The notes under the pieces: model-generated | What the model was told of the DNA's origin: nothing | The model's database searches: none | The model's input: the letters and a program-made list of their open reading frames with translations, nothing else | Made by a program: the position numbers and the translations under genes | Part shown: positions 1-64,000 of the stretch, in pieces | How the letters are laid out: every line of letters begins with the position of its first letter | Numbering within the stretch: the first letter of the stretch is position 1 | From: Bacillota bacterium | Lineage (GTDB): Bacteria; Bacillota; Clostridia; SK-Y3 | NCBI GenBank assembly: GCA_022360955.1 | Contig: JAKSBV010000203.1 | Location: 1 to 64,000 of the forward strand | Length of the DNA: 64,000 nucleotides | Direction of reading: 5' to 3'

Positions 1-39
1 ATTATTGTTTTTCCAAAGATAAATATTTATGCACAGGGT

Positions 40-67
40 TTTAATTTATACGAGGATGCTATATAAT
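40..67 (+). promoter_or_regulatory. Possible promoter of the AlbA_2-type gene
   Basis: A perfect -10 hexamer TATAAT lies at 62-67. The -35 region at the usual distance (TTTAAT at 40-45, 16-nt spacer) is poor. It is the only promoter-like sequence in the 110 bases ahead of the first gene, and the window edge may hide a better one. Confidence 0.3.
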
Positions 68-110
68 ATGTATTATAGGTGTACCGAAATAGTCAGGAGG
101 TTGCGGATCA

Positions 111-1262
111 TTGAATCTTCAAAAACTCAAACGTCTGCTGCGTCAGGAAGAGGAAGCGAAGCTGGACTTTAAAGCCGTATTTCATATGTCTACGGAAAGT
201 GAAAAAAAAGAATTGACCAAAGATGTTATTGCGATGGCGAATTCGCGCGGAGGGCGAGGGTACATTATTTTTGGCATTGAAGATAAAACCAAGCAAGTAT
301 TGGGCATAGATCCGGAAGAATTTAGCGAAGAACAAATTCAGCAGATTATATACAATCGGTGTGATCCTCCCGTACCGATACGTGTGGACATATTGGAATA
401 CCAACACAAGCATATAGCGGTATTGACGATTTATAAGAGTGATCAGACGCCTCATCAAATGGTTCAGAATGGTGCATTCTACGTTCGCAGGGGCTCTACC
501 ACCGATGTTGCCCGCAGGGAAGAAATAGCCAGTATGCTTCAACAAAACGGTTTGTTCAGTTATGAAAGAGTGATACTGACCAATGTCCTTTTGGACCAAT
601 TGGACTATAAGCTCATAGAGAATTATTTTCCTGCTGATCTCATACTATTGGAAGGGCTGGGGATTGTGGGAAAAGATAACGATAGTGATGAATATCATCC
701 CACCATTGGAGGATTGCTGCTTTTCGGACGTAATCCCGCTCTTTTTTTACCCCATGTTTATATACAGGTATTATTGAATCATGAAACCCGATTATTCACA
801 GGCAATATACTTAGCCTATTGGAAAAGGTGGAGGGTTTTTTTGAGGAATTGTGCAATGATCGGCATTACCCCCTTGAAGCCCTATATGAAGCGATAGCAA
901 ATGCGGTTGTACACAGGGATTATTTGGATTTTTCCAATGGGATTATCATCCGTGTTTTCTCCAATTCCATTGAGATCATTAATCCGGGAGTGATGATTTC
1001 CGGAAACAGGGTGTATAGAGTGCAGAAGGAGAACAATCCCAAAAGGCGCAATGCATGGTTATACCAAAGGGCATTAATGATTGATAAAAAAGGAAGATTT
1101 TTAAAATATGGATTAGGCATTCAACGGATCAAGGAGCAGTTTAAGGACATCGGCCGCGTCAAATTCATTAATCTGGGTTCCCAAAATCTGTTTAAGGTGA
1201 TATTGCCGGGATTTGACATCAACCCTTCGGAGTTGGAAGTCCGGCGGTCGGAGGTAAAATAA
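111..1262 (+). CDS. AlbA_2/Schlafen-type ATP-binding protein, putative regulator
   Basis: Protein of 383 residues. Residues about 10-135 fit the AlbA_2 (divergent AAA-4) domain: an acidic LDFK start, the strand YIIFGIED and the later GAFYVRRGS. Residues about 250-345 look like a GHKL/HATPase_c_4 fold with EAIANAVVHRDY (E260, N264, H268) and a late GLGIQRI segment. Members are usually annotated as putative transcriptional regulators; the true role and substrate are unknown, so function here is only inferred from domain class. The TTG start is chosen because AGGAGG lies at 95-100, 10 nt upstream, and no ATG has a comparable site. The last residues are encoded by a heptamer repeat array (1228-1255), so the C-terminus appears repeat-derived. 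It seems to be a single-gene unit, since a strong promoter follows directly. Confidence 0.8.
   Translation: MNLQKLKRLLRQEEEAKLDFKAVFHMSTESEKKELTKDVIAMANSRGGRGYIIFGIEDKTKQVLGIDPEEFSEEQIQQIIYNRCDPPVPIRVDILEYQHKHIAVLTIYKSDQTPHQMVQNGAFYVRRGSTTDVARREEIASMLQQNGLFSYERVILTNVLLDQLDYKLIENYFPADLILLEGLGIVGKDNDSDEYHPTIGGLLLFGRNPALFLPHVYIQVLLNHETRLFTGNILSLLEKVEGFFEELCNDRHYPLEALYEAIANAVVHRDYLDFSNGIIIRVFSNSIEIINPGVMISGNRVYRVQKENNPKRRNAWLYQRALMIDKKGRFLKYGLGIQRIKEQFKDIGRVKFINLGSQNLFKVILPGFDINPSELEVRRSEVK
1228..1255 (+). repeat. Heptamer array, 4 units, inside the 3' end of a gene
   Basis: Four consecutive degenerate 7-mers: CGGAGTT, GGAAGTC, CGGCGGT, CGGAGGT. They encode the C-terminal SELEVRRSEV of the AlbA_2-type protein. 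Same family as the arrays listed elsewhere in this window. Confidence 0.6.
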
Positions 1263-1288
1263 TGGTGTGAAAAGTGCAAAAATAAACA

Positions 1289-1317
1289 TTGACGTATCTT
1301 AATATATATTGTATAAT
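1289..1317 (+). promoter_or_regulatory. Strong sigma-A type promoter
   Basis: TTGACG at 1289-1294 and a perfect TATAAT at 1312-1317, separated by exactly 17 nt. Transcription would start near 1324. No protein gene follows within 560 bases, so the product should be an RNA: either a small RNA ending at the hairpin at 1381-1401 or a precursor running into the tRNA. Confidence 0.75.
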
Positions 1318-1323
1318 TACTTT

Positions 1324-1412
1324 GCGTGACGAAGATAAGTTTTATTTACGCCATGTGATATGATGAAATCCGAATACAATACAAAGGTTTGATGCCTTTG
1401 TAACTTTTTTGT
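1324..1412 (+). ncRNA. Candidate small RNA, family not recognised
   Basis: A near-consensus promoter (1289-1317) is followed about 65 nt later by a terminator-like hairpin with a run of T (1381-1412), with no usable reading frame between. The predicted transcript is about 85-90 nt and begins with a possible GCGT/ACGC-closed stem. I do not recognise a known riboswitch or RNA family. The stem of the terminator is short (7 bp), so read-through into the tRNA remains possible. Confidence 0.35.
1381..1412 (+). terminator. Possible intrinsic terminator
   Basis: Stem ACAAAGG (1381-1387) and CCTTTGT (1395-1401) with a 7-nt loop, followed by AACTTTTTTG. The stem is short and AT-rich but the T-tract is good. 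Confidence 0.5.
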
Positions 1413-1444
1413 AAGGCTTTAAGCGTGACATGGTTTTAGTTCGT

Positions 1445-1470
1445 GAGCGTGGCTCAGATGGTTAGAGCCG
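1445..1470 (+). pseudogene. Possible 5' tRNA half (remnant)
   Basis: The stretch around 1450-1469 reads like a tRNA D-arm: GGCTC, loop AGATGGTTA, GAGCC, with 5-bp complementarity. No anticodon arm, T-arm or 3' acceptor follows. It may be a decayed tRNA fragment or chance; it lies about 100 nt before an intact tRNA-Val, from which it differs. Confidence 0.3.
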
Positions 1471-1514
1471 ATAAAGTAATGCTACATCACATAAAATTTA
1501 TTGTGGAAATGGTG

Positions 1515-1544
1515 TTTGCAGAATAAAAATTTTTATGCTAATAT
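1515..1544 (+). promoter_or_regulatory. Promoter of tRNA-Val
   Basis: TTTGCA (1515-1520), 18-nt spacer, TAATAT (1539-1544) with an upstream TGC (1536-1538), i.e. an extended -10. The predicted start near 1551 is about 20 nt before the tRNA. Confidence 0.55.
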
Positions 1545-1570
1545 AGATATAGATTAAACAGACAATATAT

Positions 1571-1646
1571 GGGCGATTAACTCAGCTGGTAGAGTGTCAC
1601 CTTGACGTGGTGAAAGTCGGGGATTCGAGTTCCTCATCGCCCACCA
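1571..1646 (+). tRNA. tRNA-Val(GAC)
   Basis: A complete 76-nt cloverleaf with encoded CCA. The acceptor stem GGGCGAT pairs perfectly with ATCGCCC, the D-stem ACTC with GAGT, the anticodon stem TCACC with GGTGA, and the T-stem GGGGA with TCCTC around TTCGAGT. The anticodon loop TTGACGT gives GAC, decoding GUC/GUU valine codons. It is followed 20 nt later by an intrinsic terminator, so it is a single-tRNA unit. Confidence 0.97.
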
Positions 1647-1666
1647 TTTTAAATATATTTAATACT

Positions 1667-1704
1667 ACAAGACAGTTCACATGATGTGGTGGTCTTGTTT
1701 TTTT
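1667..1704 (+). terminator. Intrinsic terminator after tRNA-Val
   Basis: Stem ACAAGAC (1667-1673) and GTCTTGT (1692-1698), with further weak pairing in the loop (CACAT/ATGTG), then a run of seven T. Confidence 0.8.
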
Positions 1705-1789
1705 ATATTAAAAAAACACATCATATAGCGCACGAGAACAAAAATTCCCGTCGTGGACTTCCAAACGACATACTAAAGTGTACACTTTT

Positions 1790-1832
1790 TTGACATGAAT
1801 TTTCAAAAATTAGATAAAATTTTCACTATAAT
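1790..1832 (+). promoter_or_regulatory. Promoter region of the CBM-like gene
   Basis: A perfect TTGACA lies at 1790-1795 with GATAAA at 1813-1818 (17-nt spacer). A perfect TATAAT at 1827-1832 is too far from that -35 (31 nt) but could act with another. One of these should drive the gene starting at 1887; I cannot decide which. Confidence 0.4.
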
Positions 1833-1886
1833 CTCTATAAAAAATGAACAAACTGAAAATGAATAAGAATTATAAGGAGGTAAGTG

Positions 1887-2354
1887 ATGGGATTTTTTGA
1901 TTTTCTTCTAGGAAGAAATAATCATAAAAGCGGGAGAGAGGATTTCCAGGCAGAGGTTAAAAACGTGGATTCATCCAAACTTACGCCTTTTGATGAAGAA
2001 GTTTCAACGGATATCATGTCTGCGGATGTAACACAATCCTATAATTCTTACTCGGACAATGGTTTAGAGCTGCAGGAAGTTCAAGATAAGGTCAGAATAG
2101 TGTATAGCGGGTTACTGGCAAAAAACGGAGCGCAGGATATATATGTGATTGTAGGATACGGCAATAATCTGAGATGGGAAGACGTAGCCTATTATCCTCT
2201 GCACAAAATTGATGCCGAAACTTACGAATTAGTGCTTCCTGTAAAAAGAGACGGCAATATAAACATTGCCTTTAAAGATGCGGCAAACAACTGGGATAAC
2301 AATGGAGAGATGAATTACACTTTTGAAAATCATTTTTTTGAGGGCAGCTCTTAG
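1887..2354 (+). CDS. Small carbohydrate-binding-module (CBM25-like) protein
   Basis: Protein of 155 residues with no signal peptide or membrane segment. The N-terminal 65 residues are polar and low in complexity. Residues about 68-150 resemble a starch-binding CBM25-type fold: a start IVYSGLL, the aromatic GYGNNLRW, then NIAFKD and NWDNNGEMNYTF, where W and N residues commonly contact glucan. No catalytic domain is attached, and no glycogen or starch gene is nearby, so ligand and role (perhaps a cytoplasmic glycogen-binding protein) are inference. ATG at 1887 is preferred over GTG at 1884, because AGGAGG at 1875-1880 is then 6 nt away. It appears monocistronic, between its own promoter and a repeat element. 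Confidence 0.7.
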   Translation: MGFFDFLLGRNNHKSGREDFQAEVKNVDSSKLTPFDEEVSTDIMSADVTQSYNSYSDNGLELQEVQDKVRIVYSGLLAKNGAQDIYVIVGYGNNLRWEDVAYYPLHKIDAETYELVLPVKRDGNINIAFKDAANNWDNNGEMNYTFENHFFEGSS

Positions 2355-2355
2355 T

Positions 2356-2456
2356 AAAGATAAGTGTACGTTAAATCTATCAATACATTTGAACAAACAA
2401 CGCAGAAGGGTCGTTGTTTGTTCAAATGTAGTCTAAGCTTGCCATTCGTTATATTT
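2356..2456 (-). repeat. 103-bp palindromic element, copy C (minus orientation)
   Basis: Contains a perfect 18-bp inverted repeat (2384-2401 with 2413-2430) around an 11-nt loop. Read on the minus strand the whole stretch aligns with the copies at 25177-25280 and 56061-56163, including the loop ACAACGA..TTCTGCG and the flanking arms. It is not followed by a T-tract on the + strand, so it is not a typical terminator for the CBM-like gene. Confidence 0.75.
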
Positions 2457-2496
2457 GCCGGCATCGTTTTCTTCAACCCAAATTCATAAAAAATGC

Positions 2497-2525
2497 TTGA
2501 CATTAAGAGCGAATAGTGGTAAAGT
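2497..2525 (+). promoter_or_regulatory. Promoter of the infC operon
   Basis: Perfect TTGACA at 2497-2502, 17-nt spacer, TAAAGT at 2520-2525. Transcription would start near 2532, leaving a leader of about 275 nt ahead of infC. Confidence 0.75.
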
Positions 2526-2531
2526 AGTGTC

Positions 2532-2807
2532 TAGCGAAAATAAAGTAGAAGTTATCCACTTCTCACCTTACGGTTTTAACTGTTTAGGTTAATAGATTCG
2601 ATAATGTTAACGGGTGTTAAATAGGTGGATAGACTACAGGTCTATCCATTTTTTGTTTCATATACGGACAGTAATGGGTGTGCCGGGATATCCATAGGAT
2701 CAAATATGTTTTATGGATGTTGACAGAGTCTATATTGAGACTTATCAATTGAAAGATTTTGTTGTGGTCAATGAGGGAATGCCAAAATTTTTAGGAGGTG
2801 TACAGCT
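2532..2807 (+). promoter_or_regulatory. infC leader, probable L20-type attenuator
   Basis: The leader holds an intrinsic terminator (2626-2654) about 100 nt after the start point. The segment TATCCACT at 2553-2560 can pair with GGTGGATA at 2624-2631, which would destroy the terminator stem, so an antiterminator/terminator switch is possible. Firmicutes infC-rpmI-rplT operons are known to be controlled by L20 binding to such leaders; assignment to that class is by position and the terminator, not by a recognised L20 site. A second weak promoter (TTGACA at 2720-2725) may lie downstream. Confidence 0.5.
2626..2654 (+). terminator. Leader terminator (attenuator) before infC
   Basis: Perfect 9-bp stem TGGATAGAC (2626-2634) and GTCTATCCA (2640-2648), 5-nt loop, six T at 2649-2654. 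Its position inside the leader argues for attenuation rather than for ending an upstream gene. Confidence 0.8.
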
Positions 2808-3323
2808 ATTAATAAAGAATTAATGATTAATGGGGAAATTAGGGACAAAGAGATCCGACTTGTGGGTTCAGACGGAAGTCAATTAGGTATTATGTCTGCA
2901 AGAGAAGCTCAAAAGATAGCAAACAGCAAAAATCTTGATTTGGTTAAAATTGCGCCGCAGGCTAAGCCGCCGGTGTGTAAAGTGATGGATTATGGGAAAT
3001 ACAAGTTTGAGCTGGCCAAAAGGGAAAAAGAAGCCAAGAAAAAGCAGCATATCGTCAATATCAAGGAAGTCAGGATTTCGCCTTCAATTGACAGCCATGA
3101 TTTCAATACCAAAGTGAATCATGCGTTGAAATTTCTAAAATCCGGGGATAAAGTGAAGGTTACTGTTCGATTCAGAGGGAGAGAAGTTCATCATTCCTCA
3201 TTAGGTAAAGAGCTCTTGCAACGGTTTGCGGGTGCGGCAGATGAATTGGGCAATGTTGAAAAGCAGCCGAAACTTGAGGGCAGAAATATGACGATGATTA
3301 TAGCGCCTAAACAGCATGGATAA
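2808..3323 (+). CDS. infC: Translation initiation factor IF-3
   Basis: IF-3 binds the 30S subunit, prevents premature joining of 50S and checks start codon choice. The 171-residue protein has the N-terminal domain (LVGSDGSQLGIMS, then the linker KREKEAKKKQ) and the C-terminal domain starting at KEVRISPSID and ending MTMIIAPK. The start is taken as the rare codon ATT at 2808: AGGAGG at 2793-2798 is 9 nt away, whereas the first in-frame ATG (2823) would be 24 nt from it. An AUU start is known for infC in other bacteria and underlies autocontrol by IF-3. First gene of infC-rpmI-rplT. Confidence 0.97.
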   Translation: MNKELMINGEIRDKEIRLVGSDGSQLGIMSAREAQKIANSKNLDLVKIAPQAKPPVCKVMDYGKYKFELAKREKEAKKKQHIVNIKEVRISPSIDSHDFNTKVNHALKFLKSGDKVKVTVRFRGREVHHSSLGKELLQRFAGAADELGNVEKQPKLEGRNMTMIIAPKQHG

Positions 3324-3477
3324 GACGGCAAAGCTGTCATGAATCGTCAATAACGAAGAATGGGTTCATATGTGGTTCAAAATAGGCATTCCGAGTGGAT
3401 TCGATAGTGGTATTATTTTAATATAATATAGATTTTGCGATATTAATTTTTGAAATTTTGAGAGGAGTGTAATTTAG

Positions 3478-3675
3478 ATGCCTAAAATTAAGACGCATAG
3501 AGGTGCTGCAAAAAGATTTAGCCTTACGAAGTCGGGTAAAGTAAAAAGATCAAAGGCGTATAAGAGTCATATTCTTACGAAGAAATCCACCAAAAGGAAA
3601 AGAAATCTGAGAAAAATCGGTTATGCCAGCGATGCAGATGCAGCAGTGATTAAGAAATTAATACCTTACAAGTAA
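3478..3675 (+). CDS. rpmI: 50S ribosomal protein L35
   Basis: A 65-residue, highly basic protein of normal family length with the standard start [14 protein letters not shown] and end [17 protein letters not shown]. It is a structural protein of the large subunit. The ATG follows GAGAGGAG about 10 nt upstream. The 154-nt gap after infC contains a TATAAT (3422-3427) without a convincing -35, so independent transcription is uncertain; otherwise it is co-transcribed between infC and rplT. Confidence 0.98.
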
Positions 3676-3713
3676 AACTTTACCATTAAAACTGACGGAG
3701 GAGGTTTAAATAA

Positions 3714-4067
3714 ATGGCCAGAATTAAAGGCGCAATGCATACTAGAAAAAAACATAAAAAAATATTAAAGCTTGCTAAAGGATATAGAGGTGCAAAAAGT
3801 AAACTTTTTAAAACTGCTAACCAGGCGGTAATGAAGTCCCTTGTTTATGCTTACGTAGGCAGAAAGAGAAAGAAAAGGGATTTTAGAAAGCTCTGGATTT
3901 CCAGAATCAATGCCGCATCAAGAATGAATGGTTTATCTTATAGCAGATTTATGAACGGATTAAAAAAGGCTGATGTTCAGATGAACAGGAAAATGCTTGC
4001 AGACCTTGCAGTCAATGATACGCAAGCATTTGTGCAGTTGGTCGAAAAAGCTAAAGCCAGCTTATAA
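3714..4067 (+). CDS. rplT: 50S ribosomal protein L20
   Basis: L20 binds 23S rRNA early in large-subunit assembly and, in Firmicutes, represses its own operon by binding the leader of infC. The 117-residue sequence is of standard length, basic in the first 60 residues ([19 protein letters not shown]) and ends with the globular part ([23 protein letters not shown]). The ATG is preceded by GGAGGAGG 7-8 nt upstream. Last gene of the operon; an intrinsic terminator follows 18 nt after the stop. Confidence 0.98.
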
Positions 4068-4084
4068 ATGTGTGTGCAGCGATT

Positions 4085-4111
4085 AATAGACCCGGAAACG
4101 GGTCTATTTTT
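4085..4111 (+). terminator. Terminator of the infC-rpmI-rplT operon
   Basis: Perfect 10-bp stem AATAGACCCG (4085-4094) and CGGGTCTATT (4099-4108) with a GAAA tetraloop, followed by TTTTG. Confidence 0.92.
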
Positions 4112-4184
4112 GCAATTTTCTAGGTTTTGGGAGAGGGAAGAATGATTAAGAATTAGATTTTGTGGAATCCATGAGTGCTTCGTT

Positions 4185-4212
4185 CTCACCCCTCATCTCT
4201 CAGCCTTCAGCG
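4185..4212 (+). repeat. Heptamer array, 4 units, before ktrB
   Basis: Units CTCACCC, CTCATCT, CTCAGCC, TTCAGCG. A G-rich partner (TTGGGAG, AGGGAAG) lies about 60 nt upstream near 4127-4140, giving the complementary-arm layout seen at other arrays. Confidence 0.6.
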
Positions 4213-4280
4213 ATTCTTTAGCTTTGGAATCATTTTCTTCTATAGAAATTTCTATGCTCAAACCCGTAACGGAGGTTGAT

Positions 4281-5642
4281 ATGAAGACAAAAAGAGATAA
4301 ATTTAGTCTATTGAATATGTCGCCGACACAATTTATTGTGTTGGGATATGTGTTGGTTATTTTAATCGGAAGTATATTGTTGAATCTTCCGATGGCTTCA
4401 AAAGACGGCAACAGCGTTGGATATGTCAATGCCCTTTTTACGGCCACTTCGGCAACGTGTGTGACCGGATTGGTAGTCGTAGATACATATACGCACTGGA
4501 CAACTTTCGGACAGTTGACAATCCTGTTTTTGCTGCAAATAGGCGGACTCGGCTTTATGACAATGGCTACATTGTTTTCCTTGATGCTTGGCAGGAAAAT
4601 CAGTTTTAAAGAGAGACTACTCATGGCCGAATCCTTAAATCATTATAGTTTGGAAGGCATTGTGAGACTTACCAAACAGATTCTCTTAGGGACGCTTATG
4701 TTTGAGGGGGCAGGAGCCCTCATCCTATCCATTCGATTTGCGAATGAATACGGAGTAGCCAAAGGCATTTATAAAGGTATCTTTCATGCTGTTTCCGCAT
4801 TCTGTAATGCCGGTTTTGATTTGATGGGAGAAAGCGAAAAGTTTACCAGTTTAACGGCCTATGTGGATGACCCTATTGTAAATTTAACCATTATGGCACT
4901 GGTTATCATCGGAGGATTGGGTTTTTACGTATGGAATAATATATATAAAGCGAAAAACGTGAATGATTTAAAACTGCACACAAAATTGGTTCTGCTCATT
5001 AGTGCCGTTTTGCTTGCCGGAGGATTTATATTTTTCTTTTTGCTGGAATTTAATAATCCGGATACATTAAAGCCATTGAGCTTAGGGGATAAGGTTTTGG
5101 CTGCAATGTTTCAATCTGTTACAACCCGAACGGCAGGGTTTAATACCCTTCCATTATCGGATTTGACCAATGCTTCGAAATTTATGACCATTGTATTAAT
5201 GTTTATCGGCGGTTCCCCCGGTTCTACGGCCGGAGGTATTAAGACCGTGACTGCCGGTGTGCTGCTTTTTGCTGTTATTTCTGTTATCAGAAGAAGTGAC
5301 GATACGGAACTGTTTAGAAGAAGGCTTCACTACTCCGTAGTTTTGAGAGCATTATCGGTTGTAGTGATCAGTATCGGAATCGTTTTAGGGACAACCGTTA
5401 TTTTGTCTATTTTTGAGAGTGCTTCTTTTATAGAAATATTCTTTGAAGCGGTTTCGGCCTTTGGTACGGTAGGCCTATCTCTTGGCATGACGCCTTCACT
5501 GAGTACGGTGAGCAAGTTAACGCTGATTGGGACAATGTTTTTGGGGAGAGTGGGCGTATTTACAATGGCGCTGGCCCTTGTAGCCAAAGGGAAGAAAAAT
5601 CGCAAACTGAGATATCCGGAAGGCAAAATAATGGTAGGGTAA
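4281..5642 (+). CDS. ktrB: Potassium uptake protein, TrkH/KtrB family
   Basis: Membrane channel-like subunit that moves K+ (with Na+ in known KtrB proteins) across the cytoplasmic membrane. The 453-residue protein has about ten hydrophobic segments arranged as repeated M1-P-M2 units; the selectivity-loop signatures are visible (SATCVTGL after the second helix, and later AFCNAGFD, TTRTAGFN and AFGTVGLS, each with the pore glycine). ATG at 4281 is chosen because GGAGG at 4271-4275 precedes it; an upstream in-frame ATG at 4224 has no ribosome site and would add 19 non-hydrophobic residues. The regulatory subunit KtrA follows 31 nt downstream. Confidence 0.95.
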   Translation: MKTKRDKFSLLNMSPTQFIVLGYVLVILIGSILLNLPMASKDGNSVGYVNALFTATSATCVTGLVVVDTYTHWTTFGQLTILFLLQIGGLGFMTMATLFSLMLGRKISFKERLLMAESLNHYSLEGIVRLTKQILLGTLMFEGAGALILSIRFANEYGVAKGIYKGIFHAVSAFCNAGFDLMGESEKFTSLTAYVDDPIVNLTIMALVIIGGLGFYVWNNIYKAKNVNDLKLHTKLVLLISAVLLAGGFIFFFLLEFNNPDTLKPLSLGDKVLAAMFQSVTTRTAGFNTLPLSDLTNASKFMTIVLMFIGGSPGSTAGGIKTVTAGVLLFAVISVIRRSDDTELFRRRLHYSVVLRALSVVVISIGIVLGTTVILSIFESASFIEIFFEAVSAFGTVGLSLGMTPSLSTVSKLTLIGTMFLGRVGVFTMALALVAKGKKNRKLRYPEGKIMVG

Positions 5643-5673
5643 TTTTAATTCTAAAGAATGGGAAGTGAAAAAG

Positions 5674-6336
5674 ATGCGTTCTTTTGTTGTACTTGGTATG
5701 GGAAGATTTGGACAAAGTGTTGCCAAAACTTTGTATGAGCTGGGTTATGAAGTTTTAGCCATTGATAATGATGAGGAAGTCATACAAGACATGACGGATT
5801 ATGTGACCCATGCCGTCATAGCCGACGCTACGGATGAAAATGTGTTAAAGTCATTAGGGGTAAGAAACTTTGATGTAGCGGTTGTTACAATAGGAGGAGA
5901 CATGCAGTCGAGCATTCTGGTAACCCTAATACTCAAAGAAATGGGTGTAAAATATATTCTGGCGAAAGCGCGCAGTGAGCTTCACGCAAAAGTATTAAAT
6001 AAGGTAGGAGCCGACCGTGTCATCTTTCCGGAGCGAGATATGGGAACAAGAGTAGCGCATAATCTTGTGTCATCCAATATACTGGACTATATTGAGTTGT
6101 CTCCGGATTATAGTATTATTGAAGTGGCGGCCCCGGAACAGTGGGTGGGCAAGTCTCTGGTAGAATTAAACGTCAGGGTTAAATACGGTATTAATATTAT
6201 GGCGATTAAGAACGGTAAAGAAATTAATATTTCACCGAGAGCAGATGATACGATTAAACGTGATGACGTTGTGGTGATTATTGGAGCGAACGCTGATATC
6301 AGCAGACTAGAACAAGAATCTTTGGAAGAAAAGTGA
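5674..6336 (+). CDS. ktrA: Potassium uptake regulatory subunit, TrkA/KtrA family
   Basis: Cytoplasmic RCK protein that gates KtrB in response to nucleotide and, in Firmicutes relatives, cyclic di-AMP. The 220-residue protein has an N-terminal RCK_N Rossmann domain (FVVLGMGRFGQSVA, acidic strand end AIDNDEE, then ADATDE) and a C-terminal RCK_C domain (about residues 135-215, PEQWVGKSLVELNVR). ATG at 5674 gives the usual family start (MRSFVVLGMGRFG); an in-frame GTG nine bases earlier is an alternative. It forms a two-gene unit with ktrB, and the next gene begins four bases after its stop. Confidence 0.95.
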   Translation: MRSFVVLGMGRFGQSVAKTLYELGYEVLAIDNDEEVIQDMTDYVTHAVIADATDENVLKSLGVRNFDVAVVTIGGDMQSSILVTLILKEMGVKYILAKARSELHAKVLNKVGADRVIFPERDMGTRVAHNLVSSNILDYIELSPDYSIIEVAAPEQWVGKSLVELNVRVKYGINIMAIKNGKEINISPRADDTIKRDDVVVIIGANADISRLEQESLEEK

Positions 6337-6340
6337 TTTG

Positions 6341-7183
6341 ATGTTAATAAATATTGTCAGTACTGCAAACAAAACTTTCAAACATATAAAAGCGCTGGGG
6401 CGTAAGAATTACAGAGAAAAGCATAAAGAGTTTGTGATTGAAGGGGTGCGTCTGTTAAAAGAGGCGCTCCAATCCCATGCTCCGATCAAAGCCGTGCTCG
6501 TCAGCGAGAGCTTTTTAAAAAACGATCAAAACCGAGCATTTTTAGACAAGCTTTTAATGGATGTCAATAACCGTCCTTCCCACTCCCCACCCCCCACCCC
6601 CCACTCCATTTACACCTGCAATGACCGTATGTTTAAAGAGATGACGCATACGGAGACACCCCAGGGGATTTTGGCTGTCGCAGCGGTGCAGTCGCATTCG
6701 CTAAAGGATATCACAGAAGATCACAGGCCTTTTTTTGTGTATTGCGATGCCGTACAGGACCCCGGCAATATGGGTACCATCATTCGGACGGCAGATGCTG
6801 CAGGAGCAGATGCGGTTATAGTATCCGGAGGTTGTGCCGATATCTACAACCCTAAAACGGTGCGATCTACAATGGGCTCCTTGTTTCATTTGCCGGTAAT
6901 TAAGGTTGAGGATAGCAGGGCGGCCTTATCCGACTTGAAAGAGAGAGGATTAAAGGTTATTGCAGGACATTTGTGCGCAACGGCAAAGAACCATTTTGAA
7001 GTAGACATGAAAAGAGGGCTGGTGCTGGTCATAGGAAATGAAGCAAACGGTGTATCGAAACCAATTGTTGAACTTTCCGATTATATTGTGAAAATACCCA
7101 TATTGGGTCGTGCGGAATCATTAAATGCCGGGATTGCTTCGGGGATATTAATGTATGAAATCGTGAGGCAGCGCATGAAATAG
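6341..7183 (+). CDS. SpoU/TrmH-family RNA 2'-O-methyltransferase
   Basis: Predicted SAM-dependent RNA ribose methyltransferase; the target (rRNA or tRNA) cannot be told. Residues about 1-105 form the L30e-like substrate-binding domain and the rest the knotted SPOUT domain with the three usual motifs: DAVQDPGNMGTIIRTADAAG, VLVIGNEANGVS and IPILGRAESLNAGIAS. Length is 280 residues. A loop of about 12 residues just before the first SPOUT domain (RPSHSPPPTPHS) is encoded by a heptamer array (6576-6603) that belongs to an intergenic repeat family, so it looks like a repeat insertion tolerated by the protein. Start ATG at 6341, 4 nt after ktrA, with GGAAG upstream. A terminator hairpin follows. Confidence 0.88.
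   Translation: MLINIVSTANKTFKHIKALGRKNYREKHKEFVIEGVRLLKEALQSHAPIKAVLVSESFLKNDQNRAFLDKLLMDVNNRPSHSPPPTPHSIYTCNDRMFKEMTHTETPQGILAVAAVQSHSLKDITEDHRPFFVYCDAVQDPGNMGTIIRTADAAGADAVIVSGGCADIYNPKTVRSTMGSLFHLPVIKVEDSRAALSDLKERGLKVIAGHLCATAKNHFEVDMKRGLVLVIGNEANGVSKPIVELSDYIVKIPILGRAESLNAGIASGILMYEIVRQRMK
6576..6603 (+). repeat. Heptamer array, 4 units, inside the methyltransferase gene
   Basis: Units CTTCCCA, CTCCCCA, CCCCCCA, CCCCCCA followed by CTCCATT. It is read through in frame and encodes a proline-rich loop. Because a unit is 7 bp, gain or loss of one unit would shift the frame. Confidence 0.75.
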
Positions 7184-7206
7184 TTTTTGAAAGCCATGGT
7201 TTGCAG

Positions 7207-7233
7207 GTCGGATTTTACAATGTAAAAGGACCG
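7207..7233 (+). repeat. TTTTACAATGTAAAA palindrome, copy 1
   Basis: A 15-bp near-perfect palindrome at 7213-7227 with further complementary flanks (GGTC at 7207, GGACC at 7228). The same core and flanks recur at 48973-48987 and 51648-51662. Confidence 0.55.
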
Positions 7234-7243
7234 GCAAACGATC

Positions 7244-7287
7244 AAAATCGAAAGGGTCCGATGCTCTTTCGATTTTATTGTATTTTT
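7244..7287 (+). terminator. Terminator after the methyltransferase gene
   Basis: Perfect 11-bp stem AAAATCGAAAG (7244-7254) and CTTTCGATTTT (7266-7276), 11-nt loop, followed by ATTGTATTTTT. Confidence 0.7.
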
Positions 7288-7296
7288 AAAAAGTGC

Positions 7297-7355
7297 TTTA
7301 CAGAAAGTTTTTTTTATAGTACTGTAATAAATAGTGTATAGTATATAGCCGACAT
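7297..7355 (+). promoter_or_regulatory. Candidate promoters of dprA (sigma-A and sigma-D like)
   Basis: TTTACA at 7297-7302 with TACTGT 17 nt further (7320-7325) is a possible sigma-A site. Overlapping downstream, TAAA (7328-7331), 16 nt, GCCGACAT (7348-7355) matches the known flagellar sigma-D consensus (TAAA, 15 nt, GCCGATAT) at 11 of 12 positions. The rest of the 338-bp spacer holds a palindrome, a terminator and a heptamer array. Confidence 0.4.
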
Positions 7356-7479
7356 CATAGGAAAATATTGGTGCGCAGCTGGCAGTATAGGGTTTACGGA
7401 TGATTAGGCATTTGTGAATTTACAGGATAACCAAGGCAAACAATGAAATCTTCAACAAAAATGCGGCTTTGCTGCATAA

Positions 7480-7507
7480 CTGTCAACTGTCCATTGTCAG
7501 CTAATAT
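7480..7507 (+). repeat. Heptamer array before dprA
   Basis: Units CTGTCAA, CTGTCCA, TTGTCAG, CTAATAT. Almost the same order of units recurs at 63114-63141 before nusA. Confidence 0.6.
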
Positions 7508-7521
7508 ATGGGGGGGTTGTA

Positions 7522-8652
7522 GTGGAAGGGTTAAAATATTGGTTGTGGTTAACAAATGTTAAAGGCATGGGAAATGTCAAGGTCTACAGGCTTTTGAAGC
7601 ACTTTAAAACACCTAAGGAAATATGGCTTGCCGACCAAAATGCATTAAAAGGGATAGCACGGCTCAGCAATGAGGATATCCGTCATTTAAATGATAAAAG
7701 CCTAAAAAAAGCAGAAGAAATAATGCAGAATATGAAAGCTTCTAATATTCGCGCCGTTACGATGCAAGATGCGGAGTATCCTGAACGCCTGAAACATATT
7801 TATAGTGCGCCGGCTGTGCTGTATATCAGGGGGCAATTGAAGCGGCAGGATTTGGCTTCTGTCGCTATCGTTGGTTCACGGAGGGCTTCTCATTATGGCA
7901 GAAAGGTTGCGGAAAAACTTGCATACCAGCTTGCGGAAAGGGGCATAACGGTTGTAAGCGGTATGGCAAGAGGCATAGATACCAGCGCTCATAAAGGAGC
8001 CCTGAAAACCGGTCAAAGAAGTATCGCCGTGTTGGGATGTGGTGTAGATATTGTATATCCCAAGGAAAACCGTGAGATGATGGCGTATATTGCAAAAAGC
8101 GGTGCGGTTTTATCCGAGTATTGTCCCGGTACGCCGCCTAATCCGCAAAATTTTCCGGCAAGAAACAGAATTATCAGCGGGCTTTCCCTCGGAACAGTAG
8201 TGGTGGAGGCCGGTGAAAGAAGCGGTTCTTTGATTACGGCAGATTTCGCCCTGGAACAGGGAAGAGATGTTTTTGCCGTTCCCGGCAATATAGACAGCTA
8301 TGCCAGTATAGGCGCCAATAATCTCATTAAGCAAGGGGCTAAATTGGTTAGCTGTGTTGAAGACATATTGGAAGAATTGCCGGAACAGGTCGCCGGTGAT
8401 GCCGCGATTAATAATATGGAATTAAGTCATACTAATAATAGTTCTAAAGACATAGGATATTTGAAAGATATGGATTTATCTTCGGAAGAGGAAGAAGTTA
8501 TAAAATATTTGTCGAGCGAGCCCTTGCACATTGATGCATTATGTATTCAATCGGGATACAATGTGCAAAAATTAAATGCGGTTTTAACATTACTGGAAAT
8601 GAGAGGCATTGTTAATCAGCTTCCGGGGAAGCGATTTGTTGCGATAATATAA
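7522..8652 (+). CDS. dprA: DNA processing protein DprA/Smf
   Basis: DprA loads RecA on incoming single-stranded DNA during transformation; many non-competent bacteria also keep it. The 376-residue protein has an N-terminal helix-hairpin/SAM-like part (about 1-75), the Rossmann-like DprA core (AIVGSRRASHYG, VVSGMARGIDTSAHKGAL, FPARNRIISGL, EAGERSGSLITADFAL) and a C-terminal winged helix (about 310-376) as in most Firmicutes. GTG start at 7522 follows a GGGGGGTTGT stretch. It precedes topA by 34 nt, the usual dprA-topA order. Confidence 0.95.
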   Translation: MEGLKYWLWLTNVKGMGNVKVYRLLKHFKTPKEIWLADQNALKGIARLSNEDIRHLNDKSLKKAEEIMQNMKASNIRAVTMQDAEYPERLKHIYSAPAVLYIRGQLKRQDLASVAIVGSRRASHYGRKVAEKLAYQLAERGITVVSGMARGIDTSAHKGALKTGQRSIAVLGCGVDIVYPKENREMMAYIAKSGAVLSEYCPGTPPNPQNFPARNRIISGLSLGTVVVEAGERSGSLITADFALEQGRDVFAVPGNIDSYASIGANNLIKQGAKLVSCVEDILEELPEQVAGDAAINNMELSHTNNSSKDIGYLKDMDLSSEEEEVIKYLSSEPLHIDALCIQSGYNVQKLNAVLTLLEMRGIVNQLPGKRFVAII

Positions 8653-8686
8653 AATATCATCATAACGTGTATGAAGGAGGAAAAAG

Positions 8687-10771
8687 ATGGCTAGTTATCT
8701 TGTAATTGTAGAATCTCCTGCAAAAGCGAAAACGATAAAAAAATATTTAGGGAGAAACTACAAGGTTCTTGCTTCTATGGGACATTTGCGAGATCTACCG
8801 AAAAGTCAGCTGGGTGTGGATATCGAACAGAACTTTACACCGAAATATATTACGATTAGAGGAAAAGGGGAGCTTTTAAGCAAGTTAAAGAAGGAAGCGA
8901 AAAGTTCGGATAAAGTATTTCTAGCGACCGACCCGGATCGTGAAGGGGAAGCGATATCATGGCATTTGGCAAAGGCATTGAACATTAATGAAGATCAAAA
9001 ATGTCGTATTACCTTCAATGAAATTACCAAAACGGCTGTCAAAAGTGCAATCAAAGCACCTAGGGACATTGATGAAAAACTTGTGAACGCACAACAGGCC
9101 CGTAGAATTTTGGATAGAATTGTGGGGTATAAGATCAGCCCTCTCCTATGGCGGAAAGTCAAAAGGGGCTTAAGTGCCGGAAGGGTTCAGTCGGTAGCTA
9201 CCCGGCTGATATGTGATCGCGAAGGAGAAATAGAAGCCTTTGTCCCACAGGAATATTGGACCATAACGGCAAAATTGAAGGATGAAAAATCCGGTGGATG
9301 CTTTGAAGCAAAGTTCCATGGCTCTCAAAAAGGGAAAATCCCTTTGAATGATAAAGAGGCTGTGGACGAGGTGATGTCACGGCTGGAGGATGCGGATTAT
9401 GTGATTCGGAAGGTCAAAAAGGGAGAGCGAAGGAGAGCGCCCGCACCGCCGTTCATAACGAGCACATTACAGCAGGAAGCTTCGAGAAAACTGGGATTTA
9501 CGGCCAAGAGGACGATGATGGCCGCCCAGCAGCTTTACGAAGGTGTTGATATAAAAGGGGAAGGCACCATAGGTCTGATTACTTATATGAGAACCGATTC
9601 CACGCGTATCAGTGAGGAAGCACAGCATAATGCACGGCAATTTATAAGCGATAAGTTCGGTGGGGAATATGTACCTCAAAATCCTAAAAGGTATAAAAGC
9701 AAAAAGAGCTCTCAGGATGCCCATGAGGCCATTAGAACGACACAGGTACATTTAACGCCCGAAAAGGTAAAGGGTTCCTTGAAGCCCGATCAATATAAAT
9801 TATATAAACTAATATGGGAACGGTTTTTGGCGAGTCAGATGAAATCAGCGGTATATGATACTTTAAGTGTTGATATTGCGGCAAAAGACTATATATTTAA
9901 GGCGAACGGTTCTAAAATAAAATTTATGGGTTTTATGATACTCTATGTAGAAGGCAGTGATGAGGAAGTTGTCGATGAACAGGACAATATTCCCGCATTG
10001 ACGGAAGGCCAGAGGGTTGCGTTAAATAAGCTGACCCCGAAACAGCATTTTACACAGCCGCCCCCGAGGTATACGGAGGCAACACTGGTCAAGACATTAG
10101 AAGAAAAAGGCATCGGACGTCCCAGCACCTATGCGCCGACGATTATCACGATTATAGCCCGGGGCTATGTAGAAAGAGAAAAGAAGCAGTTGAAACCTAC
10201 GGAATTGGGTCATATCATCACGGGTCTTATGATAACGCATTTTAAAGATATCGTGGACATAGCATTTACGGCAAATATGGAACAGCAGCTGGATGAGATT
10301 GAAGAAGGTGACGGAGATTGGGTAGAGGTCCTAAAACGATTCTATCATCCCTTTGCGCACACTTTAAAAGAAGCTGAAGACGAAATAGGGGATATAGAAA
10401 TTGAAGATGAAGTAACCGATGTAAAGTGTGAAAAATGCGGCAAAAATATGGTGATTAAACATGGCAGGTATGGGAAATTCCTTGCTTGTCCGGGTTTCCC
10501 CGGGTGCAGAAATGCCAAGCCTATCCTGGAGGAGGCAGGCGTTAACTGTCCCCTGTGCGGCGGAAAGATATATATTAAAAAGACCCGGAGAGGAAAAAAA
10601 TATTACGGTTGTGAAAACTACCCCGGATGTCAATTGATGACGTGGGACGAACCGTTGCAGGAACAGTGCCCCCAATGCCAGGGTGTACTCGTTAAAAAAG
10701 TCTCCAAAAAATCAAGCAAAATTCAATGCAGCAATAAAGAATGCAAATACGAAAGGAGTCTGGATGAATGA
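8687..10771 (+). CDS. topA: DNA topoisomerase I (type IA)
   Basis: Relaxes negatively supercoiled DNA by single-strand passage. The 694-residue protein starts with the TOPRIM domain ([18 protein letters not shown]; acidic [14 protein letters not shown]), continues with the type IA core, where Y300 in [11 protein letters not shown] is the expected catalytic tyrosine, and ends with three C4 zinc-ribbon units ([41 protein letters not shown]). ATG at 8687 follows AAGGAGGAAAAAG. Its stop overlaps the start of trmFO (ATGA), so the two are translationally coupled. Confidence 0.98.
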
Positions 10772-12072
10772 CGGTAACCATTATTGGCGGGGGGCTGGCA
10801 GGATGTGAAGCAGCATGGCAGATTGCAAATAGAAATATTCCTGTAAAGCTTTATGAAATGAAGCCGGATCAATACACTCCTGCACATCATTCTCCTTATA
10901 TGGCGGAATTGGTATGCAGTAATTCACTGCGTTCCGACCAGCTGGAAAATGCTGTGGGACTTTTGAAAGAAGAAATGCGTTTAATGGATTCATTAATCAT
11001 GCGATGTGCCGATGCGACACGGGTACCTGCAGGAGGCGCGCTTGCAGTAGACAGAAACGGGTTTTCTCAAAGGGTGACTGAGAAAATAGAGGGCCATGCA
11101 TTGATTGAGGTGGTCCGTAGGGAAGTCGTATCTATTCCTGAGGACGGACCGGTTGTGATTGCAACCGGTCCTTTAACGTCCCCGTCCCTTGCCCAAAGCA
11201 TAGCCGAATATACAGGAGATGAATATTTATACTTTTATGATGCGGCCGCACCAATTGTGACCTATGAGTCGATAGATCACCGGAAGGCTTTTAAGGCGGC
11301 TCGCTATGACCGAGGAGATGCGGATTATATTAATTGTCCTATGACAAAGGAGGAATATCTGCATTTTTGGAATGCGTTAATAAACGGTGAAGAAGCCGAA
11401 CGGAAATGCTTTGAAAAACAAATTGTTTTTGAAGGGTGTATGCCTGTTGAGAGGATGGCCGCAAGGGGAGAAAAGACCCTCCTTTTCGGTCCTTTGAAAC
11501 CGGTAGGGTTAACAGACCCGCGAACGGGGCAGACGCCTTATGCCGTTGTGCAGCTCAGGCAGGATAACAAAGAGGGCACCCTTTATAATATAGTAGGCTT
11601 TCAAACCCATCTTAAGTGGGGGGAGCAAAAGCGAATATTCGGCATGATCCCCGGGCTGGAAAAGGCGGAATTTGTAAGATACGGGGTTATGCATCGCAAT
11701 ACATACATTAACTCTCCGAAGCTGTTAAACGCTGCATACCAGAGCAAAGGGAACGGGAACATTTTTTTTGCAGGTCAAATTACCGGTGTGGAAGGATATG
11801 TGGAGTCGGCTTCGTCAGGTCTGGTGGCAGGACTGAATATGGCAAGAAGAGTCAAAGGAGAGGACCTGATATATTTTCCTAGAGAAACAGCCCTTGGTGC
11901 ACTAAGTCACTATATTGCCGACAGTTGTACCGTAGACTTTCAGCCCATGAATATTAACTTCGGTTTAATACCGGGTTTAAACGAAAAAATTAGAAACAAA
12001 CGGCAAAAAAACAGGAAGATTGCAGAGCGGGCAATCGACATCATTCATGGTTTTGCGAAAGGTAAATTATAA
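10768..12072 (+). CDS. trmFO: Methylenetetrahydrofolate-tRNA-(uracil-5-)-methyltransferase
   Basis: Folate- and FAD-dependent enzyme that makes m5U54 in tRNA, the Gram-positive alternative to TrmA. The 434-residue protein begins with the dinucleotide fold [19 protein letters not shown] and shows the family segments [42 protein letters not shown] and [15 protein letters not shown]. Family length is normal. The start overlaps the topA stop by 4 nt. In many clostridia codY or xerC/hslVU follows here; in this window a 392-bp spacer and then the flagellar cluster follow instead. Confidence 0.97.
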
Positions 12073-12077
12073 GTTAA

Positions 12078-12125
12078 AATTAGTGTAAACTATTGACATT
12101 TTAAAACCAGCGGTTTACACTAATT
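12078..12125 (+). promoter_or_regulatory. Promoter inside a 13-bp inverted repeat before the fla cluster
   Basis: TTGACA at 12093-12098 and TACACT at 12116-12121 are 17 nt apart. They are enclosed by a perfect inverted repeat, AATTAGTGTAAAC (12078-12090) and GTTTACACTAATT (12113-12125): the left arm sits just upstream of -35 and the right arm covers -10. This suggests an operator for a dimeric regulator at the head of the flagellar cluster. The arms could instead form a terminator-like hairpin after trmFO, but there is no T-tract. The remaining 340 nt before flgB contain no credible gene. Confidence 0.55.
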
Positions 12126-12464
12126 AATAGCATTACTAAAATATGCTATAGGCATGTGGTCCTAAAACAATAGGAAGGAATATCCATATACAACAGAATC
12201 ATATAATAATACAATAAATTATGGAAAGAGAATATCTATGCATAGAAAAAATATAGCAATTATTGCAGGAATATCATTTTTTTTGTCGAATAATTGATTT
12301 ATTAAGTTTTATAAGTTTTTGTAAAATCTTAACCCAATATCATTGGACGGCAAAAAGGATTTACACCATAGGATTTGAAGTTTTCCCGTTGAATCAGTCA
12401 AAGTATCTATTTCGTAAGATTGTGAATAAAACCCATTTAAAATCTGATGATGGAAGGTGTATGT
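12126..12464 (+). other. Long untranslated stretch ahead of flgB
   Basis: About 340 bases without a supported gene. A segment at 12160-12194 (CCTAAAACA .. TATCCATATACAA) resembles the deleted repeat copy at 43803-43865 and may be a further decayed remnant. A 69-codon frame (12263-12472) has no ribosome site and no recognisable features. If the promoter at 12093-12121 is used, this is a long leader. Confidence 0.4.
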
Positions 12465-12875
12465 ATGATTAGTAAGTTGTTTGACAATACGGCAATATTG
12501 GAGAAAGCTGTGGAGGCTTCTTGGCTGAGGAATGAAGCGATAGCGAATAATTTAGCGAATATTGATACACCCGGATACAAAAGACGGACAGTAGAATTTG
12601 AAAGTTTCTTGGCAGAAGCATTGGACCAGAAGAAGATCATGGGACATAGGACGCACGAGAAGCATATGCCTATAGGGAAGCAAGATATAAACAATATTTC
12701 CATTAAACAAGGACAAGACCATTCGGAAAACGAGATGAGAATAGACGGAAACAATGTTGATATAGATGCGGAAACAGCATTGTTTCTGAAAAATAATATT
12801 TATTACAATGCGGTTATTCAACAATTATCCGGGAGATTTAGTTCTATTAAAACCGTACTGCGTGAGACAAAATAA
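12465..12875 (+). CDS. flgB: Flagellar basal-body rod protein FlgB
   Basis: Proximal rod component of the basal body, exported by the flagellar type III system. The 136-residue protein has the rod-protein N-terminal motif (NEAIANNLANIDTPGYKRRTVEF) and the C-terminal amphipathic helix (ETALFLKNNIYYNAVIQQLSGRF). ATG at 12465 is chosen because GGAAGGTG (12452-12459) is 5 nt upstream; the in-frame ATG at 12447 lacks a site. First gene of the fla/che cluster, followed after 145 nt by flgC. Confidence 0.96.
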   Translation: MISKLFDNTAILEKAVEASWLRNEAIANNLANIDTPGYKRRTVEFESFLAEALDQKKIMGHRTHEKHMPIGKQDINNISIKQGQDHSENEMRIDGNNVDIDAETALFLKNNIYYNAVIQQLSGRFSSIKTVLRETK

Positions 12876-13020
12876 GTTCAACCGGTCTGAGCGTTATCTA
12901 CATTCATTTTTATATTACCAAAAAGGTTAGTATAGCCTATAAGTAAACAGTAGTTCAGCATTAACAGCTGGGGACAAAACATGAGAGGCATTACAAATTA
13001 TAAACAAAAAGGTGGTATAT

Positions 13021-13473
13021 ATGACATTTTTGAAATCTATGGATATTAGTGCTAGCGGGCTTTCTGCCCAGAGATTAAGAATGGATTTGATTTCTCAAAA
13101 TATTGCCAATGCAGATACGACAAGAACGGAAAACGGACAACCTTACCGAAGAAAAACAGCTTTATTTGAACAAAGAGGAAGTTCTTCTTCATTTTCAAGT
13201 TATTTGTCGGAGAGCAGCAAGACAAAGATAGGTACAAGCAATATTAACGGTGTGAGAGTAAAACGCATTATTGAGGATTCTTCACCTTTTAAAAGAATAC
13301 ATGACCCGGGGCATCCGGATGCTGACGAAGCAGGCTATGTGCTTATGCCCAATGTAGACACTATGACTGAAATGGTCAATATGATTTCGGCAACGCGCTC
13401 TTATGAAGCAAATGTAATGGCGATGAATTCAACGAAGGCTATGGCCATGAAAGCTTTGGAAATAGGAAAATAA
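13021..13473 (+). CDS. flgC: Flagellar basal-body rod protein FlgC
   Basis: Proximal rod protein, partner of FlgB. The 150-residue sequence carries the paired rod motifs, N-terminal ASGLSAQRLRMDLISQNIAN with a following DTTRTENGQPYRRK and C-terminal ATRSYEANVMAMNSTKAMAMKAL. ATG at 13021 has AAAGGTGG 6 nt upstream; an in-frame GTG nine bases earlier overlaps that site and is rejected. Confidence 0.97.
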   Translation: MTFLKSMDISASGLSAQRLRMDLISQNIANADTTRTENGQPYRRKTALFEQRGSSSSFSSYLSESSKTKIGTSNINGVRVKRIIEDSSPFKRIHDPGHPDADEAGYVLMPNVDTMTEMVNMISATRSYEANVMAMNSTKAMAMKALEIGK

Positions 13474-13532
13474 ATTTTGGTGAACAGTTAGCGGCGGATG
13501 ATGGCTTATAAAAGCTGCTGGAGGAGGTTGCA

Positions 13533-13829
13533 ATGAAAGTAAACGGTGTTAATCCTATTGAGTTAATGAATTTGAATCCTGCTGTGAAGGATAAGACTTC
13601 TAATAGTGAGATTAGTTTTTCCGAGTTTCTGGAAAACGCCATTGAAAGTGTTAATCAATTGCATAAAAATGCAGAGGACTCCAGGCAATTATTAGCTGCC
13701 GGGAAAATAGAAAATTTACATCAAGTAATGATAGATTCGGAAAAGGCTTCGGTGGCCGTTCAATATACGATTCAAATACGCAATAGAATAATGGACGCAT
13801 ATAATGAAATCATGCGAATGCAATTGTAA
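13533..13829 (+). CDS. fliE: Flagellar hook-basal body complex protein FliE
   Basis: FliE joins the MS ring to the rod and is the first exported rod component. The protein has 98 residues, normal for the family, with the conserved middle SFSEFLENAIESVNQLHK and C-terminal SVAVQYTIQIRNRIMDAYNEIMRMQL. GGAGGAGG lies 7 nt before the ATG. It is followed by an unusually long 396-bp spacer before fliF. Confidence 0.97.
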   Translation: MKVNGVNPIELMNLNPAVKDKTSNSEISFSEFLENAIESVNQLHKNAEDSRQLLAAGKIENLHQVMIDSEKASVAVQYTIQIRNRIMDAYNEIMRMQL

Positions 13830-14225
13830 TCGTTGGTGCCATATCATCCAATGAAATAATGGCGTGTGTTATATGGTTCCTGGAAATAAAGTGTATTCTT
13901 AACATGGGACAAACGTGCAACACAAATAGCGGTGGGAAAATCCTTAAAACCCCCGCTCACATGTTCACAGCTCGTGACATATAACCCAATCTGTTTTTTC
14001 ATATAATCTATTTATCGGCAACACTTATTAATTTTTAACCGTAATATGTGGAATTCCTAATTTTTTTATAACATGGACGATGTGTTTTGTAAAAACTGGT
14101 TACATTTATGTAGTGATGTACAACCATATACGCCGGATGCATAAATTTCATATTTCGGTACAACCGGTTTATGCATTGGCTGTATCTATCTTAATATATT
14201 TATATACGATGATTGAGGTGTGAAT
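13830..14225 (+). other. 396-bp spacer with inverted repeats inside the fla cluster
   Basis: No gene or convincing promoter is visible. The last 130 bases hold several symmetric features: TGGTTACAT with ATGT-AC-AACCA (14098-14126), ATGCATAAA (14137-14145) with TTTATGCAT (14168-14176), and the direct repeat GTACAACC at 14118 and 14158. Further up, ATGTTCAC and GTGACAT flank AGCTC near 13970-13982. The heptamer and 103-bp families are not present here. A structured leader or regulator-binding region for fliF is possible but unproven. Confidence 0.4.
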
Positions 14226-15782
14226 ATGCCTGAGCTTTTTAGCAAGATTCCTCAGCAATTTACGGAATTTTGGAAAAATTTAGACAAAAGTAATAAAACG
14301 AAAATGATTGTAATATCGGCTATTGTCTTTCTGAGTGTAGGGGCTGCCATCATGATGATTACCCGTCCCCAGTATCAGGATCTTGTTTCGTTTGTGGAGC
14401 CCAGAGATGCCAGGGATGTGATTATGCAGTTAGACAAGAGCAATATCGAATACCGACTGCAGGATAACGGCACCATTCAGGTGAAGAAGAATGACTTGAA
14501 CAGAGCCAAAGCGGCCTTGCTGCAAGAGGGTCTGCCCAAGGGAGGAAGTGTGAGTTATAAGGACGAGTATGGCAAGTCCAGCTTGGGCACCACGAATGTA
14601 GAAAGACAAAGAGGGTATAAAGAATATCTGGAAAGAGATATGGCCGCTACGCTAAAAGCTATGGATAATGTGAGAAATGCCGTCGTAAAGTTGAGCATAC
14701 CTGAAAAAAATGTTTTTTTCGGAAAAGAGGAAAGCAAGGTTAAGGCAAGTGTTGCGGTAGATTCATATCAAGAGCTTACAAACAAGCAGATTAAGGGCAT
14801 AGAGCAATTCGTCGCAGGGGGCGTCGAGGGCTTGAGCCCGCAAGATGTAACCATTCTTGACAGTAATGCCAATATATTAAACGATAGCTATGATGATGAT
14901 TTTGCCGGTAGTATTGACAGGCAATATGCGCTGAAACAAACGGTGAAAAGAGGCGTAGAAAAGCAAGTAACAGAGCTTCTGGCAGGGACGGCGGATAATA
15001 TAAAGGTTATGGCGAATCTTGAACTTGATTTTGATACGTTGGTTACAAATAAAGAAATATACGAGCCGGTTATCGATGATAAAGGGATTATTCTAAGTCA
15101 GCAGACCAGAAAAGAAACGGTTATAAACGGAACCGACGGCGGTGCACCGGGAATGGACAGTAACCCTCCCCAGTACCCTAATGCGAATACAAGTGAGACA
15201 GGAGAATATAAGTTAACCGATGAAACAACCAATTATGAGGTTAATAAAACGGTACAGCAATCTACCAAAGAGATAGGCAAATGGGATCGAGACAATTCAT
15301 CCATCGCAATTGTGATGCATTATATGCAAGAGCCTCCGGCAGATACAGGAGACGGCAATGTTGTGAATGCGGCCACGGCGAGAGCAGATGTGGATGATGT
15401 AAAAGCAACGGTGGCTTCCGCAACAGGGATACCGTTAGCGAATATTACCGTTCAGACCTATGATATGCCTGCATTAACCGAATCCAAACCGCCGTTAGAT
15501 TTAGCCGCATTGGCAGATAAGTATGGTGCGCTTGTTTTGGTGGGTATTCTCATTGCTTTGATTGTCATGATTATTTTAAGAGTGAATAACGAACAGGGCT
15601 TAACGGAACAGGAACAGCCTGTTTCTGCAAAATATAATGCAGCTAATAGTGAAGAAATGCTGCCAGATATAGAGTTAGAAGAAAAATCGGAAGTGAAAAA
15701 GCAAATAGAGAAATTTGTCAAGCAAAAGCCTGATGCTGTTGCACAGTTGTTAAGAAATTGGCTGGCAGATGATTGGGATTAA
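14226..15782 (+). CDS. fliF: Flagellar MS-ring protein FliF
   Basis: Forms the membrane ring on which rod, C-ring and export gate assemble. The 518-residue protein has an N-terminal membrane helix (about 25-47, MIVISAIVFLSVGAAIMMI), the ring-building YscJ-like domains (DARDVIMQLDKSNIEYRL), the large periplasmic part, a second helix near residues 437-458 (ALVLVGILIALIVMIILRV) and a short cytoplasmic tail ending QLLRNWLADDWD, which binds FliG. ATG at 14226 is used, 5 nt after GAGGTG. Followed by a heptamer-bounded spacer and fliG. Confidence 0.97.
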   Translation: MPELFSKIPQQFTEFWKNLDKSNKTKMIVISAIVFLSVGAAIMMITRPQYQDLVSFVEPRDARDVIMQLDKSNIEYRLQDNGTIQVKKNDLNRAKAALLQEGLPKGGSVSYKDEYGKSSLGTTNVERQRGYKEYLERDMAATLKAMDNVRNAVVKLSIPEKNVFFGKEESKVKASVAVDSYQELTNKQIKGIEQFVAGGVEGLSPQDVTILDSNANILNDSYDDDFAGSIDRQYALKQTVKRGVEKQVTELLAGTADNIKVMANLELDFDTLVTNKEIYEPVIDDKGIILSQQTRKETVINGTDGGAPGMDSNPPQYPNANTSETGEYKLTDETTNYEVNKTVQQSTKEIGKWDRDNSSIAIVMHYMQEPPADTGDGNVVNAATARADVDDVKATVASATGIPLANITVQTYDMPALTESKPPLDLAALADKYGALVLVGILIALIVMIILRVNNEQGLTEQEQPVSAKYNAANSEEMLPDIELEEKSEVKKQIEKFVKQKPDAVAQLLRNWLADDWD

Positions 15783-15786
15783 TATC

Positions 15787-15858
15787 GTTTGGGGTTTGAC
15801 GTTCGGAGTTCATAGACCTTTGAGATCATAGGGATTTTCGAACGCCGAACACCGGACC
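15787..15858 (+). repeat. Heptamer-bounded element between fliF and fliG
   Basis: Left arm: GTTTGGG, GTTTGAC, GTTCGGA, GTTCATA (15787-15814). Right arm, complementary in sense: TCGAACG, CCGAACA, CCGGACC (15838-15858). A core of 23 bases lies between. The arms would form a long imperfect hairpin ahead of the fliG ribosome site. Confidence 0.65.
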
Positions 15859-15877
15859 GGAATGGGGGGAAGAAGCG

Positions 15878-16894
15878 GTGCCGCGTGGGGTCAAGACTGA
15901 GATTTCCGGTAAAGAGAAAGCCGCAATGCTGCTTATTGCATTAGGACCGGAAAAATCTGCACAAATATTCAAACATTTGAAAGAAGAAGAAATTGAGCAA
16001 TTAACATTGGAAATTGCAAATATAAAAACCGTAACAGCTGAAGATAAACAAACCGTACTGGATGAGTTTTATCAGATATGTCTTGCGCAGCAGTATATTG
16101 CAGAAGGCGGTATTTCTTATGCTAAAGATATACTTGAAAAAGCTTTGGGCAGTCAGAAAGCCCTTGAAGTGATTGACAGGCTGACGGTGTCTTTACAGGT
16201 GAGACCTTTTGATTTTGTGAGAAAGGCGGATCCAAGTCAGCTTCTTAATTCGATTCAGGGAGAGCATCCTCAGACCATCGCACTTATTTTAGCTTATTTA
16301 AGACCGGTGCAGGCGGCTATTGTTATTTCCGCTTTGCCTCAAGACAAGCAGGCAGAGGTTGCAAGAAGAGTTGCCACAATGGATCGCACTTCTCCGGAAG
16401 TGATCAAAGAAGTGGAAAAAGTACTGGAAAAGAAACTTTCTTCCTTTGTTACGGAAGATTATGCCAGTTCCGGCGGAATACAGTCTATTGTTGATATATT
16501 AAATTCCGTTGACAGAGGAACTGAAAAACATATTATCGAAACCCTTGAAATTGAGGATGCCGACCTGGCAGAAGAAATTAAAAAGAGAATGTTTGTATTT
16601 GATGATATTGTTACGCTCGATAATAGGTCAATTCAGAGATTTCTTAGAGAAGTGGAAAATAATGAGTTGGCACTGGCCCTTAAAGGTGCTAGTGAGCAAG
16701 TACAAAAAGTTATTTTTTCCAATATGTCCAAACGTCTTGCCGAGGTGATCGAAGAAGACATGGAATTTATGGGCCCTGTGCGTTTAAGAGATGTTGAGGA
16801 GGCCCAGCAAAAAGTTGTGAATGTCATTAGGAAACTTGAAGATGCCGGTGAAATTGTTATTTCCAGAGGCGGGGGAGATGAAATCATTGTCTAG
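15878..16894 (+). CDS. fliG: Flagellar motor switch protein FliG
   Basis: C-ring protein that couples stator movement to rotation and binds FliF. Its 338 residues show the N-terminal domain (KAAMLLIALGPEKSAQIFKHL), the EHPQ motif in GEHPQTIALILAYLRP, and the C-terminal torque helix (MFVFDDIVTLDNRSIQRFLR) with conserved charged residues. GTG start at 15878 with GGGGGGAAG upstream. The 3' end overlaps fliH by about 17 nt. Confidence 0.97.
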   Translation: MPRGVKTEISGKEKAAMLLIALGPEKSAQIFKHLKEEEIEQLTLEIANIKTVTAEDKQTVLDEFYQICLAQQYIAEGGISYAKDILEKALGSQKALEVIDRLTVSLQVRPFDFVRKADPSQLLNSIQGEHPQTIALILAYLRPVQAAIVISALPQDKQAEVARRVATMDRTSPEVIKEVEKVLEKKLSSFVTEDYASSGGIQSIVDILNSVDRGTEKHIIETLEIEDADLAEEIKKRMFVFDDIVTLDNRSIQRFLREVENNELALALKGASEQVQKVIFSNMSKRLAEVIEEDMEFMGPVRLRDVEEAQQKVVNVIRKLEDAGEIVISRGGGDEIIV

Positions 16895-17597
16895 GGTCAT
16901 GAAATCTTTTCAAATTAATGTGGGAGCACCATTGACGGTTGATCCTATTGATGTTGAACAGACACAAAACGAACAATCTCCGGCTGATGAGGCACGGCAA
17001 TTAGTGGACGATGCTTGTGCGGAAGCGGAAAAAACAATTAATGATGCCAATAAAATGGCTGAAAAAATATTGGAAGATGCCCGGCAACAGGCTGAAAAGA
17101 TGCGATTAACGGTCTTAGAACAGGCTAGAGAAGAAGGATACCGGCAGGGGCATGAGGAAATTACGCAAAAAGCGGAATCTTTACTTAAGGAAGCAGAGGA
17201 AATCAGGGAAAGGGCGCAGCAAGAATATCAGGCCTTGTTGGAATCGGCAGAAAAAGATATTGTGGACCTTGTTTTAGACATTACCCAAAAGGTTATTGGT
17301 GATGAAGTCGAATCCAGACCTGAGGCTGTTCATTCACTGGTAGTTCAGACGCTGCATAAATGTAAAGGTGCTGAAACCGTCATTATAAGAGTTTCACCAT
17401 CGGATTACGAAACCGTCAGACAAAATAAAGATGCGATTATCCAGCAAAGCGCATTTTCCGGAGAAGTTACCGTCAAAAAGGATCTGTCACTCAAATCCGG
17501 AGGGTGTATTGTAGAGACCCCCGGCGGGAAAATCGATGCCGGCTTTCGGACACAGCTTAAAGGGATTGAGGAAGCATTTAATGAGTTGTTGAATTAG
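16878..17597 (+). CDS. fliH: Flagellar export ATPase regulator FliH
   Basis: FliH dimers hold the ATPase FliI inactive and dock it to the C-ring. The 239-residue form has a long coiled-coil rich in A/E/K/Q (about 45-120) and the conserved C-terminal V-ATPase E-like domain (VDLVLDITQKVIGDEVESRPE, GGCIVETPGGKIDAGFRTQL). The start is not certain: ATG 16878 is given, but TTG 16887 (9 nt after GGGGGAG) and ATG 16899 are possible; all overlap or abut the fliG stop. Just before fliI. Confidence 0.92.
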   Translation: MKSLSRVMKSFQINVGAPLTVDPIDVEQTQNEQSPADEARQLVDDACAEAEKTINDANKMAEKILEDARQQAEKMRLTVLEQAREEGYRQGHEEITQKAESLLKEAEEIRERAQQEYQALLESAEKDIVDLVLDITQKVIGDEVESRPEAVHSLVVQTLHKCKGAETVIIRVSPSDYETVRQNKDAIIQQSAFSGEVTVKKDLSLKSGGCIVETPGGKIDAGFRTQLKGIEEAFNELLN

Positions 17598-17599
17598 TA

Positions 17600-17627
17600 G
17601 GGAGTGGGGAGTAGGGCGTGGGGAGTG
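17600..17627 (+). repeat. Heptamer array forming the fliI start region
   Basis: Units GGGAGTG, GGGAGTA, GGGCGTG, GGGAGTG run from three bases after the fliH stop into the first codons of fliI. The array supplies both the GGAG-like ribosome site and the GTG start codon (17618). Confidence 0.75.
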
Positions 17628-18943
17628 CAGAGAAAAGTATTCATTTTGGAAAGTACCGTGAAGCACTGCAAAACAATTGTTTTGTTAAATATTGGGGCAA
17701 GGTTTCCCAGGTAGTGGGGCTTACCATTGAGTCCTGTGGTCCTGCTGTCAATATTGGTGAGCTTTGTTACATCTATACCAGCAAAGGTGCCAGCTATATT
17801 ATGGCAGAAGTCGTGGGATTTAAAGATGATAAGGTATTGCTTATGCCCTTGGGAGATATGAGTGGGATTGGTTCAGGAAGCATGGTCGTTGCTACGGGAC
17901 ATATGCAGCGAGCACGTGTGGGAGAAGCTTTGATAGGCAGAGTCTTGGATGGGCTTGGAAACCCGATAGATGGGAAAGGGCCGCTGGAAGTCAGCCGTTT
18001 TTATCCCGTGAATAATATGCCCCCGGATCCTCTGTCCCGAAGAAGAATTGAGAATCCTTTATCTATGGGGATCAAGGCGATCGATGGGTTGTTAACCATC
18101 GGGAAGGGACAAAGAGTAGGTGTATTTGCAGGAAGTGGCGTAGGGAAGAGTACATTGATGGGGATGGTGGCTCGACATTCTCTTTCCGATGTAAATGTCA
18201 TCGGACTTATCGGAGAAAGAGGCAGGGAAGTAAGGGAGTTTATAGAAAAGGACTTAAGAGAAGAGGGCTTAAAACGATCGGTGATTGTTGTTGCAACTTC
18301 CGACCAGCCTGCTTTGATAAGATTAAAAAGTGCCTTGTTTGTTACGACCATTGCCGAATATTTTCGAGACAAAGGCAAAGATGTTCTTCTTTTGATGGAT
18401 TCCCTGACACGTTTTGCAATGGCACAAAGAGAAGTGGGGTTAGCGATAGGAGAACCACCCGTATCCAGAGGGTATACGCCGTCGGTTTTTGCTGCATTAC
18501 CCAAGCTGTTAGAGCGTGCAGGAAATTCCGCAAATGGTTCCATTACAGGTTTATATACGGTTCTGGTAGACGGGGACGATATGACCGAGCCGGTTACGGA
18601 TACGGCCCGAGGGACTTTAGATGGCCATATTGTCCTATCCAGAAATCTTGCCAATAGAAATCATTATCCTGCTATCGATGTACTGGCAAGTATCAGCAGG
18701 GTGATGGGAGATGTTGTAACAGAGGAACAAGTAAAACTTGCAAACGAAATTAAAAGGGTCATGGCCGTTTATAAAGAAGCGGAGGATCTAATCAATATCG
18801 GTGCTTATATTAAGGGAAGCAATCCTAATATTGATTACGCCATAGAATACATAGAAAGCATCAATCGGTTCTTACGGCAGGACATATACGATCACTTTAC
18901 TTTTGAACAAGTGTTGGAACAAATGAAGGAAGTGCTTAATTAG
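17618..18943 (+). CDS. fliI: Flagellum-specific ATP synthase-like ATPase FliI
   Basis: ATPase of the flagellar type III export apparatus, related to F1-beta. The 441-residue protein has the Walker A loop AGSGVGKST (residues 171-179), Walker B region KDVLLLMDSLTRFAMAQREV, and the typical GEPPVSRGYTPSVFA segment. GTG at 17618 is the only in-frame start near the conserved N-terminus and falls inside a heptamer array, so translation initiation here depends on repeat-derived sequence. Followed by a heptamer-bounded spacer and fliJ. Confidence 0.96.
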   Translation: MGSAEKSIHFGKYREALQNNCFVKYWGKVSQVVGLTIESCGPAVNIGELCYIYTSKGASYIMAEVVGFKDDKVLLMPLGDMSGIGSGSMVVATGHMQRARVGEALIGRVLDGLGNPIDGKGPLEVSRFYPVNNMPPDPLSRRRIENPLSMGIKAIDGLLTIGKGQRVGVFAGSGVGKSTLMGMVARHSLSDVNVIGLIGERGREVREFIEKDLREEGLKRSVIVVATSDQPALIRLKSALFVTTIAEYFRDKGKDVLLLMDSLTRFAMAQREVGLAIGEPPVSRGYTPSVFAALPKLLERAGNSANGSITGLYTVLVDGDDMTEPVTDTARGTLDGHIVLSRNLANRNHYPAIDVLASISRVMGDVVTEEQVKLANEIKRVMAVYKEAEDLINIGAYIKGSNPNIDYAIEYIESINRFLRQDIYDHFTFEQVLEQMKEVLN

Positions 18944-19078
18944 TGGGGAGTGGGGAGGTTGGAGTAGGGAGAATTTTTGAGGGTTAAATGTACGAAGGTC
19001 CGTATAAAATGTTTATGGCGAAATATATGGTTTGTTTTCGGAGGTTTTCTCTCCCCACCCCTCACTCCCGACTCCCCA
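18943..19078 (+). repeat. Heptamer-bounded element between fliI and fliJ
   Basis: Left arm GTGGGGA, GTGGGGA, GGTTGGA, GTAGGGA (18943-18970) starts at the last base of fliI. Right arm CTCCCCA, CCCCTCA, CTCCCGA, CTCCCCA (19051-19078). The arms are mutually complementary in large part and enclose an 80-base AT-rich core; the fliJ ribosome site follows directly. Confidence 0.75.
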
Positions 19079-19100
19079 CTAACATAGGAGGTTTTCTAAG

Positions 19101-19541
19101 ATGACACAGTTTCATTACCGTTTGCAGTCCGTGTTAAATGTCAGAGAGCAGTTGGAAGATGATGCAAAAAATAAGCTTGCCGGCCAGGTGAGAAAGCTGA
19201 ATGAAGAAGAAAAAAGGCTTAAAACGATTCACGGTGAAAAGGATAAGTGTTTTGCCAATATTGTAAAGATGAGTGGTGAGGGCGTAAACGTGGCGAAACT
19301 GTGCCAATATAACCATTACCTTTCGTCCATTAACGGCAGATTGGACCAGCAGGTGCAAAGTGTCAATCAAGCGTCTCAAAATGTCGATATACATAGAGAG
19401 AAACTTATTGAAGCGGCAAAAGATAAAAAGATACTGGAAACCCTAAAAGAAAAAGAACTCCAGACCTTTTTACAGGAGCAATTGAAAAAGGAAGAGAAAA
19501 GAATAGATGAAGTATTAAGTTATAAGTATACTGTGAAATAG
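19101..19541 (+). CDS. fliJ: Flagellar export chaperone-like protein FliJ
   Basis: FliJ links the ATPase ring to the export gate FlhA and escorts chaperones. It is 146 residues, nearly all charged helix with a predicted coiled coil (about 10-140), the usual FliJ picture; starts FHYRLQSVLNVREQLEDDAK. GGAGG is 9 nt before the ATG. Little sequence is strictly conserved in the family, so the call relies on the start motif, length and its place after fliI. Confidence 0.93.
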   Translation: MTQFHYRLQSVLNVREQLEDDAKNKLAGQVRKLNEEEKRLKTIHGEKDKCFANIVKMSGEGVNVAKLCQYNHYLSSINGRLDQQVQSVNQASQNVDIHREKLIEAAKDKKILETLKEKELQTFLQEQLKKEEKRIDEVLSYKYTVK

Positions 19542-19551
19542 GAGGAAGCAG

Positions 19552-20349
19552 ATGCCAGTGCCCCAAATGACTAGCTCACAGCGTGAAAAACAAAGGTCCG
19601 ATCATGACCAGCATATTATAATGAAGGCGCTTTTGGTGATTGTTATTTTACTATTGATAGGTTTGCCTGTTTTGCTGATTAAGTTTGATGTAAGAGGCAT
19701 CGGAGAGAAGACAAGGCCTTTGATCGAGGATATACCTTATGTACAAAACATTCTTCCGCCCATACCGGACCCGGAAGACCCCCAATATATGAACAAAGGG
19801 GAGTTAACGCAAAGGTATCTCACGTATAAGGAAGATTATGAAAAGTTAAGCAAAGAAGCCGAGCAATTAAAACAAGAACTGCAAGATATTACCGATATCA
19901 GACAAAACTATCAAAAATTCTTAGAGGATCAAAAAAACCTTGAAGAAAAGGAGAAAACTTTACAGCAAGAGAGCCAACAGCTGGAACAGGATAGAGAAAA
20001 TTTTTTCAATGACATCAAAGATGAAAAGAAAACCGATTTTAAAGAATACTATGAAAAAATAGAAAAGGAAAAAGCACAGGAACTGTATGAAGCGATTTTG
20101 ACGGAAGAAAAAACAGATCAACAGGTGAAAAGCTATGTTTCTTATTATGAAAAGATGGAAGCAGAAAATGCTGCAAAAATATTCGATGAAATGGGTTCTT
20201 CCAAATTGGATTTGATTGTAAGTATTGTAAAAGCAATGAACAAGGAAAAAGCGGCAGAGATCCTTTCTTCCATGGATGTATCCCTTGCGGCAAGAATTGC
20301 GGATCGATTGTCGAAAGAGTACCCGATGGAACTGCAAAGCGGCAGTTAA
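19552..20349 (+). CDS. ylxF: YlxF/MotE-like flagellar cluster protein
   Basis: A 265-residue protein with a membrane anchor near residues 25-45 (ALLVIVILLLIGLPVLLI), a long glutamate/lysine-rich coiled coil (about 85-180) and a C-terminal part similar to the MgtE N-terminal helical repeat (YYEKMEAENAAKIFDEM, KAAEILSSMDVSLAARI). This is the layout of YlxF in Bacillus and of MotE, a chaperone-like partner of MotC in alpha-proteobacteria. Its role in Firmicutes motility is not settled. Begins 10 nt after fliJ, with GGAGG upstream. Confidence 0.88.
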   Translation: MPVPQMTSSQREKQRSDHDQHIIMKALLVIVILLLIGLPVLLIKFDVRGIGEKTRPLIEDIPYVQNILPPIPDPEDPQYMNKGELTQRYLTYKEDYEKLSKEAEQLKQELQDITDIRQNYQKFLEDQKNLEEKEKTLQQESQQLEQDRENFFNDIKDEKKTDFKEYYEKIEKEKAQELYEAILTEEKTDQQVKSYVSYYEKMEAENAAKIFDEMGSSKLDLIVSIVKAMNKEKAAEILSSMDVSLAARIADRLSKEYPMELQSGS

Positions 20350-20401
20350 GCATGAATAGACGTACCCGTTATTTGCTGAGAGTCCCGGAATAAAGGTTTT
20401 G

Positions 20402-20432
20402 AATTTATAGTTAAAGACAATAGCTATAAATT
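20402..20432 (+). other. AT-rich hairpin before fliK
   Basis: AATTTATAG (20402-20410) pairs with CTATAAATT (20424-20432), 13-nt loop, in the 129-bp spacer between ylxF and fliK. There is no T-tract; function unknown. Confidence 0.35.
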
Positions 20433-20478
20433 TTAAAACATAAATGAGTCTTGTGTTGAAAGGAGGTGAAAAGAAGAT

Positions 20479-21954
20479 ATGCGTAACCATTTCGCTGTAG
20501 ATTTTTCTGTTGATTCCCCTTATAGCAACAAAGCTGTACCCAAAAGACGGAGCAGCAAGGCTTATGACAATGCCTCAAAAGACTTTAAAGGTATTTTGAC
20601 CAGCACGACTAAAAGCAATCAGTCCCGCAGGACCAATGGAACGGAGCCTAAATACGCTTCCGCCATTGAAAAATGGGACAAAAATGCTTCCAAACAGGGC
20701 GTATCCTGCGAAAAAACTTTCGCGAAAAAGCATGACTTGACGCACGACACTGTGCAGGAGGTAGAAGCAGAAGATAATGCAGTACATCAAGTCATAGCGG
20801 AAGAGCTTGACAAAGAGGCGGTCGCTTATTTGGCTGAGCTTACCGGGATGAGTATTGAGTTGATTGAGAAAATCCTAAATGGTGAAAAGGAAGCTTTAGC
20901 TTTAGGGGAGCAAAATTTGTTGCCTGAAGTTCAAAAGCTGGTGACCGTATTAAAAGATGATCTAACCCTTACGGCATCGCATAAGATGATGCTGCTGGAG
21001 AAAGTCGAAAAGCTAGTCAATGAAATGGCGATTTCCTCAGTGTCGGACAACGGCGACATGCAGCAGGCAGCCGAAAGTACACTGAAACAATTGCAGCAGG
21101 AGTTGGCTGCGATAAAGCAGCAGCTGGAAGGTCTTGCAAACGTACATACGCTTATACAAGAAGGCATTAACGAAGCAGCCATGCAGATCAATATGCAGGA
21201 GGCGCAGCAGCGTAATATGCAGGAGGCACAACAGCAGACCGCTATGCAGGATAGCGATGGTACGGAAGGCGAGTCAAAAGAGCAGACCGCTGTTTTGGGA
21301 GCAGATGCAAAAGCCTCACAAGAAGAAGGCAGTGAGCAAAAGGGTGACGCCTCGGAACAGAAGGGTTCTAATTTGGACAAAAAATTCCAAGTGATCAACC
21401 TTCAAACGAAAGAGGCCGGAACCCAATCCGACCCGGTACCGTTTAATGACGTGATAGACGCAAAAGGCGACATTGATGCTGTTGAGACGGTTACCAAAGC
21501 CTATCGTATGTCGGAAGGCAATAAACCGGATGTATTTAAACAGGTGGTGGAACACGCTAAAGTGGTCGTTCACGATGGGAAATCGGAGATGACGGTACAG
21601 CTGAAGCCGGAAAATCTGGGTAAATTATCATTGGAGATTGTTGCCGAGAGAGGTGTATTGGTAGCAAAATTTGTTGCAGAAAGCCAGCAGGTCAAACAAA
21701 TCATTGAAGCGAATCTGCCGCAGCTTAAGGATGCCTTGGAGAGCCAGGGACTTAATGTTCAGGGTTTTAGTGTATCCGTTGGCGACAACAGTGCACAAAG
21801 AGAAGCCTTTGAAAAGGGAGTGGCCGGACAGGCTCGAAAGAATGTGAAAAGCGGAAATCAGAGCATGGCTGCGATGGGGTTAGAATATGAGGCGGATTAT
21901 ATGGTTGAGAATCCCTATCAGATTTCTGACAGTCGCATTGATTTTATCGCGTAA
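20479..21954 (+). CDS. fliK: Flagellar hook-length control protein FliK
   Basis: Exported ruler that ends hook growth and switches export specificity. The 491-residue protein has a long, low-complexity, Gln/Glu/Lys-rich N-terminal part containing a short internal repeat (NMQEAQQ twice near 237-252), and a conserved C-terminal Flg_hook domain (about 365-445: MTVQLKPENLGKLSLEIVAE, then NLPQLKDALESQGL). The long variable N-terminus is typical. An AAAGGAGGTGA site lies before the ATG at 20479, at a slightly long spacing. Its 3' end is followed 13 nt later by flgD. Confidence 0.93.
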   Translation: MRNHFAVDFSVDSPYSNKAVPKRRSSKAYDNASKDFKGILTSTTKSNQSRRTNGTEPKYASAIEKWDKNASKQGVSCEKTFAKKHDLTHDTVQEVEAEDNAVHQVIAEELDKEAVAYLAELTGMSIELIEKILNGEKEALALGEQNLLPEVQKLVTVLKDDLTLTASHKMMLLEKVEKLVNEMAISSVSDNGDMQQAAESTLKQLQQELAAIKQQLEGLANVHTLIQEGINEAAMQINMQEAQQRNMQEAQQQTAMQDSDGTEGESKEQTAVLGADAKASQEEGSEQKGDASEQKGSNLDKKFQVINLQTKEAGTQSDPVPFNDVIDAKGDIDAVETVTKAYRMSEGNKPDVFKQVVEHAKVVVHDGKSEMTVQLKPENLGKLSLEIVAERGVLVAKFVAESQQVKQIIEANLPQLKDALESQGLNVQGFSVSVGDNSAQREAFEKGVAGQARKNVKSGNQSMAAMGLEYEADYMVENPYQISDSRIDFIA

Positions 21955-21967
21955 AAGGGGTGGATAT

Positions 21968-22804
21968 ATGTCTACAAATGCAGTACAAAATAATGGGGGA
22001 ACTGAGTCAGCTTATCAGCCCTTGAATCGAAACACAGGTAATTTGGGAAAAGATGATTTTTTAAACCTATTGGTGACACAATTAAGATATCAAGATCCCT
22101 TAAATCCTATGGATGACAAAGAATTTATTGCCCAGATGGCCCAGTTTACATCTATGGAGCAGATGCAGAATATGAATTTAACCATGACCAATACGATGGC
22201 CTTTGGTATGGTGGGCAAAGAGGTGCGTGCGGTAATTCAGGATGAAGAATCGGGAGAGCTGCAGGAAGTCATAGGTATTGTGGATAGCGTAAGATTAGAC
22301 AAGGGGAAAGCTTATGCGGTGATCGACGGGAGAGATGTACCGGTAGACGATATTACCGATGTCTTTGAAACGTTTCCGGCAGAACCAAGGCAAAAAATTA
22401 CCGATTTTACCAACCTCATTGGTAAAAACGTAACGGCTGTCTTCATTGACGGCAAAAGAGAGCAAAGCATGGAGATTGTAGGCGATGTCAGTGAGCTGAG
22501 CTTGACAAACGGCGTCGTATATTCTCATATGGACAATGTCAATGGGGTGATAGACGATGTGGTATTAAGCGAAGAAGAAGAGGGTTCATTTGTGGATCTC
22601 GAAACCTACTTGGACGGACACATGGATCAAGAAATTACCGCCGTATTAAAGACAACCGTAGAACAAGACGGAGAAACGGTTACACGTAAAGTGACGGTAA
22701 AAGGTATTTTGAGAAGTGTGACGCAGGATCCGGGAAGTGGGGAACTATCCGTTAGGCTGGACGATATTAGAGTGCCTGCAAATAATGTAGTGAATATAAA
22801 GTAG
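21968..22804 (+). CDS. flgD: Hook-capping protein FlgD with enlarged C-terminus
   Basis: FlgD caps the growing hook and is needed for hook assembly. The conserved N-terminal domain is clear (GKDDFLNLLVTQLRYQDPLNP then FIAQMAQFTSMEQM). The 278-residue length exceeds many clostridial FlgD proteins because the C-terminal part holds three similar modules at about residues 81-135, 150-210 and 219-278, each running from a K/E-V/I-x-AV start to a G-x-V/I-x-x-V strand and a VDDI/LDDI-like end. ATG at 21968 is chosen; the open frame extends upstream into fliK but without a site. GGGGTGG is 6-8 nt before it. Confidence 0.94.
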   Translation: MSTNAVQNNGGTESAYQPLNRNTGNLGKDDFLNLLVTQLRYQDPLNPMDDKEFIAQMAQFTSMEQMQNMNLTMTNTMAFGMVGKEVRAVIQDEESGELQEVIGIVDSVRLDKGKAYAVIDGRDVPVDDITDVFETFPAEPRQKITDFTNLIGKNVTAVFIDGKREQSMEIVGDVSELSLTNGVVYSHMDNVNGVIDDVVLSEEEEGSFVDLETYLDGHMDQEITAVLKTTVEQDGETVTRKVTVKGILRSVTQDPGSGELSVRLDDIRVPANNVVNIK

Positions 22805-22816
22805 AGTGGTGATGTT

Positions 22817-23209
22817 ATGCGAGATAAGCCCCTATTGACCAACAGGGTGCTTACCACCGGCAAGCCGATTTTCCCGGCCGCGCCCAATAGGAAAAAAGGA
22901 ACGAGCGGTGAAGGCGGATTTAATCATATCCTTCGGGAAGCGGTAGATAAGTCAAAAAAGGTTACATTTTCAAAGCACGCGGAAGCGCGTTTGAGTGCCA
23001 GAAATATTAAAATTACCGCCGCACAGATGCAGAAAATCGACGATGCGGTTGCAAAAGCCGATGAGAAGGGTGTAAGAGAATCATTGGTGCTCATGGATAA
23101 CCTTGCTTTGGTGGTAAGCGTGAGGAACAAAACGGTCATTACAGCTATCCATAACGAAGAGATGAAGGAAAATGTTTTTACAAATATTGACGGTGCAGTC
23201 ATTGTCTAA
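22817..23209 (+). CDS. Flagellar operon protein, TIGR02530 family
   Basis: A 130-residue protein of the small family found next to flgD/flgE in Firmicutes (TIGR02530). The conserved part is KVTFSKHAEARLSARNI, then DDAVAKADEKGVRESLVLMD and a C-terminal NVFTNIDGAVIV. The molecular function is unknown; a hook or rod assembly role is inferred from constant gene position. ATG at 22817 is 12 nt after flgD. Confidence 0.88.
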   Translation: MRDKPLLTNRVLTTGKPIFPAAPNRKKGTSGEGGFNHILREAVDKSKKVTFSKHAEARLSARNIKITAAQMQKIDDAVAKADEKGVRESLVLMDNLALVVSVRNKTVITAIHNEEMKENVFTNIDGAVIV

Positions 23210-23311
23210 TAGCCGGACCTAGCAAGGAGGCTACACATTCCCGAATGACGGACGGAATGTCTGGATCCGACAGACGCACCTGAGCAGCGAACAAAAGGAG
23301 GTCAATGCATT

Positions 23312-24691
23312 ATGATGCGATCAATGTTTTCCGGCGTATCCGGATTGAGAGCGCACCAAACCAGAATGGATGTTATTGGTAACAATATAGCCAATGTCAA
23401 TACAGTAGGGTTCAAATCCAGTAGAGTAACATTTCAAGAAGTTTTTAGTCAAACCATTAGGGGTTCTTCCGCGCCGGACAATGCCACCGGTCAAGGCGGC
23501 ACCAATCCCATGCAGATAGGACTGGGCATATCGGTGGGTTCTATCGATAACCTGTTTACCCCCGGAAGTGAGGAAAGAACGAATAATCCAAACGATGTTT
23601 CTATTGAAGGAGATGGTTTCTTCATTGTAAGAGGGAATAATGCGGAGAGCTATAAGTTTAGCCGTGCCGGCAATATCACACAGGATGACTATGGCAACCT
23701 GATGATTGGCAGCATGAGGCTTTACGGCTGGCAGACGCGTAAAGAAGGCAGCAAGACGGAATTCGATACCGAGCAAGCATTGCAGCCGTTGAACCTATTT
23801 ACCGATCCCTCGAATGGAAACAAGAGGGTGCTTGGAGCCACTGAGACAACGTCTGCCAAGTTTTCAGGGAATTTGGATTGTTCTTATGCTGGGTTAGATT
23901 CTGCTAACCCTAGTCTAGCACTGCCAGGTGCAGGTAGTTCTCTAGCGGATATTGAGAACGCAGTACAAAATACGCCTGATATTGAAACCTTTACCGTACC
24001 CTATAAGATATATGATAAGCTGGGGAATGATTACACGATAAGCGTAACTTTTGTAAAAAATGAAGTTGACGGCAGTACTACGGAATGGTTCTGGTATTCG
24101 GATGACGGCACGGACCCACCGGCTCAAGGAATGATAGCATTTGATGGCGGCGGAGAAATTATTAATGATCTGAATACCCATCCTAATCATCCTGTTGAAA
24201 ACGAGCTACTAGTCACTCCGAGTGCAGATAAAGGGACCGATCCTTTTACGGTTGTATTGGATTTCTCCAATTTGACCCAATACAACAGCCAGAGTAGTGT
24301 TAAAGCAACACAGGTGGACGGCTATCCGCCGGGAGAATATGTAGGACATAGCATCGGCTCCGATGGGGTTATTACGGCCCTTTATACAAACAACCAGCAG
24401 CAGGCGCTGGGGATGATCGCATTGGCTTATTTTGAGAACCCTGCCGGTCTGGAAAAGATAGGTGGCAATTTATACCTTCCTACCAGTAATTCCGGTGACT
24501 TTCAGAAGGGTTATAAGCCAGGATCGGCAAGCGTAGGGAAATTAAAGCCCGGTACCCTTGAAATGTCCAATGTGGATTTAGCCAAAGAATTTACCGATAT
24601 GATCACCACACAAAGGGGATTTCAGGCAAATTCAAGAATCATTACAACTTCCGACGAAATGTTACAGGAGCTTGTAAATCTTAAGAGATAA
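23312..24691 (+). CDS. flgE: Flagellar hook protein FlgE
   Basis: Subunit of the hook. The 459-residue protein has the N-terminal export/packing motif (MFSGVSGLRAHQTRMDVIGN, then NVNTVGFKSSR), the middle hook domains and the C-terminal FTDMITTQRGFQANSRIITT helix. Two adjacent ATG codons (23312, 23315) are possible; AAGGAGG is at 23295-23301. The 102-bp spacer before it contains an extra AAGGAGG and an ACATTCC/GGAATGT hairpin. Confidence 0.97.
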   Translation: MMRSMFSGVSGLRAHQTRMDVIGNNIANVNTVGFKSSRVTFQEVFSQTIRGSSAPDNATGQGGTNPMQIGLGISVGSIDNLFTPGSEERTNNPNDVSIEGDGFFIVRGNNAESYKFSRAGNITQDDYGNLMIGSMRLYGWQTRKEGSKTEFDTEQALQPLNLFTDPSNGNKRVLGATETTSAKFSGNLDCSYAGLDSANPSLALPGAGSSLADIENAVQNTPDIETFTVPYKIYDKLGNDYTISVTFVKNEVDGSTTEWFWYSDDGTDPPAQGMIAFDGGGEIINDLNTHPNHPVENELLVTPSADKGTDPFTVVLDFSNLTQYNSQSSVKATQVDGYPPGEYVGHSIGSDGVITALYTNNQQQALGMIALAYFENPAGLEKIGGNLYLPTSNSGDFQKGYKPGSASVGKLKPGTLEMSNVDLAKEFTDMITTQRGFQANSRIITTSDEMLQELVNLKR

Positions 24692-24704
24692 TGTACAGGG
24701 GGGA

Positions 24705-24770
24705 CGGTTCACAGTCGACAGCTTAGAAAGTTGATCGGTTGGGCTGTGGACCGCTCACCGTAAGCCCTGA
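24705..24770 (+). repeat. Diverged heptamer-type inverted segment after flgE
   Basis: ACGGTTCACAGTCGACAGC (from about 24714) and GCTGTGGACCGCTCACCGT (from about 24743) are partly complementary arms about 20 bases long, resembling the heptamer-bounded elements but with poorly kept units. Confidence 0.35.
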
Positions 24771-24857
24771 AAGGCACCGCTAAGCTTGTAAGACCGGCCT
24801 TTGCGGAAAATCTCGAATTTTCCAACTTCTTGTTGTGATATAAAGGTGGTTTATGTT

Positions 24858-25094
24858 ATGATAAAGGTGACCCGCTTTAATGGAAAAATTTTTTATGTGA
24901 ATTGCGATTTAATAGAATTCTTGGAGTCGACGCCCGATACCGTAATTACTACCACAACAGGTAAAAAAATAGTTGTGTCGGAATCTGTCGAAGAAGTTAT
25001 TCATAGAATTATCCAATTTAAAGGCAAGATTTATTGTTACAAAGAGCAAGAATTTGAAAAAGCTCAGTCTCCTGAGTCTGCAGCCGAAAGTTAA
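24858..25094 (+). CDS. flbD: Flagellar protein FlbD (swarming motility family)
   Basis: A 78-residue protein of the FlbD family found between flgE and motA in Firmicutes. Conserved features are MIKVTRFNGKIFYVNCDLIE, the TPDTVITTTTGKKIVV loop and VEEVIHRI. It is cytoplasmic; its activity is not known. ATG at 24858 has AAAGGTGG 7 nt upstream; a longer in-frame extension to 24801 has no site. Confidence 0.93.
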   Translation: MIKVTRFNGKIFYVNCDLIEFLESTPDTVITTTTGKKIVVSESVEEVIHRIIQFKGKIYCYKEQEFEKAQSPESAAES

Positions 25095-25176
25095 ATCCGG
25101 ATGCGGAAAAAACAAGCGTGATATAGTATGGCATATAGATTGAACATGAAAAAGAGTTTGTATTTTATGAAGGTAT

Positions 25177-25280
25177 AAAGATAGCACACTTTAAACCTAA
25201 ACATGCATTTGGATCAAATAACGATGGTTCTGCGTTTTTTGTCCAAATATAAATGCCATTTTAAGGTGTGATATCTATAT
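25177..25280 (+). repeat. 103-bp palindromic element, copy A
   Basis: Outer stem GATAGCACACT (25180-25190) with GGTGTGATATC (25265-25275); inner stem from CATTTGGATCAAA (about 25206-25218) with TTTTTTGTCCAAAT (about 25236-25249). Aligns over its full length with 56061-56163 (+), and with the reverse complements of 2356-2456 and 47990-48093. Confidence 0.85.
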
Positions 25281-25331
25281 ATTTCGCAATAGTTTAGAAA
25301 TAAAATTCATAAGAGTGATCGCGAAATATAT
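25277..25331 (+). other. Inverted repeat in the motA leader
   Basis: ATATATTTCGC (25277-25287) and GCGAAATATAT (25321-25331), perfect 11 bp, 33-base loop, 55 nt before motA. It could be a regulator site or an RNA stem. Other than this and repeat copy A, the 291-bp spacer before motA holds nothing recognisable. Confidence 0.45.
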
Positions 25332-25385
25332 GGACTGTTCAAAAAATTACTTTTAGAGATATAGTCAGGTTTGTGAGGTGTTTTT

Positions 25386-26192
25386 ATGGATATTGCTACA
25401 ATCATAGGATTTGTGTTGGGGGTTGTCTTTATCGTATCTTCCATGTCAATGGTAGGTCCCTTGAAATGGTTTTTCAGCTATTCGTCCATTATGATTACGA
25501 TTGGCGGCACAATCTGTGCCACCCTGATACACTATCCTTGGAATAAGTTTATCAATGCGTTCAAGACTGTGAAATATGTTCTGCAGGCAAAGCAATTGGC
25601 ACCGGCAGAGATCATTCAGAAAATTATAGAACTGGCCAACATTGCCAGAAAAGAAGGTCTTTTGGCCCTAGAAGAGGCTGCAGATCAAATTAATGATCCG
25701 TTCTTGCGAAAAGGAATTCTTTTGATTGTAGATGGTACTGATCCGGATCTTGTCAGAAGTATTCTTGAAACCGAACTCATCTTTATCGAAGGAAGGCATA
25801 AGGAAAGTCAAGGGGTATTTGAAACGATGGGGACGCTGGCCCCGGGTTTTGGGATGATAGGAACTTTGATAGGACTTATTGCGATGCTGCAGCAATTACA
25901 CAATCCGGAAACCCTTGGTCCGGCTATGGGAGTAGCGCTTATTACCACTTTTTACGGGACGCTGGTGGCCAATTTTATCTGTACGCCCATTGCAGGAAAA
26001 TTAAAGACGCGAAGTTCGGAAGAAATACTTTTGAAAGAAGTCATGATTGAAGGTCTCCTGTCTATTCAAGCGGGGGAAAACCCGAGAATTATTGAAGAAA
26101 AATTAAAAGCTTTTCTTGCGCCGAATATGAGAAAAGAAATCGGTAAGAAAGAGGAAGTGCCGGAAGGCGAGAGTATAGGTGCAGGCGTATGA
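25386..26192 (+). CDS. motA: Flagellar stator protein MotA
   Basis: Stator subunit forming the ion channel with MotB. The 268-residue protein has four membrane segments (about 2-20, 30-50, 150-172, 182-202), the conserved cytoplasmic loop with FLRKGILLIVDGTDP and the channel helices (MGTLAPGFGMIGTLIGLIAML; PAMGVALITTFYGT) including the conserved prolines. GTGAGGTG precedes the ATG at 25386. The 3' end overlaps motB (ATGA). Confidence 0.97.
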   Translation: MDIATIIGFVLGVVFIVSSMSMVGPLKWFFSYSSIMITIGGTICATLIHYPWNKFINAFKTVKYVLQAKQLAPAEIIQKIIELANIARKEGLLALEEAADQINDPFLRKGILLIVDGTDPDLVRSILETELIFIEGRHKESQGVFETMGTLAPGFGMIGTLIGLIAMLQQLHNPETLGPAMGVALITTFYGTLVANFICTPIAGKLKTRSSEEILLKEVMIEGLLSIQAGENPRIIEEKLKAFLAPNMRKEIGKKEEVPEGESIGAGV

Positions 26193-26986
26193 GTCGGAGG
26201 AGAAAACAGGCAGAAGGACAAAAGGGTGCTCCCCAATGGATGAATACATATGGTGATATGGTTACGCTGCTGCTTACATTTTTTGTAATGCTGTTTGCAA
26301 TGTCTAATATAGACGCGGTAAAGTTCGAGCAGATTATCAATTCTATTCAAGGCTCTTTAGGCATCCAAAGGTCCGGTATTTCTGTCTATACAAAAGAAGT
26401 CGAGGCTACCGACGGGGACCAGCGAAAGACCGATTTGGACGACTTGATGGAGCAAATCAGCAGTCGTGATAAGGAAAATGATATGGAAGATTTGGAGAAA
26501 ATCTATTCCCAAATTAAAGCCTATATACAAGAGAATGATCTTGGAGATTTTGTAGAAATAACGAAAGAAAAGCCGGGGTTGTTGATAAGGTTTAAAGAAA
26601 ATGTTCTGTTCGATTCCGGTAAAGCGGCGTTGAAAGAGGGAGCTCAAGAGATCTTAACAGATATGGCAACCATATTTAATGCCTTTAATAAACACATTAG
26701 GGTGGAAGGGCATACGGATGATGTTCCGATTCACAATGAGGAATTTGAAAGTAATTGGGAATTATCCGCTCAAAGAGCTGCAAATGTTGTGAAATATTTT
26801 ATTGAAGAAAATGACGTTGACCCTCGTAGACTATCACTTAGCGGATATAGTAAATATCATCCTGTTGCCGAAAATTCCACCCCGGAAGGCAGGCAAAAGA
26901 ACAGGCGCGTAGATGTGGTTATTTTGAGGGAGTATATTTTAGATGTTATTTCTGCCAGTGAGGGGGACAATAGAGCAAATGAGTAA
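26189..26986 (+). CDS. motB: Flagellar stator protein MotB
   Basis: Peptidoglycan-anchored stator subunit. Residues 1-20 are basic; the single membrane helix (about 23-42) contains D23 in TYGDMVTLLLTFFVML, the expected ion-carrying aspartate. A plug/linker follows and the OmpA-like peptidoglycan-binding domain is at about 130-255 (LLIRFKENVLFDSGKAAL, RVEGHTDDVPI, LSAQRAANVVKYF, NRRVDVVI). Overlaps motA by 4 nt, and its last codons overlap the fliL start. Confidence 0.97.
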   Translation: MSRRRKQAEGQKGAPQWMNTYGDMVTLLLTFFVMLFAMSNIDAVKFEQIINSIQGSLGIQRSGISVYTKEVEATDGDQRKTDLDDLMEQISSRDKENDMEDLEKIYSQIKAYIQENDLGDFVEITKEKPGLLIRFKENVLFDSGKAALKEGAQEILTDMATIFNAFNKHIRVEGHTDDVPIHNEEFESNWELSAQRAANVVKYFIEENDVDPRRLSLSGYSKYHPVAENSTPEGRQKNRRVDVVILREYILDVISASEGDNRANE

Positions 26987-27440
26987 AGGAAATATCATAT
27001 TGTTGGTCGTTATAGGCATATTGCTTTTTGCTATTGCATTTGGTATCGGCATATTGGTGTTTGCCGGCGGACAATCCGCAACCGATGTTGTGGGTGAAGA
27101 TGGTTTACCCAAATATGATTTGGAAAAATCGGTTTTATATGCCATAGGGGGAGAGCCCATTCTTTCAAATTTAAATACAGGGAGTGTAAAAGACAAAAGG
27201 GTCATCAGAGTGAAAGCCCAATTAAGGGTAGCCGATGGTAAATTTGCAGATAAGCTGGAGGCGTCCGATGTCATCATTCACGATACCATCATGTCGATTT
27301 TAAGGAAAAAGACACCGGAAGAGGTTATTAAACCGGAAGCGAAAGAACTCATAAAGCAAGAAATCATTCGTGAACTTAACGCATGCTTTGAGACGGACAA
27401 GATCTTAGACGTATATTTTCAAGAATTCATAGTCCAATAG
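26979..27440 (+). CDS. fliL: Flagellar basal body-associated protein FliL
   Basis: Single-pass membrane protein that stabilises stators around the motor. The 153-residue form starts MSKGNIILLVVIGILLFAI (membrane helix about 5-27), with the periplasmic FliL domain after it (VLYAIGGEPILSNL, RVIRVKAQLRV, ... VYFQEFIVQ). ATG at 26979 is chosen because the helix then starts right after a short basic N-terminus and GAGGGGGA lies about 11 nt upstream; a start at 26943 would add 12 residues. Overlaps motB by 8 nt. Confidence 0.93.
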   Translation: MSKGNIILLVVIGILLFAIAFGIGILVFAGGQSATDVVGEDGLPKYDLEKSVLYAIGGEPILSNLNTGSVKDKRVIRVKAQLRVADGKFADKLEASDVIIHDTIMSILRKKTPEEVIKPEAKELIKQEIIRELNACFETDKILDVYFQEFIVQ

Positions 27441-27453
27441 GAGGTGGTTGATA

Positions 27454-28446
27454 ATGGGGGATATTCTATCGCAAAATGAAATAGATGCTCTGCTGAAAGC
27501 GTTGAATACCGGTGAAATTGATGTAAATCAAATGAAGACCACCACACAGGAAAAAAAAATAAGGGAATATGATTTTAAAAGACCAAGTAAATTCGCCAAG
27601 GATCATCTGCGCACGTTAAATATTATTCATGAAACCTATGCAAGGTTTGTTACCAATTTTCTTTCCGGTTACTTGCGAACACTGGTAAATGTAGAGGTCA
27701 TTTCCGTGGAGGAAATAAGTTACCATGAGTTTAGCAATTCGATTTCCAATCCGGCCGTGTTGGCAATGGTAGATTTTCTGCCCTTGAACGGATATGTGAT
27801 TTTTGAAATGAATCCGAATATTGTTTTTGCCATTATTGACAGAATATTAGGCGGCAGCGGATTAAGCTTAGAGAAAATCAGAGGATTTACCGAGATTGAA
27901 TTGTCGATTATTGAGCGATTGCTTAATCAGATGTTAGGACTGTTGAGAGATCCGTGGGAGAATGTAATAGAACTAAAACCAAGATTAGATAGGATAGAAA
28001 CAAACTCTCAATTTGCTCAGATCATCAGTCCCAATGAAATGATTGCTTTGGTGACGCTTGATACCAAAATTGGTGATGTAAAGGGCATGATGAATATTTG
28101 TATACCTCACCTGGTGGTCGAGCCTGTTATATCAAAGCTGAGTACAAAGTATTGGTTTGGTTCGATACAAAAAGAAATGTCGGCGGAATCTAAGCAGAAT
28201 ATAGAACATAAGATTGAGAATACGAAAATTCCCTTAAAAGTATTATTGGGTAAAACCCAGATCCCGGTGAGCGATTTTATTGAGCTTCAAAAAGGAGATG
28301 TCATTCAGCTTGATACGATGGTAAATTCCGAATTGGAAATGATGGTAGGCAATATCCATAAGTTTTATGGACAGCCGGGCGTTAGAAAGAATAAGGTTTC
28401 TGTTAAAATTACGAAGGTGTTAGAAAGGGAGGAGGAAGGCTTATGA
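27454..28446 (+). CDS. fliM: Flagellar motor switch protein FliM
   Basis: C-ring component that binds phospho-CheY. The N-terminal CheY-binding peptide is present (ILSQNEIDALLKAL), followed by the CheC-like middle domain (about 45-225) and a C-terminal SpoA/FliN-like domain (about 250-325, PLKVLLGKTQIPVSDFIELQ). Length 330 residues. ATG 27454 has AGGAGGTGG upstream; the TTG two codons before it lies in the ribosome site. Stop overlaps fliY (ATGA). Confidence 0.97.
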   Translation: MGDILSQNEIDALLKALNTGEIDVNQMKTTTQEKKIREYDFKRPSKFAKDHLRTLNIIHETYARFVTNFLSGYLRTLVNVEVISVEEISYHEFSNSISNPAVLAMVDFLPLNGYVIFEMNPNIVFAIIDRILGGSGLSLEKIRGFTEIELSIIERLLNQMLGLLRDPWENVIELKPRLDRIETNSQFAQIISPNEMIALVTLDTKIGDVKGMMNICIPHLVVEPVISKLSTKYWFGSIQKEMSAESKQNIEHKIENTKIPLKVLLGKTQIPVSDFIELQKGDVIQLDTMVNSELEMMVGNIHKFYGQPGVRKNKVSVKITKVLEREEEGL

Positions 28447-29612
28447 TGAGTAGTGATATGCTTTCACAAGCAGAAATTGATGCTTTATTAAATGGCCCTG
28501 AAGATAACGAGTCAAATGAGGATACGAATGCGGCGCCGAATGTAGAGGAGATAACTTTTGCCCCGGAGGAAGCGGATGCTTTGGGGGAAGTTGGCAATAT
28601 AAGCATGGGAACTTCTGCGACAACACTTTCTACCTTGCTGGGACAAAAAGTGTTGATTACAACACCGAAGGTTACGGTTACCAGTTGGAGGGAACTCGCC
28701 AATACGCACACCATTCCTTATGTAGCAGTAAGAGTTGAATATACAAAGGGGTTGGAAGGTTCTAATCTGCTTATATTAAAAGGGGAAGATGCAAAAGTTA
28801 TAACCGATTTAATGATGGGGGGCGATGGCAAAAATACGGAAGGAGAATTAAATGACCTGCATTTAAGTGCTATTGGAGAAGCAATGAATCAAATGATAGG
28901 TTCGGCCGCTACCTCTATGTCGTCTATGTTTGATAAGAAGATTGATATTTCCCCGCCCAAAGCGGTTGAAATCAATTTTAGAAGTGATGAACCTTTTGGA
29001 GGATTCGATTACGATGAGAAAATTGTACAGGTGGCATTCCGAATGGTTGTAGGTGAACTGATTGACAGTGAAATTATGCAGCTTCTGCCTCTGCCTTTTG
29101 CAAAAGAGCTGGTCAATAACTTATTACAGGCCGAACAGACGCAGCAACCTGCACCACAAGCAAGTCTGACGCCTCCTGATCAAGAAGAGCAAGAGCGGCA
29201 AAGTCCGCAGCAACAGTCAATCACTACTGATTCAGCACAACAAAACATGGGAGAGATGGCCATGGCACAAAAAGAAAGTGCAAAAGACAAACCCATAAAA
29301 GAGCCGATCAACGTCCAGCCGGTTCAGTTTCAAACTTTTGGGGAAGGTGTTGTATCGACAGAAAAAGAAAATATTAACCTGATTATGGATGTGCCTCTTG
29401 AGGTTACGGTTGAATTAGGTAAAACACAGCGTTTAATAAGGGATATCTTAGAATTTGCCCCGGGCTCTATTATAGAATTGGATAAGCTTGCGGGTGAACC
29501 CATCGATATTCTCGTCAATGGAAAAGTAATCGCAAAAGGTGAGGTAGTTGTAATAGATGAAAGCTTTGGCGTGAGAATAACGGATATTGTTAATCCGTCC
29601 AGGCGAATATAG
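28443..29612 (+). CDS. fliY: Flagellar motor switch phosphatase FliY
   Basis: C-ring protein of Firmicutes combining a CheY-P phosphatase with a FliN domain. The 389-residue protein has a FliM-like N-terminal peptide (MLSQAEIDALL), a CheC-type domain with both phosphatase sites intact (DALGEVGN around residue 45 and SAIGEAMN around residue 145, each followed by the conserved proline about 22 residues later), a Gln/Pro-rich linker (about 225-300) and the FliN/SpoA domain (about 310-385). Start overlaps the fliM stop. Confidence 0.96.
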   Translation: MMSSDMLSQAEIDALLNGPEDNESNEDTNAAPNVEEITFAPEEADALGEVGNISMGTSATTLSTLLGQKVLITTPKVTVTSWRELANTHTIPYVAVRVEYTKGLEGSNLLILKGEDAKVITDLMMGGDGKNTEGELNDLHLSAIGEAMNQMIGSAATSMSSMFDKKIDISPPKAVEINFRSDEPFGGFDYDEKIVQVAFRMVVGELIDSEIMQLLPLPFAKELVNNLLQAEQTQQPAPQASLTPPDQEEQERQSPQQQSITTDSAQQNMGEMAMAQKESAKDKPIKEPINVQPVQFQTFGEGVVSTEKENINLIMDVPLEVTVELGKTQRLIRDILEFAPGSIIELDKLAGEPIDILVNGKVIAKGEVVVIDESFGVRITDIVNPSRRI

Positions 29613-29690
29613 CTTTCTGACATGTATGCGAGATGATTTTATTTAATCTAATAAGGAAAATAATACTATATCCAGGCAAACCTGTTTAAA

Positions 29691-29754
29691 GTTCGTAGTT
29701 GTAGTTCCGTAAAGTGATGGAGACTCTTTGCTTCGGACTCCAAGCTCCGAACCG
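29691..29754 (+). repeat. Heptamer-bounded element before cheY
   Basis: Left arm GTTCGTA, GTTGTAG, TTCCG (29691-29709); right arm CGGACTC, CAAGCTC, CGAACCG (29734-29754), complementary in character. Lies in the 175-bp spacer between fliY and cheY. Confidence 0.5.
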
Positions 29755-29787
29755 GTTTTATACTAAGTGATAAGGAAGGGGATAAAA

Positions 29788-30150
29788 ATGAGTAAGAGTG
29801 TACTTATTGTGGATGATGCAGCATTTATGAGGATGATGATTAAGGATATTTTATCTAAAAACGGATATGACGTTGTAGGCGAAGCTGAAAATGGAGCAAA
29901 AGCTATTGAAAAATATAAAGAGTTGTACCCCGAATTGGTGATTATGGATATTACAATGCCCGAAGTGGATGGTATTGCAGCCGTGAAAGAAATTAAAAAG
30001 ACAAATGCGGATGCTAAAATCATCATGTGTTCTGCAATGGGGCAGCAAGCTATGGTGATTGAATCGATTCAAGCAGGGGCAAGAGATTTTATTGTAAAAC
30101 CTTTCCAAGCAGAGCGTGTGATTGAAGCAATTAAAAAAGTAATAGGGTAA
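29788..30150 (+). CDS. cheY: Chemotaxis response regulator CheY
   Basis: Single REC domain of 120 residues. Acidic pair D9/D10, phospho-acceptor D54 in LVIMDITMPEVDG, the conserved S/T position in MCSAMGQQ and K104 in FIVKPF are all visible. Phosphorylated by CheA, it binds FliM to change motor behaviour; dephosphorylated by FliY and CheC. ATG at 29788 has AAGGAAGGGGA upstream; GTG at 29767 would add seven unconserved residues. Confidence 0.96.
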   Translation: MSKSVLIVDDAAFMRMMIKDILSKNGYDVVGEAENGAKAIEKYKELYPELVIMDITMPEVDGIAAVKEIKKTNADAKIIMCSAMGQQAMVIESIQAGARDFIVKPFQAERVIEAIKKVIG

Positions 30151-30205
30151 TGGGGAGCAAACGGCAGACGACCGCACTGCCAATAATATTCAGGAAGGAT
30201 TTTGT

Positions 30206-30688
30206 ATGGAAGGACTAGAACTGGTAATAAAAATTGTCACTTTTTTGATTGTATTCGGATGCCTTCTTTTTATTGCTTATGTTACAACCAGATACATCGC
30301 TCAAAAGACATCAACGGCAATGAAGAGTAAGCATATGAAGGTAATAGAGGTTATATCGCTGGGTATGGATAAGAACATTTATTTAATACAAGTAGGCGAC
30401 AAATTTATTTTGGTTGCTGTATCCGGGAGAAATATACGATACTTGACTGATGTGCAGTTCGATTCGAATGAAGAATTTGTCAGTCATACGGATCAAGCGT
30501 TTGATTTTTCGAGCATTATTTCAAAATACTTAACCGGAAAACATTCGCAGCAGGCTCCTTCTCAATCTATGGGGCAGGAGAATATCTCAAAAAGCGGTCA
30601 GGGCTCCAATCATACGAAAAAAATAAGAAAAGCTTTTGAAACACTAAAGGGAAATGATAAAGGCGGAGATGGAAACATTGATGAGTAA
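30206..30688 (+). CDS. fliO: Flagellar biosynthesis protein FliO/FliZ
   Basis: Small membrane protein that helps assemble the FliP ring of the export gate. The 160-residue protein has one N-terminal membrane helix (about 7-29, VTFLIVFGCLLFIAYV), the conserved FliO segment (MKVIEVISLGMDKNIYLIQVGDKFILVAVS) and a polar C-terminal tail. Family conservation is low, so the call rests on this segment and on the position directly before fliP, which it overlaps by about 20 nt. Confidence 0.9.
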   Translation: MEGLELVIKIVTFLIVFGCLLFIAYVTTRYIAQKTSTAMKSKHMKVIEVISLGMDKNIYLIQVGDKFILVAVSGRNIRYLTDVQFDSNEEFVSHTDQAFDFSSIISKYLTGKHSQQAPSQSMGQENISKSGQGSNHTKKIRKAFETLKGNDKGGDGNIDE

Positions 30689-31448
30689 AGGGACGTTTTG
30701 CAGAGTGAAGCTAATTGCAGCAATTATGATTATGATTATCATTATGTTGACTAGTTCGGTGGCATATGCCGACCCGGAAGTTCAGATTCCGAAATTTCTT
30801 GAACCGGCCGAAAGCCGAGAAGATGTAGCGACTAGTTTGCAAATTATATTTTTACTGACAATATTGTCATTGGCACCGGCGATACTAATTATGATGACTT
30901 CCTTTACACGGATTATTATTATATTATCGTTTTTAAGAAGAGCTCTGGGTACACAGCAGATGCCTCCAAATCAGGTGATGATTGGATTGGCGTTGTTTCT
31001 GACTTTTTTCATTATGGCGCCCATTGGTACAGAAATTAACAATCAAGCAATACAGCCCTATTTAAATGAAGAGATCAGCCAGAGTGTCGCATTAGAGCGG
31101 GCTTCTCAGCCGCTCAGGCAGTTTATGCTTCGGCATACGCGAGAAAAAGATCTTGCACTTTTCGTTAATCTGTCTAATATGGAGACAGGGGAAGATGAGG
31201 CGGAGTTTCCTATGAGGATTATTATCCCGTCGTTTATTATCAGTGAGTTGAAGACGGCGTTCCAGTTCGGATTCATACTCTATATCCCCTTTTTGGTATT
31301 GGATATGGTAGTAGCAAGTACGTTGATGTCGATGGGAATGATGATGCTGCCGCCGGTAATGATTTCCTTACCGTTTAAAGTATTGTTATTTATCATGGTA
31401 GACGGATGGAATCTTATCACCCAGTCGGTTATCATTAGTTTTAAGTAA
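30669..31448 (+). CDS. fliP: Flagellar export gate protein FliP
   Basis: Core pentameric subunit of the type III export gate. The protein of about 259 residues has a cleavable signal-like N-terminus (IAAIMIMIIIMLTSSVAYA, then DPEVQ) and the family signatures FTRIIIILSFLRRALGTQQMPPNQV and the C-terminal hydrophobic hairpin (VVASTLMSMGMMMLPPVMIS). Start choice is among ATG 30654, 30669 and 30681; 30669 has AAAGG 5 nt upstream. Confidence 0.96.
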   Translation: METLMSKGTFCRVKLIAAIMIMIIIMLTSSVAYADPEVQIPKFLEPAESREDVATSLQIIFLLTILSLAPAILIMMTSFTRIIIILSFLRRALGTQQMPPNQVMIGLALFLTFFIMAPIGTEINNQAIQPYLNEEISQSVALERASQPLRQFMLRHTREKDLALFVNLSNMETGEDEAEFPMRIIIPSFIISELKTAFQFGFILYIPFLVLDMVVASTLMSMGMMMLPPVMISLPFKVLLFIMVDGWNLITQSVIISFK

Positions 31449-31577
31449 TATGGAAGCTGGCCAAGCCGTGATGTTTTTTCATAGGTTGTGAACCGGAATG
31501 CTGTTTCTGCTTTAGGGTTCATGATCTATAGATTAAGGCAGAAATAAGGGTTAAGTTTTAGAAGTGGGGGGGATACA

Positions 31578-31847
31578 ATGGATCAGGGCCTTGTAATTGA
31601 TTTGGCACAAAATGCACTTGTAACGATTTTGCTTGTAGCGGGCCCAATGCTTGGATTAGGTCTGCTTGTAGGATTGGCGGTAAGCATTTTTCAAGCGACA
31701 ACGCAGATCAGTGAACAGACATTGTCCTTTATTCCTAAAATTATTGCCGTCTTAGGGTCAATTATTATCTTTGGTCCTTGGATGCTTTCAACAATGGTTA
31801 AATTTACAGAAAATCTTCTTCTAAACATTAATGATTATATAAAGTAA
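31578..31847 (+). CDS. fliQ: Flagellar export gate protein FliQ
   Basis: An 89-residue protein with two membrane helices, the normal FliQ size. The conserved LVAGPMLGLGLLVGLAVSIF and ISEQTLSFIPKI are present. Part of the FliP5Q4R1 gate. The ATG follows a G-rich site (GTGGGGGGG). The 129-bp spacer from fliP holds no promoter I can support. Confidence 0.97.
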   Translation: MDQGLVIDLAQNALVTILLVAGPMLGLGLLVGLAVSIFQATTQISEQTLSFIPKIIAVLGSIIIFGPWMLSTMVKFTENLLLNINDYIK

Positions 31848-31862
31848 GGGCGAGAGGGATAA

Positions 31863-32651
31863 ATGGATATTGGTCTTGAGTTTGTACTGGCGTATATTGA
31901 TGTTTTTTTATTGACCTTGGTTCGGGTAACTGCAATTTTTATTCTTTCCCCGATATTCGGAAGCAGAAATTTGCCTCATATATTCAAAATGTCTTTAGCT
32001 TTAATCATAGCGTTGATCATTGCCCCTATGATAGGTCCGGAGACTCAAATAGAATACAATGGGTGGCTGCAATATGCATCCGTTATTTTCATTGAATTTC
32101 TGGTTGGGTTAATATTGGGATTTGTCTGTTATATGGCTTTCTTATCTCTATATCTTGCAGGACAAATTATTGACATGCAAGTGGGGTTTGGAATGGTCAA
32201 TGTGATAGACCCTCAAAGCAATATGCAGGTTCCTGTCGTGGCAAACCTATATAACATCATTGCTTTACTAATGCTTTTTTCAATCAACGGTCATCACATG
32301 ATTATCTCTTCCCTGTTTTACAGTTATAAGATTTTGCCTATAGGGACGGCTGTCATTACGGAAGTCCTGGTTGTAGATGTTGTACGAATGTTTGGAGAAA
32401 TGTTTAGCATCGCTTTTAAAATTACCGCACCTATTATCGCAGCGATTTTTATTACCAATGTAGCGCTGGGGATTCTGGCAAAGACCGTACCGCAAATGAA
32501 TGTTTTTATGGTGGGGATGCCTCTTAAGATCATCATCGGACTCCTAACCTTAATCCTCGTTATTCCGATGTTTTCGGTTGTTATGGATAATATTGTAAAT
32601 GGTATGTTTCATGATATAGGTACCGTACTGAAGGATATGATAAGAAGATGA
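31863..32651 (+). CDS. fliR: Flagellar export gate protein FliR
   Basis: Membrane subunit of the export gate. The 262-residue protein has about six hydrophobic helices and the family signatures SPIFGSRNLPHIFKMSLAL and GFGMVNVIDPQSNMQVPVV. Begins 15 nt after fliQ; its 3' end overlaps flhB by 4 nt (ATGA). Confidence 0.97.
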   Translation: MDIGLEFVLAYIDVFLLTLVRVTAIFILSPIFGSRNLPHIFKMSLALIIALIIAPMIGPETQIEYNGWLQYASVIFIEFLVGLILGFVCYMAFLSLYLAGQIIDMQVGFGMVNVIDPQSNMQVPVVANLYNIIALLMLFSINGHHMIISSLFYSYKILPIGTAVITEVLVVDVVRMFGEMFSIAFKITAPIIAAIFITNVALGILAKTVPQMNVFMVGMPLKIIIGLLTLILVIPMFSVVMDNIVNGMFHDIGTVLKDMIRR

Positions 32652-33739
32652 ATACGCAATGGTTGAAAATTGATATCCAGTTGTTTGCCGATAATGACGG
32701 CAAAACTGAAAAGGCTACCGCAAAGAGAAGAAGTGATGCAAGAAAAGAAGGACAGGTTTTACAAAGTAAGGAAATAAATTCGGTTTTGGTGCTGATCATC
32801 GCTTTTTTTGCCCTTAAGTTATTAGGCAGTTATATGTATGGGCAGATGGCGGCCTTTACCAGAAAAGTGTTTATGATATATACGGTACAGAAGGGTCTGC
32901 TGGATGAAGGGAACCTGTGGCCGTTGGTGCTGGAGATTTTTTTAGTGATGTTTAAAGTAGTTGCCCCATTTATGGGTGTCATTCTAGTGATAGCGCTGCT
33001 TGCAAACTATGCGCAGGTGGGCTTTCTGTTTACGACTAAGCCGCTCAAGCCTAAGTTTAATAAGTTAAATCCCATACAAGGAATGAAGAGGCTTTTTTCG
33101 AAAAATACATTGATGGAATTGGCAAAAGCTATTTTAAAAATTACTATTGTAGGAATCATTGCTTACTATTATATGCGCGATGAGACAAGAAACATTATTG
33201 ATTTGATGGATAGAGAAATCGGAGAAATAGTAGTCTATATAGGTCATTTAATTACGAATGTTGCATTACGGATGGGCATCATATTAATACTATTGGCTGT
33301 TGTGGATTATATTTTTCAGTGGAGAAAGTTTGAAAAAGATTTAATGATGTCTAAACAGGAAGTCAAAGAAGAACATAAACAAGCGGAGGGAAATCCGCAG
33401 ATAAAGTCAAAAATCAGGCAGAAACAAAGAGAGTCTTCAATCCGAAGGATGATGACTGAGATACCGAAAGCGGATGTAGTCATCACCAATCCCACACATT
33501 TTGCTGTGGCATTAAAGTATGATGCAAAGATTGCCGATGCACCCATCGTGCTGGCAAAAGGGCAGGATTATGTTGCCCTCAGAATCAAAGAAATTGCAAA
33601 AGAAAACAAGATTGAAATTGTTGAAAACAAGCCTCTGGCAAGGGCATTATATACTTCGACCGATATAGGTGAAGCAATTCCGCCGGAGCTTTTCCAGGCA
33701 GTAGCGGAAGTTTTGGCTTTTGTATATAGTTTAAAATAG
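32648..33739 (+). CDS. flhB: Flagellar export switch protein FlhB
   Basis: Switches substrate specificity of the export gate from rod/hook to filament proteins after self-cleavage. The 363-residue protein has a basic N-terminal stretch (GKTEKATAKRRSDARKEGQV), four membrane helices, and the autocleavage site NPTH at residues 281-284. Overlaps fliR by 4 nt and is followed 83 nt later by flhA. Confidence 0.97.
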   Translation: MNTQWLKIDIQLFADNDGKTEKATAKRRSDARKEGQVLQSKEINSVLVLIIAFFALKLLGSYMYGQMAAFTRKVFMIYTVQKGLLDEGNLWPLVLEIFLVMFKVVAPFMGVILVIALLANYAQVGFLFTTKPLKPKFNKLNPIQGMKRLFSKNTLMELAKAILKITIVGIIAYYYMRDETRNIIDLMDREIGEIVVYIGHLITNVALRMGIILILLAVVDYIFQWRKFEKDLMMSKQEVKEEHKQAEGNPQIKSKIRQKQRESSIRRMMTEIPKADVVITNPTHFAVALKYDAKIADAPIVLAKGQDYVALRIKEIAKENKIEIVENKPLARALYTSTDIGEAIPPELFQAVAEVLAFVYSLK

Positions 33740-33822
33740 ATGATCATTGACAGTAAGAACATAAAGCTTTCAAAGTATCGTTAAACCGTGAACGGTAAAC
33801 TAAATGCGAGAGGAGGAGAAGG

Positions 33823-35859
33823 GTGAAGTTTAAAGACATATCCGTATCAGTAGTTGTGATAGCAATTGTTTTGATTATTATCATTCCGGTACCGCCCGGA
33901 CTATTGGATGTACTGCTATCCGTTAATATTTCTTTGGCACTGCTGATATTGTTAAATACGATTTATGCTAAGGATGCATTGCAATTTTCGATTTTTCCTT
34001 CTCTATTATTAATAACAACCTTATTTAGATTGGCATTAAATATTTCGTCCACGAAGCTGATTCTCTCAACAGGAAACCCGGGAGATGTCGTAAAGGCTTT
34101 CGGCGGATTTGTAATACAGGGCGAAGTCGTTGTGGGTATCATTGTTTTTTTGATTATTACCATCGTACAGTTTATGGTTATTACAAAAGGTTCCGAAAGG
34201 GTTTCGGAGGTAGCGGCAAGGTTTACGCTGGATGCAATGCCGGGGAAACAGATGGCCATCGACGCGGATTTGAATACGGGACTTATTAGTGAGCAGGATG
34301 CCAAAGAGAGAAGAAAAGAAATACAAAGAGAAGCCGATTTTTACGGTGCGATGGACGGTGCCAGTAAATTTGTTAAAAATGATGCCATTGTGGGTATTGT
34401 GATCACCTTTATTAATATCATCGGCGGATTTGTTCTGGGTGCGGTACGCGGGGAAGGTGAAATATCGGAACTGTTATATGTATATACTAATCTTACGGTC
34501 GGAGATGGGTTGGTTAGCCAGATTCCTGCACTATTGATTTCGACCGCTACCGGTTTTATTGTTACCAGAGCCGCTTCCGATTCTAACCTTAGTAATGATT
34601 TATTAAAGCAAATATTTCAGAATCCCCTGGTCATGTTTTTGGCGAGCGGTGTTTTGGCTCTGCTGGCCCTGGTTCCCGGACTGCCGTTTTTCCCCTTTGC
34701 CATTCTGGCAGTGGTATTGGCCGGATCGGGATACAGCCTTAGAACAGCCTTACAGCGGACCGAAATACAAAAAGAAGTTGAAGTTGAAGAAAGTGAAGTT
34801 GAAGAGATTAGAAAGCCTGAAAATGTGGTATCTTTATTACAGGTGGACCCAATTGAATTGGAATTTGGATATGGTATTATCCCATTAGCGGATGTCAATC
34901 AGGGCGGAGATCTCTTGGATAGAGTCGTCATGATCCGAAGGCAGATTGCACTGGAATTGGGAATCGTTGTACCTGTTATTCGTTTGAGAGACAATATTCA
35001 GTTGAATCCGAATGAATATGTCATTAAAATAAAAGGCATAGGCGTAGCGCAGGGAGAGTTAATGCTGGATCATTATATGGCCATGAATCCCGGCACGGTG
35101 GAGGAAAAAGTGGAAGGGATTGAGACAGTGGAGCCGGCGTTTGGGCTTCCGGCCGTGTGGGTAAATGAGAGTCAAAGAGAAAAAGCCGAAGTACTGGGTT
35201 ATACGATTGTTGACCCACCGTCTATTATTGCAACGCACTTAACGGAAATTATTAAAAATCATACCCATGAATTATTGGGCCGTCAGGATGTTCAAACCCT
35301 TATAGACAATGTTAAAGAAAATCATTCTGCCCTCGTAGACGAATTAATTCCAAAGCAGATGTCTTATGGGGAAGTACAAAAAGTGCTTAGCAATCTTTTG
35401 AAAGAAGGAATATCCATTAGAGATTTGGTCAGCATTCTTGAGACACTGGCAGATTATATCACAACGACGAGGGATACGGATGTCTTGACAGAATATGTGC
35501 GCCAAAACCTTGCAAGAGCAATTTCAAGTAAATTTATAGGAAGCGCCAGAGCAAATGTTATAACCCTGGACCCCGTATTAGAGCAAACCATTATGGATTC
35601 AGTACAGCAAACGGAGCAGGGCTCCTATTTGGCTATGGATCCTTCGGCGACCCAGGAAATTATCAATGAGGTATACAGACAAGTGCAAAAAATACTATCT
35701 ATGGGGCAGCAGCCGATTATATTGACATCGCCTATGGTGCGATTGTATTTTAAAAGGCTGATGGAGCAGGCGATTCCCGAACTAATTGTATTATCATATA
35801 ACGAGCTGGATTCCTCAATCGAAGTTCAGTCTGTTGGGATGGTGAGTGTGGCGAAATGA
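33823..35859 (+). CDS. flhA: Flagellar export gate protein FlhA
   Basis: Nonameric export gate component that receives chaperone-substrate complexes. The 678-residue protein has about eight N-terminal membrane helices (to residue about 310), the FHIPEP region (ARFTLDAMPGKQMAIDADLN and the following GAMDGASKFVKNDAI) and a large cytoplasmic domain. GTG start at 33823 has GAGGAGGAGAAGG upstream. The stop overlaps flhF (ATGA). Confidence 0.97.
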   Translation: MKFKDISVSVVVIAIVLIIIIPVPPGLLDVLLSVNISLALLILLNTIYAKDALQFSIFPSLLLITTLFRLALNISSTKLILSTGNPGDVVKAFGGFVIQGEVVVGIIVFLIITIVQFMVITKGSERVSEVAARFTLDAMPGKQMAIDADLNTGLISEQDAKERRKEIQREADFYGAMDGASKFVKNDAIVGIVITFINIIGGFVLGAVRGEGEISELLYVYTNLTVGDGLVSQIPALLISTATGFIVTRAASDSNLSNDLLKQIFQNPLVMFLASGVLALLALVPGLPFFPFAILAVVLAGSGYSLRTALQRTEIQKEVEVEESEVEEIRKPENVVSLLQVDPIELEFGYGIIPLADVNQGGDLLDRVVMIRRQIALELGIVVPVIRLRDNIQLNPNEYVIKIKGIGVAQGELMLDHYMAMNPGTVEEKVEGIETVEPAFGLPAVWVNESQREKAEVLGYTIVDPPSIIATHLTEIIKNHTHELLGRQDVQTLIDNVKENHSALVDELIPKQMSYGEVQKVLSNLLKEGISIRDLVSILETLADYITTTRDTDVLTEYVRQNLARAISSKFIGSARANVITLDPVLEQTIMDSVQQTEQGSYLAMDPSATQEIINEVYRQVQKILSMGQQPIILTSPMVRLYFKRLMEQAIPELIVLSYNELDSSIEVQSVGMVSVAK

Positions 35860-37091
35860 AAATAAAAAGATATATTGGTAAGGATTCTCATGAAGCAATG
35901 ATGAAGGTAAGGATGGATTTGGGCAGTGACGCAATCATATTAAACACTAGAAAAATTAAACAAAAGGGCTTGACGAAATTATTTGCAAAACCTTTGGTGG
36001 AAGTATTGGCCGCGATAGATGAAGGTGCAAATAAGCCTAGAAAAACCAATATGTCAGCGAATGTTCATTATGAACCGCCCGCCGGCGGTCAATCTTTACC
36101 CGGCAGAAATGATAATACGGAAAAGCAGGCAAAGGGAGAGGGACAGGAAGAAAGCACAGAAAGTCTAAAAAATAAAGTATATAACATGGAACAGATGCTG
36201 CAAAGGATATATGCGCAGATGCGGCCGGGCAATACCGATGCAGTGGCTGTTGAAGAAATGCCCCCGCGTTTGTCCGTACAAAACGATACGGATAAAACCT
36301 ATAAGATTATTCAGATATTTTCGGATAATCTGCTTAAAAACAGTGTTGATAGTTCTATCGTAAAGAATTTGGTTCAAAATGTCGAAAATAATATTACAAG
36401 TACTAGTAATGTGAATGATATAGCAGCCCAAATGTATAATCATATTATTTCCATATTAGGTACTCCGCAGGCGATACAATTGAAAGAAGAGGAGGATAAA
36501 GCCAAAGTGGTTGCTTTTGTAGGCCCCACAGGAGCCGGCAAAACGACAACATTAGCAAAGATTGCCGCCATTTTTTCAATCGATTATAATAAACAGATTG
36601 GTATTATTTCAACAGATACTTATAGGATAGCGGCCGTGGAGCAGTTAAAAACATATGCGCAGATATTGGGTGCGCCTGTTAGCGTTATTTATGCTCCGGA
36701 GGAAATAAATAAAGCGATTGACGATTTTTCCGATAAAGAATTAATATTTATTGATACTGCAGGCAGAAGCCATAATGATATAGAGCAATTTGAAGAGTTA
36801 AAAAAGATTATAGCATTAAGTGACCCAGATGAGATATTTCTGCTGATCAGTTTAACCACCGATTATAATGTTTGTAAAGAAATTGTAAAAAGCTATAGTT
36901 TTTTGAAAGACTACAAAGTTATTTTTACCAAGATGGATGAGTCATTTAATAGCGGGATGATTTTGAATTTAAGAAAATTTACCGATAAACGTTTATCATA
37001 TGTAACAACAGGACAAAGTGTTCCGGACGATATTGAGATCGTCAATATTGATAAGATTGCAAAAAAATTATTGGGGAGCATTCGAGTATGA
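35856..37091 (+). CDS. flhF: Flagellar SRP-like GTPase FlhF
   Basis: Signal-recognition-type GTPase that directs the position of flagellar assembly, working with FlhG. The 411-residue protein has a basic N-terminal region, a variable linker, and the NG domain with P-loop GPTGAGKTTT (223-232), ISTDTYRIAAVEQLKTYAQIL and FIDTAGRSHND, then FTKMDES. Overlaps flhA by 4 nt at its start and flhG by 4 nt at its end, so all three are coupled. Confidence 0.97.
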   Translation: MKIKRYIGKDSHEAMMKVRMDLGSDAIILNTRKIKQKGLTKLFAKPLVEVLAAIDEGANKPRKTNMSANVHYEPPAGGQSLPGRNDNTEKQAKGEGQEESTESLKNKVYNMEQMLQRIYAQMRPGNTDAVAVEEMPPRLSVQNDTDKTYKIIQIFSDNLLKNSVDSSIVKNLVQNVENNITSTSNVNDIAAQMYNHIISILGTPQAIQLKEEEDKAKVVAFVGPTGAGKTTTLAKIAAIFSIDYNKQIGIISTDTYRIAAVEQLKTYAQILGAPVSVIYAPEEINKAIDDFSDKELIFIDTAGRSHNDIEQFEELKKIIALSDPDEIFLLISLTTDYNVCKEIVKSYSFLKDYKVIFTKMDESFNSGMILNLRKFTDKRLSYVTTGQSVPDDIEIVNIDKIAKKLLGSIRV

Positions 37092-37995
37092 GGGATCAGG
37101 CAGACAAATTACGGAAAATAATCGATGACTTAAAGATGCGCGAATCCGCTTTCCAATCATCGGAGCATGATGCACCGGCCAGCAAAAGGTGCAGAGTGAT
37201 AACCGTTACCAGTGGAAAAGGCGGCGTCGGAAGACGAACTTTTCGGTGAATTTTGCATTAAAGCTAAGCCAGATGGGCTATCGGGTAGTGATTTTAGATG
37301 CGGATTTCGGATTAGCAAATATTGATGTGCTATTCGGTATTTCTCCCCGCTATACTTTATTAGATGTCATTAATAGCAATAAAACGATATTTGATATATT
37401 ATCGGAAGGCCCTATGAATGTAAAATTTATTTCCGGTGGTTCGGGTATTGAAGAAATGATCCACCTGGAAAAATGGCAGTTAAATATCGTTATAGAAAAA
37501 ATAGCCTCCCTGGACCAAATTGCAGATATTGTGGTTGTAGATACCGGGGCCGGCATTTCCGATAATGTTATAAGTTTTATTACTGCGGCTGATGACGTAA
37601 TTTTGATTACAACACCCGAACCTACCTCTATTATGGATGCCTATGCACTGGTGAAAACAGTTTCGGTTAAAGATAAGAATAAGAAAATTCACGTTGTAAT
37701 CAATAGGGCTGACAATATAAAAGAAGCCGTGAGTGTTGCAAATAAGCTGTGTCTTGCTGCCGATAAATTTTTAGGTGTAAAGCTGCAGCAATTAGGACAT
37801 GTATTGTATGATATAAGCGTGGTGAAGGCAGTGAAGCAGCAGCAGCCCTTTATACTTAGCTATCCAAAAGCGCTGGTAACCCGACAATTTAGTGAAATTG
37901 CGCATAAATTAATGGGAGAGACTGACACTACATCACAGACTTCGTCAGGGCTAAGGGGCTTTTTTAGAAAGTTAACAAATATAATTAATGCATAA
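37088..37995 (+). pseudogene. flhG: FlhG/MinD-like ATPase with a frameshift in Walker A
   Basis: FlhG is a MinD-type ATPase that controls flagellar number and stimulates FlhF. The frame opens at ATG 37088 (overlapping the flhF stop) and reads MRDQADKLRKIIDDLKMRE to VTSGKGGVG, but then meets TGA at 37247. From 37231 the rest of the protein continues in another frame (KTNFSVNFALKLSQMGYRVV, DADFGLANIDVLFGI, VVVDTGAGISDNV). Reading GGA-AGA where GGA-AAG is expected shows that one A is missing near 37231, exactly at the catalytic lysine of GKGGVGKT. Either the strain carries a null allele or the base is a sequencing or assembly error. Downstream codons look normally conserved, so any loss would be recent. 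Confidence 0.9.
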
Positions 37996-38014
37996 CTTAA
38001 ATGAGGATGATATA

Positions 38015-38728
38015 ATGGAAATAAAAGATGTGAATTTGGGAACAAAGTTTGAATTAATCTTATACGATTATGACGGCACAGAGAAAAAACCGAATTATAT
38101 TAGTCAGCTTGAAGAAATTCTGGACGACCGTACGATTGATGTAGCAGCTCCGATTTCCGAAGGAAAGATTATCCCCATTTCGTTGGAAAATAAATTAAAA
38201 ATTGTATTTTACCATGAAAAAGGTTTGTTTTTTTTCAAAGGCAAAGTCATAAAAAGAGGAAAAAAAGAGAATGTTGTTGCCCTTAGAATTGAAATCATCA
38301 GTGATTTCGAAAAGATACAGAGAAGGGAATATTTTAGGTTTAATTGGGTCATGTCCGTAAAATTCCGATTGATTGGAGAGGAGCCGGCCGAAGCTGCTGT
38401 CGATGACGGGAATGCATCTTCAAATATTGAGGGACAAGAGGATGGCTTTATAGACGTTTTGTCCAAAGATATAAGCGGAGGCGGACTTGGCATTGTTACA
38501 AGCGACAGGTACAAGATTGATGATATGTGTGAAGTGATATTGGATCTGGAAAATGACAAAAAAGTACGTATCCGTGGAAAAATTGTAAGATCTCTGTTAT
38601 GTGAAAGAGAGAGTGGAAAATATGACACAGGACTTACCTATGAAGAAATAAGTAGTCGGGATAGAGATGCCATTATTAAATTTATTTTTGATAAACAAAT
38701 GAAGTTGAAACAAAAAGGCATGATTTAG
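38015..38728 (+). CDS. PilZ-domain flagellar brake protein, YcgR/YpfA (MotI) like
   Basis: Predicted cyclic di-GMP receptor that slows or stops the flagellar motor. The 237-residue protein has an N-terminal YcgR-type domain (about 1-105) and a C-terminal PilZ domain with both c-di-GMP contacts: the RxxxR-type motif in QRREYFRF and the DxSxGG motif in SKDISGGGLGI. An acidic insert of about 20 residues lies between the motifs. ATG 38015 has GAGG 8 nt upstream; an in-frame ATG at 37988 would overlap flhG. Confidence 0.9.
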   Translation: MEIKDVNLGTKFELILYDYDGTEKKPNYISQLEEILDDRTIDVAAPISEGKIIPISLENKLKIVFYHEKGLFFFKGKVIKRGKKENVVALRIEIISDFEKIQRREYFRFNWVMSVKFRLIGEEPAEAAVDDGNASSNIEGQEDGFIDVLSKDISGGGLGIVTSDRYKIDDMCEVILDLENDKKVRIRGKIVRSLLCERESGKYDTGLTYEEISSRDRDAIIKFIFDKQMKLKQKGMI

Positions 38729-38863
38729 GTTGTTTTAGGTTGTTAAAAAGTCAACAGCCGACAATTAAATATTTGATGCAATCGGAGAATGGAGTATTGG
38801 CGCCTGTACATCGTTGAATGTTTGCAGCCATACGGCAATCCCAATAAACGCCAAGACCCACAT

Positions 38864-38898
38864 CTCCGAACGCCAAACTCTGAACTCCGAACTAATAA
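38864..38898 (+). repeat. Heptamer array before cheB
   Basis: Units CTCCGAA, CGCCAAA, CTCTGAA, CTCCGAA, CTAATAA. Ends 21 nt before the cheB start. The rest of the 191-bp spacer shows only short TTAGGTTGTT repeats near 38727-38746. Confidence 0.65.
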
Positions 38899-38919
38899 TA
38901 ATAGATATGAGGGATTAAT

Positions 38920-39966
38920 ATGCCAATCAAAGTGCTTGTAGTAGACGATTCTGCTTTTATGAGAAAAGTTATTTCCGACGTATTAAATGCAGATAGCGAA
39001 ATCACAGTAGTGGACACGGCAAGAAATGGAAAGGATGCTCTGGAAAAACTACGATTATTAACCCCGGATGTTATAACACTTGATGTAGAAATGCCCGTTA
39101 TGAATGGGTTGGATTGCCTGAAAAGCATTATGAAATCTAAACCTTTGCCCGTAATTATGTTGAGTAGTGTAACGAGTGAAGGGGCCGACGCAACCATAAA
39201 GGCTCTGGAATGGGGAGCAATAGACTTTATTACAAAACCGACAAATATTTTTGATATTGGGAAAAATGAACTAATACAAGAAATGATTGCAAAAGTAAAA
39301 GTAGCTAAAAATACGGTTGTAACCCCGTATACACATTTTTATAATTATGGAAATAAATCCGAAGTCATCCATAGCAGAAATTTGAAGAAGATTGTTGCTA
39401 TTGGAACCTCTACCGGAGGTCCTAGGGCACTGCAGCAGGTTATCCCTTTAATACCGGGAGATATTTCGGCCGCTTTTGTGATTGTTCAGCATATGCCTCC
39501 CGGATTCACCAAATCCCTTGCAACACGTTTAAACGGCATGAGTGAATTGACGGTGAAAGAAGCAGAGGACGGTGATATTGTTACGGCCGGTTGCGCTTAC
39601 ATCGCGCCGGGTGATTATCATATGGTTTTTAAAAGGAAAGACAGAGGCAGTACGCTGACCGTTAAACTTGATAAAAATAAGGCTGTTTCAGGGCACAGGC
39701 CCTCCGTTAATGTGATGATGGAGTCGTTATCCAATACGGGCTTGAAAGATATTATCGGTGTTATGATGACAGGTATGGGTGCTGATGGCTGTGAAGGATT
39801 GAAAAAGCTTAAGTTGGCAAATAAGGCTTCGGTCATCGCGCAAAATGAAGAATCCTGTGTTGTGTATGGTATGCCTAAAGCCGTTGTTCAGGCCGGCATT
39901 GCAGATATTATTGTTCCCTTAAATCAAATAAGCAACAACATTGTTAAAATGGTGGAGGTGTCATAA
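38920..39966 (+). CDS. cheB: Chemotaxis methylesterase/glutaminase CheB
   Basis: Response regulator that demethylates chemoreceptors. The 348-residue protein has an N-terminal REC domain with phospho-acceptor D55 (ITLDVEMPVMNG) and a C-terminal esterase domain with the catalytic Ser in AIGTSTGGPRAL, His in VQHMPPGFT and Asp in MTGMGADG. ATG 38920. CheA follows two bases after the stop. No cheR is visible in the window, so the methyltransferase must be elsewhere. Confidence 0.97.
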   Translation: MPIKVLVVDDSAFMRKVISDVLNADSEITVVDTARNGKDALEKLRLLTPDVITLDVEMPVMNGLDCLKSIMKSKPLPVIMLSSVTSEGADATIKALEWGAIDFITKPTNIFDIGKNELIQEMIAKVKVAKNTVVTPYTHFYNYGNKSEVIHSRNLKKIVAIGTSTGGPRALQQVIPLIPGDISAAFVIVQHMPPGFTKSLATRLNGMSELTVKEAEDGDIVTAGCAYIAPGDYHMVFKRKDRGSTLTVKLDKNKAVSGHRPSVNVMMESLSNTGLKDIIGVMMTGMGADGCEGLKKLKLANKASVIAQNEESCVVYGMPKAVVQAGIADIIVPLNQISNNIVKMVEVS

Positions 39967-39968
39967 TA

Positions 39969-42041
39969 ATGGAGATGAGTCAATATTTGGAACTTTTTAT
40001 CGAAGAATCAAAAGAACACTTGCAAAATCTAAATGAGCATTTATTAGAAATTGAAAAAGACTCTGAAAACATGACGATTCTTAACGAAATCTTTAGGGTT
40101 GCACATACACTAAAAGGTATGGCAGGAACCATGGGATTTTCAAAAATCGCTAAACTTACCCATGATATGGAAAATGTGCTTCAAGAAATTCGAAATGGGC
40201 AGATCAAGATAACCACTCACATTATTGATATATTATTTAAATGTTTGGATGCCCTCGAAAATTACACGAATCATATTATTCATGAAGGCACTGAAGGAGA
40301 AAATACCTACGATGACGTTATAACGGCGCTTAATGGGATTGCTGCTTTTGATGGGCCTGGAGAATTAAAGACAGCGGCAACGCCGGAGAAAATAGAGCAC
40401 CAGGATAGGGTATTGCTCGAAAAGATTGAGGAAGAGGTTTTTGCAGAAGACGAATACGTACAAAAGGTGATTAATAAAGCATTGGAAGAAGGCGTTAATG
40501 CTTATAAAATAACGGTTAAGCTTAATGCAGGCTGTATGTTGAAAGCAGCAAGGGCCTTTATCATTTTCAGAACACTTGAAAGTGAAGGTACCGTGATAAA
40601 GTCACAGCCTAAAGTAGAGGATATTGAAGATGAAAAATTTGATTTTGAATTTACGGTTGTTGTCGTTTCGAAGGTGCAGCAGAAACAGTTAGAACAGCAG
40701 CTCAATGCCATTGCTGAGGTTGATGAAGTAACCGTACATAGGTTAGGCAGGAGAGAACTAGCCGCCGATACACAGTCTGGGGAAGGACAAGCGCAAGAAG
40801 AACAAATCATATTTTCCAATGCGGGAAAAGAGCCGGGACAAGATAGCCAAGAGGAAACGACAGCTACACCTCAGGCCTCTAAACCCAAAACGAGAAAAAC
40901 GGTTAGGGTGGATATAGGCAGATTGGATAACTTAATGAATCTTGTCAGTGAGTTAATTATTATTAAAACAAGATTAGAAGATATAGAAGGTACGGGTCAA
41001 AGCCACAATTACGGTGAGGCCGTAGAGTATCTGGAAAGGATCACCACAAGCCTGCATGATGCTGTTATGAAAGTAAGGATGGTGCCGGTGGAGATGGTGT
41101 TCAACAGGTTCCCAAGGATGATACGGGACTTAGCAAAAGAGCTCGACAAGAAAATTGTACTCAATATGTTCGGAGCCGAAACGGAAGTAGATAGAACCGT
41201 TATAGACGAACTAGGCGATCCGCTAATTCACCTTTTGAGAAATTCCGCCGATCATGGTATTGAAAGTCCGGAGGAGAGGAAGGCCAAAAATAAGCCCGAA
41301 CACGGTACGATTGATTTGAAAGCTTATCATGACGGCAACAATGTTGTTATTGAAGCGCAGGATGACGGTGACGGCATAGATACTGAAAAAGTAAAGCAAA
41401 GGGCAATAGTAAAGGGGTTAATTGATAAAGAAATTGCCCATTCCCTTTCCCAGAAAGAGATTATCGATTTCCTATTTAAAGCAAGCTTTAGCACCGCCGA
41501 TAAAATAACCGATGTTTCAGGCAGAGGTGTAGGACTGGATGTAGTAAAAACAAAGATTGAAGCGTTGGGCGGAATGATAGAGGTTGAAACCAAGAAAGGA
41601 AAAGGAAGCAAATTTATTATCCGGTTGCCCTTAACCCTGGCAATCATTCAGGCCCTTATGGTCATGCTGCAAAAGGAAAAATATGCGATACCTTTAAGCT
41701 CTATTAAAGAAATCATTAATATTAATCCTGAAGAAATAAAATTAGTACAGAAGAAAGAAGTTATTTTGTTACGAAATACCGTTATACCGCTGATTAGATT
41801 GAATAAGGTTTTAGATGTTCCTCAAGCGGAAGAAGAAGAGAAAAAACAAATAACGGTTGTTATTGTAAAGAAAGGAGACAAATTGTCCGGATTTGTTGTA
41901 GATAATCTGATTGGACAGCAAGAAATCGTAATAAAATCCCTGGGGAAACATCTCTCAGGTATCAAGAACATGGCAGGTGCTACCATTCTTGGTGATGGAC
42001 AAGTAGCTTTAATCTTAGATGTGAATGCCTTAGCGCTATAA
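39969..42041 (+). CDS. cheA: Chemotaxis sensor histidine kinase CheA
   Basis: Receptor-coupled kinase for CheY and CheB. Domains of the 690-residue protein in order: HPt with phospho-acceptor H46 (RVAHTLKGMAGTMGF), CheY-binding P2-type region (about 165-260), dimerisation P3 (starts RKTVRVDIGRLDNLMNLVSE), HATPase with N box (HLLRNSADHGIE), G boxes (QDDGDGIDTEKV, SGRGVGLDVV) and CheW-like P5 (about 550-690). A second ATG two codons on (39975) is an alternative start. Confidence 0.97.
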   Translation: MEMSQYLELFIEESKEHLQNLNEHLLEIEKDSENMTILNEIFRVAHTLKGMAGTMGFSKIAKLTHDMENVLQEIRNGQIKITTHIIDILFKCLDALENYTNHIIHEGTEGENTYDDVITALNGIAAFDGPGELKTAATPEKIEHQDRVLLEKIEEEVFAEDEYVQKVINKALEEGVNAYKITVKLNAGCMLKAARAFIIFRTLESEGTVIKSQPKVEDIEDEKFDFEFTVVVVSKVQQKQLEQQLNAIAEVDEVTVHRLGRRELAADTQSGEGQAQEEQIIFSNAGKEPGQDSQEETTATPQASKPKTRKTVRVDIGRLDNLMNLVSELIIIKTRLEDIEGTGQSHNYGEAVEYLERITTSLHDAVMKVRMVPVEMVFNRFPRMIRDLAKELDKKIVLNMFGAETEVDRTVIDELGDPLIHLLRNSADHGIESPEERKAKNKPEHGTIDLKAYHDGNNVVIEAQDDGDGIDTEKVKQRAIVKGLIDKEIAHSLSQKEIIDFLFKASFSTADKITDVSGRGVGLDVVKTKIEALGGMIEVETKKGKGSKFIIRLPLTLAIIQALMVMLQKEKYAIPLSSIKEIININPEEIKLVQKKEVILLRNTVIPLIRLNKVLDVPQAEEEEKKQITVVIVKKGDKLSGFVVDNLIGQQEIVIKSLGKHLSGIKNMAGATILGDGQVALILDVNALAL

Positions 42042-42053
42042 AGGGGGGAGATT

Positions 42054-42527
42054 ATGGAAACCAAAGTAAAGAATGAAGCAGTGGATACGTCGCATTCAAA
42101 ACAATTTGTCGTATTTAAATTGGATAAGGAAGAATACGGATTAGATATTCAAAGAGTGCTTGAAATTGTAGAACCATCGGTCATTACCCGTGTTCCGCGT
42201 GCTCCGAAATTTGTAAAAGGTGTGATTAATCTTCGGGGAGAGATTATTCCGGTAATGGGTTTGAGAGAGAGGTTTGGACTTCCTCCTATTGAAGATACGG
42301 AAGAAACGCGCATTATTATTTTTAAGGTGAATGAATCTTCCATTGGTGCAATTGTAGATGCTGTCGCAGAGGTTATTCATTTATCACCGGATGAGATTGA
42401 GGGGCTCTCAAATTTTAGCAGCGATAACTCACTGGATTTTATATACGGTGTTGGTAAAATTGATGCTAGAATCGTAACCTTGCTGAATCTCGATAAGCTG
42501 GTAAATTATGCGAAGAGAGAAGGGTAA
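42054..42527 (+). CDS. cheW: Chemotaxis coupling protein CheW
   Basis: Adaptor between receptors and CheA. The 157-residue CheW domain shows QFVVFKLDKEEYGLDIQRV, the VPRAPKFVKGVINLRGEIIP motif and GLRERFGLP. Starts 12 nt after cheA with a GGGGGGAG site. Followed by a heptamer array and cheC. Confidence 0.97.
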   Translation: METKVKNEAVDTSHSKQFVVFKLDKEEYGLDIQRVLEIVEPSVITRVPRAPKFVKGVINLRGEIIPVMGLRERFGLPPIEDTEETRIIIFKVNESSIGAIVDAVAEVIHLSPDEIEGLSNFSSDNSLDFIYGVGKIDARIVTLLNLDKLVNYAKREG

Positions 42528-42528
42528 A

Positions 42529-42556
42529 CGGTTGACGGTTGATAGTTGACGGTTAA
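42529..42556 (+). repeat. Heptamer array between cheW and cheC
   Basis: Units CGGTTGA, CGGTTGA, TAGTTGA, CGGTTAA, starting two bases after the cheW stop. The rest of the 163-bp spacer shows nothing clear. Confidence 0.7.
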
Positions 42557-42690
42557 AGCTTTAAAGACAGGGACGGTCTTAAGCGGGATATCTGGAATAG
42601 CGATGATTTGAAAATGAGGTTTTGTTGTTAAGTCAATGATCAATTTCAACGCGTTCATTCTTAATGATTAATTACTTTTTGGGGGTTAAG

Positions 42691-43311
42691 ATGAAAAGGT
42701 CGATTGAAGAATTAAATGCAATAGAATTGGATGTGTTAAGGGAAATCGGGAATATTGGGGCCGGAAATGCAGTGACGGCGCTTGCCAAGATGCTCAACAA
42801 GAAAGTGGATATGTCGGTACCTCAAGTCCGAATTTTAGAATTCAAAAGTGTCACAGAATTGTTAGGCGGTGCCGATAATCTGGTTGTAGGCATATTGTTC
42901 GATGTAACCGGTGATTTGGAAGGATATATTATGTTTATCCTGGAACAAAAATATGCCCATATGTTGGTTAATATGCTTATGAGTAAGGATTTATCCGATA
43001 TGAGTGATTTTAGCGAGATGGATATATCGGCTCTAAAAGAAATTGGTAATATTTTGGCAGGATCTTATCTATCTTCCCTTTCGGCCCTTACCAATTTAAA
43101 GATCTTAACATCAATACCCGATTTGGCTATTGATATGGCAGGCGCCATATTAAGTGTTCCCGCTATAGAATTCGGAAAAATAGGCAATACGGTTTTATTT
43201 ATAGAGACTGAATTCAAAGAGGATGATTGTACCATTGTGGGAAATTTTTTCTTAGTACCGGAAGTTGAATCATATGACGTATTATTAAAAGCATTAGGGG
43301 TAGTAGACTGA
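42691..43311 (+). CDS. cheC: CheY-P phosphatase CheC
   Basis: Dephosphorylates CheY-P and interacts with CheD in the Bacillus-type adaptation system. The 206-residue protein has two intact active-site motifs, DVLREIGN and SALKEIGN, each followed 22-23 residues later by the conserved proline (VDMSVP, ILTSIP). ATG 42691 has TGGGGG upstream; an in-frame ATG at 42664 has none. The stop overlaps the cheD start by one base. Confidence 0.96.
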   Translation: MKRSIEELNAIELDVLREIGNIGAGNAVTALAKMLNKKVDMSVPQVRILEFKSVTELLGGADNLVVGILFDVTGDLEGYIMFILEQKYAHMLVNMLMSKDLSDMSDFSEMDISALKEIGNILAGSYLSSLSALTNLKILTSIPDLAIDMAGAILSVPAIEFGKIGNTVLFIETEFKEDDCTIVGNFFLVPEVESYDVLLKALGVVD

Positions 43312-43796
43312 TGGAGAATTTAGTAAAAGTAGGAATGGCTGATTTGAATATTGTTCATTATCCTAAAGGGCTGACAACTTTAGGATTGGGTTCTTGCATA
43401 GGAATTACCTTATTTGACGCTGCTGCTAGAATTGGAGGATTGGCACATATTATGCTGCCGTCCAGTACACAGGTAAGAAATAACACAAATCGAGCAAAAT
43501 TTGCGGATACTGCGATTGTTGATCTATTAGAAATGATGATAAAAGCCGGAGCAAAAAAAAGAAATGTTGTTGCCAAATTGGCGGGAGGAGCACAAATGTT
43601 TTCTTTCGCCCGTACAAACGGTATCATGAAAATAGGTGCAAGAAATGCGGTTGCCAGTAGAGAGATTTTGACAAGGTTAGGGATACCGATTGCTGCGGAA
43701 GATACCGGTGGAAGTTATGGAAGGACGATTGAGCTTGATACCGCGAATGGTAAACTTTTAATCAAAACGATAGGACATGGGAATCAATATATTTAA
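43311..43796 (+). CDS. cheD: Chemoreceptor glutamine deamidase CheD
   Basis: Deamidates receptor glutamines and is sequestered by CheC. The 161-residue protein has the catalytic Cys in LGLGSCIGITLFD, the His in LAHIMLPSS and the following Thr/Lys-rich FADTAIVDLLEMM region, plus VAKLAGGAQMF and EDTGGSYGRTIEL. Start is coupled to cheC (TGATG). Confidence 0.96.
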   Translation: MENLVKVGMADLNIVHYPKGLTTLGLGSCIGITLFDAAARIGGLAHIMLPSSTQVRNNTNRAKFADTAIVDLLEMMIKAGAKKRNVVAKLAGGAQMFSFARTNGIMKIGARNAVASREILTRLGIPIAAEDTGGSYGRTIELDTANGKLLIKTIGHGNQYI

Positions 43797-43802
43797 TTGC
43801 TT

Positions 43803-43860
43803 AAAGATAAAGAACTGCAACCCTAAAACATATTTGATTTTAAAGTTCGGTATCCATATA
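43803..43860 (+). repeat. 103-bp palindromic element, deletion copy E
   Basis: Matches both ends of copy B (AAAGATA..CTGCAACC..CTAAAA and TTTGATTTTAAAGT..TATC.ATA) but lacks the roughly 45-bp inner hairpin. The outer stem is kept (GATAAAGAACT 43806-43816 with AGTTCGGTATC 43844-43854), with two base pairs changed on both sides relative to copy B. Confidence 0.65.
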
Positions 43861-43907
43861 CAATGTTTTATCACGGAGTATATAGATAAGTGAAAGGAGC
43901 AGCGGAT

Positions 43908-44264
43908 ATGAGATGGATTAACAGTATTCCACCCTTATTATCTCTTTTCTCTTCATTATTGATATGTGTTGTAAGTTTAGGACAAGCCGTTAGTTTTCGT
44001 GTGATATGTTTAAGAGCTTCGATAACCCTTGTTGTGTTTTATATATTTGGGTTGTTCGTACGTAAAATGTGTATAGATATGATTACCGATATCGTAATGA
44101 AAAAGCAAAAGAAGATAGAGGAGAAAAAAAAGAAAAAGTTGGAAGCAGATCAGCAGCAAGGAAACGAAACAAAGGGAGAGGATGAGTTTTTTTCACCTCT
44201 GAATGTAGCCGAGTTGGGGGATAAAGAAGCAAAAATCATAACCAATCAAGTGATGCAGCAATAG
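43908..44264 (+). CDS. Small membrane protein of the fla/che cluster, unknown
   Basis: Not recognised as a named family. The 118-residue protein has two hydrophobic segments (about 8-28 and 33-56), then a lysine-rich charged stretch (MKKQKKIEEKKKKKLEADQQ) and a polar tail. It sits between cheD and sigD, a place where clostridial genomes often have a small uncharacterised membrane protein. ATG 43908 is 8 nt after AAAGGAG; GTG 43890 would include that site. A function in motility is inferred from position only. Confidence 0.7.
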   Translation: MRWINSIPPLLSLFSSLLICVVSLGQAVSFRVICLRASITLVVFYIFGLFVRKMCIDMITDIVMKKQKKIEEKKKKKLEADQQQGNETKGEDEFFSPLNVAELGDKEAKIITNQVMQQ

Positions 44265-44300
44265 TTGAACACGTTTATCCTATTATAACCTGCACATAAG

Positions 44301-44328
44301 GTTGATTGGTTGGCAGTTTACAGTTAGA
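44301..44328 (+). repeat. Diverged heptamer array before sigD
   Basis: Units GTTGATT, GGTTGGC, AGTTTAC, AGTTAGA. Spacing of 7 is kept but the units are poorly conserved. Confidence 0.4.
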
Positions 44329-44364
44329 AATGATGACTGAGTGTATTTACAGGAGAGATTGCGA

Positions 44365-45138
44365 ATGTCTAATGCTACTTGCAAACAAACGAGCTTATGG
44401 AAGCAATATAGTGAGTCCAAAAGCAGTGTAGTAAGAGAAAAGTTAATATTGGAATATTCTCCATTGGTCAAATATGTTGCCGGCAGGTTAAATATCTACT
44501 TTGGGAATAATGTGGAATACGAAGACCTTTTGAGTTATGGCGTTTTCGGATTAATAGATGCTATTGATAAGTTTGATTTGGCTAAAGGTGTAAAGTTTGA
44601 AACCTATGCATCTTTAAGGATTAGAGGGGCCATTATTGATAGTATCAGGCAGTTGGATTGGGTTCCGAGAACGTTGAGACAGAAAAGTAAAGAGATAGAA
44701 AAAATGTATATAGAGTTAGAAAGTAAATTGGGACGACAACCGGATGACCGTGAAGTGGCTGACAAACTAAATATAAGCATTAAGGAACTACATAAAGTAT
44801 TAAATGATCTAAATATATCTAATCTCATTTCATTGGATGAAGTTTTGGAACAAAATCATGAGTCAAATATAGGCCTTAGCTATGATAGTCAATTTCAAAG
44901 TCCTACCGATTATGCAGAATTTAATGAGACCAAAAAAATACTTACTGAATCTATTGATAAGTTGTCTGAAAAAGAGAAAAAAGTGGTAACATTGTATTAT
45001 TTTGAAGAATTAACGTTGAAAGAGATTAGTGCAATTATGAAGGTCTCCGAATCCAGGATATCTCAATTGCACTCAAAAGCAGTAACAAAGTTAAGGGCCA
45101 AATTAAAGGGCCATAAATCGATACTATACGAAGGGTAA
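44365..45138 (+). CDS. sigD: Flagellar RNA polymerase sigma factor SigD/FliA
   Basis: Sigma-28-type factor for late flagellar and chemotaxis genes. The 257-residue protein has region 2 (LVKYVAGRLNIYF, YEDLLSYGVFGLIDAIDKFD, FETYASLRIRGAIIDSIRQL), region 3 (KEIEKMYIELESKLGRQPDD) and region 4 (LSEKEKKVVTLYYFEELTLK then SESRISQLHSKAV). ATG 44365 has AGGAGAG 7 nt upstream; an extension to 44341 is not conserved. Lies inside the cluster, so it is probably made with the early genes. Confidence 0.96.
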   Translation: MSNATCKQTSLWKQYSESKSSVVREKLILEYSPLVKYVAGRLNIYFGNNVEYEDLLSYGVFGLIDAIDKFDLAKGVKFETYASLRIRGAIIDSIRQLDWVPRTLRQKSKEIEKMYIELESKLGRQPDDREVADKLNISIKELHKVLNDLNISNLISLDEVLEQNHESNIGLSYDSQFQSPTDYAEFNETKKILTESIDKLSEKEKKVVTLYYFEELTLKEISAIMKVSESRISQLHSKAVTKLRAKLKGHKSILYEG

Positions 45139-45149
45139 GTGGTGATAAA

Positions 45150-46766
45150 ATGTCTGAAAACAATTACGGGATTGGCAGCAAAGGATATAGGCTGGAGTTT
45201 TGTGAGGATGGCGTTTTTCTTATCATTACACCTTTATCGGAATCAGGTATTATTGTAAATGTTGACGATGTATTAAATTATCTAGATAAAAAACAGATTA
45301 GCGGATATGATTGTGATAGGATTACTGAAATTGTAGAAATAGCTGACGGATCTTCGCAAAAAATTGCTGAGGCACAAGAAGAGTATAAAATTGACGCATC
45401 TACTATGATTAAGATTTCAAATGATAAGATGAAGGCAAGTATTGAGATTACACCTCCTGATGGTGGGAAAATGCTATCATGTGAAGAAATGATAAAGGTT
45501 TTACATGAAGGAAATGTTGTATTTGGATTGGATACGGATACCATTGATGCAATTTGCAGGCATCCCGTATTTGATCAGGAAATAGCCATTGCAAAAGGCG
45601 TTGAACCTGTTCATGGCAAAGATGGAAAAATGCAGTATCATTTTGAGCTTTCAAAAAGCAGAACCCCTAGACTGCTTGAAGATGGCAGAGTAGATTTTCA
45701 TGAGTTGAATCTGATAGAAAATGTACGTGCGGGAGATGTGCTTATTACGGCCATACCACCGACACCCGGTGAATCGGGAAAAAATGTATTGGGCGAGGAA
45801 TTACCGCCTATTCCCGGCAAGCCTGTGATATTACCTAAGGGTAAAAATGTTGACATATCCGATGATGGGCATCAACTATTAGCGTCTACGGATGGCCAGG
45901 TCGAAATTGTAAACCATAAGGTAAATGTCTGTGAGTTATATGAAGTAAAGGGGAATGTTGACAACTCCGTTGGAAATATTGATTTTGTGGGCAATGTAGT
46001 GGTGCGAGGAAACGTGCTGACAGGTTTTGCGATAGAAGCAGGTGGAACCGTTGAAGTGCAAGGAGTTGTGGAAGGTGCTACCATTAAAGCAGCCGGAGAT
46101 ATTATATTGCGCAGAGGCATGCAGGGACTCAATAAAGGGGTGCTTATAACGGAGGGGGACATTGTTGCAAAGTATATTGAACACAGCAACATAACCGCTA
46201 AAGGAGATGTCAAAAGTGAAGCGATTATGCATAGCAGGGTCAGATGTGGAGGCAAGCTTATCTTGAGCGGTAAAAAAGGGTTGATTGTAGGGGGGCTCGT
46301 AAGAGTATGGCAGGAGATAAGCGCCAAAATGATCGGATCTCCGATGGCAACCGTCACTGAGTTGGAGGTAGGCATAGACCCTGAGTTGCGCGAGAGGTAT
46401 AAGGAACTTAAAGATGAGCTTGTAAAGGTTGAAAGTGAAATCAAAAAGGCGGATCAGGCCGTACAACTTTTAAAAAAGCTTGAGGGTTTAAATAAATTAG
46501 ACGAACAAAAAAAGCAATTACTGGTGAAATCAATTAAAACAAAAGTTTTACTGACTAATAACTTTATGGAAATGAAAAAGGAATTTGTAAACTTAGAGGA
46601 GAAATTGGAAGAAGAAGGCAGCGGTAAGGTAAAAGTGCTAGATGTAATTTACCCCGGTACTAAAGTGACTATTGGTTCTCCAATGATGTATATTAGAGAA
46701 AATATTCAATATGCTACGCTGTACCGTGACGAAGCAGAGATTAAAATTGGGGCATATGAGAAATAA
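45150..46766 (+). CDS. fapA: FapA (DUF342) family protein
   Basis: A 538-residue protein of the flagellar assembly protein A family (formerly DUF342). The N-terminal half contains the conserved PPTPGESGKNVLGEELPPIP and a start near residue 175 (VDFHELNLIENVRAGDVL); the middle is a beta-helix-like repeat region (NVVVRGNVLTGFAIEAGGTV, EGATIKAAGDIILRRGM), and a coiled coil (about 405-490) follows. Biochemical role unclear; relatives interact with polar or cell-division regulators in other phyla. It starts 11 nt after sigD. Confidence 0.88.
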   Translation: MSENNYGIGSKGYRLEFCEDGVFLIITPLSESGIIVNVDDVLNYLDKKQISGYDCDRITEIVEIADGSSQKIAEAQEEYKIDASTMIKISNDKMKASIEITPPDGGKMLSCEEMIKVLHEGNVVFGLDTDTIDAICRHPVFDQEIAIAKGVEPVHGKDGKMQYHFELSKSRTPRLLEDGRVDFHELNLIENVRAGDVLITAIPPTPGESGKNVLGEELPPIPGKPVILPKGKNVDISDDGHQLLASTDGQVEIVNHKVNVCELYEVKGNVDNSVGNIDFVGNVVVRGNVLTGFAIEAGGTVEVQGVVEGATIKAAGDIILRRGMQGLNKGVLITEGDIVAKYIEHSNITAKGDVKSEAIMHSRVRCGGKLILSGKKGLIVGGLVRVWQEISAKMIGSPMATVTELEVGIDPELRERYKELKDELVKVESEIKKADQAVQLLKKLEGLNKLDEQKKQLLVKSIKTKVLLTNNFMEMKKEFVNLEEKLEEEGSGKVKVLDVIYPGTKVTIGSPMMYIRENIQYATLYRDEAEIKIGAYEK

Positions 46767-46819
46767 GGGAAAATTTGAAGGTTATAATAAACTGTAGACT
46801 GTAATGCGAGGTGATTTTG

Positions 46820-47140
46820 TTGTCGATTAAGCCTGTGGATTTGCAAGTTATGATACCAAAGACGACCGAGGTCTCTAAAATTTATAGTGAAGAAAATAAT
46901 AAAAATTTTATGAATCAACATCATGCGGCGACGTCATTTCAGCAGCAGACAGAGCAGAGTCTAAAAAAAGTAAATGCGACTAATGAGGCTTTTAAAGGAA
47001 AGATTAAAGAGAAGCAAAAGGATGAGAAAGAAGGCCAAGCCCAAGAAAAGAAAAACAGGAAAGAGCAAAAAGATGGTAAGCAGCATCAACAAAAGGGGAG
47101 TAGTCATTCAAAAGCAAGCACCATTGATATACGGATATAA
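46820..47140 (+). CDS. Conserved small protein of the fla/che cluster, unknown
   Basis: A 106-residue, very polar protein: the first 25 residues are ordered-looking (SIKPVDLQVMIPKTTEVSKI) and the rest is rich in Lys, Glu and Gln, probably disordered. Similar short proteins with this N-terminal stretch occur after fapA in clostridial clusters; no function is known to me. The TTG start at 46820 is preferred because GCGAGGTGA lies 6-8 nt upstream; GTG 46811 overlaps that site. Confidence 0.65.
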   Translation: MSIKPVDLQVMIPKTTEVSKIYSEENNKNFMNQHHAATSFQQQTEQSLKKVNATNEAFKGKIKEKQKDEKEGQAQEKKNRKEQKDGKQHQQKGSSHSKASTIDIRI

Positions 47141-47143
47141 ATA

Positions 47144-47171
47144 GTTCGGGGTTCGGGGTTTGGCGTTGAGA
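47144..47171 (+). repeat. Heptamer array after the small cluster protein
   Basis: Units GTTCGGG, GTTCGGG, GTTTGGC, GTTGAGA, beginning three bases after the stop codon of the preceding gene. Confidence 0.7.
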
Positions 47172-47256
47172 GAGAAGGTACGAAAAGAAATGGGGCGGAG
47201 AGTTGTTCCGATCATTTATTTCTGTGAACGGTGGGTCAAAGTGAGGAGAATGTCAA

Positions 47257-47811
47257 GTGGAAACAGTTGCTGGAATATTGTTAGTGTTTTCAATTATGAT
47301 TTGTATTTATGCATTGATGACAATTCGTAGATATAAAAAATCTTTTCAAACAGAATTAACTGTGTTTGAAACAAAAATGCAGCAGTTGGAGACGATGCTC
47401 AACAATTCCGACGAGATGGTTAACGAACTCAATAATCTTTCGGATTATGTAGTTGTAAGGGTAGAAGAGGCCAATACACAGCTTGTAAATACTTTATCCA
47501 CCTTGGATGAAAAGGTGAAGAGCGGTTCCGAACTGATTGAAGACTTGGAAGTGCAGTTAGAGCTGCATAATGACCTTTTGGTGCAGTCGGCTGAAATATG
47601 TGAGCAGCTACCCGACGGCGTTGGGACAGAAGCTAAAAAAGGTTTTGAGTCAATGGGCGTACGGAGGAGTTCCAATGGACGCATTTCGATTAATCCTAAG
47701 CATGCGGAGGCTTTGAAACTGTCGGAAGAGGGCATGGGCATTAGAGAAATTGCTCGGAAATTGGATATTGGCCAAGGTGAAGTTCAATTGTTATTAGGTC
47801 TGAAAAAATAG
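47257..47811 (+). CDS. Membrane-anchored coiled-coil protein with HTH-like tail
   Basis: A 184-residue protein resembling the DUF6115/YlxL-type proteins at the end of Firmicutes fla/che clusters. It has one N-terminal membrane helix (about 4-22, AGILLVFSIMICIYALMTI), a coiled coil (about 30-115) and a C-terminal helix-turn-helix-like part (KHAEALKLSEEGMGIREIAR, then LDIGQGEVQLLL). The combination could tether a nucleic-acid or protein binding module to the membrane, but this is inference. GTG start at 47257 with GAGGAGA upstream. Last gene of the cluster. Confidence 0.72.
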   Translation: METVAGILLVFSIMICIYALMTIRRYKKSFQTELTVFETKMQQLETMLNNSDEMVNELNNLSDYVVVRVEEANTQLVNTLSTLDEKVKSGSELIEDLEVQLELHNDLLVQSAEICEQLPDGVGTEAKKGFESMGVRRSSNGRISINPKHAEALKLSEEGMGIREIARKLDIGQGEVQLLLGLKK

Positions 47812-47840
47812 GGCAAGAAGCGTTTCTTGCCCTAAAAAAA
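47810..47840. terminator. Hairpin at the end of the fla/che cluster
   Basis: Stem AGGGCAAGAA (47810-47819) and TTCTTGCCCT (47824-47833), 4-nt loop, overlapping the last stop codon. On the + strand it is followed by A-rich, not T-rich, sequence; on the minus strand a T-run follows. It is therefore an orthodox terminator only for minus-strand transcription, although it marks the end of the cluster. Confidence 0.6.
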
Positions 47841-47911
47841 TGTAAGAATGCATTTAATGAGGCCGAAGAAGCTTCAACCCAAATTTATACACCCAAAATT
47901 AAAAAAAACAG

Positions 47912-47940
47912 TTGCTAATTAAATATAACTGTGGTAAACT
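47912..47940 (+). promoter_or_regulatory. Promoter of rpsB
   Basis: TTGCTA (47912-47917), 17-nt spacer, TAAACT (47935-47940). The predicted leader is about 200 nt and contains the inverted repeat element copy D. No other feature is visible in the 338-bp spacer before rpsB. Confidence 0.6.
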
Positions 47941-47989
47941 ACTATAGGAAAAAATACACACACTTTGGGATTTTTAAAAGGGTGCCATG

Positions 47990-48093
47990 CATATGGATAC
48001 GGGACTTTACAATCGAATCTATATTTTGAACAAAGAGGTAGAATCATCGTTGTTTGTTCAAAGGTATGCGGAGGTTGCAGCTCGTTATCTTTA
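47990..48093 (-). repeat. 103-bp palindromic element, copy D (minus orientation)
   Basis: Read on the minus strand it aligns along its whole length with copy B: AAAGATA, CTGCAACCT, the inner arm TTTGAACAAACAACGA, loop TTCT, TTTGTTCAAAATATAG, ATTCGATT.TAAAGT and GTATCCATAT. It lies in the presumed 5' leader of rpsB and ends 56 nt before its start codon. Confidence 0.8.
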
Positions 48094-48149
48094 ATGGTTT
48101 TTTAAAAAGCGGAACAAAGTGGAGGTATTCAAAACCAGGAGGTGAAAGT

Positions 48150-48875
48150 ATGTCAGTTATTTCAATGAAACAACTTTTGGAAGCGGGCGTTCATTTTGGT
48201 CATCAGACAAGAAGATGGAATCCTAAAATGGCTGAGTACATCTTTACCGAAAGGAATGGTATTTATATCATAGACCTTCAGAAAACGGTAAAGAAAATTG
48301 AAGAGGCCTATAATTTCATAAGAGATTTAGCGATGAATAATGAAAGTGTTCTTTTTGTGGGGACTAAGAAACAGGCTCAGGATTCTATTAAAGAAGAAGC
48401 GATTAGGGCGAATATGTTTTTTGTAAATGCCAGATGGTTAGGCGGTATGCTTACCAATTTCAAAACAATCAGAAAACGTATTGACCGCTTGCATCAACTT
48501 AATCAAATGGAGGAAGACGGAACATTTGATTTGCTGCCTAAGAAAGAAGTTATCAAGCTTAAAGGTGAAAGAGATAAGCTTGAAAAGTTTCTAGGCGGTA
48601 TCAAGGATATGAAGAAGCTTCCCGGCGCTTTATTCGTAGTTGATCCCAGAAAAGAGAGAATTGCTATCGCAGAAGCCAGAAAGATAGGGATTCCGGTTGT
48701 TGCGATTGTGGATACCAATTGTGATCCGGAAGAAATTGATTATGTGATTCCCGGTAATGATGATGCCATTAGAGCCGTAAAATTAATTGCATCTAAAATG
48801 TCGGATGCTGTGCTTGAAGGAAGACAGGGAGAACAGATTGTAGCTGAGGAAGAAGAACAAGAGGAAAAAGAGTAA
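48150..48875 (+). CDS. rpsB: 30S ribosomal protein S2
   Basis: Structural protein of the small subunit. The 241-residue protein shows [20 protein letters not shown], the middle [14 protein letters not shown] and the C-terminal [20 protein letters not shown], ending in an acidic tail. ATG 48150 is chosen, with AGGAGGTGAAAG upstream; the frame extends upstream through the leader repeat without a site. Followed by tsf, as usual. Confidence 0.98.
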
Positions 48876-48970
48876 ACAGTGTACAATCAACAGTGGATAT
48901 TTCAAATCACTGAATATGCTGATACTGCTGATAGAATGGTTGATAATGATTTGATAGATGTTGATCCTAT

Positions 48971-48992
48971 CGTTTTACAATGTAAAATCCGG
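48971..48992 (+). repeat. TTTTACAATGTAAAA palindrome, copy 2
   Basis: Core at 48973-48987 followed by TCCGG, abutting the rpsB-tsf hairpin. Matches the copies at 7213 and 51648. Confidence 0.55.
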
Positions 48993-49028
48993 TCTTCAGT
49001 CTTATTGAGAAGACTGAAGACCGGATTT
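48985..49028 (+). terminator. Strong hairpin between rpsB and tsf
   Basis: Perfect 19-bp stem: 48985-49003 (AAATCCGGTCTTCAGTCTT) with 49010-49028, 6-nt loop. The T-tract is weak (ATTTCTGCG). A partial terminator or processing site that lowers tsf relative to rpsB is likely. Confidence 0.65.
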
Positions 49029-49126
49029 CTGCGTTATGCCTTTTTAAAAAATAAAGTTTAGGGTTTGCGGCTGCCGATGAATTCGGAAATTTTCTCCCCA
49101 TGCTTGCCCCGGAACGAATGAATAAA

Positions 49127-49135
49127 TGGTATAAT
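49127..49135 (+). promoter_or_regulatory. Extended -10 promoter of tsf
   Basis: TGG followed by a perfect TATAAT (49130-49135). The -35 region is poor (TTGCCC at 49104-49109, 20 nt away), as often with extended -10 sites. Start near 49142, 36 nt before tsf. Confidence 0.5.
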
Positions 49136-49177
49136 ATTTGGAAATTTTATATAAAAGATATTAAAGGAGGCGTTAAA

Positions 49178-49822
49178 GTGGTAAGTGCACAGATGGTAAA
49201 AGAATTAAGAGAAAGAACCGGTGCCGGAATGATGGATTGTAAGAAAGCTCTTGCGGAGACCGGTGGTGATATGGAAAAGGCAGTTGAGCATTTGAGAGAA
49301 AAAGGCTTGGCGGCGGCTGCAAAAAGAGCCGGAAGAGTAGCGGCAGAAGGCTTGGTTGAGGCTTACATACATGGAAACGGAAGAATAGGCGTATTGGTTG
49401 AAGTAAACTCGGAAACGGATTTTGTTGCTAAAAATGAGGAGTTTAAGGTTTTTGTAAAAGACGTAGCAATGCAGATTGCTGCTGCCAATCCTCAGTATGT
49501 CTCGAGAGAAGAGGTGCCGGCAGAGATAATAGAAAGAGAAAGAGAAATATTAAAAGTACAGGCGCTGAATGAAGGAAAGCCGGAAAAAATTGTAGATAAA
49601 ATGGTAGACGGAAGAATTGAAAAATTCTTTAAAGAAGTCTGCCTGCTGGAACAACCTTTTATCAAAGACCCCGATAAAACGGTCAAAGACATATTGACAG
49701 AAAAGATCTCTACCATTGGAGAGAATATGAATATTAGAAGATTTGCAAGATTTGAAAGAGGCGAAGGCTTAGAAAAAAGGCAAGATGATTTTGCAGATGA
49801 AGTTGCAAATATGGTAAAATAG
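49178..49822 (+). CDS. tsf: Elongation factor Ts
   Basis: Nucleotide exchange factor for EF-Tu. The 214-residue protein has the N-terminal UBA-like helix ([20 protein letters not shown]), the core [20 protein letters not shown] and [14 protein letters not shown]; the short length is normal in Firmicutes. GTG at 49178 with AAAGGAGG 7 nt upstream is chosen; the frame runs on upstream to 49100 without a site. A terminator follows. Confidence 0.97.
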
Positions 49823-49834
49823 CAATATAAAATA

Positions 49835-49864
49835 AAAAGGGACACAATCTTGTGTTCCTTTTTT
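49835..49864 (+). terminator. Terminator after tsf
   Basis: Stem AAAAGGGACACAA (49835-49847) with TTGTGTTCCTTTT (49850-49862), one G-T pair, followed by TT. The following 200 bases before pyrH contain only weak promoter candidates (for example TTGTAT at 49985-49990) that I cannot support. Confidence 0.85.
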
Positions 49865-50068
49865 GGAAATGTATACCTTAGCACATGCAACGCGAAAAAT
49901 GCAACATAGTTAATGTGAATTCTTTTTCGTGTTCAATCTGTTTTGCTTAACGGGAAAAACTTAATCCTGTAACACAAATCGTACTTGTATAGACGGTCCG
50001 ATAAAAAATGGTATGAATTTTTACAATATAAGCAGGATTTTCTGGTTTAATGTAGAAGATATATTTAG

Positions 50069-51354
<1,286 letters not shown>

Positions 51355-51355
51355 C

Positions 51356-51553
51356 ATGCTTCCGGATGTAGTAGGATATCGATTGGAGAAGGGCAAAAAG
51401 ATATTGCTGGATGAAGGTTATCGTGATATCAAAGTTTTGTTTACGCGTTCTCCTAAGCATAATCCGCAGTTTACCGGTTATCATAACCAAAGAATTGTGA
51501 TGATCGGAGACATTGACGATTCAACAGTTGAATTGCTGGTTTGTCATGTATAG
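51356..51553 (+). CDS. Small PASTA-like protein after frr
   Basis: A 65-residue protein starting one base after frr and with CTTGGAGG upstream, so clearly part of that operon. The sequence LPDVVGYRLEKGKKILLDEG resembles the start of a PASTA domain (strand, then helix), which elsewhere binds muropeptides or beta-lactams in Ser/Thr kinases and PBPs. Here it is alone, with no signal peptide or membrane helix, so it is probably cytoplasmic. Function unknown. Confidence 0.7.
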   Translation: MLPDVVGYRLEKGKKILLDEGYRDIKVLFTRSPKHNPQFTGYHNQRIVMIGDIDDSTVELLVCHV

Positions 51554-51557
51554 TTGT

Positions 51558-51583
51558 CCCCTCATTGTGAGGGGCGTTTCTTT
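51558..51583 (+). terminator. Terminator after the pyrH-frr operon
   Basis: Stem CCCCTC (51558-51563) and GAGGGG (51569-51574), 5-nt loop ATTGT, then CGTTTCTTT. Confidence 0.75.
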
Positions 51584-51587
51584 AACT

Positions 51588-51736
51588 GGAGGTCGGAAAT
51601 CAGAGGTCGGAACGGTAGACGACTGCAAAGCAGTTTTATCTAGGTCGTTTTACATTGTAAAATCCGGCCGAAAAGAAGAGGATTTCATGTTCTTGCATTT
51701 TGTTTAGCCTCGGACTTCCGGTTTCGGACCTCCGAT
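51588..51736 (+). repeat. Heptamer-bounded element before uppS (with palindrome copy 3)
   Basis: Left arm GGAGGTC, GGAAATC, AGAGGTC, GGAACGG (51588-51615); right arm CCTCGGA, CTTCCGG, TTTCGGA, CCTCCGA (51709-51736). The 93-base core contains an ACTGC/GCAGT hairpin and the palindrome TTTTACATTGTAAAA (51648-51662) with GGTCG and TCCGGCC flanks. The uppS ribosome site begins 9 nt after the right arm. Confidence 0.75.
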
Positions 51737-51760
51737 TTTGGGTATGGAGGACGTTAGAGA

Positions 51761-52537
51761 GTGGGATTTAATTTTAAAAAAATAACAGAAAAAATAAAAA
51801 ATCTAAAAAATACAAAAAGTGAACATGAATTAGACTACACGGCGCTGCCGGAGCATATAGGATTTATCATGGATGGAAACGGCAGATGGGCAGCCAGAAG
51901 GGGATTGCCTCGCAGTGCAGGACATAAGGCCGGAGCGGAGGCGTTGAGACGGATTACGGAATTCTGCGATAAAATCGGTATAAAGATTATCACTGTCTAC
52001 GCTTTTTCAACAGAGAATTGGAAAAGGCCTCAGAAGGAAGTAAAAGCATTAATGGGTCTATTATCCCAATACCTTGGGGATGCAGAAAGAGAACTTGCCG
52101 GAAAGAATATTGTTATAAAAGTTATTGGAGATATTACAACCTTATCACAAAAGATACAGCAGCAAGTGATTGAAACGGAAAGATTGACACAAAATAATAC
52201 GGGATTGCTTTTAAATATTGCCATTAATTACGGAGGAAGAGATGAGATTATTCACGCAGTAAAGCAAATCGCCAAAGAAGTCCAAGCGGATCGTATAGCT
52301 GTAGAGGACATTGACGATCAGCTGATGTCTCAACATATGTATACAAGAGGCATCAAAGACCCAGATTTAATTATACGGCCAAGCGGAGAGTTAAGGCTTA
52401 GTAATTTTTTATTATGGCAATCTGCCTATTCGGAATTTTGGTTTGCAAAAATTTATTGGCCTGATTTTAATTCTCAGCATTTGTTGGCGGCAATCAGTGA
52501 CTATCAAAAGAGAACCAGAAGATTTGGGGGAATTTAA
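51761..52537 (+). CDS. uppS: Undecaprenyl diphosphate synthase
   Basis: cis-Prenyltransferase that makes the C55 lipid carrier for cell-wall synthesis. The 258-residue protein has catalytic D38 in HIGFIMDGNGRWAARR, then VYAFSTENWKRP, INYGGRDEI and RPSGELRLSNFLLWQ. GTG start at 51761 with GGAGG about 10 nt upstream. It abuts cdsA directly. Confidence 0.97.
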   Translation: MGFNFKKITEKIKNLKNTKSEHELDYTALPEHIGFIMDGNGRWAARRGLPRSAGHKAGAEALRRITEFCDKIGIKIITVYAFSTENWKRPQKEVKALMGLLSQYLGDAERELAGKNIVIKVIGDITTLSQKIQQQVIETERLTQNNTGLLLNIAINYGGRDEIIHAVKQIAKEVQADRIAVEDIDDQLMSQHMYTRGIKDPDLIIRPSGELRLSNFLLWQSAYSEFWFAKIYWPDFNSQHLLAAISDYQKRTRRFGGI

Positions 52538-53344
52538 GTGCTTAACAAAAGGATAATAAGTGCGGTAATTGGCATGGTGCTATTAATATTAATAGTGGTT
52601 TCAAGTAATATAGTGCTTAATATTAGTATTGCTATTATTGCTATTATTGCCTTATATGAGTTGTTTTCCGCTTTGAAAGTACAGAAAAATTTTCTACCGG
52701 CGTATTTAGGGTATTTTAGTGCTGTGGTTATTGCATTTAGCGACTATTTTCATCCGGGTTGGATGAGATTATTAGTATATGTCTATGTTGCATTATTACT
52801 TTTATTGATGTTGATCTACTATCAAAAAATAGATTTTAACCAAATAGCTGTTACCTTTTTTGCTGTTATATATATTTGTTATTTCATGGCACATATTATT
52901 TTTACAAGAGATTTGAATAATGGAAGTATTTTAATTTGGTTAATTTTTTTGGGAGCCTGGGCGACGGATACTTTTGCGTTTTTTGTGGGAAGCTTTTTAG
53001 GGAAAAAAAAGCTATTGCCTGACATAAGTCCCAAGAAAACCGTAGCAGGTGCATTGGGCGGCATCGTCGGTTGCGGGCTGTCTTTTTTGTTATATGGCTA
53101 TATTATTCATATTTTGGGGAATTATAGTGTTCACTATATCAATTTATTACTTTTAGGATTGTTGAGCTCCATTTTTTCTCAACTTGGGGATTTAGTGGCT
53201 TCTTGTATCAAAAGGCAGTATGGCGTGAAAGACTTTGGGACAATAATGCCCGGACATGGAGGGATATTGGATAGATTCGACAGTATTCTTTTTGTAGCGC
53301 CTGTAGTATATTATTTTGTTGTGCATTTTACGATAATTGTTTAG
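52538..53344 (+). CDS. cdsA: Phosphatidate cytidylyltransferase
   Basis: Makes CDP-diacylglycerol for phospholipid synthesis. The 268-residue membrane protein has about eight hydrophobic segments and the C-terminal signature KDFGTIMPGHGGILDRFDS. The central GAWATDTFAFFVGSFLGKKK is also typical. GTG start immediately after the uppS stop, with GGGGG inside uppS as ribosome site. Confidence 0.96.
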   Translation: MLNKRIISAVIGMVLLILIVVSSNIVLNISIAIIAIIALYELFSALKVQKNFLPAYLGYFSAVVIAFSDYFHPGWMRLLVYVYVALLLLLMLIYYQKIDFNQIAVTFFAVIYICYFMAHIIFTRDLNNGSILIWLIFLGAWATDTFAFFVGSFLGKKKLLPDISPKKTVAGALGGIVGCGLSFLLYGYIIHILGNYSVHYINLLLLGLLSSIFSQLGDLVASCIKRQYGVKDFGTIMPGHGGILDRFDSILFVAPVVYYFVVHFTIIV

Positions 53345-53444
53345 TTTGGAGCGGGGAGCGCAAGGTATAGTCTTGAAATATTTCGATACCATGCTAAATA
53401 GCCCACTTCAAACTTACTTAATATAAAGGGGAATCTAATTAAAT

Positions 53445-54617
53445 ATGGTCAGAAATATATCCATTTTGGGGTCAACCGGTTCGATAGGGACGCAAACATT
53501 AGATGTAGTAGATAGCATGGAGAATGTAAAAGTATGGGGGTTATCTACCAACACAAGCATTGATTTGCTAGAAAGACAAATAAGACAGTATAGACCTAAA
53601 ATAGCGGCTGTAATGGATGATCAATGCGCTAAAAAATTAAAACAAAAGGTAAACGATACCGACACAAAAGTGGTTGCCGGTATGGAGGGGCTTATAGCGG
53701 CTGCTACATTGCCGCAGGTTGAAATGGTGGTAACCTCAGTGGTTGGGATCGTTGGACTGGTGCCGACGCTAGAAGCGATAAAAGCCCGTAAACATATTGC
53801 ATTGGCCAATAAAGAAACCTTGGTTACGGCGGGTAATATCATTATGCAGCAGGCCCGAAATCACAATGTTTCCATTATTCCCGTTGACAGCGAACATTCG
53901 GCGATCTTTCAATGTTTGCAAGGAGATGATCAAGATGCAGTGCGTTCTGTTATTCTTACAGCTTCCGGAGGACCCTTCTTACATAAACGACCGGAAGAGT
54001 TAAAAGATGTAACGCCCCAACAGGCTTTAAAGCATCCGAACTGGGATATGGGACATAAAATCAGTATTGATTCCGCAACAATGATGAATAAAGGATTGGA
54101 GATTATTGAAGCCAAATGGCTTTTTAACATGGATATAGATCAAATACAGGTGGTGGTTCATCCTCAAAGCATTATACATTCAATGGTAGAATACATCGAT
54201 CATTCTATCATTGCACAATTAGGATTGCCGGACATGAGGATCCCGATACAATATGCACTTACCTATCCGAATAGGATTGCGTCCAATCATGAGAGGCTGG
54301 ATTTATGTAAAATAAATGAATTAACATTTATACGGCCCGATTTTGAGACCTTTACATGTCTGGCCCTTGCCTATGAGGCGATCAAAGAGGATGGAACAAT
54401 GCCTGCCGTGTTAAATGCGGCCAATGAAATTGCTGTTGATTTGTTTTTAAAAGGAAAAATCGGTTTTACAGAAATTGCAATGTTAATTGAGCAAACAATG
54501 AGGAAGCATAATAATATCAAAGACCCATCGTTAAAAGATATCTTGGAAAGCGATGTCTGGGCGAGGGAATATGTTAAGGATAGCTTGGAGTTCGGAGTTG
54601 GGAGTTTGGAGTTATAG
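53445..54617 (+). CDS. dxr: 1-deoxy-D-xylulose 5-phosphate reductoisomerase
   Basis: Second step of the MEP isoprenoid pathway (DXP to MEP, NADPH-dependent). The 390-residue protein shows the NADPH fold NISILGSTGSIGTQTLDVV, the metal site PVDSEHSAIFQCL, the flexible loop NWDMGHKISIDSATMMNKGLE and MRIPIQYALTYPNR. The last ten residues (SLEFGVGSLEL) are encoded by a heptamer array (54584-54611), so the natural C-terminus has probably been extended or replaced by repeat sequence. Confidence 0.97.
   Translation: MVRNISILGSTGSIGTQTLDVVDSMENVKVWGLSTNTSIDLLERQIRQYRPKIAAVMDDQCAKKLKQKVNDTDTKVVAGMEGLIAAATLPQVEMVVTSVVGIVGLVPTLEAIKARKHIALANKETLVTAGNIIMQQARNHNVSIIPVDSEHSAIFQCLQGDDQDAVRSVILTASGGPFLHKRPEELKDVTPQQALKHPNWDMGHKISIDSATMMNKGLEIIEAKWLFNMDIDQIQVVVHPQSIIHSMVEYIDHSIIAQLGLPDMRIPIQYALTYPNRIASNHERLDLCKINELTFIRPDFETFTCLALAYEAIKEDGTMPAVLNAANEIAVDLFLKGKIGFTEIAMLIEQTMRKHNNIKDPSLKDILESDVWAREYVKDSLEFGVGSLEL
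54584..54611 (+). repeat. Heptamer array forming the 3' end of dxr
   Basis: Units CTTGGAG, TTCGGAG, TTGGGAG, TTTGGAG, with the stop codon TAG only three bases beyond. All in frame with dxr. Confidence 0.75.
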
Positions 54618-54660
54618 ATAACGCACACTAGAACTAGAAATATAATAGTATGGATAAACC

Positions 54661-54688
54661 GGAGGTCAGAAGGCGGAGGTCGGAAAGT
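54661..54688 (+). repeat. Heptamer array in the dxr-rseP spacer
   Basis: Units GGAGGTC, AGAAGGC, GGAGGTC, GGAAAGT. The remaining 230 bases of this 303-bp spacer are AT-rich and show no gene; a TATAAT at 54641-54646 has no -35. Confidence 0.65.
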
Positions 54689-54920
54689 GACTAAACAGGG
54701 ACGGAGAGTAAAATAGCAATGAGCTGTGGTACAATACTGGGGACATTCTCAACCCTCAACTATTTTTCAGATTAGGAATACCTGTTGTTGGAGTACGATT
54801 ATATTTCCAGACTTACTGTTTATTGTATATAGAAAAGCAAAATGTAAAGCTAAATATATATTAACATGATAAGATTTTGTGTTTTTCCGAACTAACGCAT
54901 AGAAAGGTTTGGTGATTGTA

Positions 54921-55934
54921 ATGACGACAGTTATATCAGCCATTATTATTTTGGGTGTATTGATATTGTTCCACGAGTTAGGACATTTCTCTGTTGCAAA
55001 GCTGGTAGATGTAAAGGTTCATGAGTTTTCTATCGGCATGGGACCCCAACTATTCAAATTTGTCAAAGGAGAGACGTTGTATTCTTTAAGGGCATTACCC
55101 ATAGGGGGCTATGTTAAATTAGAAGGCGAAGATCAGGATTCCAATGATGCAAGAGCTTTTAGCAATAAACCCGTATGGGCAAGGATTGCAGTGCTTGCGG
55201 CCGGAGCAATCATGAATTTTATTTTAGGTTTTTTAATTTTTGTGATATTATTGGCGATAGAACCTGCTGTACCTCAGCCCGTTGTGGGTGAGCTGATGGA
55301 AGGTATGCCTGCACAGGAAGCGGGATTGCTGCAGGGGGACAGGATTGTGCAGCTTAACGAATATAAAGTGAATATTCAAAAGGATGTATCCTATTTTTTA
55401 AGTAAAAATAATGACCGGCCTATCGATATGATTGTGCTGCGAGACGGACAAAAGGTAAACGTAAAACTAACCCCTCAATTCAATGAAAAATATAATCGTT
55501 ACATGCTGGGGTATACGGCTAAGACCGTAAAAATGAATTTTTTTGGCTTGATGCGTACGGCTTATTATGAGACGGCCTTAATGACAAAAATGATTATTTT
55601 ATCCTTTGGTGAATTGTTTACCGGAAAGGATGGACTGGCTCAGGTATCAGGGCCTGTAGGGATTGTGGGCGCCATTGGCGGTGCGGCAAAGGCCGGGATT
55701 AGTCCCCTGTTGTTTTTAGCGGCATTGATCAGTATCAATCTGGGTATTTTTAATTTGCTTCCTATTCCGGCTTTAGATGGCAGCAGAATCATGTTTGTTG
55801 TGATCGAAGGGATTAGAAGAAAACCGATTAATCCTGAAAAAGAAGGTTTGGTGCATATGATAGGGCTTGGGATGCTTCTATTGTTGATGGTTATTGCGAC
55901 GTTTAACGATATTTCGAGAATATTGGGACAGTGA
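54921..55934 (+). CDS. rseP: Site-2 zinc metalloprotease RseP/RasP
   Basis: Intramembrane protease that cuts membrane-bound regulators after a first cleavage. The 337-residue protein has the zinc site HELGH (18-22) in the first membrane helix, a PDZ domain (about 110-190, MPAQEAGLLQGDRIVQLNEY) and the C-terminal NLGIFNLLPIPALDGSR with the third zinc ligand, typical of S2P. ATG 54921 follows GGTG by 6 nt; a TTG at 54909 is less likely. Sits between dxr and ispG, the common arrangement in Firmicutes. Confidence 0.96.
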   Translation: MTTVISAIIILGVLILFHELGHFSVAKLVDVKVHEFSIGMGPQLFKFVKGETLYSLRALPIGGYVKLEGEDQDSNDARAFSNKPVWARIAVLAAGAIMNFILGFLIFVILLAIEPAVPQPVVGELMEGMPAQEAGLLQGDRIVQLNEYKVNIQKDVSYFLSKNNDRPIDMIVLRDGQKVNVKLTPQFNEKYNRYMLGYTAKTVKMNFFGLMRTAYYETALMTKMIILSFGELFTGKDGLAQVSGPVGIVGAIGGAAKAGISPLLFLAALISINLGIFNLLPIPALDGSRIMFVVIEGIRRKPINPEKEGLVHMIGLGMLLLLMVIATFNDISRILGQ

Positions 55935-55940
55935 TATAGA

Positions 55941-55968
55941 GTTGGGTGTTTGGCGTTGGGAGTTGGGA
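55941..55968 (+). repeat. Heptamer array after rseP
   Basis: Units GTTGGGT, GTTTGGC, GTTGGGA, GTTGGGA, six bases after the rseP stop. Confidence 0.7.
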
Positions 55969-56000
55969 GTGAAAGCAAACAATATCAATAAGACATTGAA

Positions 56001-56051
56001 GCTGAGGGTTGAGAGCTGAGCATGTAAAGTCTCAACACTCAGCCCTCAGCC
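56001..56051 (+). repeat. Heptamer-armed hairpin between rseP and ispG
   Basis: Left arm GCTGAGG, GTTGAGA, GCTGAGC (56001-56021), 9-base loop, right arm CTCAACA, CTCAGCC, CTCAGCC (56031-56051). The arms pair over about 20 bases with few mismatches. No T-tract follows; the 103-bp element copy B starts ten bases later. Confidence 0.75.
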
Positions 56052-56060
56052 GATTATATT

Positions 56061-56163
56061 AAAGATAGCACACTGCAACCTAAAAATACATTTGGATCAA
56101 ACAACGAGGGTTCTGCGTTTTTTGTCCAAATATAGATTCGATTTTAAAGTGTGATATCTATAT
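56061..56163 (+). repeat. 103-bp palindromic element, copy B
   Basis: Outer stem GATAGCACACT (56064-56074) with AGTGTGATATC (56148-56158), inner stem ACATTTGGATCAAA with TTTTTTGTCCAAAT, loop around GAGGGTTCTG. It ends next to the ispG ribosome site (GAGGAG at 56165-56170), so it forms the leader of ispG. Confidence 0.85.
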
Positions 56164-56180
56164 TGAGGAGCAATTGCAGT

Positions 56181-57245
56181 ATGACGGGACAATTGATAAA
56201 ACGCAGGAAAACGAAGATGGTTAGAGTAGGCAATATTGAAATTGGCGGACAAGCTCCGATTGTGGTACAATCTATGACCAATACGGACACTAGGGATGTT
56301 GCGGCTACGGTGCGGCAAGTGATCGAGCTTGAACAGGCAGGCTGTGATGTGGTGCGCCTGGCTGTTCCCGATATGGAAGCTGCCCAGGCGATAGGCGACA
56401 TTAAAAAAGAAACGAATGTGCCGTTGGTAGCAGATATTCATTTTGATCATCGATTAGCCCTGGAATGTATCGCGAGAGGCATTGATAAGATACGGATTAA
56501 CCCCGGCAATATAGGGTCCGGAAGCAAGGTGAAAGAAGTTGCTGTGCAGGCAAAGCAGAGAAGGGTTCCGATTAGAATCGGGGTGAACAGCGGCTCGATT
56601 GAAAAGGATTTATTGGCCCAATACGGTTCTCCCACGGCAGAAGCAATGGTGGAGAGTGCTTTGCGGCATGTGGCCTTGCTCGAAGAACATGACTTTACGG
56701 ATATTGTAATCTCATTAAAGGCTTCTGACGTTCCGAGGACGGTAGAGGCTTATCGTTTAGCGGCTCAGAGGCTGGAGTACCCGTTGCATTTAGGGGTTAC
56801 GGAAGCAGGTACGTTGTGGTCGGGAACGATTAAATCGGCCATAGGTATTGGTTCATTATTGCTGGACGGCATTGGAGATACTATACGGGTATCCCTTACC
56901 GGTGATCCGGTGGAGGAAGCGAAGGTCGGTATACAGATATTGAAATCTTTAGGCCTGAGAAAGTCAGGGATTGAGTTGATTTCTTGTCCTACCTGCGGGC
57001 GGTGCCGCATTGATCTAATCGGCATTGCCAATAGGGTTGAACAAAGGTTGCAAAATTGTGGGAAAAATATCAAAGTTGCAGTGATGGGATGTGCGGTTAA
57101 TGGCCCCGGTGAAGCGCGGGAAGCGGATATTGGTATTGCCGGCGGCAATGGGGTCGGATTAATATTTAGAAAAGGGGAAATAATAAAGAAAGTACCGGAA
57201 GAACAGTTGGTAGACGAGTTGATAGATGAAATTGAAAGAAGTTAA
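56181..57245 (+). CDS. ispG: 4-hydroxy-3-methylbut-2-enyl diphosphate synthase
   Basis: Penultimate step of the MEP pathway, an iron-sulfur enzyme. The 354-residue protein begins with the TIM-barrel part ([27 protein letters not shown]) and ends with the cluster domain, with cysteines in SCPTCGRC and the [11 protein letters not shown] motif. ATG 56181 has GAGGAG upstream; longer in-frame starts lie in the repeat element. Confidence 0.97.
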
Positions 57246-57344
57246 TCCTTTGCAGTTGTGATATTGAACGCAAAGAAGACTTTTCCTGTTAACTTGCAAG
57301 GACTGTGAAGGGTAAATCGTGAACGGGAAAAGGACGGGAGATTA

Positions 57345-57983
57345 ATGCAAATCAGCGCAATTATTCCTGCATATAATGAAGCCCCGACCATTAAGAAGGT
57401 CATAGAGGTACTTTCTCAACTTGAAGAGATCCAAGAGACAATTGTCGTAAGTGACGGTTCGGAAGATCGAACGGCGCCGATTGCACGGCAGGCCGGTGCC
57501 AGAGTGATTGAGCTTATGAGGAATATTGGCAAAGGGGGCGCAATGAAAGTCGGGCTTGACCATTGCGGCGCCGATATTGTATTATTTCTGGATGCGGACC
57601 TTATCGGATTAACGCCGGAACATGTGCGGAATTTACTGCAGCCTGTTGTCAGCGGAGAAACGGATATGTCCATAGGGATATTTGACGGCGGTCGATTTAG
57701 TACCGATTTGGCACAAAAAATATCTCCTTTTTTGTCCGGGCAGAGAGCGGTTAAAAAAGCTGTATTACAGGACCTATGCAATATGGAAGTCGCAAAGTTC
57801 GGGATAGAGGTTGCCCTTACCGATTATGTGAGAAAGAACAATATACCCTATCAAAAAGTGAGGTTGCCGCAAATGACCCATGTGATGAAAGAAGAGAAGT
57901 TAGGGTGGAAAAAAGGTATACGGGCCAGATTAAAAATGTATTGGGAGATATTGCGCAGTTTGACGACAATCAAACTCGATTGA
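57345..57983 (+). CDS. Family 2 glycosyltransferase
   Basis: Predicted inverting glycosyltransferase of 212 residues with a GT-A fold: IIPAYNEAPTIKKV, VVSDGSEDRT, GKGGAMKVGL and the metal-binding FLDADLIG (DxD). It resembles small cytoplasmic glucosyl-3-phosphoglycerate-synthase-like or dolichol-phosphate-type GT2 enzymes, but no membrane helix is present and the acceptor is unknown. ATG 57345 has GACGGGAG upstream; 34 nt separate its stop from polC. Confidence 0.85.
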   Translation: MQISAIIPAYNEAPTIKKVIEVLSQLEEIQETIVVSDGSEDRTAPIARQAGARVIELMRNIGKGGAMKVGLDHCGADIVLFLDADLIGLTPEHVRNLLQPVVSGETDMSIGIFDGGRFSTDLAQKISPFLSGQRAVKKAVLQDLCNMEVAKFGIEVALTDYVRKNNIPYQKVRLPQMTHVMKEEKLGWKKGIRARLKMYWEILRSLTTIKLD

Positions 57984-58017
57984 GATAGAGGTGAACCGGT
58001 GAAAGGGGGGGATCCAT

Positions 58018-61000
58018 ATGGCTCAACACGCAGCCGATGCTTATAGTTTGACCAAATTGTTTCCTGATATTGAGATGGATCATGCGTTAAAAGAGGTATT
58101 GAGTCGGTCTAAGGTACTGAGTACCCGCATATATCGTAAAACGAGAACAATTGAGATTACCATCCAGGCAAATGCCTTGATATATAAAAGGAGTCTTGAC
58201 CGGATAAGAAAAAAAATCAAAGATAGATACGGATTGAAAAAGATGCTTTTAAACGTTCACTATGTGGATGTGCAAGACAACGATGATTATTTGCAGGATT
58301 ATTATGAGAGCATACGGTATTACCTCCGGAAAAGATTTCCCATATGCCGCAGTTTACTGGCCGAAAGTCTGTGTAAATACGAAAAGGAAAAAAACAAACT
58401 ATTGATCGAACTAAAATTCGGAGGGTCCCATTTGTTGAAACATTACAAATGTGATAAAACCATTGAGGTATTAATCAAAGAAGAGTTCGGAGAAAAGATA
58501 GATGTTGAATTTGTAGACCTGCATGTATTAAAAGAACAGAAGCATGAATACTTTAGTTTTAAAGAAAACGAAGAAAAAGCGATTATTTCAAAAGCGTTAG
58601 CGGAGACCCAACCAGAATATAAAGAGAGTTCCTCGTCATCCCATGGTCCGCCTGCGGACAAACAGGTTCCAAAGGCTTCGTCTATCCTATTGGGTAAGCC
58701 GATCAAAGGAGAAGTTACGGGGTTGTCACAGGTAAGCCCCGAATCCGGCCGTGTTGTTGTTGAAGGGGATGTATTTGCTGTTGATGTCAGAGAGATCAGA
58801 GGAAACAGATATATCGTTTCCTTGGATATTACCGATTATGTGAGCTCTATCACTGCTAAATTTTTTAGTGATAAAGAGAAATTTGCGCAGATGAAAGACA
58901 AAATGAAAAGCGGTATCCGCATAAAAATAAGAGGAGAAGCCCAATACGATAAATATGCGAGAGAGCTTGTCATTTTTGCTTATGACATTACCCAAGTTGC
59001 CAAACAGGAGAAAATGGATACGGCTGAGAAGAAGAGGGTAGAATTGCATCTGCATACGCAGATGAGTGCAATGGACGGCATATCGTCAGTCAAAGAGCTG
59101 GTTGGCAGAGCGGCCAAGTGGGGACATCGTGCCATTGCCATTACGGACCACGGTGTGGTACAAGCTTATCCTGAAGCCTATGAAGCGGGAAAGAAACACA
59201 ATATCAAAATTATATACGGTGTAGAATGCTATCTCGTGGACGATCATACGCCCATTGTCTACCATCCTGCAGAGATCCCGTTTGATGGGGATTTTGTAGT
59301 ATTTGACATTGAAACGACGGGATTAAATGCGCAAAGGGATAGAATCACCGAAATAGGGGCCGTAAAAGTAAGCAACGGAAGCATAGTGGACAGGTTCAAT
59401 ACTTTTGTGAATCCGGAAATCCCCATACCGCGCAAGATTACGGAGTTAACGGGTATCAGTGATGAAATGGTAAAGGATGCGCCTGCTATTCATGAGGTCA
59501 TCGGCCGGTTTTTACAGTTTAGTGAAAATTGTGTTTTGGTTGCACATAATGCCCCCTTTGATACGGGGTTTATTAAAATAAATGCGCGAAAGCTGGATAT
59601 TGATTTCAATTACTGTATTTTAGACACATTGGAACTGAGCAGGGGGTTGTTTCCCAAATTAAAGCGCCACAAACTGAATATCATTGCAAAACACCTTGAT
59701 ATCAAGCTGGAAAATCACCACAGAGCAGTTGATGATGCGGAAGCCACGGCAGAGATATTCATTAAGTGCATCAAACTTTTAAAAGAAAGAAATATAGAAA
59801 ATGTAAGTGAGATTAACAACGCTTTTTCCGGGGCGATTGATGTCAAAAAGATGCCGCCCTACCATGCTGTGATTCTTGTGAAGGATTATGTCGGCCTGCG
59901 GAATTTATATAAAATTATTTCCGAGTCCCATTTGAATTATTTTTATAAGAAACCCCGTGTCCCTAAAAGTCTATATATGCAGTATAAAGAAGGACTGATG
60001 ATTGGGTCCGGCTGTGAAGCAGGCGAACTCTACCGGGCTATTTTGCAGGGCAAGCCCTATGAAGAGGTTTTAAAAATTGTGCGCTTTTATGATTATTTGG
60101 AAATACAGCCGTTAAAAAACAACTATTTCTTAATTGAGAACGAAAGTGTTAAAAATGTTGAGCAATTGAAGGAAATTAACAGAGAGATTGTAAAATTGGG
60201 TGAGAAATATAAAAAGCCGGTGGTCGCCACCTGTGATGTGCATTTTCTTGACCCTTGCGATGAGGTGTTCAGAAGAATTCTAATGGCCGGGCAAGGTTTT
60301 AAGGATGCGGACCATCAAGCACCGTTATATCTGAGAACTACAGATGAGATGTTAGAGGAATTCAGTTATTTGGGCAAAGAAAAGGCCTGGGAAGTGGTCG
60401 TGGAGAGCACCAACGGTATTGCCGATATGATCGAACACGTACTGCCCATACCGGAAGAAACGTTTACCCCGGAAATTGAAGGAGCGGAAAGTGAGATAAA
60501 AACACTTTCAACCAATAAGGCTAAGAACATTTATGGTGCCCCGCTGCCTCCCATTGTGGAAGAAAGAATGAACAGAGAGTTAAATTCTATTATTAAGAAC
60601 GGCTTTTCGGTCATGTATATTATTGCGCAGAAACTGGTAACAAAGTCTTTGAGCGACGGGTATCTGGTTGGCTCCAGAGGTTCCGTAGGCTCTTCGTTCG
60701 TAGCCTTTTTGACGGATATAACGGAAGTCAATGCCCTGCCGCCCCACTACGTATGTGCACAATGCAAATATTCGGAGTTTGTTACAGACGGTTCGGTGGG
60801 GTCAGGAGCGGATATGCCCGATAAAAATTGTCCTAAATGCGGCCACAAGCTTGATAAGGACGGACATGATATTCCTTTTGAGACCTTTTTGGGGTTTGAC
60901 GGAGATAAGGAACCGGATATCGACCTTAACTTTTCAGGGGATTATCAACCGACTGCACATAAATATACGGAGGAATTATTTGGAGAGGGCCATGTATTTA

Positions 61001-62334
61001 GAGCGGGAACCATTGGTACGATAGCGGAAAAGACTGCCTATGGTTTTGTGAAAAAATACCTTGACGAAAGAGAAAAGGTTGTTCATAATGCGGAAATAAA
61101 TCGTTTGGTGAAAGGGTGTACCGGGGTAAAGCGTACAACGGGGCAACATCCCGGAGGTGTCATGATTGTACCGAGCAAAAATGAAATATATGAGTTTTGC
61201 CCTATCCAGCGCCCGGCGGATGATACGAGTTCCAATATCATTACGACCCACTTTGATTATCACTCGATCAGCGGTCGCTTGCTGAAGCTGGATATACTGG
61301 GCCACGACGACCCGACGGTTATTAGGATGCTGGAAGACCTTACAGGGGTCAATGCTCGGGAGATTCCCATTGATGACCCTGCCACCATGAGTATTTTTAC
61401 GACTACGGAGGCCCTGGGGATTAATCCGGAAGATATTGATAGTGAAGTTGGTAGCTTTGCCATTCCGGAATTCGGAACAAAGTTTGTACGTCAAATGTTG
61501 ATTGATACACAACCGGGAACTTTTGCAGAATTGGTTCGTATCAGCGGATTGTCCCACGGTACCGACGTCTGGTTAAACAATGCCCAGGAATTAGTAAGAA
61601 AGGGCACTGCAAAATTGTCGGAAGTCATATGTACGAGGGACGATATTATGGTGTACCTTATATACAAGGGCGTGCCCAAAAAGCATGCGTTTAAGATTAT
61701 GGAAAGCGTGCGAAAGGGAAAGGGGTTAATGGAAGAGGATGAGAAAGTGATGCGTGAGAAAAATGTACCCGATTGGTATATAGCATCGTGTAAAAAAATA
61801 AAGTATATGTTTCCCAAAGCCCACGCTGCGGCCTATGTGACCATGGCTTTCAGAATAGCCTATTTCAAAGTACACCATCCGGAAGCATTTTATATCGCTT
61901 ATTTTACGGTAAGAGCAGATGATTTTGACGCCCAGCTCATGACCCATGGGGTAGATCGGGTAAGAAACAAAATCAAAGATCTGGAATCAAAAGGGAATGA
62001 TATAACGACAAAAGAAAAAAATATTTTAACAATCCTGGAAGTGTGTAACGAAATGTATAGCCGAGGGATCAAATTCCTTCCTATAGATCTATATAAGTCC
62101 GATGCCTCTTATTTTATCAATACGGGCAAGGGGATTCTGCCGCCGCTGAATGCATTGCAGGGTGTAGGTACGGCAGCAGCCAAAAATATGGTGGAGGCCA
62201 GAAAGGACGGAGAGTTTCTTTCTATCGATGATTTGAGAATAAGAGCCAAAGTGAGCAAAACGGTGATTGAAATTTTACAGGAACACGGGTGTTTGGAGGG
62301 ACTGCCGGAGAGTAATCAGTTGAGTTTATTTTAG
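58018..62334 (+). CDS. polC: DNA polymerase III alpha subunit, Gram-positive type PolC
   Basis: Main replicative polymerase with built-in proofreading. The 1438-residue protein has, in order: N-terminal domains (about 1-220), an OB-fold (about 230-330), the split PHP domain beginning VELHLHTQMSAMDG (residue 341 on), the inserted DEDDh exonuclease (VVFDIETTGL at about 427; VAHNAPFDTGF; HRAVDDAEATAEIF), the rest of PHP, and the polymerase core with a zinc-binding insert (CAQC..CPKCGHK) and the catalytic PDIDLNFSGDYQ near 967. Length and order are standard. ATG 58018 follows AAAGGGGGGG. Confidence 0.98.
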   Translation: MAQHAADAYSLTKLFPDIEMDHALKEVLSRSKVLSTRIYRKTRTIEITIQANALIYKRSLDRIRKKIKDRYGLKKMLLNVHYVDVQDNDDYLQDYYESIRYYLRKRFPICRSLLAESLCKYEKEKNKLLIELKFGGSHLLKHYKCDKTIEVLIKEEFGEKIDVEFVDLHVLKEQKHEYFSFKENEEKAIISKALAETQPEYKESSSSSHGPPADKQVPKASSILLGKPIKGEVTGLSQVSPESGRVVVEGDVFAVDVREIRGNRYIVSLDITDYVSSITAKFFSDKEKFAQMKDKMKSGIRIKIRGEAQYDKYARELVIFAYDITQVAKQEKMDTAEKKRVELHLHTQMSAMDGISSVKELVGRAAKWGHRAIAITDHGVVQAYPEAYEAGKKHNIKIIYGVECYLVDDHTPIVYHPAEIPFDGDFVVFDIETTGLNAQRDRITEIGAVKVSNGSIVDRFNTFVNPEIPIPRKITELTGISDEMVKDAPAIHEVIGRFLQFSENCVLVAHNAPFDTGFIKINARKLDIDFNYCILDTLELSRGLFPKLKRHKLNIIAKHLDIKLENHHRAVDDAEATAEIFIKCIKLLKERNIENVSEINNAFSGAIDVKKMPPYHAVILVKDYVGLRNLYKIISESHLNYFYKKPRVPKSLYMQYKEGLMIGSGCEAGELYRAILQGKPYEEVLKIVRFYDYLEIQPLKNNYFLIENESVKNVEQLKEINREIVKLGEKYKKPVVATCDVHFLDPCDEVFRRILMAGQGFKDADHQAPLYLRTTDEMLEEFSYLGKEKAWEVVVESTNGIADMIEHVLPIPEETFTPEIEGAESEIKTLSTNKAKNIYGAPLPPIVEERMNRELNSIIKNGFSVMYIIAQKLVTKSLSDGYLVGSRGSVGSSFVAFLTDITEVNALPPHYVCAQCKYSEFVTDGSVGSGADMPDKNCPKCGHKLDKDGHDIPFETFLGFDGDKEPDIDLNFSGDYQPTAHKYTEELFGEGHVFRAGTIGTIAEKTAYGFVKKYLDEREKVVHNAEINRLVKGCTGVKRTTGQHPGGVMIVPSKNEIYEFCPIQRPADDTSSNIITTHFDYHSISGRLLKLDILGHDDPTVIRMLEDLTGVNAREIPIDDPATMSIFTTTEALGINPEDIDSEVGSFAIPEFGTKFVRQMLIDTQPGTFAELVRISGLSHGTDVWLNNAQELVRKGTAKLSEVICTRDDIMVYLIYKGVPKKHAFKIMESVRKGKGLMEEDEKVMREKNVPDWYIASCKKIKYMFPKAHAAAYVTMAFRIAYFKVHHPEAFYIAYFTVRADDFDAQLMTHGVDRVRNKIKDLESKGNDITTKEKNILTILEVCNEMYSRGIKFLPIDLYKSDASYFINTGKGILPPLNALQGVGTAAAKNMVEARKDGEFLSIDDLRIRAKVSKTVIEILQEHGCLEGLPESNQLSLF

Positions 62335-62353
62335 TTTTTTTTCAATTTTATTA

Positions 62354-62382
62354 TTGCTAAATTGATGATAAAGTGATATAAT
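62354..62382 (+). promoter_or_regulatory. Promoter of the rimP-nusA operon
   Basis: TTGCTA (62354-62359), 17-nt spacer, perfect TATAAT (62377-62382) with TGA just before it (extended -10). The start near 62389 gives a leader of about 210 nt that contains the hairpin at 62417-62450. Confidence 0.75.
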
Positions 62383-62416
62383 TTTCTATGGTTTAAATAG
62401 TTAATACATTCTGATC

Positions 62417-62450
62417 GCGAAAAGAGTGGGTACTTGTCCCACTCTTTCGC
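62417..62450 (+). terminator. GC-rich hairpin in the rimP-nusA leader
   Basis: GCGAAAAGAGTGGG (62417-62430) pairs with CCCACTCTTTCGC (62438-62450) with one bulged A and a 7-nt loop. The T-tract is weak. It lies after the promoter at 62354-62382, so it could attenuate rimP-nusA or catch read-through from polC. Nothing else is evident in the remaining 145 bases before rimP. Confidence 0.6.
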
Positions 62451-62597
62451 ATTATGTATCTAAGCAATTATGAGGAAAAGAAATAAATTACATACATCCG
62501 GAGTATAATACATAATAAGCATTTTACGTATTCACAGTAGAAACTTGGCTGCCGGTTAGCTGTGAACGCCGAAGGATAAAAGAAGGGTAGTGGGAAA

Positions 62598-63053
62598 GTG
62601 GCTAAAGGAAAAGTGGAAGATGTTGTTTATGAACTGGCGGTACCCATTACGGAAGAAAGCCAGTGTGAACTTGTAGATGTAGTCTTTAAAAAGGAAGGTT
62701 CAAACTGGTTTTTAAGAGTTTTTATCGATAAGGAAGACGGGGTTGGGCTGGATGACTGTGAAAGGGTAAGCAAAGCATTAAGTGACGTACTGGATGAGGT
62801 TGACCCCATTCCCCAAAGTTATTATTTGGAAGTCTCTTCTCCGGGTATTAACAGACCGCTCAAGAAAGATAGAGACTTTGAAAGGTCTGTAGGGGAGAAG
62901 ATTGAGATAAAGTTATACCAAGCGCTGGATGGGAAAAAAATCTTATGCGGTACGCTGGAAAAATATCAAGACGGTATGATTCACATTAAAACCGATGATG
63001 CATCTGTAATAGAAATCAATAAGGCAGATACCGCATTGGTAAGACTAGGTTGA
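62598..63053 (+). CDS. rimP: Ribosome maturation factor RimP
   Basis: Needed for 30S subunit maturation. The 151-residue protein has the alpha/beta N-terminal domain (CELVDVVFKKEGSNWFLRVF, DDCERVSKALSDVLDE, YYLEVSSPGINRPLKKDRDF) and the C-terminal SH3-like barrel (about 80-150). GTG start at 62598; the ribosome site is weak. First gene of the usual rimP-nusA operon. Confidence 0.97.
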   Translation: MAKGKVEDVVYELAVPITEESQCELVDVVFKKEGSNWFLRVFIDKEDGVGLDDCERVSKALSDVLDEVDPIPQSYYLEVSSPGINRPLKKDRDFERSVGEKIEIKLYQALDGKKILCGTLEKYQDGMIHIKTDDASVIEINKADTALVRLG

Positions 63054-63054
63054 A

Positions 63055-63089
63055 ATGGTGGATGGTGGGTAGTGAGTAGTGGGTAGGCA
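63055..63089 (+). repeat. Heptamer array, 5 units, after rimP
   Basis: Units ATGGTGG, ATGGTGG, GTAGTGA, GTAGTGG, GTAGGCA, starting one base after the rimP stop. Confidence 0.75.
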
Positions 63090-63113
63090 TTGGAATCCTA
63101 AACAATGGTTTAA

Positions 63114-63141
63114 ATTGTCCGCTGTCAGTTGTCCACTGTCA
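63114..63141 (+). repeat. Heptamer array before nusA
   Basis: Units ATTGTCC, GCTGTCA, GTTGTCC, ACTGTCA, then ACTAACTA. Together with the array at 63055-63089 it brackets the rimP-nusA spacer. Confidence 0.7.
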
Positions 63142-63166
63142 ACTAACTAAAAGGGGAGGATAGAAA

Positions 63167-64000
63167 ATGAATGCTGAATTTATGGGTGCACTGGCGCAAA
63201 TAGAAAAAGAGAAACATATAAGTAAAGATGTGTTGATAGATGCAATTGAGGCCGCACTTATTTCGGCTTATAAGAGAAACTTCGGCACATCGCAAAATGT
63301 TATGGTGAATATCGATAGACTTACCGGAGGGGTGAGAGTATTTACCAAAAAGAAAGTGGTAGAAATACCGGATAATGATTTGAGTGAAATCAGCCTGGAG
63401 GAAGCAAAAAATATTAGTGGTAAATATGAAATAGGGGATATTGTAGATATTGAAGTTACACCAAAGAAGTTTGGCAGAATAGCCGCACAGACAGCAAAGC
63501 AGGTTGTGGTACAGAGGATAAGAGAAGCTGAACGGGGCATTATTTTTGATGAGTTTGTGAATAAAGAAAACGATATCGTAACAGGTATTGTGCAGCGTTG
63601 GGAAAAGAAGAATGTAATGGTGGAAATGGGCAAGGTGGAAGCGATCTTGGTGCCTAATGAACAAGTGGCAAGTGAGCAGTACAATTTTAATGAAAGAATT
63701 AAGATTTATGTGCTGGAAGTGAAAAAAACGACCAAAGGTCCCCAGGTATTTGTTTCCCGTACCCACCCGGGCTTGGTCAAAAGGCTTTTTGAGAAAGAGG
63801 TTCCTGAGATTCACGACGGTATTGTTGAGATTAAAAGTATTTCGAGGGAGCCCGGTTCCAGAACAAAAATAGCCGTGCACTCCAATGAGCCGAATGTTGA
63901 TCCCGTAGGGGCTTGCGTGGGACATAAAGGCAATAGAGTTCAGGTGATTGTTGACGAACTTAGAGGCGAGAAAATTGATATCATCAAATGGAGCGAGGAT
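63167..64000 (+). CDS. nusA: Transcription termination/antitermination factor NusA (partial)
   Basis: Binds RNA polymerase and RNA to control pausing, termination and antitermination. 278 codons are present and the frame is open to the window end. Visible parts: N-terminal RNAP-binding domain (MNAEFMGALAQIEKEKHISK, AALISAYKRNFG), S1 domain (about 133-200, DIVTGIVQRWEKKNVMVEMG) and the first KH domain (REPGSRTKIAVHSNEPNVDP, GACVGHKGNRVQVI). ATG 63167 has GGGGAGG about 8 nt upstream. Second gene after rimP. Confidence 0.97.
   Translation, partial: MNAEFMGALAQIEKEKHISKDVLIDAIEAALISAYKRNFGTSQNVMVNIDRLTGGVRVFTKKKVVEIPDNDLSEISLEEAKNISGKYEIGDIVDIEVTPKKFGRIAAQTAKQVVVQRIREAERGIIFDEFVNKENDIVTGIVQRWEKKNVMVEMGKVEAILVPNEQVASEQYNFNERIKIYVLEVKKTTKGPQVFVSRTHPGLVKRLFEKEVPEIHDGIVEIKSISREPGSRTKIAVHSNEPNVDPVGACVGHKGNRVQVIVDELRGEKIDIIKWSED

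Follow-up and report, generated by a model that had tools for sequence, protein, structure and literature searches.

A dispersed heptamer array, probably tolerated in frame, in a loop of a SpoU/TrmH-type methyltransferase of Clostridia

The window, a stretch of 64,000 nucleotides from the genome of a Bacillota bacterium (class Clostridia), carries on its forward strand an open reading frame (ORF) for a SpoU/TrmH-type RNA 2'-O-methyltransferase at 6338–7183, comprising 281 codons from the TTG at 6338, with an ATG at 6341 by inspection. The neighboring ORFs, judged from their translations, are presumably trkH- and trkA-like upstream and dprA- and topA-like downstream. The protein consists of an N-terminal MRM3-like substrate-binding (L30e-like) domain (6368–6676, residues 11–113, Pfam MRM3-like_sub_bind), which holds the repeat insert, followed by a SPOUT catalytic domain (6731–7156, residues 132–273), both on the + strand. 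The catalytic domain is intact, with the SpoU_methylase profile covered almost end to end (E = 1.9e-39), and the conserved SpoU/TrmH (SPOUT) motifs are present as invariant columns across 42 sequences. Against the RlmB family (TIGR00186), the protein scores 147.6 bits, below the curated cut-off of 160.15. The solved structure scoring best against the protein by sequence is 7qiu.

The array occupies 6582–6605 on the + strand and reads ACTCCCC, ACCCCCC, ACCCCCC, and a closing ACT, giving three units plus three bases, one of the three units differing from the other two. Tandem Repeats Finder reports it with period 7, 3.7 copies, and 94% matches at 6579–6604, and with a score of 16 it is the top lag-7 run of the window, where five such runs score at least 11, whereas first-order Markov shuffling, repeated 20 times, yielded 0.0 of them on average. 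An earlier note, made from the letters alone, had placed four units at 6576–6603. The array itself is real, but its proposed first unit (6576–6582) matches the repeat poorly, and the phase used here was set to match the other arrays of the genome, which leaves three units and ACT. The proline-rich loop described in that note was borne out, with residues 82–90 encoded in frame as HSPPPTPHS. Its location "just ahead of" the SPOUT domain was not, since the array lies within the L30e-like domain and ∼40 residues before the catalytic domain. By inspection, the ACTCCCC/ACCCCCC unit type contains no stop codon in any sense-strand frame. On the opposite strand, four G tracts match a quadruplex-type pattern at 6579–6602, one of three such pattern matches in the window. 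Other arrays in the window include an AACTGTC-type array of the same grammar in the spacer immediately downstream of the methyltransferase gene (7478–7499, + strand), a G-rich spacer array at a gene junction (17596–17627, AYT strand minus), and an array in the usual position just past a stop codon (63055–63086, AYT strand minus).

The array belongs to a genome-wide class with the grammar AYT-(N-Y-Y-M-A-Y-T)n and a length of 7n+3, in which arrays usually begin and finish on AYT. Four consecutive MAYTNYY units were matched 250 times in the genome of the window (G000), as compared with five times for the reversed pattern, and 326 versus 5 and 59 versus 9 times in its relatives G004 and G003, respectively; the pattern was derived from G000, such that only the other genomes provide an independent test. 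At least one match was found in 68 of 291 genomes of the taxonomic class. Lag 7 is the commonest lag in the samples of G000, G004, and G001, whereas lag 14 outnumbers it in G003 (42 versus 33 per Mb), and no lag-7 arrays were found in the samples of G002 and G005, both of which are small. The G000 sample contains 57 lag-7 arrays in 372 kb, a density biased upward by the choice of part of the sample through pattern matches. In the 51 arrays that fit the motif, its second position is A in 99% of cases and its fourth is T in 86%, the fourth also being the commonest array end (25 of 51). The fit threshold of at least 0.88 has little discriminating power, since the reversed control reaches it in 30 of 57 cases; for exact fits the counts are 22 versus 2.

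The units follow a dialect specific to the genome. By a hand count that includes overlapping matches, ACCCCCC is present in 22 of 27 array matches of the window's genome, in none of 11 from G003, and in 1 of 16 from G004. A unit so common here and so rare in relatives suggests that it was copied from arrays already present in this genome. Comparison of the G000 stretches with themselves gave three weak pairs, among which no clear empty site was found.

To judge position relative to genes, arrays of at least three units were collected from 1.81 Mb of G000, G003, and G004, with gene calls being plain ORFs of at least 100 amino acids, whose stops are sure and starts unsure. This gave 86 arrays versus 8 in the reversed control. 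Only two are located inside ORFs, as compared with ∼64 expected from an ORF interior of 75% of the sequence, and thus the statement of the earlier note that such arrays otherwise lie in spacers holds almost without exception (84 of 86). Eleven two-unit arrays within ORFs were left out of the real ones because the reversed control stood at 31 versus 157. The window array is one of the two exceptions to this avoidance of genes. The second, in G003 (L191:8779-9798), sits in the linker between the Cob_adeno_trans and HbpS-like domains of a fused protein and is missing from both aligned homologues (G001 and G016). Both in-gene arrays have n = 3, a net 21 bases that keeps the frame. Two cases, one of which was the starting case, do not prove a rule confining in-gene arrays to multiples of three units, as n is divisible by 3 in 38 of 77 spacer arrays in any event.

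Outside genes the arrays favor one location. With the ART strand taken as sense, 39 of the 84 non-internal arrays have a stop codon within 20 bases, as compared with 1 of 84 on the other strand, and random placement in spacers put 6.7 arrays near stop codons on average and never more than 14 in 300 trials. This bears on the possibility of an effect exerted by the DNA itself, in which the four template-strand G tracts of the array form a quadruplex that slows transcription. The pattern match at 6579–6602 is compatible with such an action, and in vitro evidence of quadruplexes is presented for G-rich heptamers of other bacteria in the available text of PMC4692102. The preference for stop codons is, however, independent of G-richness, arrays of all three composition classes lying just after them (AT-rich, 17 of 39; intermediate, 15 of 26; GC-rich, 7 of 19). 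This extension to AT-rich units speaks against quadruplex formation as the cause of the siting, and we regard a quadruplex effect on the methyltransferase gene as extremely unlikely.

In the protein, the array falls in a loop of residues 78–89 (6569–6604, + strand), predicted to be a coil between a helix (residues 63–77) and a strand (residues 90–94). In an AlphaFold2 model built from 42 sequences (mean pLDDT of 94.6), this loop is the least certain stretch. All 60 genomes searched gave a match to the protein, some of them only through other superfamily members, and an orthologue is found in each of the six genomes of the family, the other five being 55–62% identical to the window protein. Two anchor motifs enclose 43 residues in the window protein, as compared with 31 in four of these family members and 35 in one. 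The alignment with orthologues suggested in the earlier note, made here at the level of the family, therefore points to a likely insertion, since the loop is absent from all five other family genomes. Across 110 aligned sequences, the same stretch ranges from 21 to 59 residues and is longer than that of the window protein in 3 of the other 109. On these alignments, the loop is a novelty of this protein, or at any rate not shared, and its site tolerates changes of length. The window protein exceeds its four nearest-length relatives by a net 12 residues, more than the seven codons of three units, and the remaining five, left unexplained by the array, may be ordinary loop variation.

A loop on a domain annotated as substrate binding, with longer counterparts at the same place in a few other sequences, could have been selected as a functional extension of that domain. 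The predicted low-confidence coil, the composition of the loop, which tracks the DNA repeat of this genome, and its absence from the family relatives all argue against such a role, which we consider very unlikely. Rather, the data are best accounted for by a dispersed heptamer array that lies in frame in a permissive loop, where the conserved methyltransferase probably tolerates it.

Because seven is not a multiple of three, the earlier note had also raised the possibility that single units switch the reading frame, and the computed products agree with this. Changes of −2, −1, +1, and +2 units would give proteins of 90, 99, 97, and 106 amino acids, respectively, all truncated before the SPOUT domain, while −3 and +3 units leave the frame open. 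One-unit slippage could accordingly turn the gene off and on again, making the methyltransferase phase-variable. Whole-unit variation was observed in the relative G003, of the same family, where a ∼220-base element is repeated at dozens of sites (85 matches) and ends in a heptamer array bounded by constant flanks. Of the 21 copies with a readable end, 20 carry an array of exactly 7n+3 bases, four copies having n = 2, three n = 3, twelve n = 4, and one n = 6; in the remaining copy, L231, this position is taken by a different heptamer type. Two copies with identical 119-bp bodies differ in unit number (n = 4 versus n = 2).

The rate of unit-number change in these copies was estimated from distances to the consensus, with n = 4 taken as the start and half a count added to each distance. 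L231 and L246, the latter having a different body, were dropped. The remaining 19 of the 21 copies gave 11.7 (5.3–22.0) changes per array per substitution per site, and removal of the most diverged copy gave 17.7 (8.0–33.8) with 18 copies, values that may miss repeated changes and hence be low. A rate of 100 times per-site substitution was strongly disfavored. Unit order is the same in 10 of 11 copies with n = 4 apart from single-base variants, the exception being L216, which argues against saturation. The tree of the 19 copies is nearly unresolved, with no starred branches, and its use was limited to showing a star-like burst; unit number was unclustered on it, with all 200 shuffles giving a value as low. 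Heptamer units are thus gained and lost singly in G003, but slowly by the yardstick of simple sequence repeat (SSR) contingency loci, for which the available text of PMC11868660 cites 100–10,000 times the basal rate. The comparison of ∼12–18 times with that range draws on a mobile-looking element of G003 with the same heptamer type, rather than on the methyltransferase locus.

With this slow rate set against the whole-unit variation and the truncating frame shifts, phase variation of the methyltransferase appears unlikely. The array comprises just three units, one of which deviates from the others, and it is found in the middle of a gene for an enzyme kept in every genome of the family. A switch is mechanically possible in principle but is not supported by rate, unit number, gene position, or kind of gene. 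The presence of the array in the gene is therefore most likely an accident that is tolerated; a genetic on/off switch is not proven, and the locus probably undergoes no selected switching.

The tolerated array can be placed in a simple sequence of events. The ancestral site probably carried a single AYT, and the array would have arisen in, or been copied into, the indel-tolerant loop. It would then have been kept because three units amount to a net 21 bases, or seven codons, leaving the frame open, and because its unit type offers no sense-strand stop codon. The protein would thereby gain a proline-rich loop on its substrate-binding domain, and the enzyme with the extra loop is most likely functional. 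A broader proposal is that an active heptamer-writing process operates in these Clostridia. AYT trinucleotides would serve as seeds for arrays in a genome-specific dialect, and blocks of 7n bases would then be copied or rewritten, chiefly at stop codons and occasionally in genes, where only three-unit blocks would survive. The L231 copy of the G003 element, with its different heptamer type, would then look like a case of overwriting. We put this forward as a speculative and rather unlikely generalization.

Short tandemly repeated repetitive (STRR) heptamers of the CCCCA-N-T type are known from cyanobacteria, a different phylum from that of the window's genome. Close parallels in the literature include the G-rich heptameric repeats GGGNATC of Xanthomonas and GGGGA(C/T)T of Nostoc, which, as described in the available part of PMC4692102, likewise have 7-base units, few per array, and are dispersed, mostly intergenic, and near sense-strand stop codons. 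The G-rich strand of the window array, reading GGGGAGT, resembles these heptamers. Unlike them, the present class has a degenerate grammar that includes AT-rich units unable to form quadruplexes, to which the positional rule also applies, and whereas 68% of the Nostoc repeats are given there as intergenic, only 2 of 86 arrays here are inside ORFs. The TAACTGA direct repeats of Beggiatoaceae, Cyanobacteria, and Bacteroidetes are, according to the sections of PMC4679880 available, also dispersed and mostly intergenic, as here, with ORF-internal copies nearly always at ORF ends. They consist, however, of one fixed heptamer found mostly just before start codons, in contrast to the many unit types seen here, often just after stop codons. 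In Geobacter metallireducens, the portion of PMC2700814 consulted describes dispersed elements of four or five tandem heptamers, one class of which also occurs within genes, and another heptanucleotide class with the degenerate consensus MTYCTGA; their consensus differs from that of the window class, and they are annotated as putative regulatory elements. The window array shares with SSR contingency loci a unit that is not a multiple of three and a location inside an ORF, whereas hypermutability and variation in unit number would be hypothetical for this locus. No account of such arrays in Clostridia was found in the literature searched, which is not proof of absence.

Heptamer arrays are among the less explained bacterial repeats, and those described here combine a degenerate grammar over many unit types, a length of 7n+3, and siting at stop codons whatever the G content. 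Copies of a dispersed element allow the rate of whole-unit change to be estimated, and an array within a gene offers a natural test of the frame rule, while the consequence for the methyltransferase itself is probably small.

Several further observations concern the repeats and their surroundings. The G003 element (L211-L240, L246-L259) has inverted-repeat segments and is REPIN-like in appearance. Some draft contigs start at or within heptamer arrays (G000:C65:2-186, G000:C253:4-24, and L154:1-20), and arrays may consequently break assembly and be under-counted. The backward pattern is commoner than four-unit MAYTNYY in G019 (70 versus 1) and G286 (24 versus 11) and so is not a neutral control in every genome. 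Its matches are numerous in G019, in G191 (38), and in G286, where another heptamer class may exist.

Follow-up and report, generated by a model that had tools for sequence, protein, structure and literature searches.

What kind of sequence is the nested palindrome of about 103 bases that recurs between the genes of a 64,000-nucleotide stretch of a Bacillota genome (contig JAKSBV010000203.1 of assembly GCA_022360955.1; this whole stretch is called the window here)? A preliminary description of the window had offered two readings, a MITE-like element and a repeated structured RNA. Our work favors the first of them: the repeat is very probably a non-autonomous MITE with IS630-type ends that was most likely moved by an IS630 transposase. 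The element has terminal inverted repeats, a duplicated TA and the ends of a DDE_3 insertion sequence (IS), and its copies are dispersed outside of genes in both orientations.

Copies of the repeat in the window

The four copies of about 103 bp do align end to end, as confirmed both by whole-length alignment and by the E-values of a covariance model, which are 5e-21, 5e-20, 7e-11 and 4e-7 for the copies that start at positions 25176, 56060, 47992 and 2355, respectively. Three of these copies served to train the model, and the one at 2355-2457 was left out of the training. The four copies are far beyond chance. It was also correct that all of them are intergenic, in unrelated operons, two on each strand. 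The preliminary description had found all four sites, but the exact limits, which include the flanking TA, are those given in Table 1. It had also assumed one inner-stem sequence for all copies; this is true for the copies at 25176 and 56060 (TTTGGATCAAA) but not for those at 47992 and 2355, in which the inner stem is TTTGAACAAA. As compared to dinucleotide shuffles, three of the four copies fold much better (z of -3.9 to -5.7), and the copy at 47992 folds weakly. No named family had been recognized in the repeat, and in agreement with this, an Rfam scan gave no family above the gathering threshold at any MITE copy; the matches in the window are an L20 leader and a tRNA.

Table 1. Positions of the MITE copies, related elements and the insertion sequence. 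Positions without a prefix refer to the window.
Feature	Position	Strand	Context or remarks
Full-length MITE copy, GCACAC subfamily	25176-25279	+	between flbD-like and motA-like genes
TA duplication of this copy	25176-25177 and 25278-25279
Inner hairpin of this (reference) copy	25206-25251	+	arms CATTTGGATCAAATAACG / CGTTTTTTGTCCAAAT, loop around TTCT
Full-length MITE copy, GCACAC subfamily	56060-56162	+	between rseP-like gene and ispG (gcpE)
Full-length older MITE copy	47992-48093	-	spacer of upstream ORF and rpsB (ribosomal protein S2)
Full-length divergent, old MITE copy	2355-2457	-	between upstream ORF and L20 leader/infC
57-nt version without inner hairpin	43802-43858	+	both ends kept; covariance-model E 7.5e-5
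Member of the sister MITE family	54613-54831		TATAGATAAC tips as in the 103-base repeat, other core
Long-form copies	L071:501-719; L076:1-286; L082:18706-19080; L075:784-1027
IS630-type insertion sequence	L120:2253-3494		contig C400
Further copies of the sister family	L142; L143; L146; L147; C86:99989-100218

Ends of the element and duplication of TA

The repeat is bordered by imperfect terminal inverted repeats of about 20 bp (left TA-AAGATAnCnnACTTTAAA, right TA-TAGATAnCnnACTTTAAA). In 60 copies, these repeats (TAAAGATAnCnnACTTTAAA / TATAGATAnCnnACTTTAAA) form an outer helix that is 87.5% paired, and the core of the element is nearly palindromic. Among 117 copies, the T and the A of the left edge are present in 89% and 97%, those of the right edge in 85% and 84%, and the sequence beyond these TA edges is merely A+T-rich. 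A filled and an empty version of one site were found nested within the module of the long form described below: the former reads GGATTGGA-TA-AAGATA...TATCCA-TA-GCACCC, the latter GGATTGGA-TA-GTACC (in full, GGATTGGATAGTACC). At a second filled nested site, the sequence is GGATTGGA-TA-MITE-CA-CGACCC. These nested sites within the family show that TA is duplicated upon insertion of the MITE, which is what IS630-type transposition would predict. Such a duplication implies mobility, whatever secondary role the repeat may have.

Copy number and placement in the genome

A search of the 4.64-Mb genome with a pattern made of the two ends (AAAGATA...TATCTATA) gave 87 matches as compared to none for the reversed control pattern. 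Nearly all of these matches are true copies, and at least 80 copies with exact ends are present genome-wide. In seven contigs that together comprise 401 kb, a profile search detected 43 complete or fragmentary copies, of which 28 are full length. None of the 43 lies within a predicted gene, even though 82% of the 401 kb is coding according to our own gene calls. By extrapolation, the whole genome contains about 500 copies that make up about 1% of the sequence, a figure that is approximate since the seven contigs had been picked as large and copy-bearing. Based on their ends, three subfamilies can be distinguished among the best 40 candidates of each DNA search: GCACAC, ACCAAC and GCGCAC. In addition, there is a long form in which a module of about 110 bp (GGGCGTTTTAAAAAATACATGATTCAT...GAAACGCCTTTTGATCGGTTATGGATTGGATA) is always present at one fixed point of the inner stem. 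This module is often itself the target of another MITE copy. The idea that it is a separate repeat was rejected, as every clear copy is located at the same point within the 103-base MITE.

The distribution of the copies also bears on the second reading, according to which the repeat would be a dispersed structured RNA or cis-regulatory element, such as a processing site, an attenuator or an mRNA stabilizer, that is kept by selection at many loci. For the transcripts of ERIC and NEMIS, an RNA role of this kind has been suggested. It would fit with the compensatory changes by which the stems are kept (see below), with the presence of copies in spacers between co-directional genes, and with the position of the copy at 56060-56162, whose 3' edge lies directly before GAGGAG, the likely ribosome-binding site of ispG. 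Moreover, in the tandem spacers 52 of 78 copies are oriented along transcription and 26 against it (P = 0.004; 118 full-length copies, treated as independent of each other); this 2:1 bias may also stem from selection against one orientation. Yet, the copies occur in both orientations in unrelated operons, tandem, divergent and convergent spacers are occupied roughly in proportion to their length, and many copies are decayed, partial or devoid of the hairpin. A covariance-model search, as had been proposed in the preliminary description, detected no copy in 59 relatives, five of the same family among them. Finally, the duplication of TA indicates mobility also in this case. Taken as a claim on structure, the earlier suggestion of a structured RNA is right, as pairing is retained via compensatory changes; these changes alone, however, do not prove an RNA function, and we consider it improbable that selection for such an RNA explains the repeat.

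An IS630-type transposase with matching ends

If the repeat is a MITE, a transposase that recognizes similar ends might be found, and it had been suggested to look for one. Indeed, the genome contains a single DDE_3 (IS630-type) transposase gene, as part of a 1.24-kb IS on contig C400. The ends of this IS are TA-TAGATAACCAAAA and TA-AAGATAACCAAAA, with the tips TAWAGATAACCAAAA; they are also read as TA-TAGATAACCAAAATGG and TA-AAGATAACCAAAACC. The tips of the MITE have 12-13 bp in common with those of the IS at each end, down to the A/T difference by which the left tip departs from the right one, and the subterminal sequences diverge beyond this outer part. Moreover, a MITE copy that is 99% consensus adjoins the right end of the IS. 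The transposase is composed of HTH domains and a DDE_3 domain encoded in two overlapping frames, with a CTTTAAAAAAAATGG overlap located at eight consecutive A. The C400 IS is the only assembled copy, and its transposase is broken by an in-frame TAA; the actual parent may be another IS630 that was lost or that is missing from the assembly of 522 contigs. No IS that matches the subfamilies GCACAC and GCGCAC is present in this assembly.

A second group of elements points in the same direction. A sister MITE family of about 220-240 bp has TATAGATAAC tips and a core with GAAATATAATCGTACTCC, and several of its copies carry the C400 IS's own ends over 25-31 bp. Members of this family also adjoin copies of the 103-base element.

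Outside of this genome, the strict end pattern was found at one locus in a set of 84,980 species that might omit records of the window's own genome. This locus, in Clostridia bacterium SKW182, has the same MITE ends over about 27 bp each, and its core is unrelated to the 103-base element. SKW182 has one DDE_3 transposase that is 71% identical to that of C400 over 127 amino acids. Its gene (IS L139) is open except for the CTTTAAAAAAAATGG overlap between the HTH and DDE frames that is also found in C400, and the presence of this overlap in both insertion sequences suggests that the transposase might be produced by programmed frameshifting. The ends of the SKW182 IS are TATAGATAACGAAgTGTAAA and TATAGATAACGAAcTGTAAA (also read as TATAGATAACGAAGTGTAAA and TATAGATAACGAACTGTAAA), and the MITEs of SKW182 carry both end sequences with a match of about 20 bp. 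A pairing of this IS group with MITEs is thus seen in two genomes, with the end sequences changing together. At an E-value of 1e-12, a search of 390 further genomes from this class gave no close transposase, and the 103-base element is absent from the viral contigs and the plasmid and phage collections that were searched.

We suggest the following scenario: The ends of the MITE, about 20 bp each, imitate those of an IS630-family insertion sequence, and the transposase of the IS would most likely bind both of them in trans. The enzyme would then excise the MITE and insert it at a TA, which would be duplicated, and insertions survive almost solely between genes. The inner hairpin is an extra module outside of the transposase ends, with arms that stay complementary during the spread of the element, most likely due to template switching between the arms in replication or to selection on mobile copies. 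We infer both the mobilization of the 103-base element by the C400 transposase and the role of its hairpin.

The genome has other transposase genes that might come into question. Apart from a single IS200-like gene, it has eight Y1_Tnp matches, and six of the eight are of RAYT-like length. With its high-copy extragenic palindromes in a genome with RAYT-like genes, the element resembles the REP/BIME repeats, and it could have been spread by these Y1 transposases. We regard this as extremely unlikely: the element is found at the border of none of these eight Y1 loci, the only copy in the vicinity lies at a distance of about 1.1 kb with another gene in between, and terminal repeats with a TA duplication suit a DDE enzyme rather than the single-strand transposition of Y1 enzymes. 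A RAYT/REP origin was therefore rejected. The RAYT-like Y1 genes themselves number at least six, with frames of 255-305 amino acids (L062-L067, on contigs C192, C384, C3, C278, C190 and C203).

Maintenance of the inner hairpin

When 60 copies are compared, compensatory changes are seen in the outer as well as in the inner helix (108 cells versus 50 in shuffles); if the partner is slid by one to three columns, at most 24 compensatory cells are left. For the outer helix, such changes are no surprise, given that a single transposase has to accept both ends. The situation was analyzed separately in 42 young copies, i. e. those that depart from the ACCAAC consensus by no more than nine differences. 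Here, the outer helix has no compensatory changes at all, and the inner helix has nine compensatory cells that represent six distinct pair changes. Shuffled inner helices average 0.7 cells and never have more than four, and the observed level was reached in none of 5000 shuffles. Kinship among the copies makes the number of cells too high, but the six distinct changes are not affected by it. In copy L098, exactly one compensatory pair is the sole difference from the consensus, and the pair 35/71 is found among the young copies only in the doubly changed state. These findings suggest that the inner hairpin is kept by hairpin-templated correction of the arms or by selection for a hairpin.

It is tempting to speculate that template switching during replication, and not selection on an RNA, keeps the arms complementary, although we hold this idea only tentatively and regard it as rather doubtful. 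Template switching between the arms of a hairpin is a described source of such paired changes (PMC8794818). Alternatively, the changes might reflect selection for a form competent for transposition, be it DNA in hairpin or cruciform shape or the corresponding RNA, and no mutational mechanism; this is a real possibility, even if we would not call it probable. It agrees with the observation that compensatory changes are common to small groups of copies (e. g. L098/L105 and L069/L100/L114), a pattern that would arise if the other copies descend from a few active ones. In contrast, the copies that lack the hairpin (57 nt) or have a different core possess intact ends and have evidently been inserted, and the lone pair of L098 and the doubly changed pair 35/71 fit a single template-switch event as well (PMC8794818).

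Irrespective of its cause, covariation is strong in a mobile DNA element, and taken by itself it would wrongly have implied a riboregulator. The MITE copies could serve to examine if paired changes come from template switching. If this is the case, hundreds of near-identical copies would record double changes as single events and would show how "covariation" can arise without any RNA function.

Relation to known elements

Among the known elements, RUP of Streptococcus pneumoniae and Correia/NEMIS of Neisseria are the closest kinds. RUP is about 107 bp long, AT-rich and tightly folded, with about 108-110 intergenic copies; it has TA termini and ends like those of IS630-Spn1, which was proposed to move it (PMC2229807, PMC3049150). 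The 103-base element is like RUP in size, TA, folding and IS630-type ends, a likeness drawn from the published descriptions of RUP, and by analogy it would operate in the same way. It differs from RUP by its host, the copy number of about 500, the covarying inner hairpin, the existence of longer and shorter versions and the sister family. Correia/NEMIS elements form classes of about 107 and 155 bp that differ by an internal 50-bp stretch, and they have terminal repeats of 24-26 bp, TA termini, target duplication and foldable transcripts (PMC2229807, PMC3049150). Here, the host is again different, and the long form holds its module of about 110 bp in the inner stem. ERIC of enterobacteria (about 127 bp) is extragenic with TA termini and target duplication (PMC2229807), but no cognate IS is named in that work, whereas an IS630 with matching tips is present in the genome studied here. 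The REP/BIME repeats are set apart by the terminal repeats and the TA duplication of our element and by its lack of association with RAYT genes.

The element represents a family that is new but belongs to a well-known kind, and its unusual trait is the well-kept inner hairpin. It adds a MITE family linked to IS630 from an uncultured lineage that resembles Clostridia; the family occupies about 1% of the genome, and there is evidence for its mobilizer in two genomes. No earlier description of IS630-linked MITEs in Clostridia surfaced in the open literature, only work on Thiomargarita, which is weak evidence of absence.

The window also contains flagellar genes and an ORF of 1438 amino acids, the size of PolC, at 58018-62334. 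Finally, tandem-like runs rich in G (GGGGAGTGGGGAGTAGGG, GGAGTTCGGAGTTGGGAGT) that partly form an inverted pair are found between genes at 17570-17625, 18916-19082 and 54580-54612.
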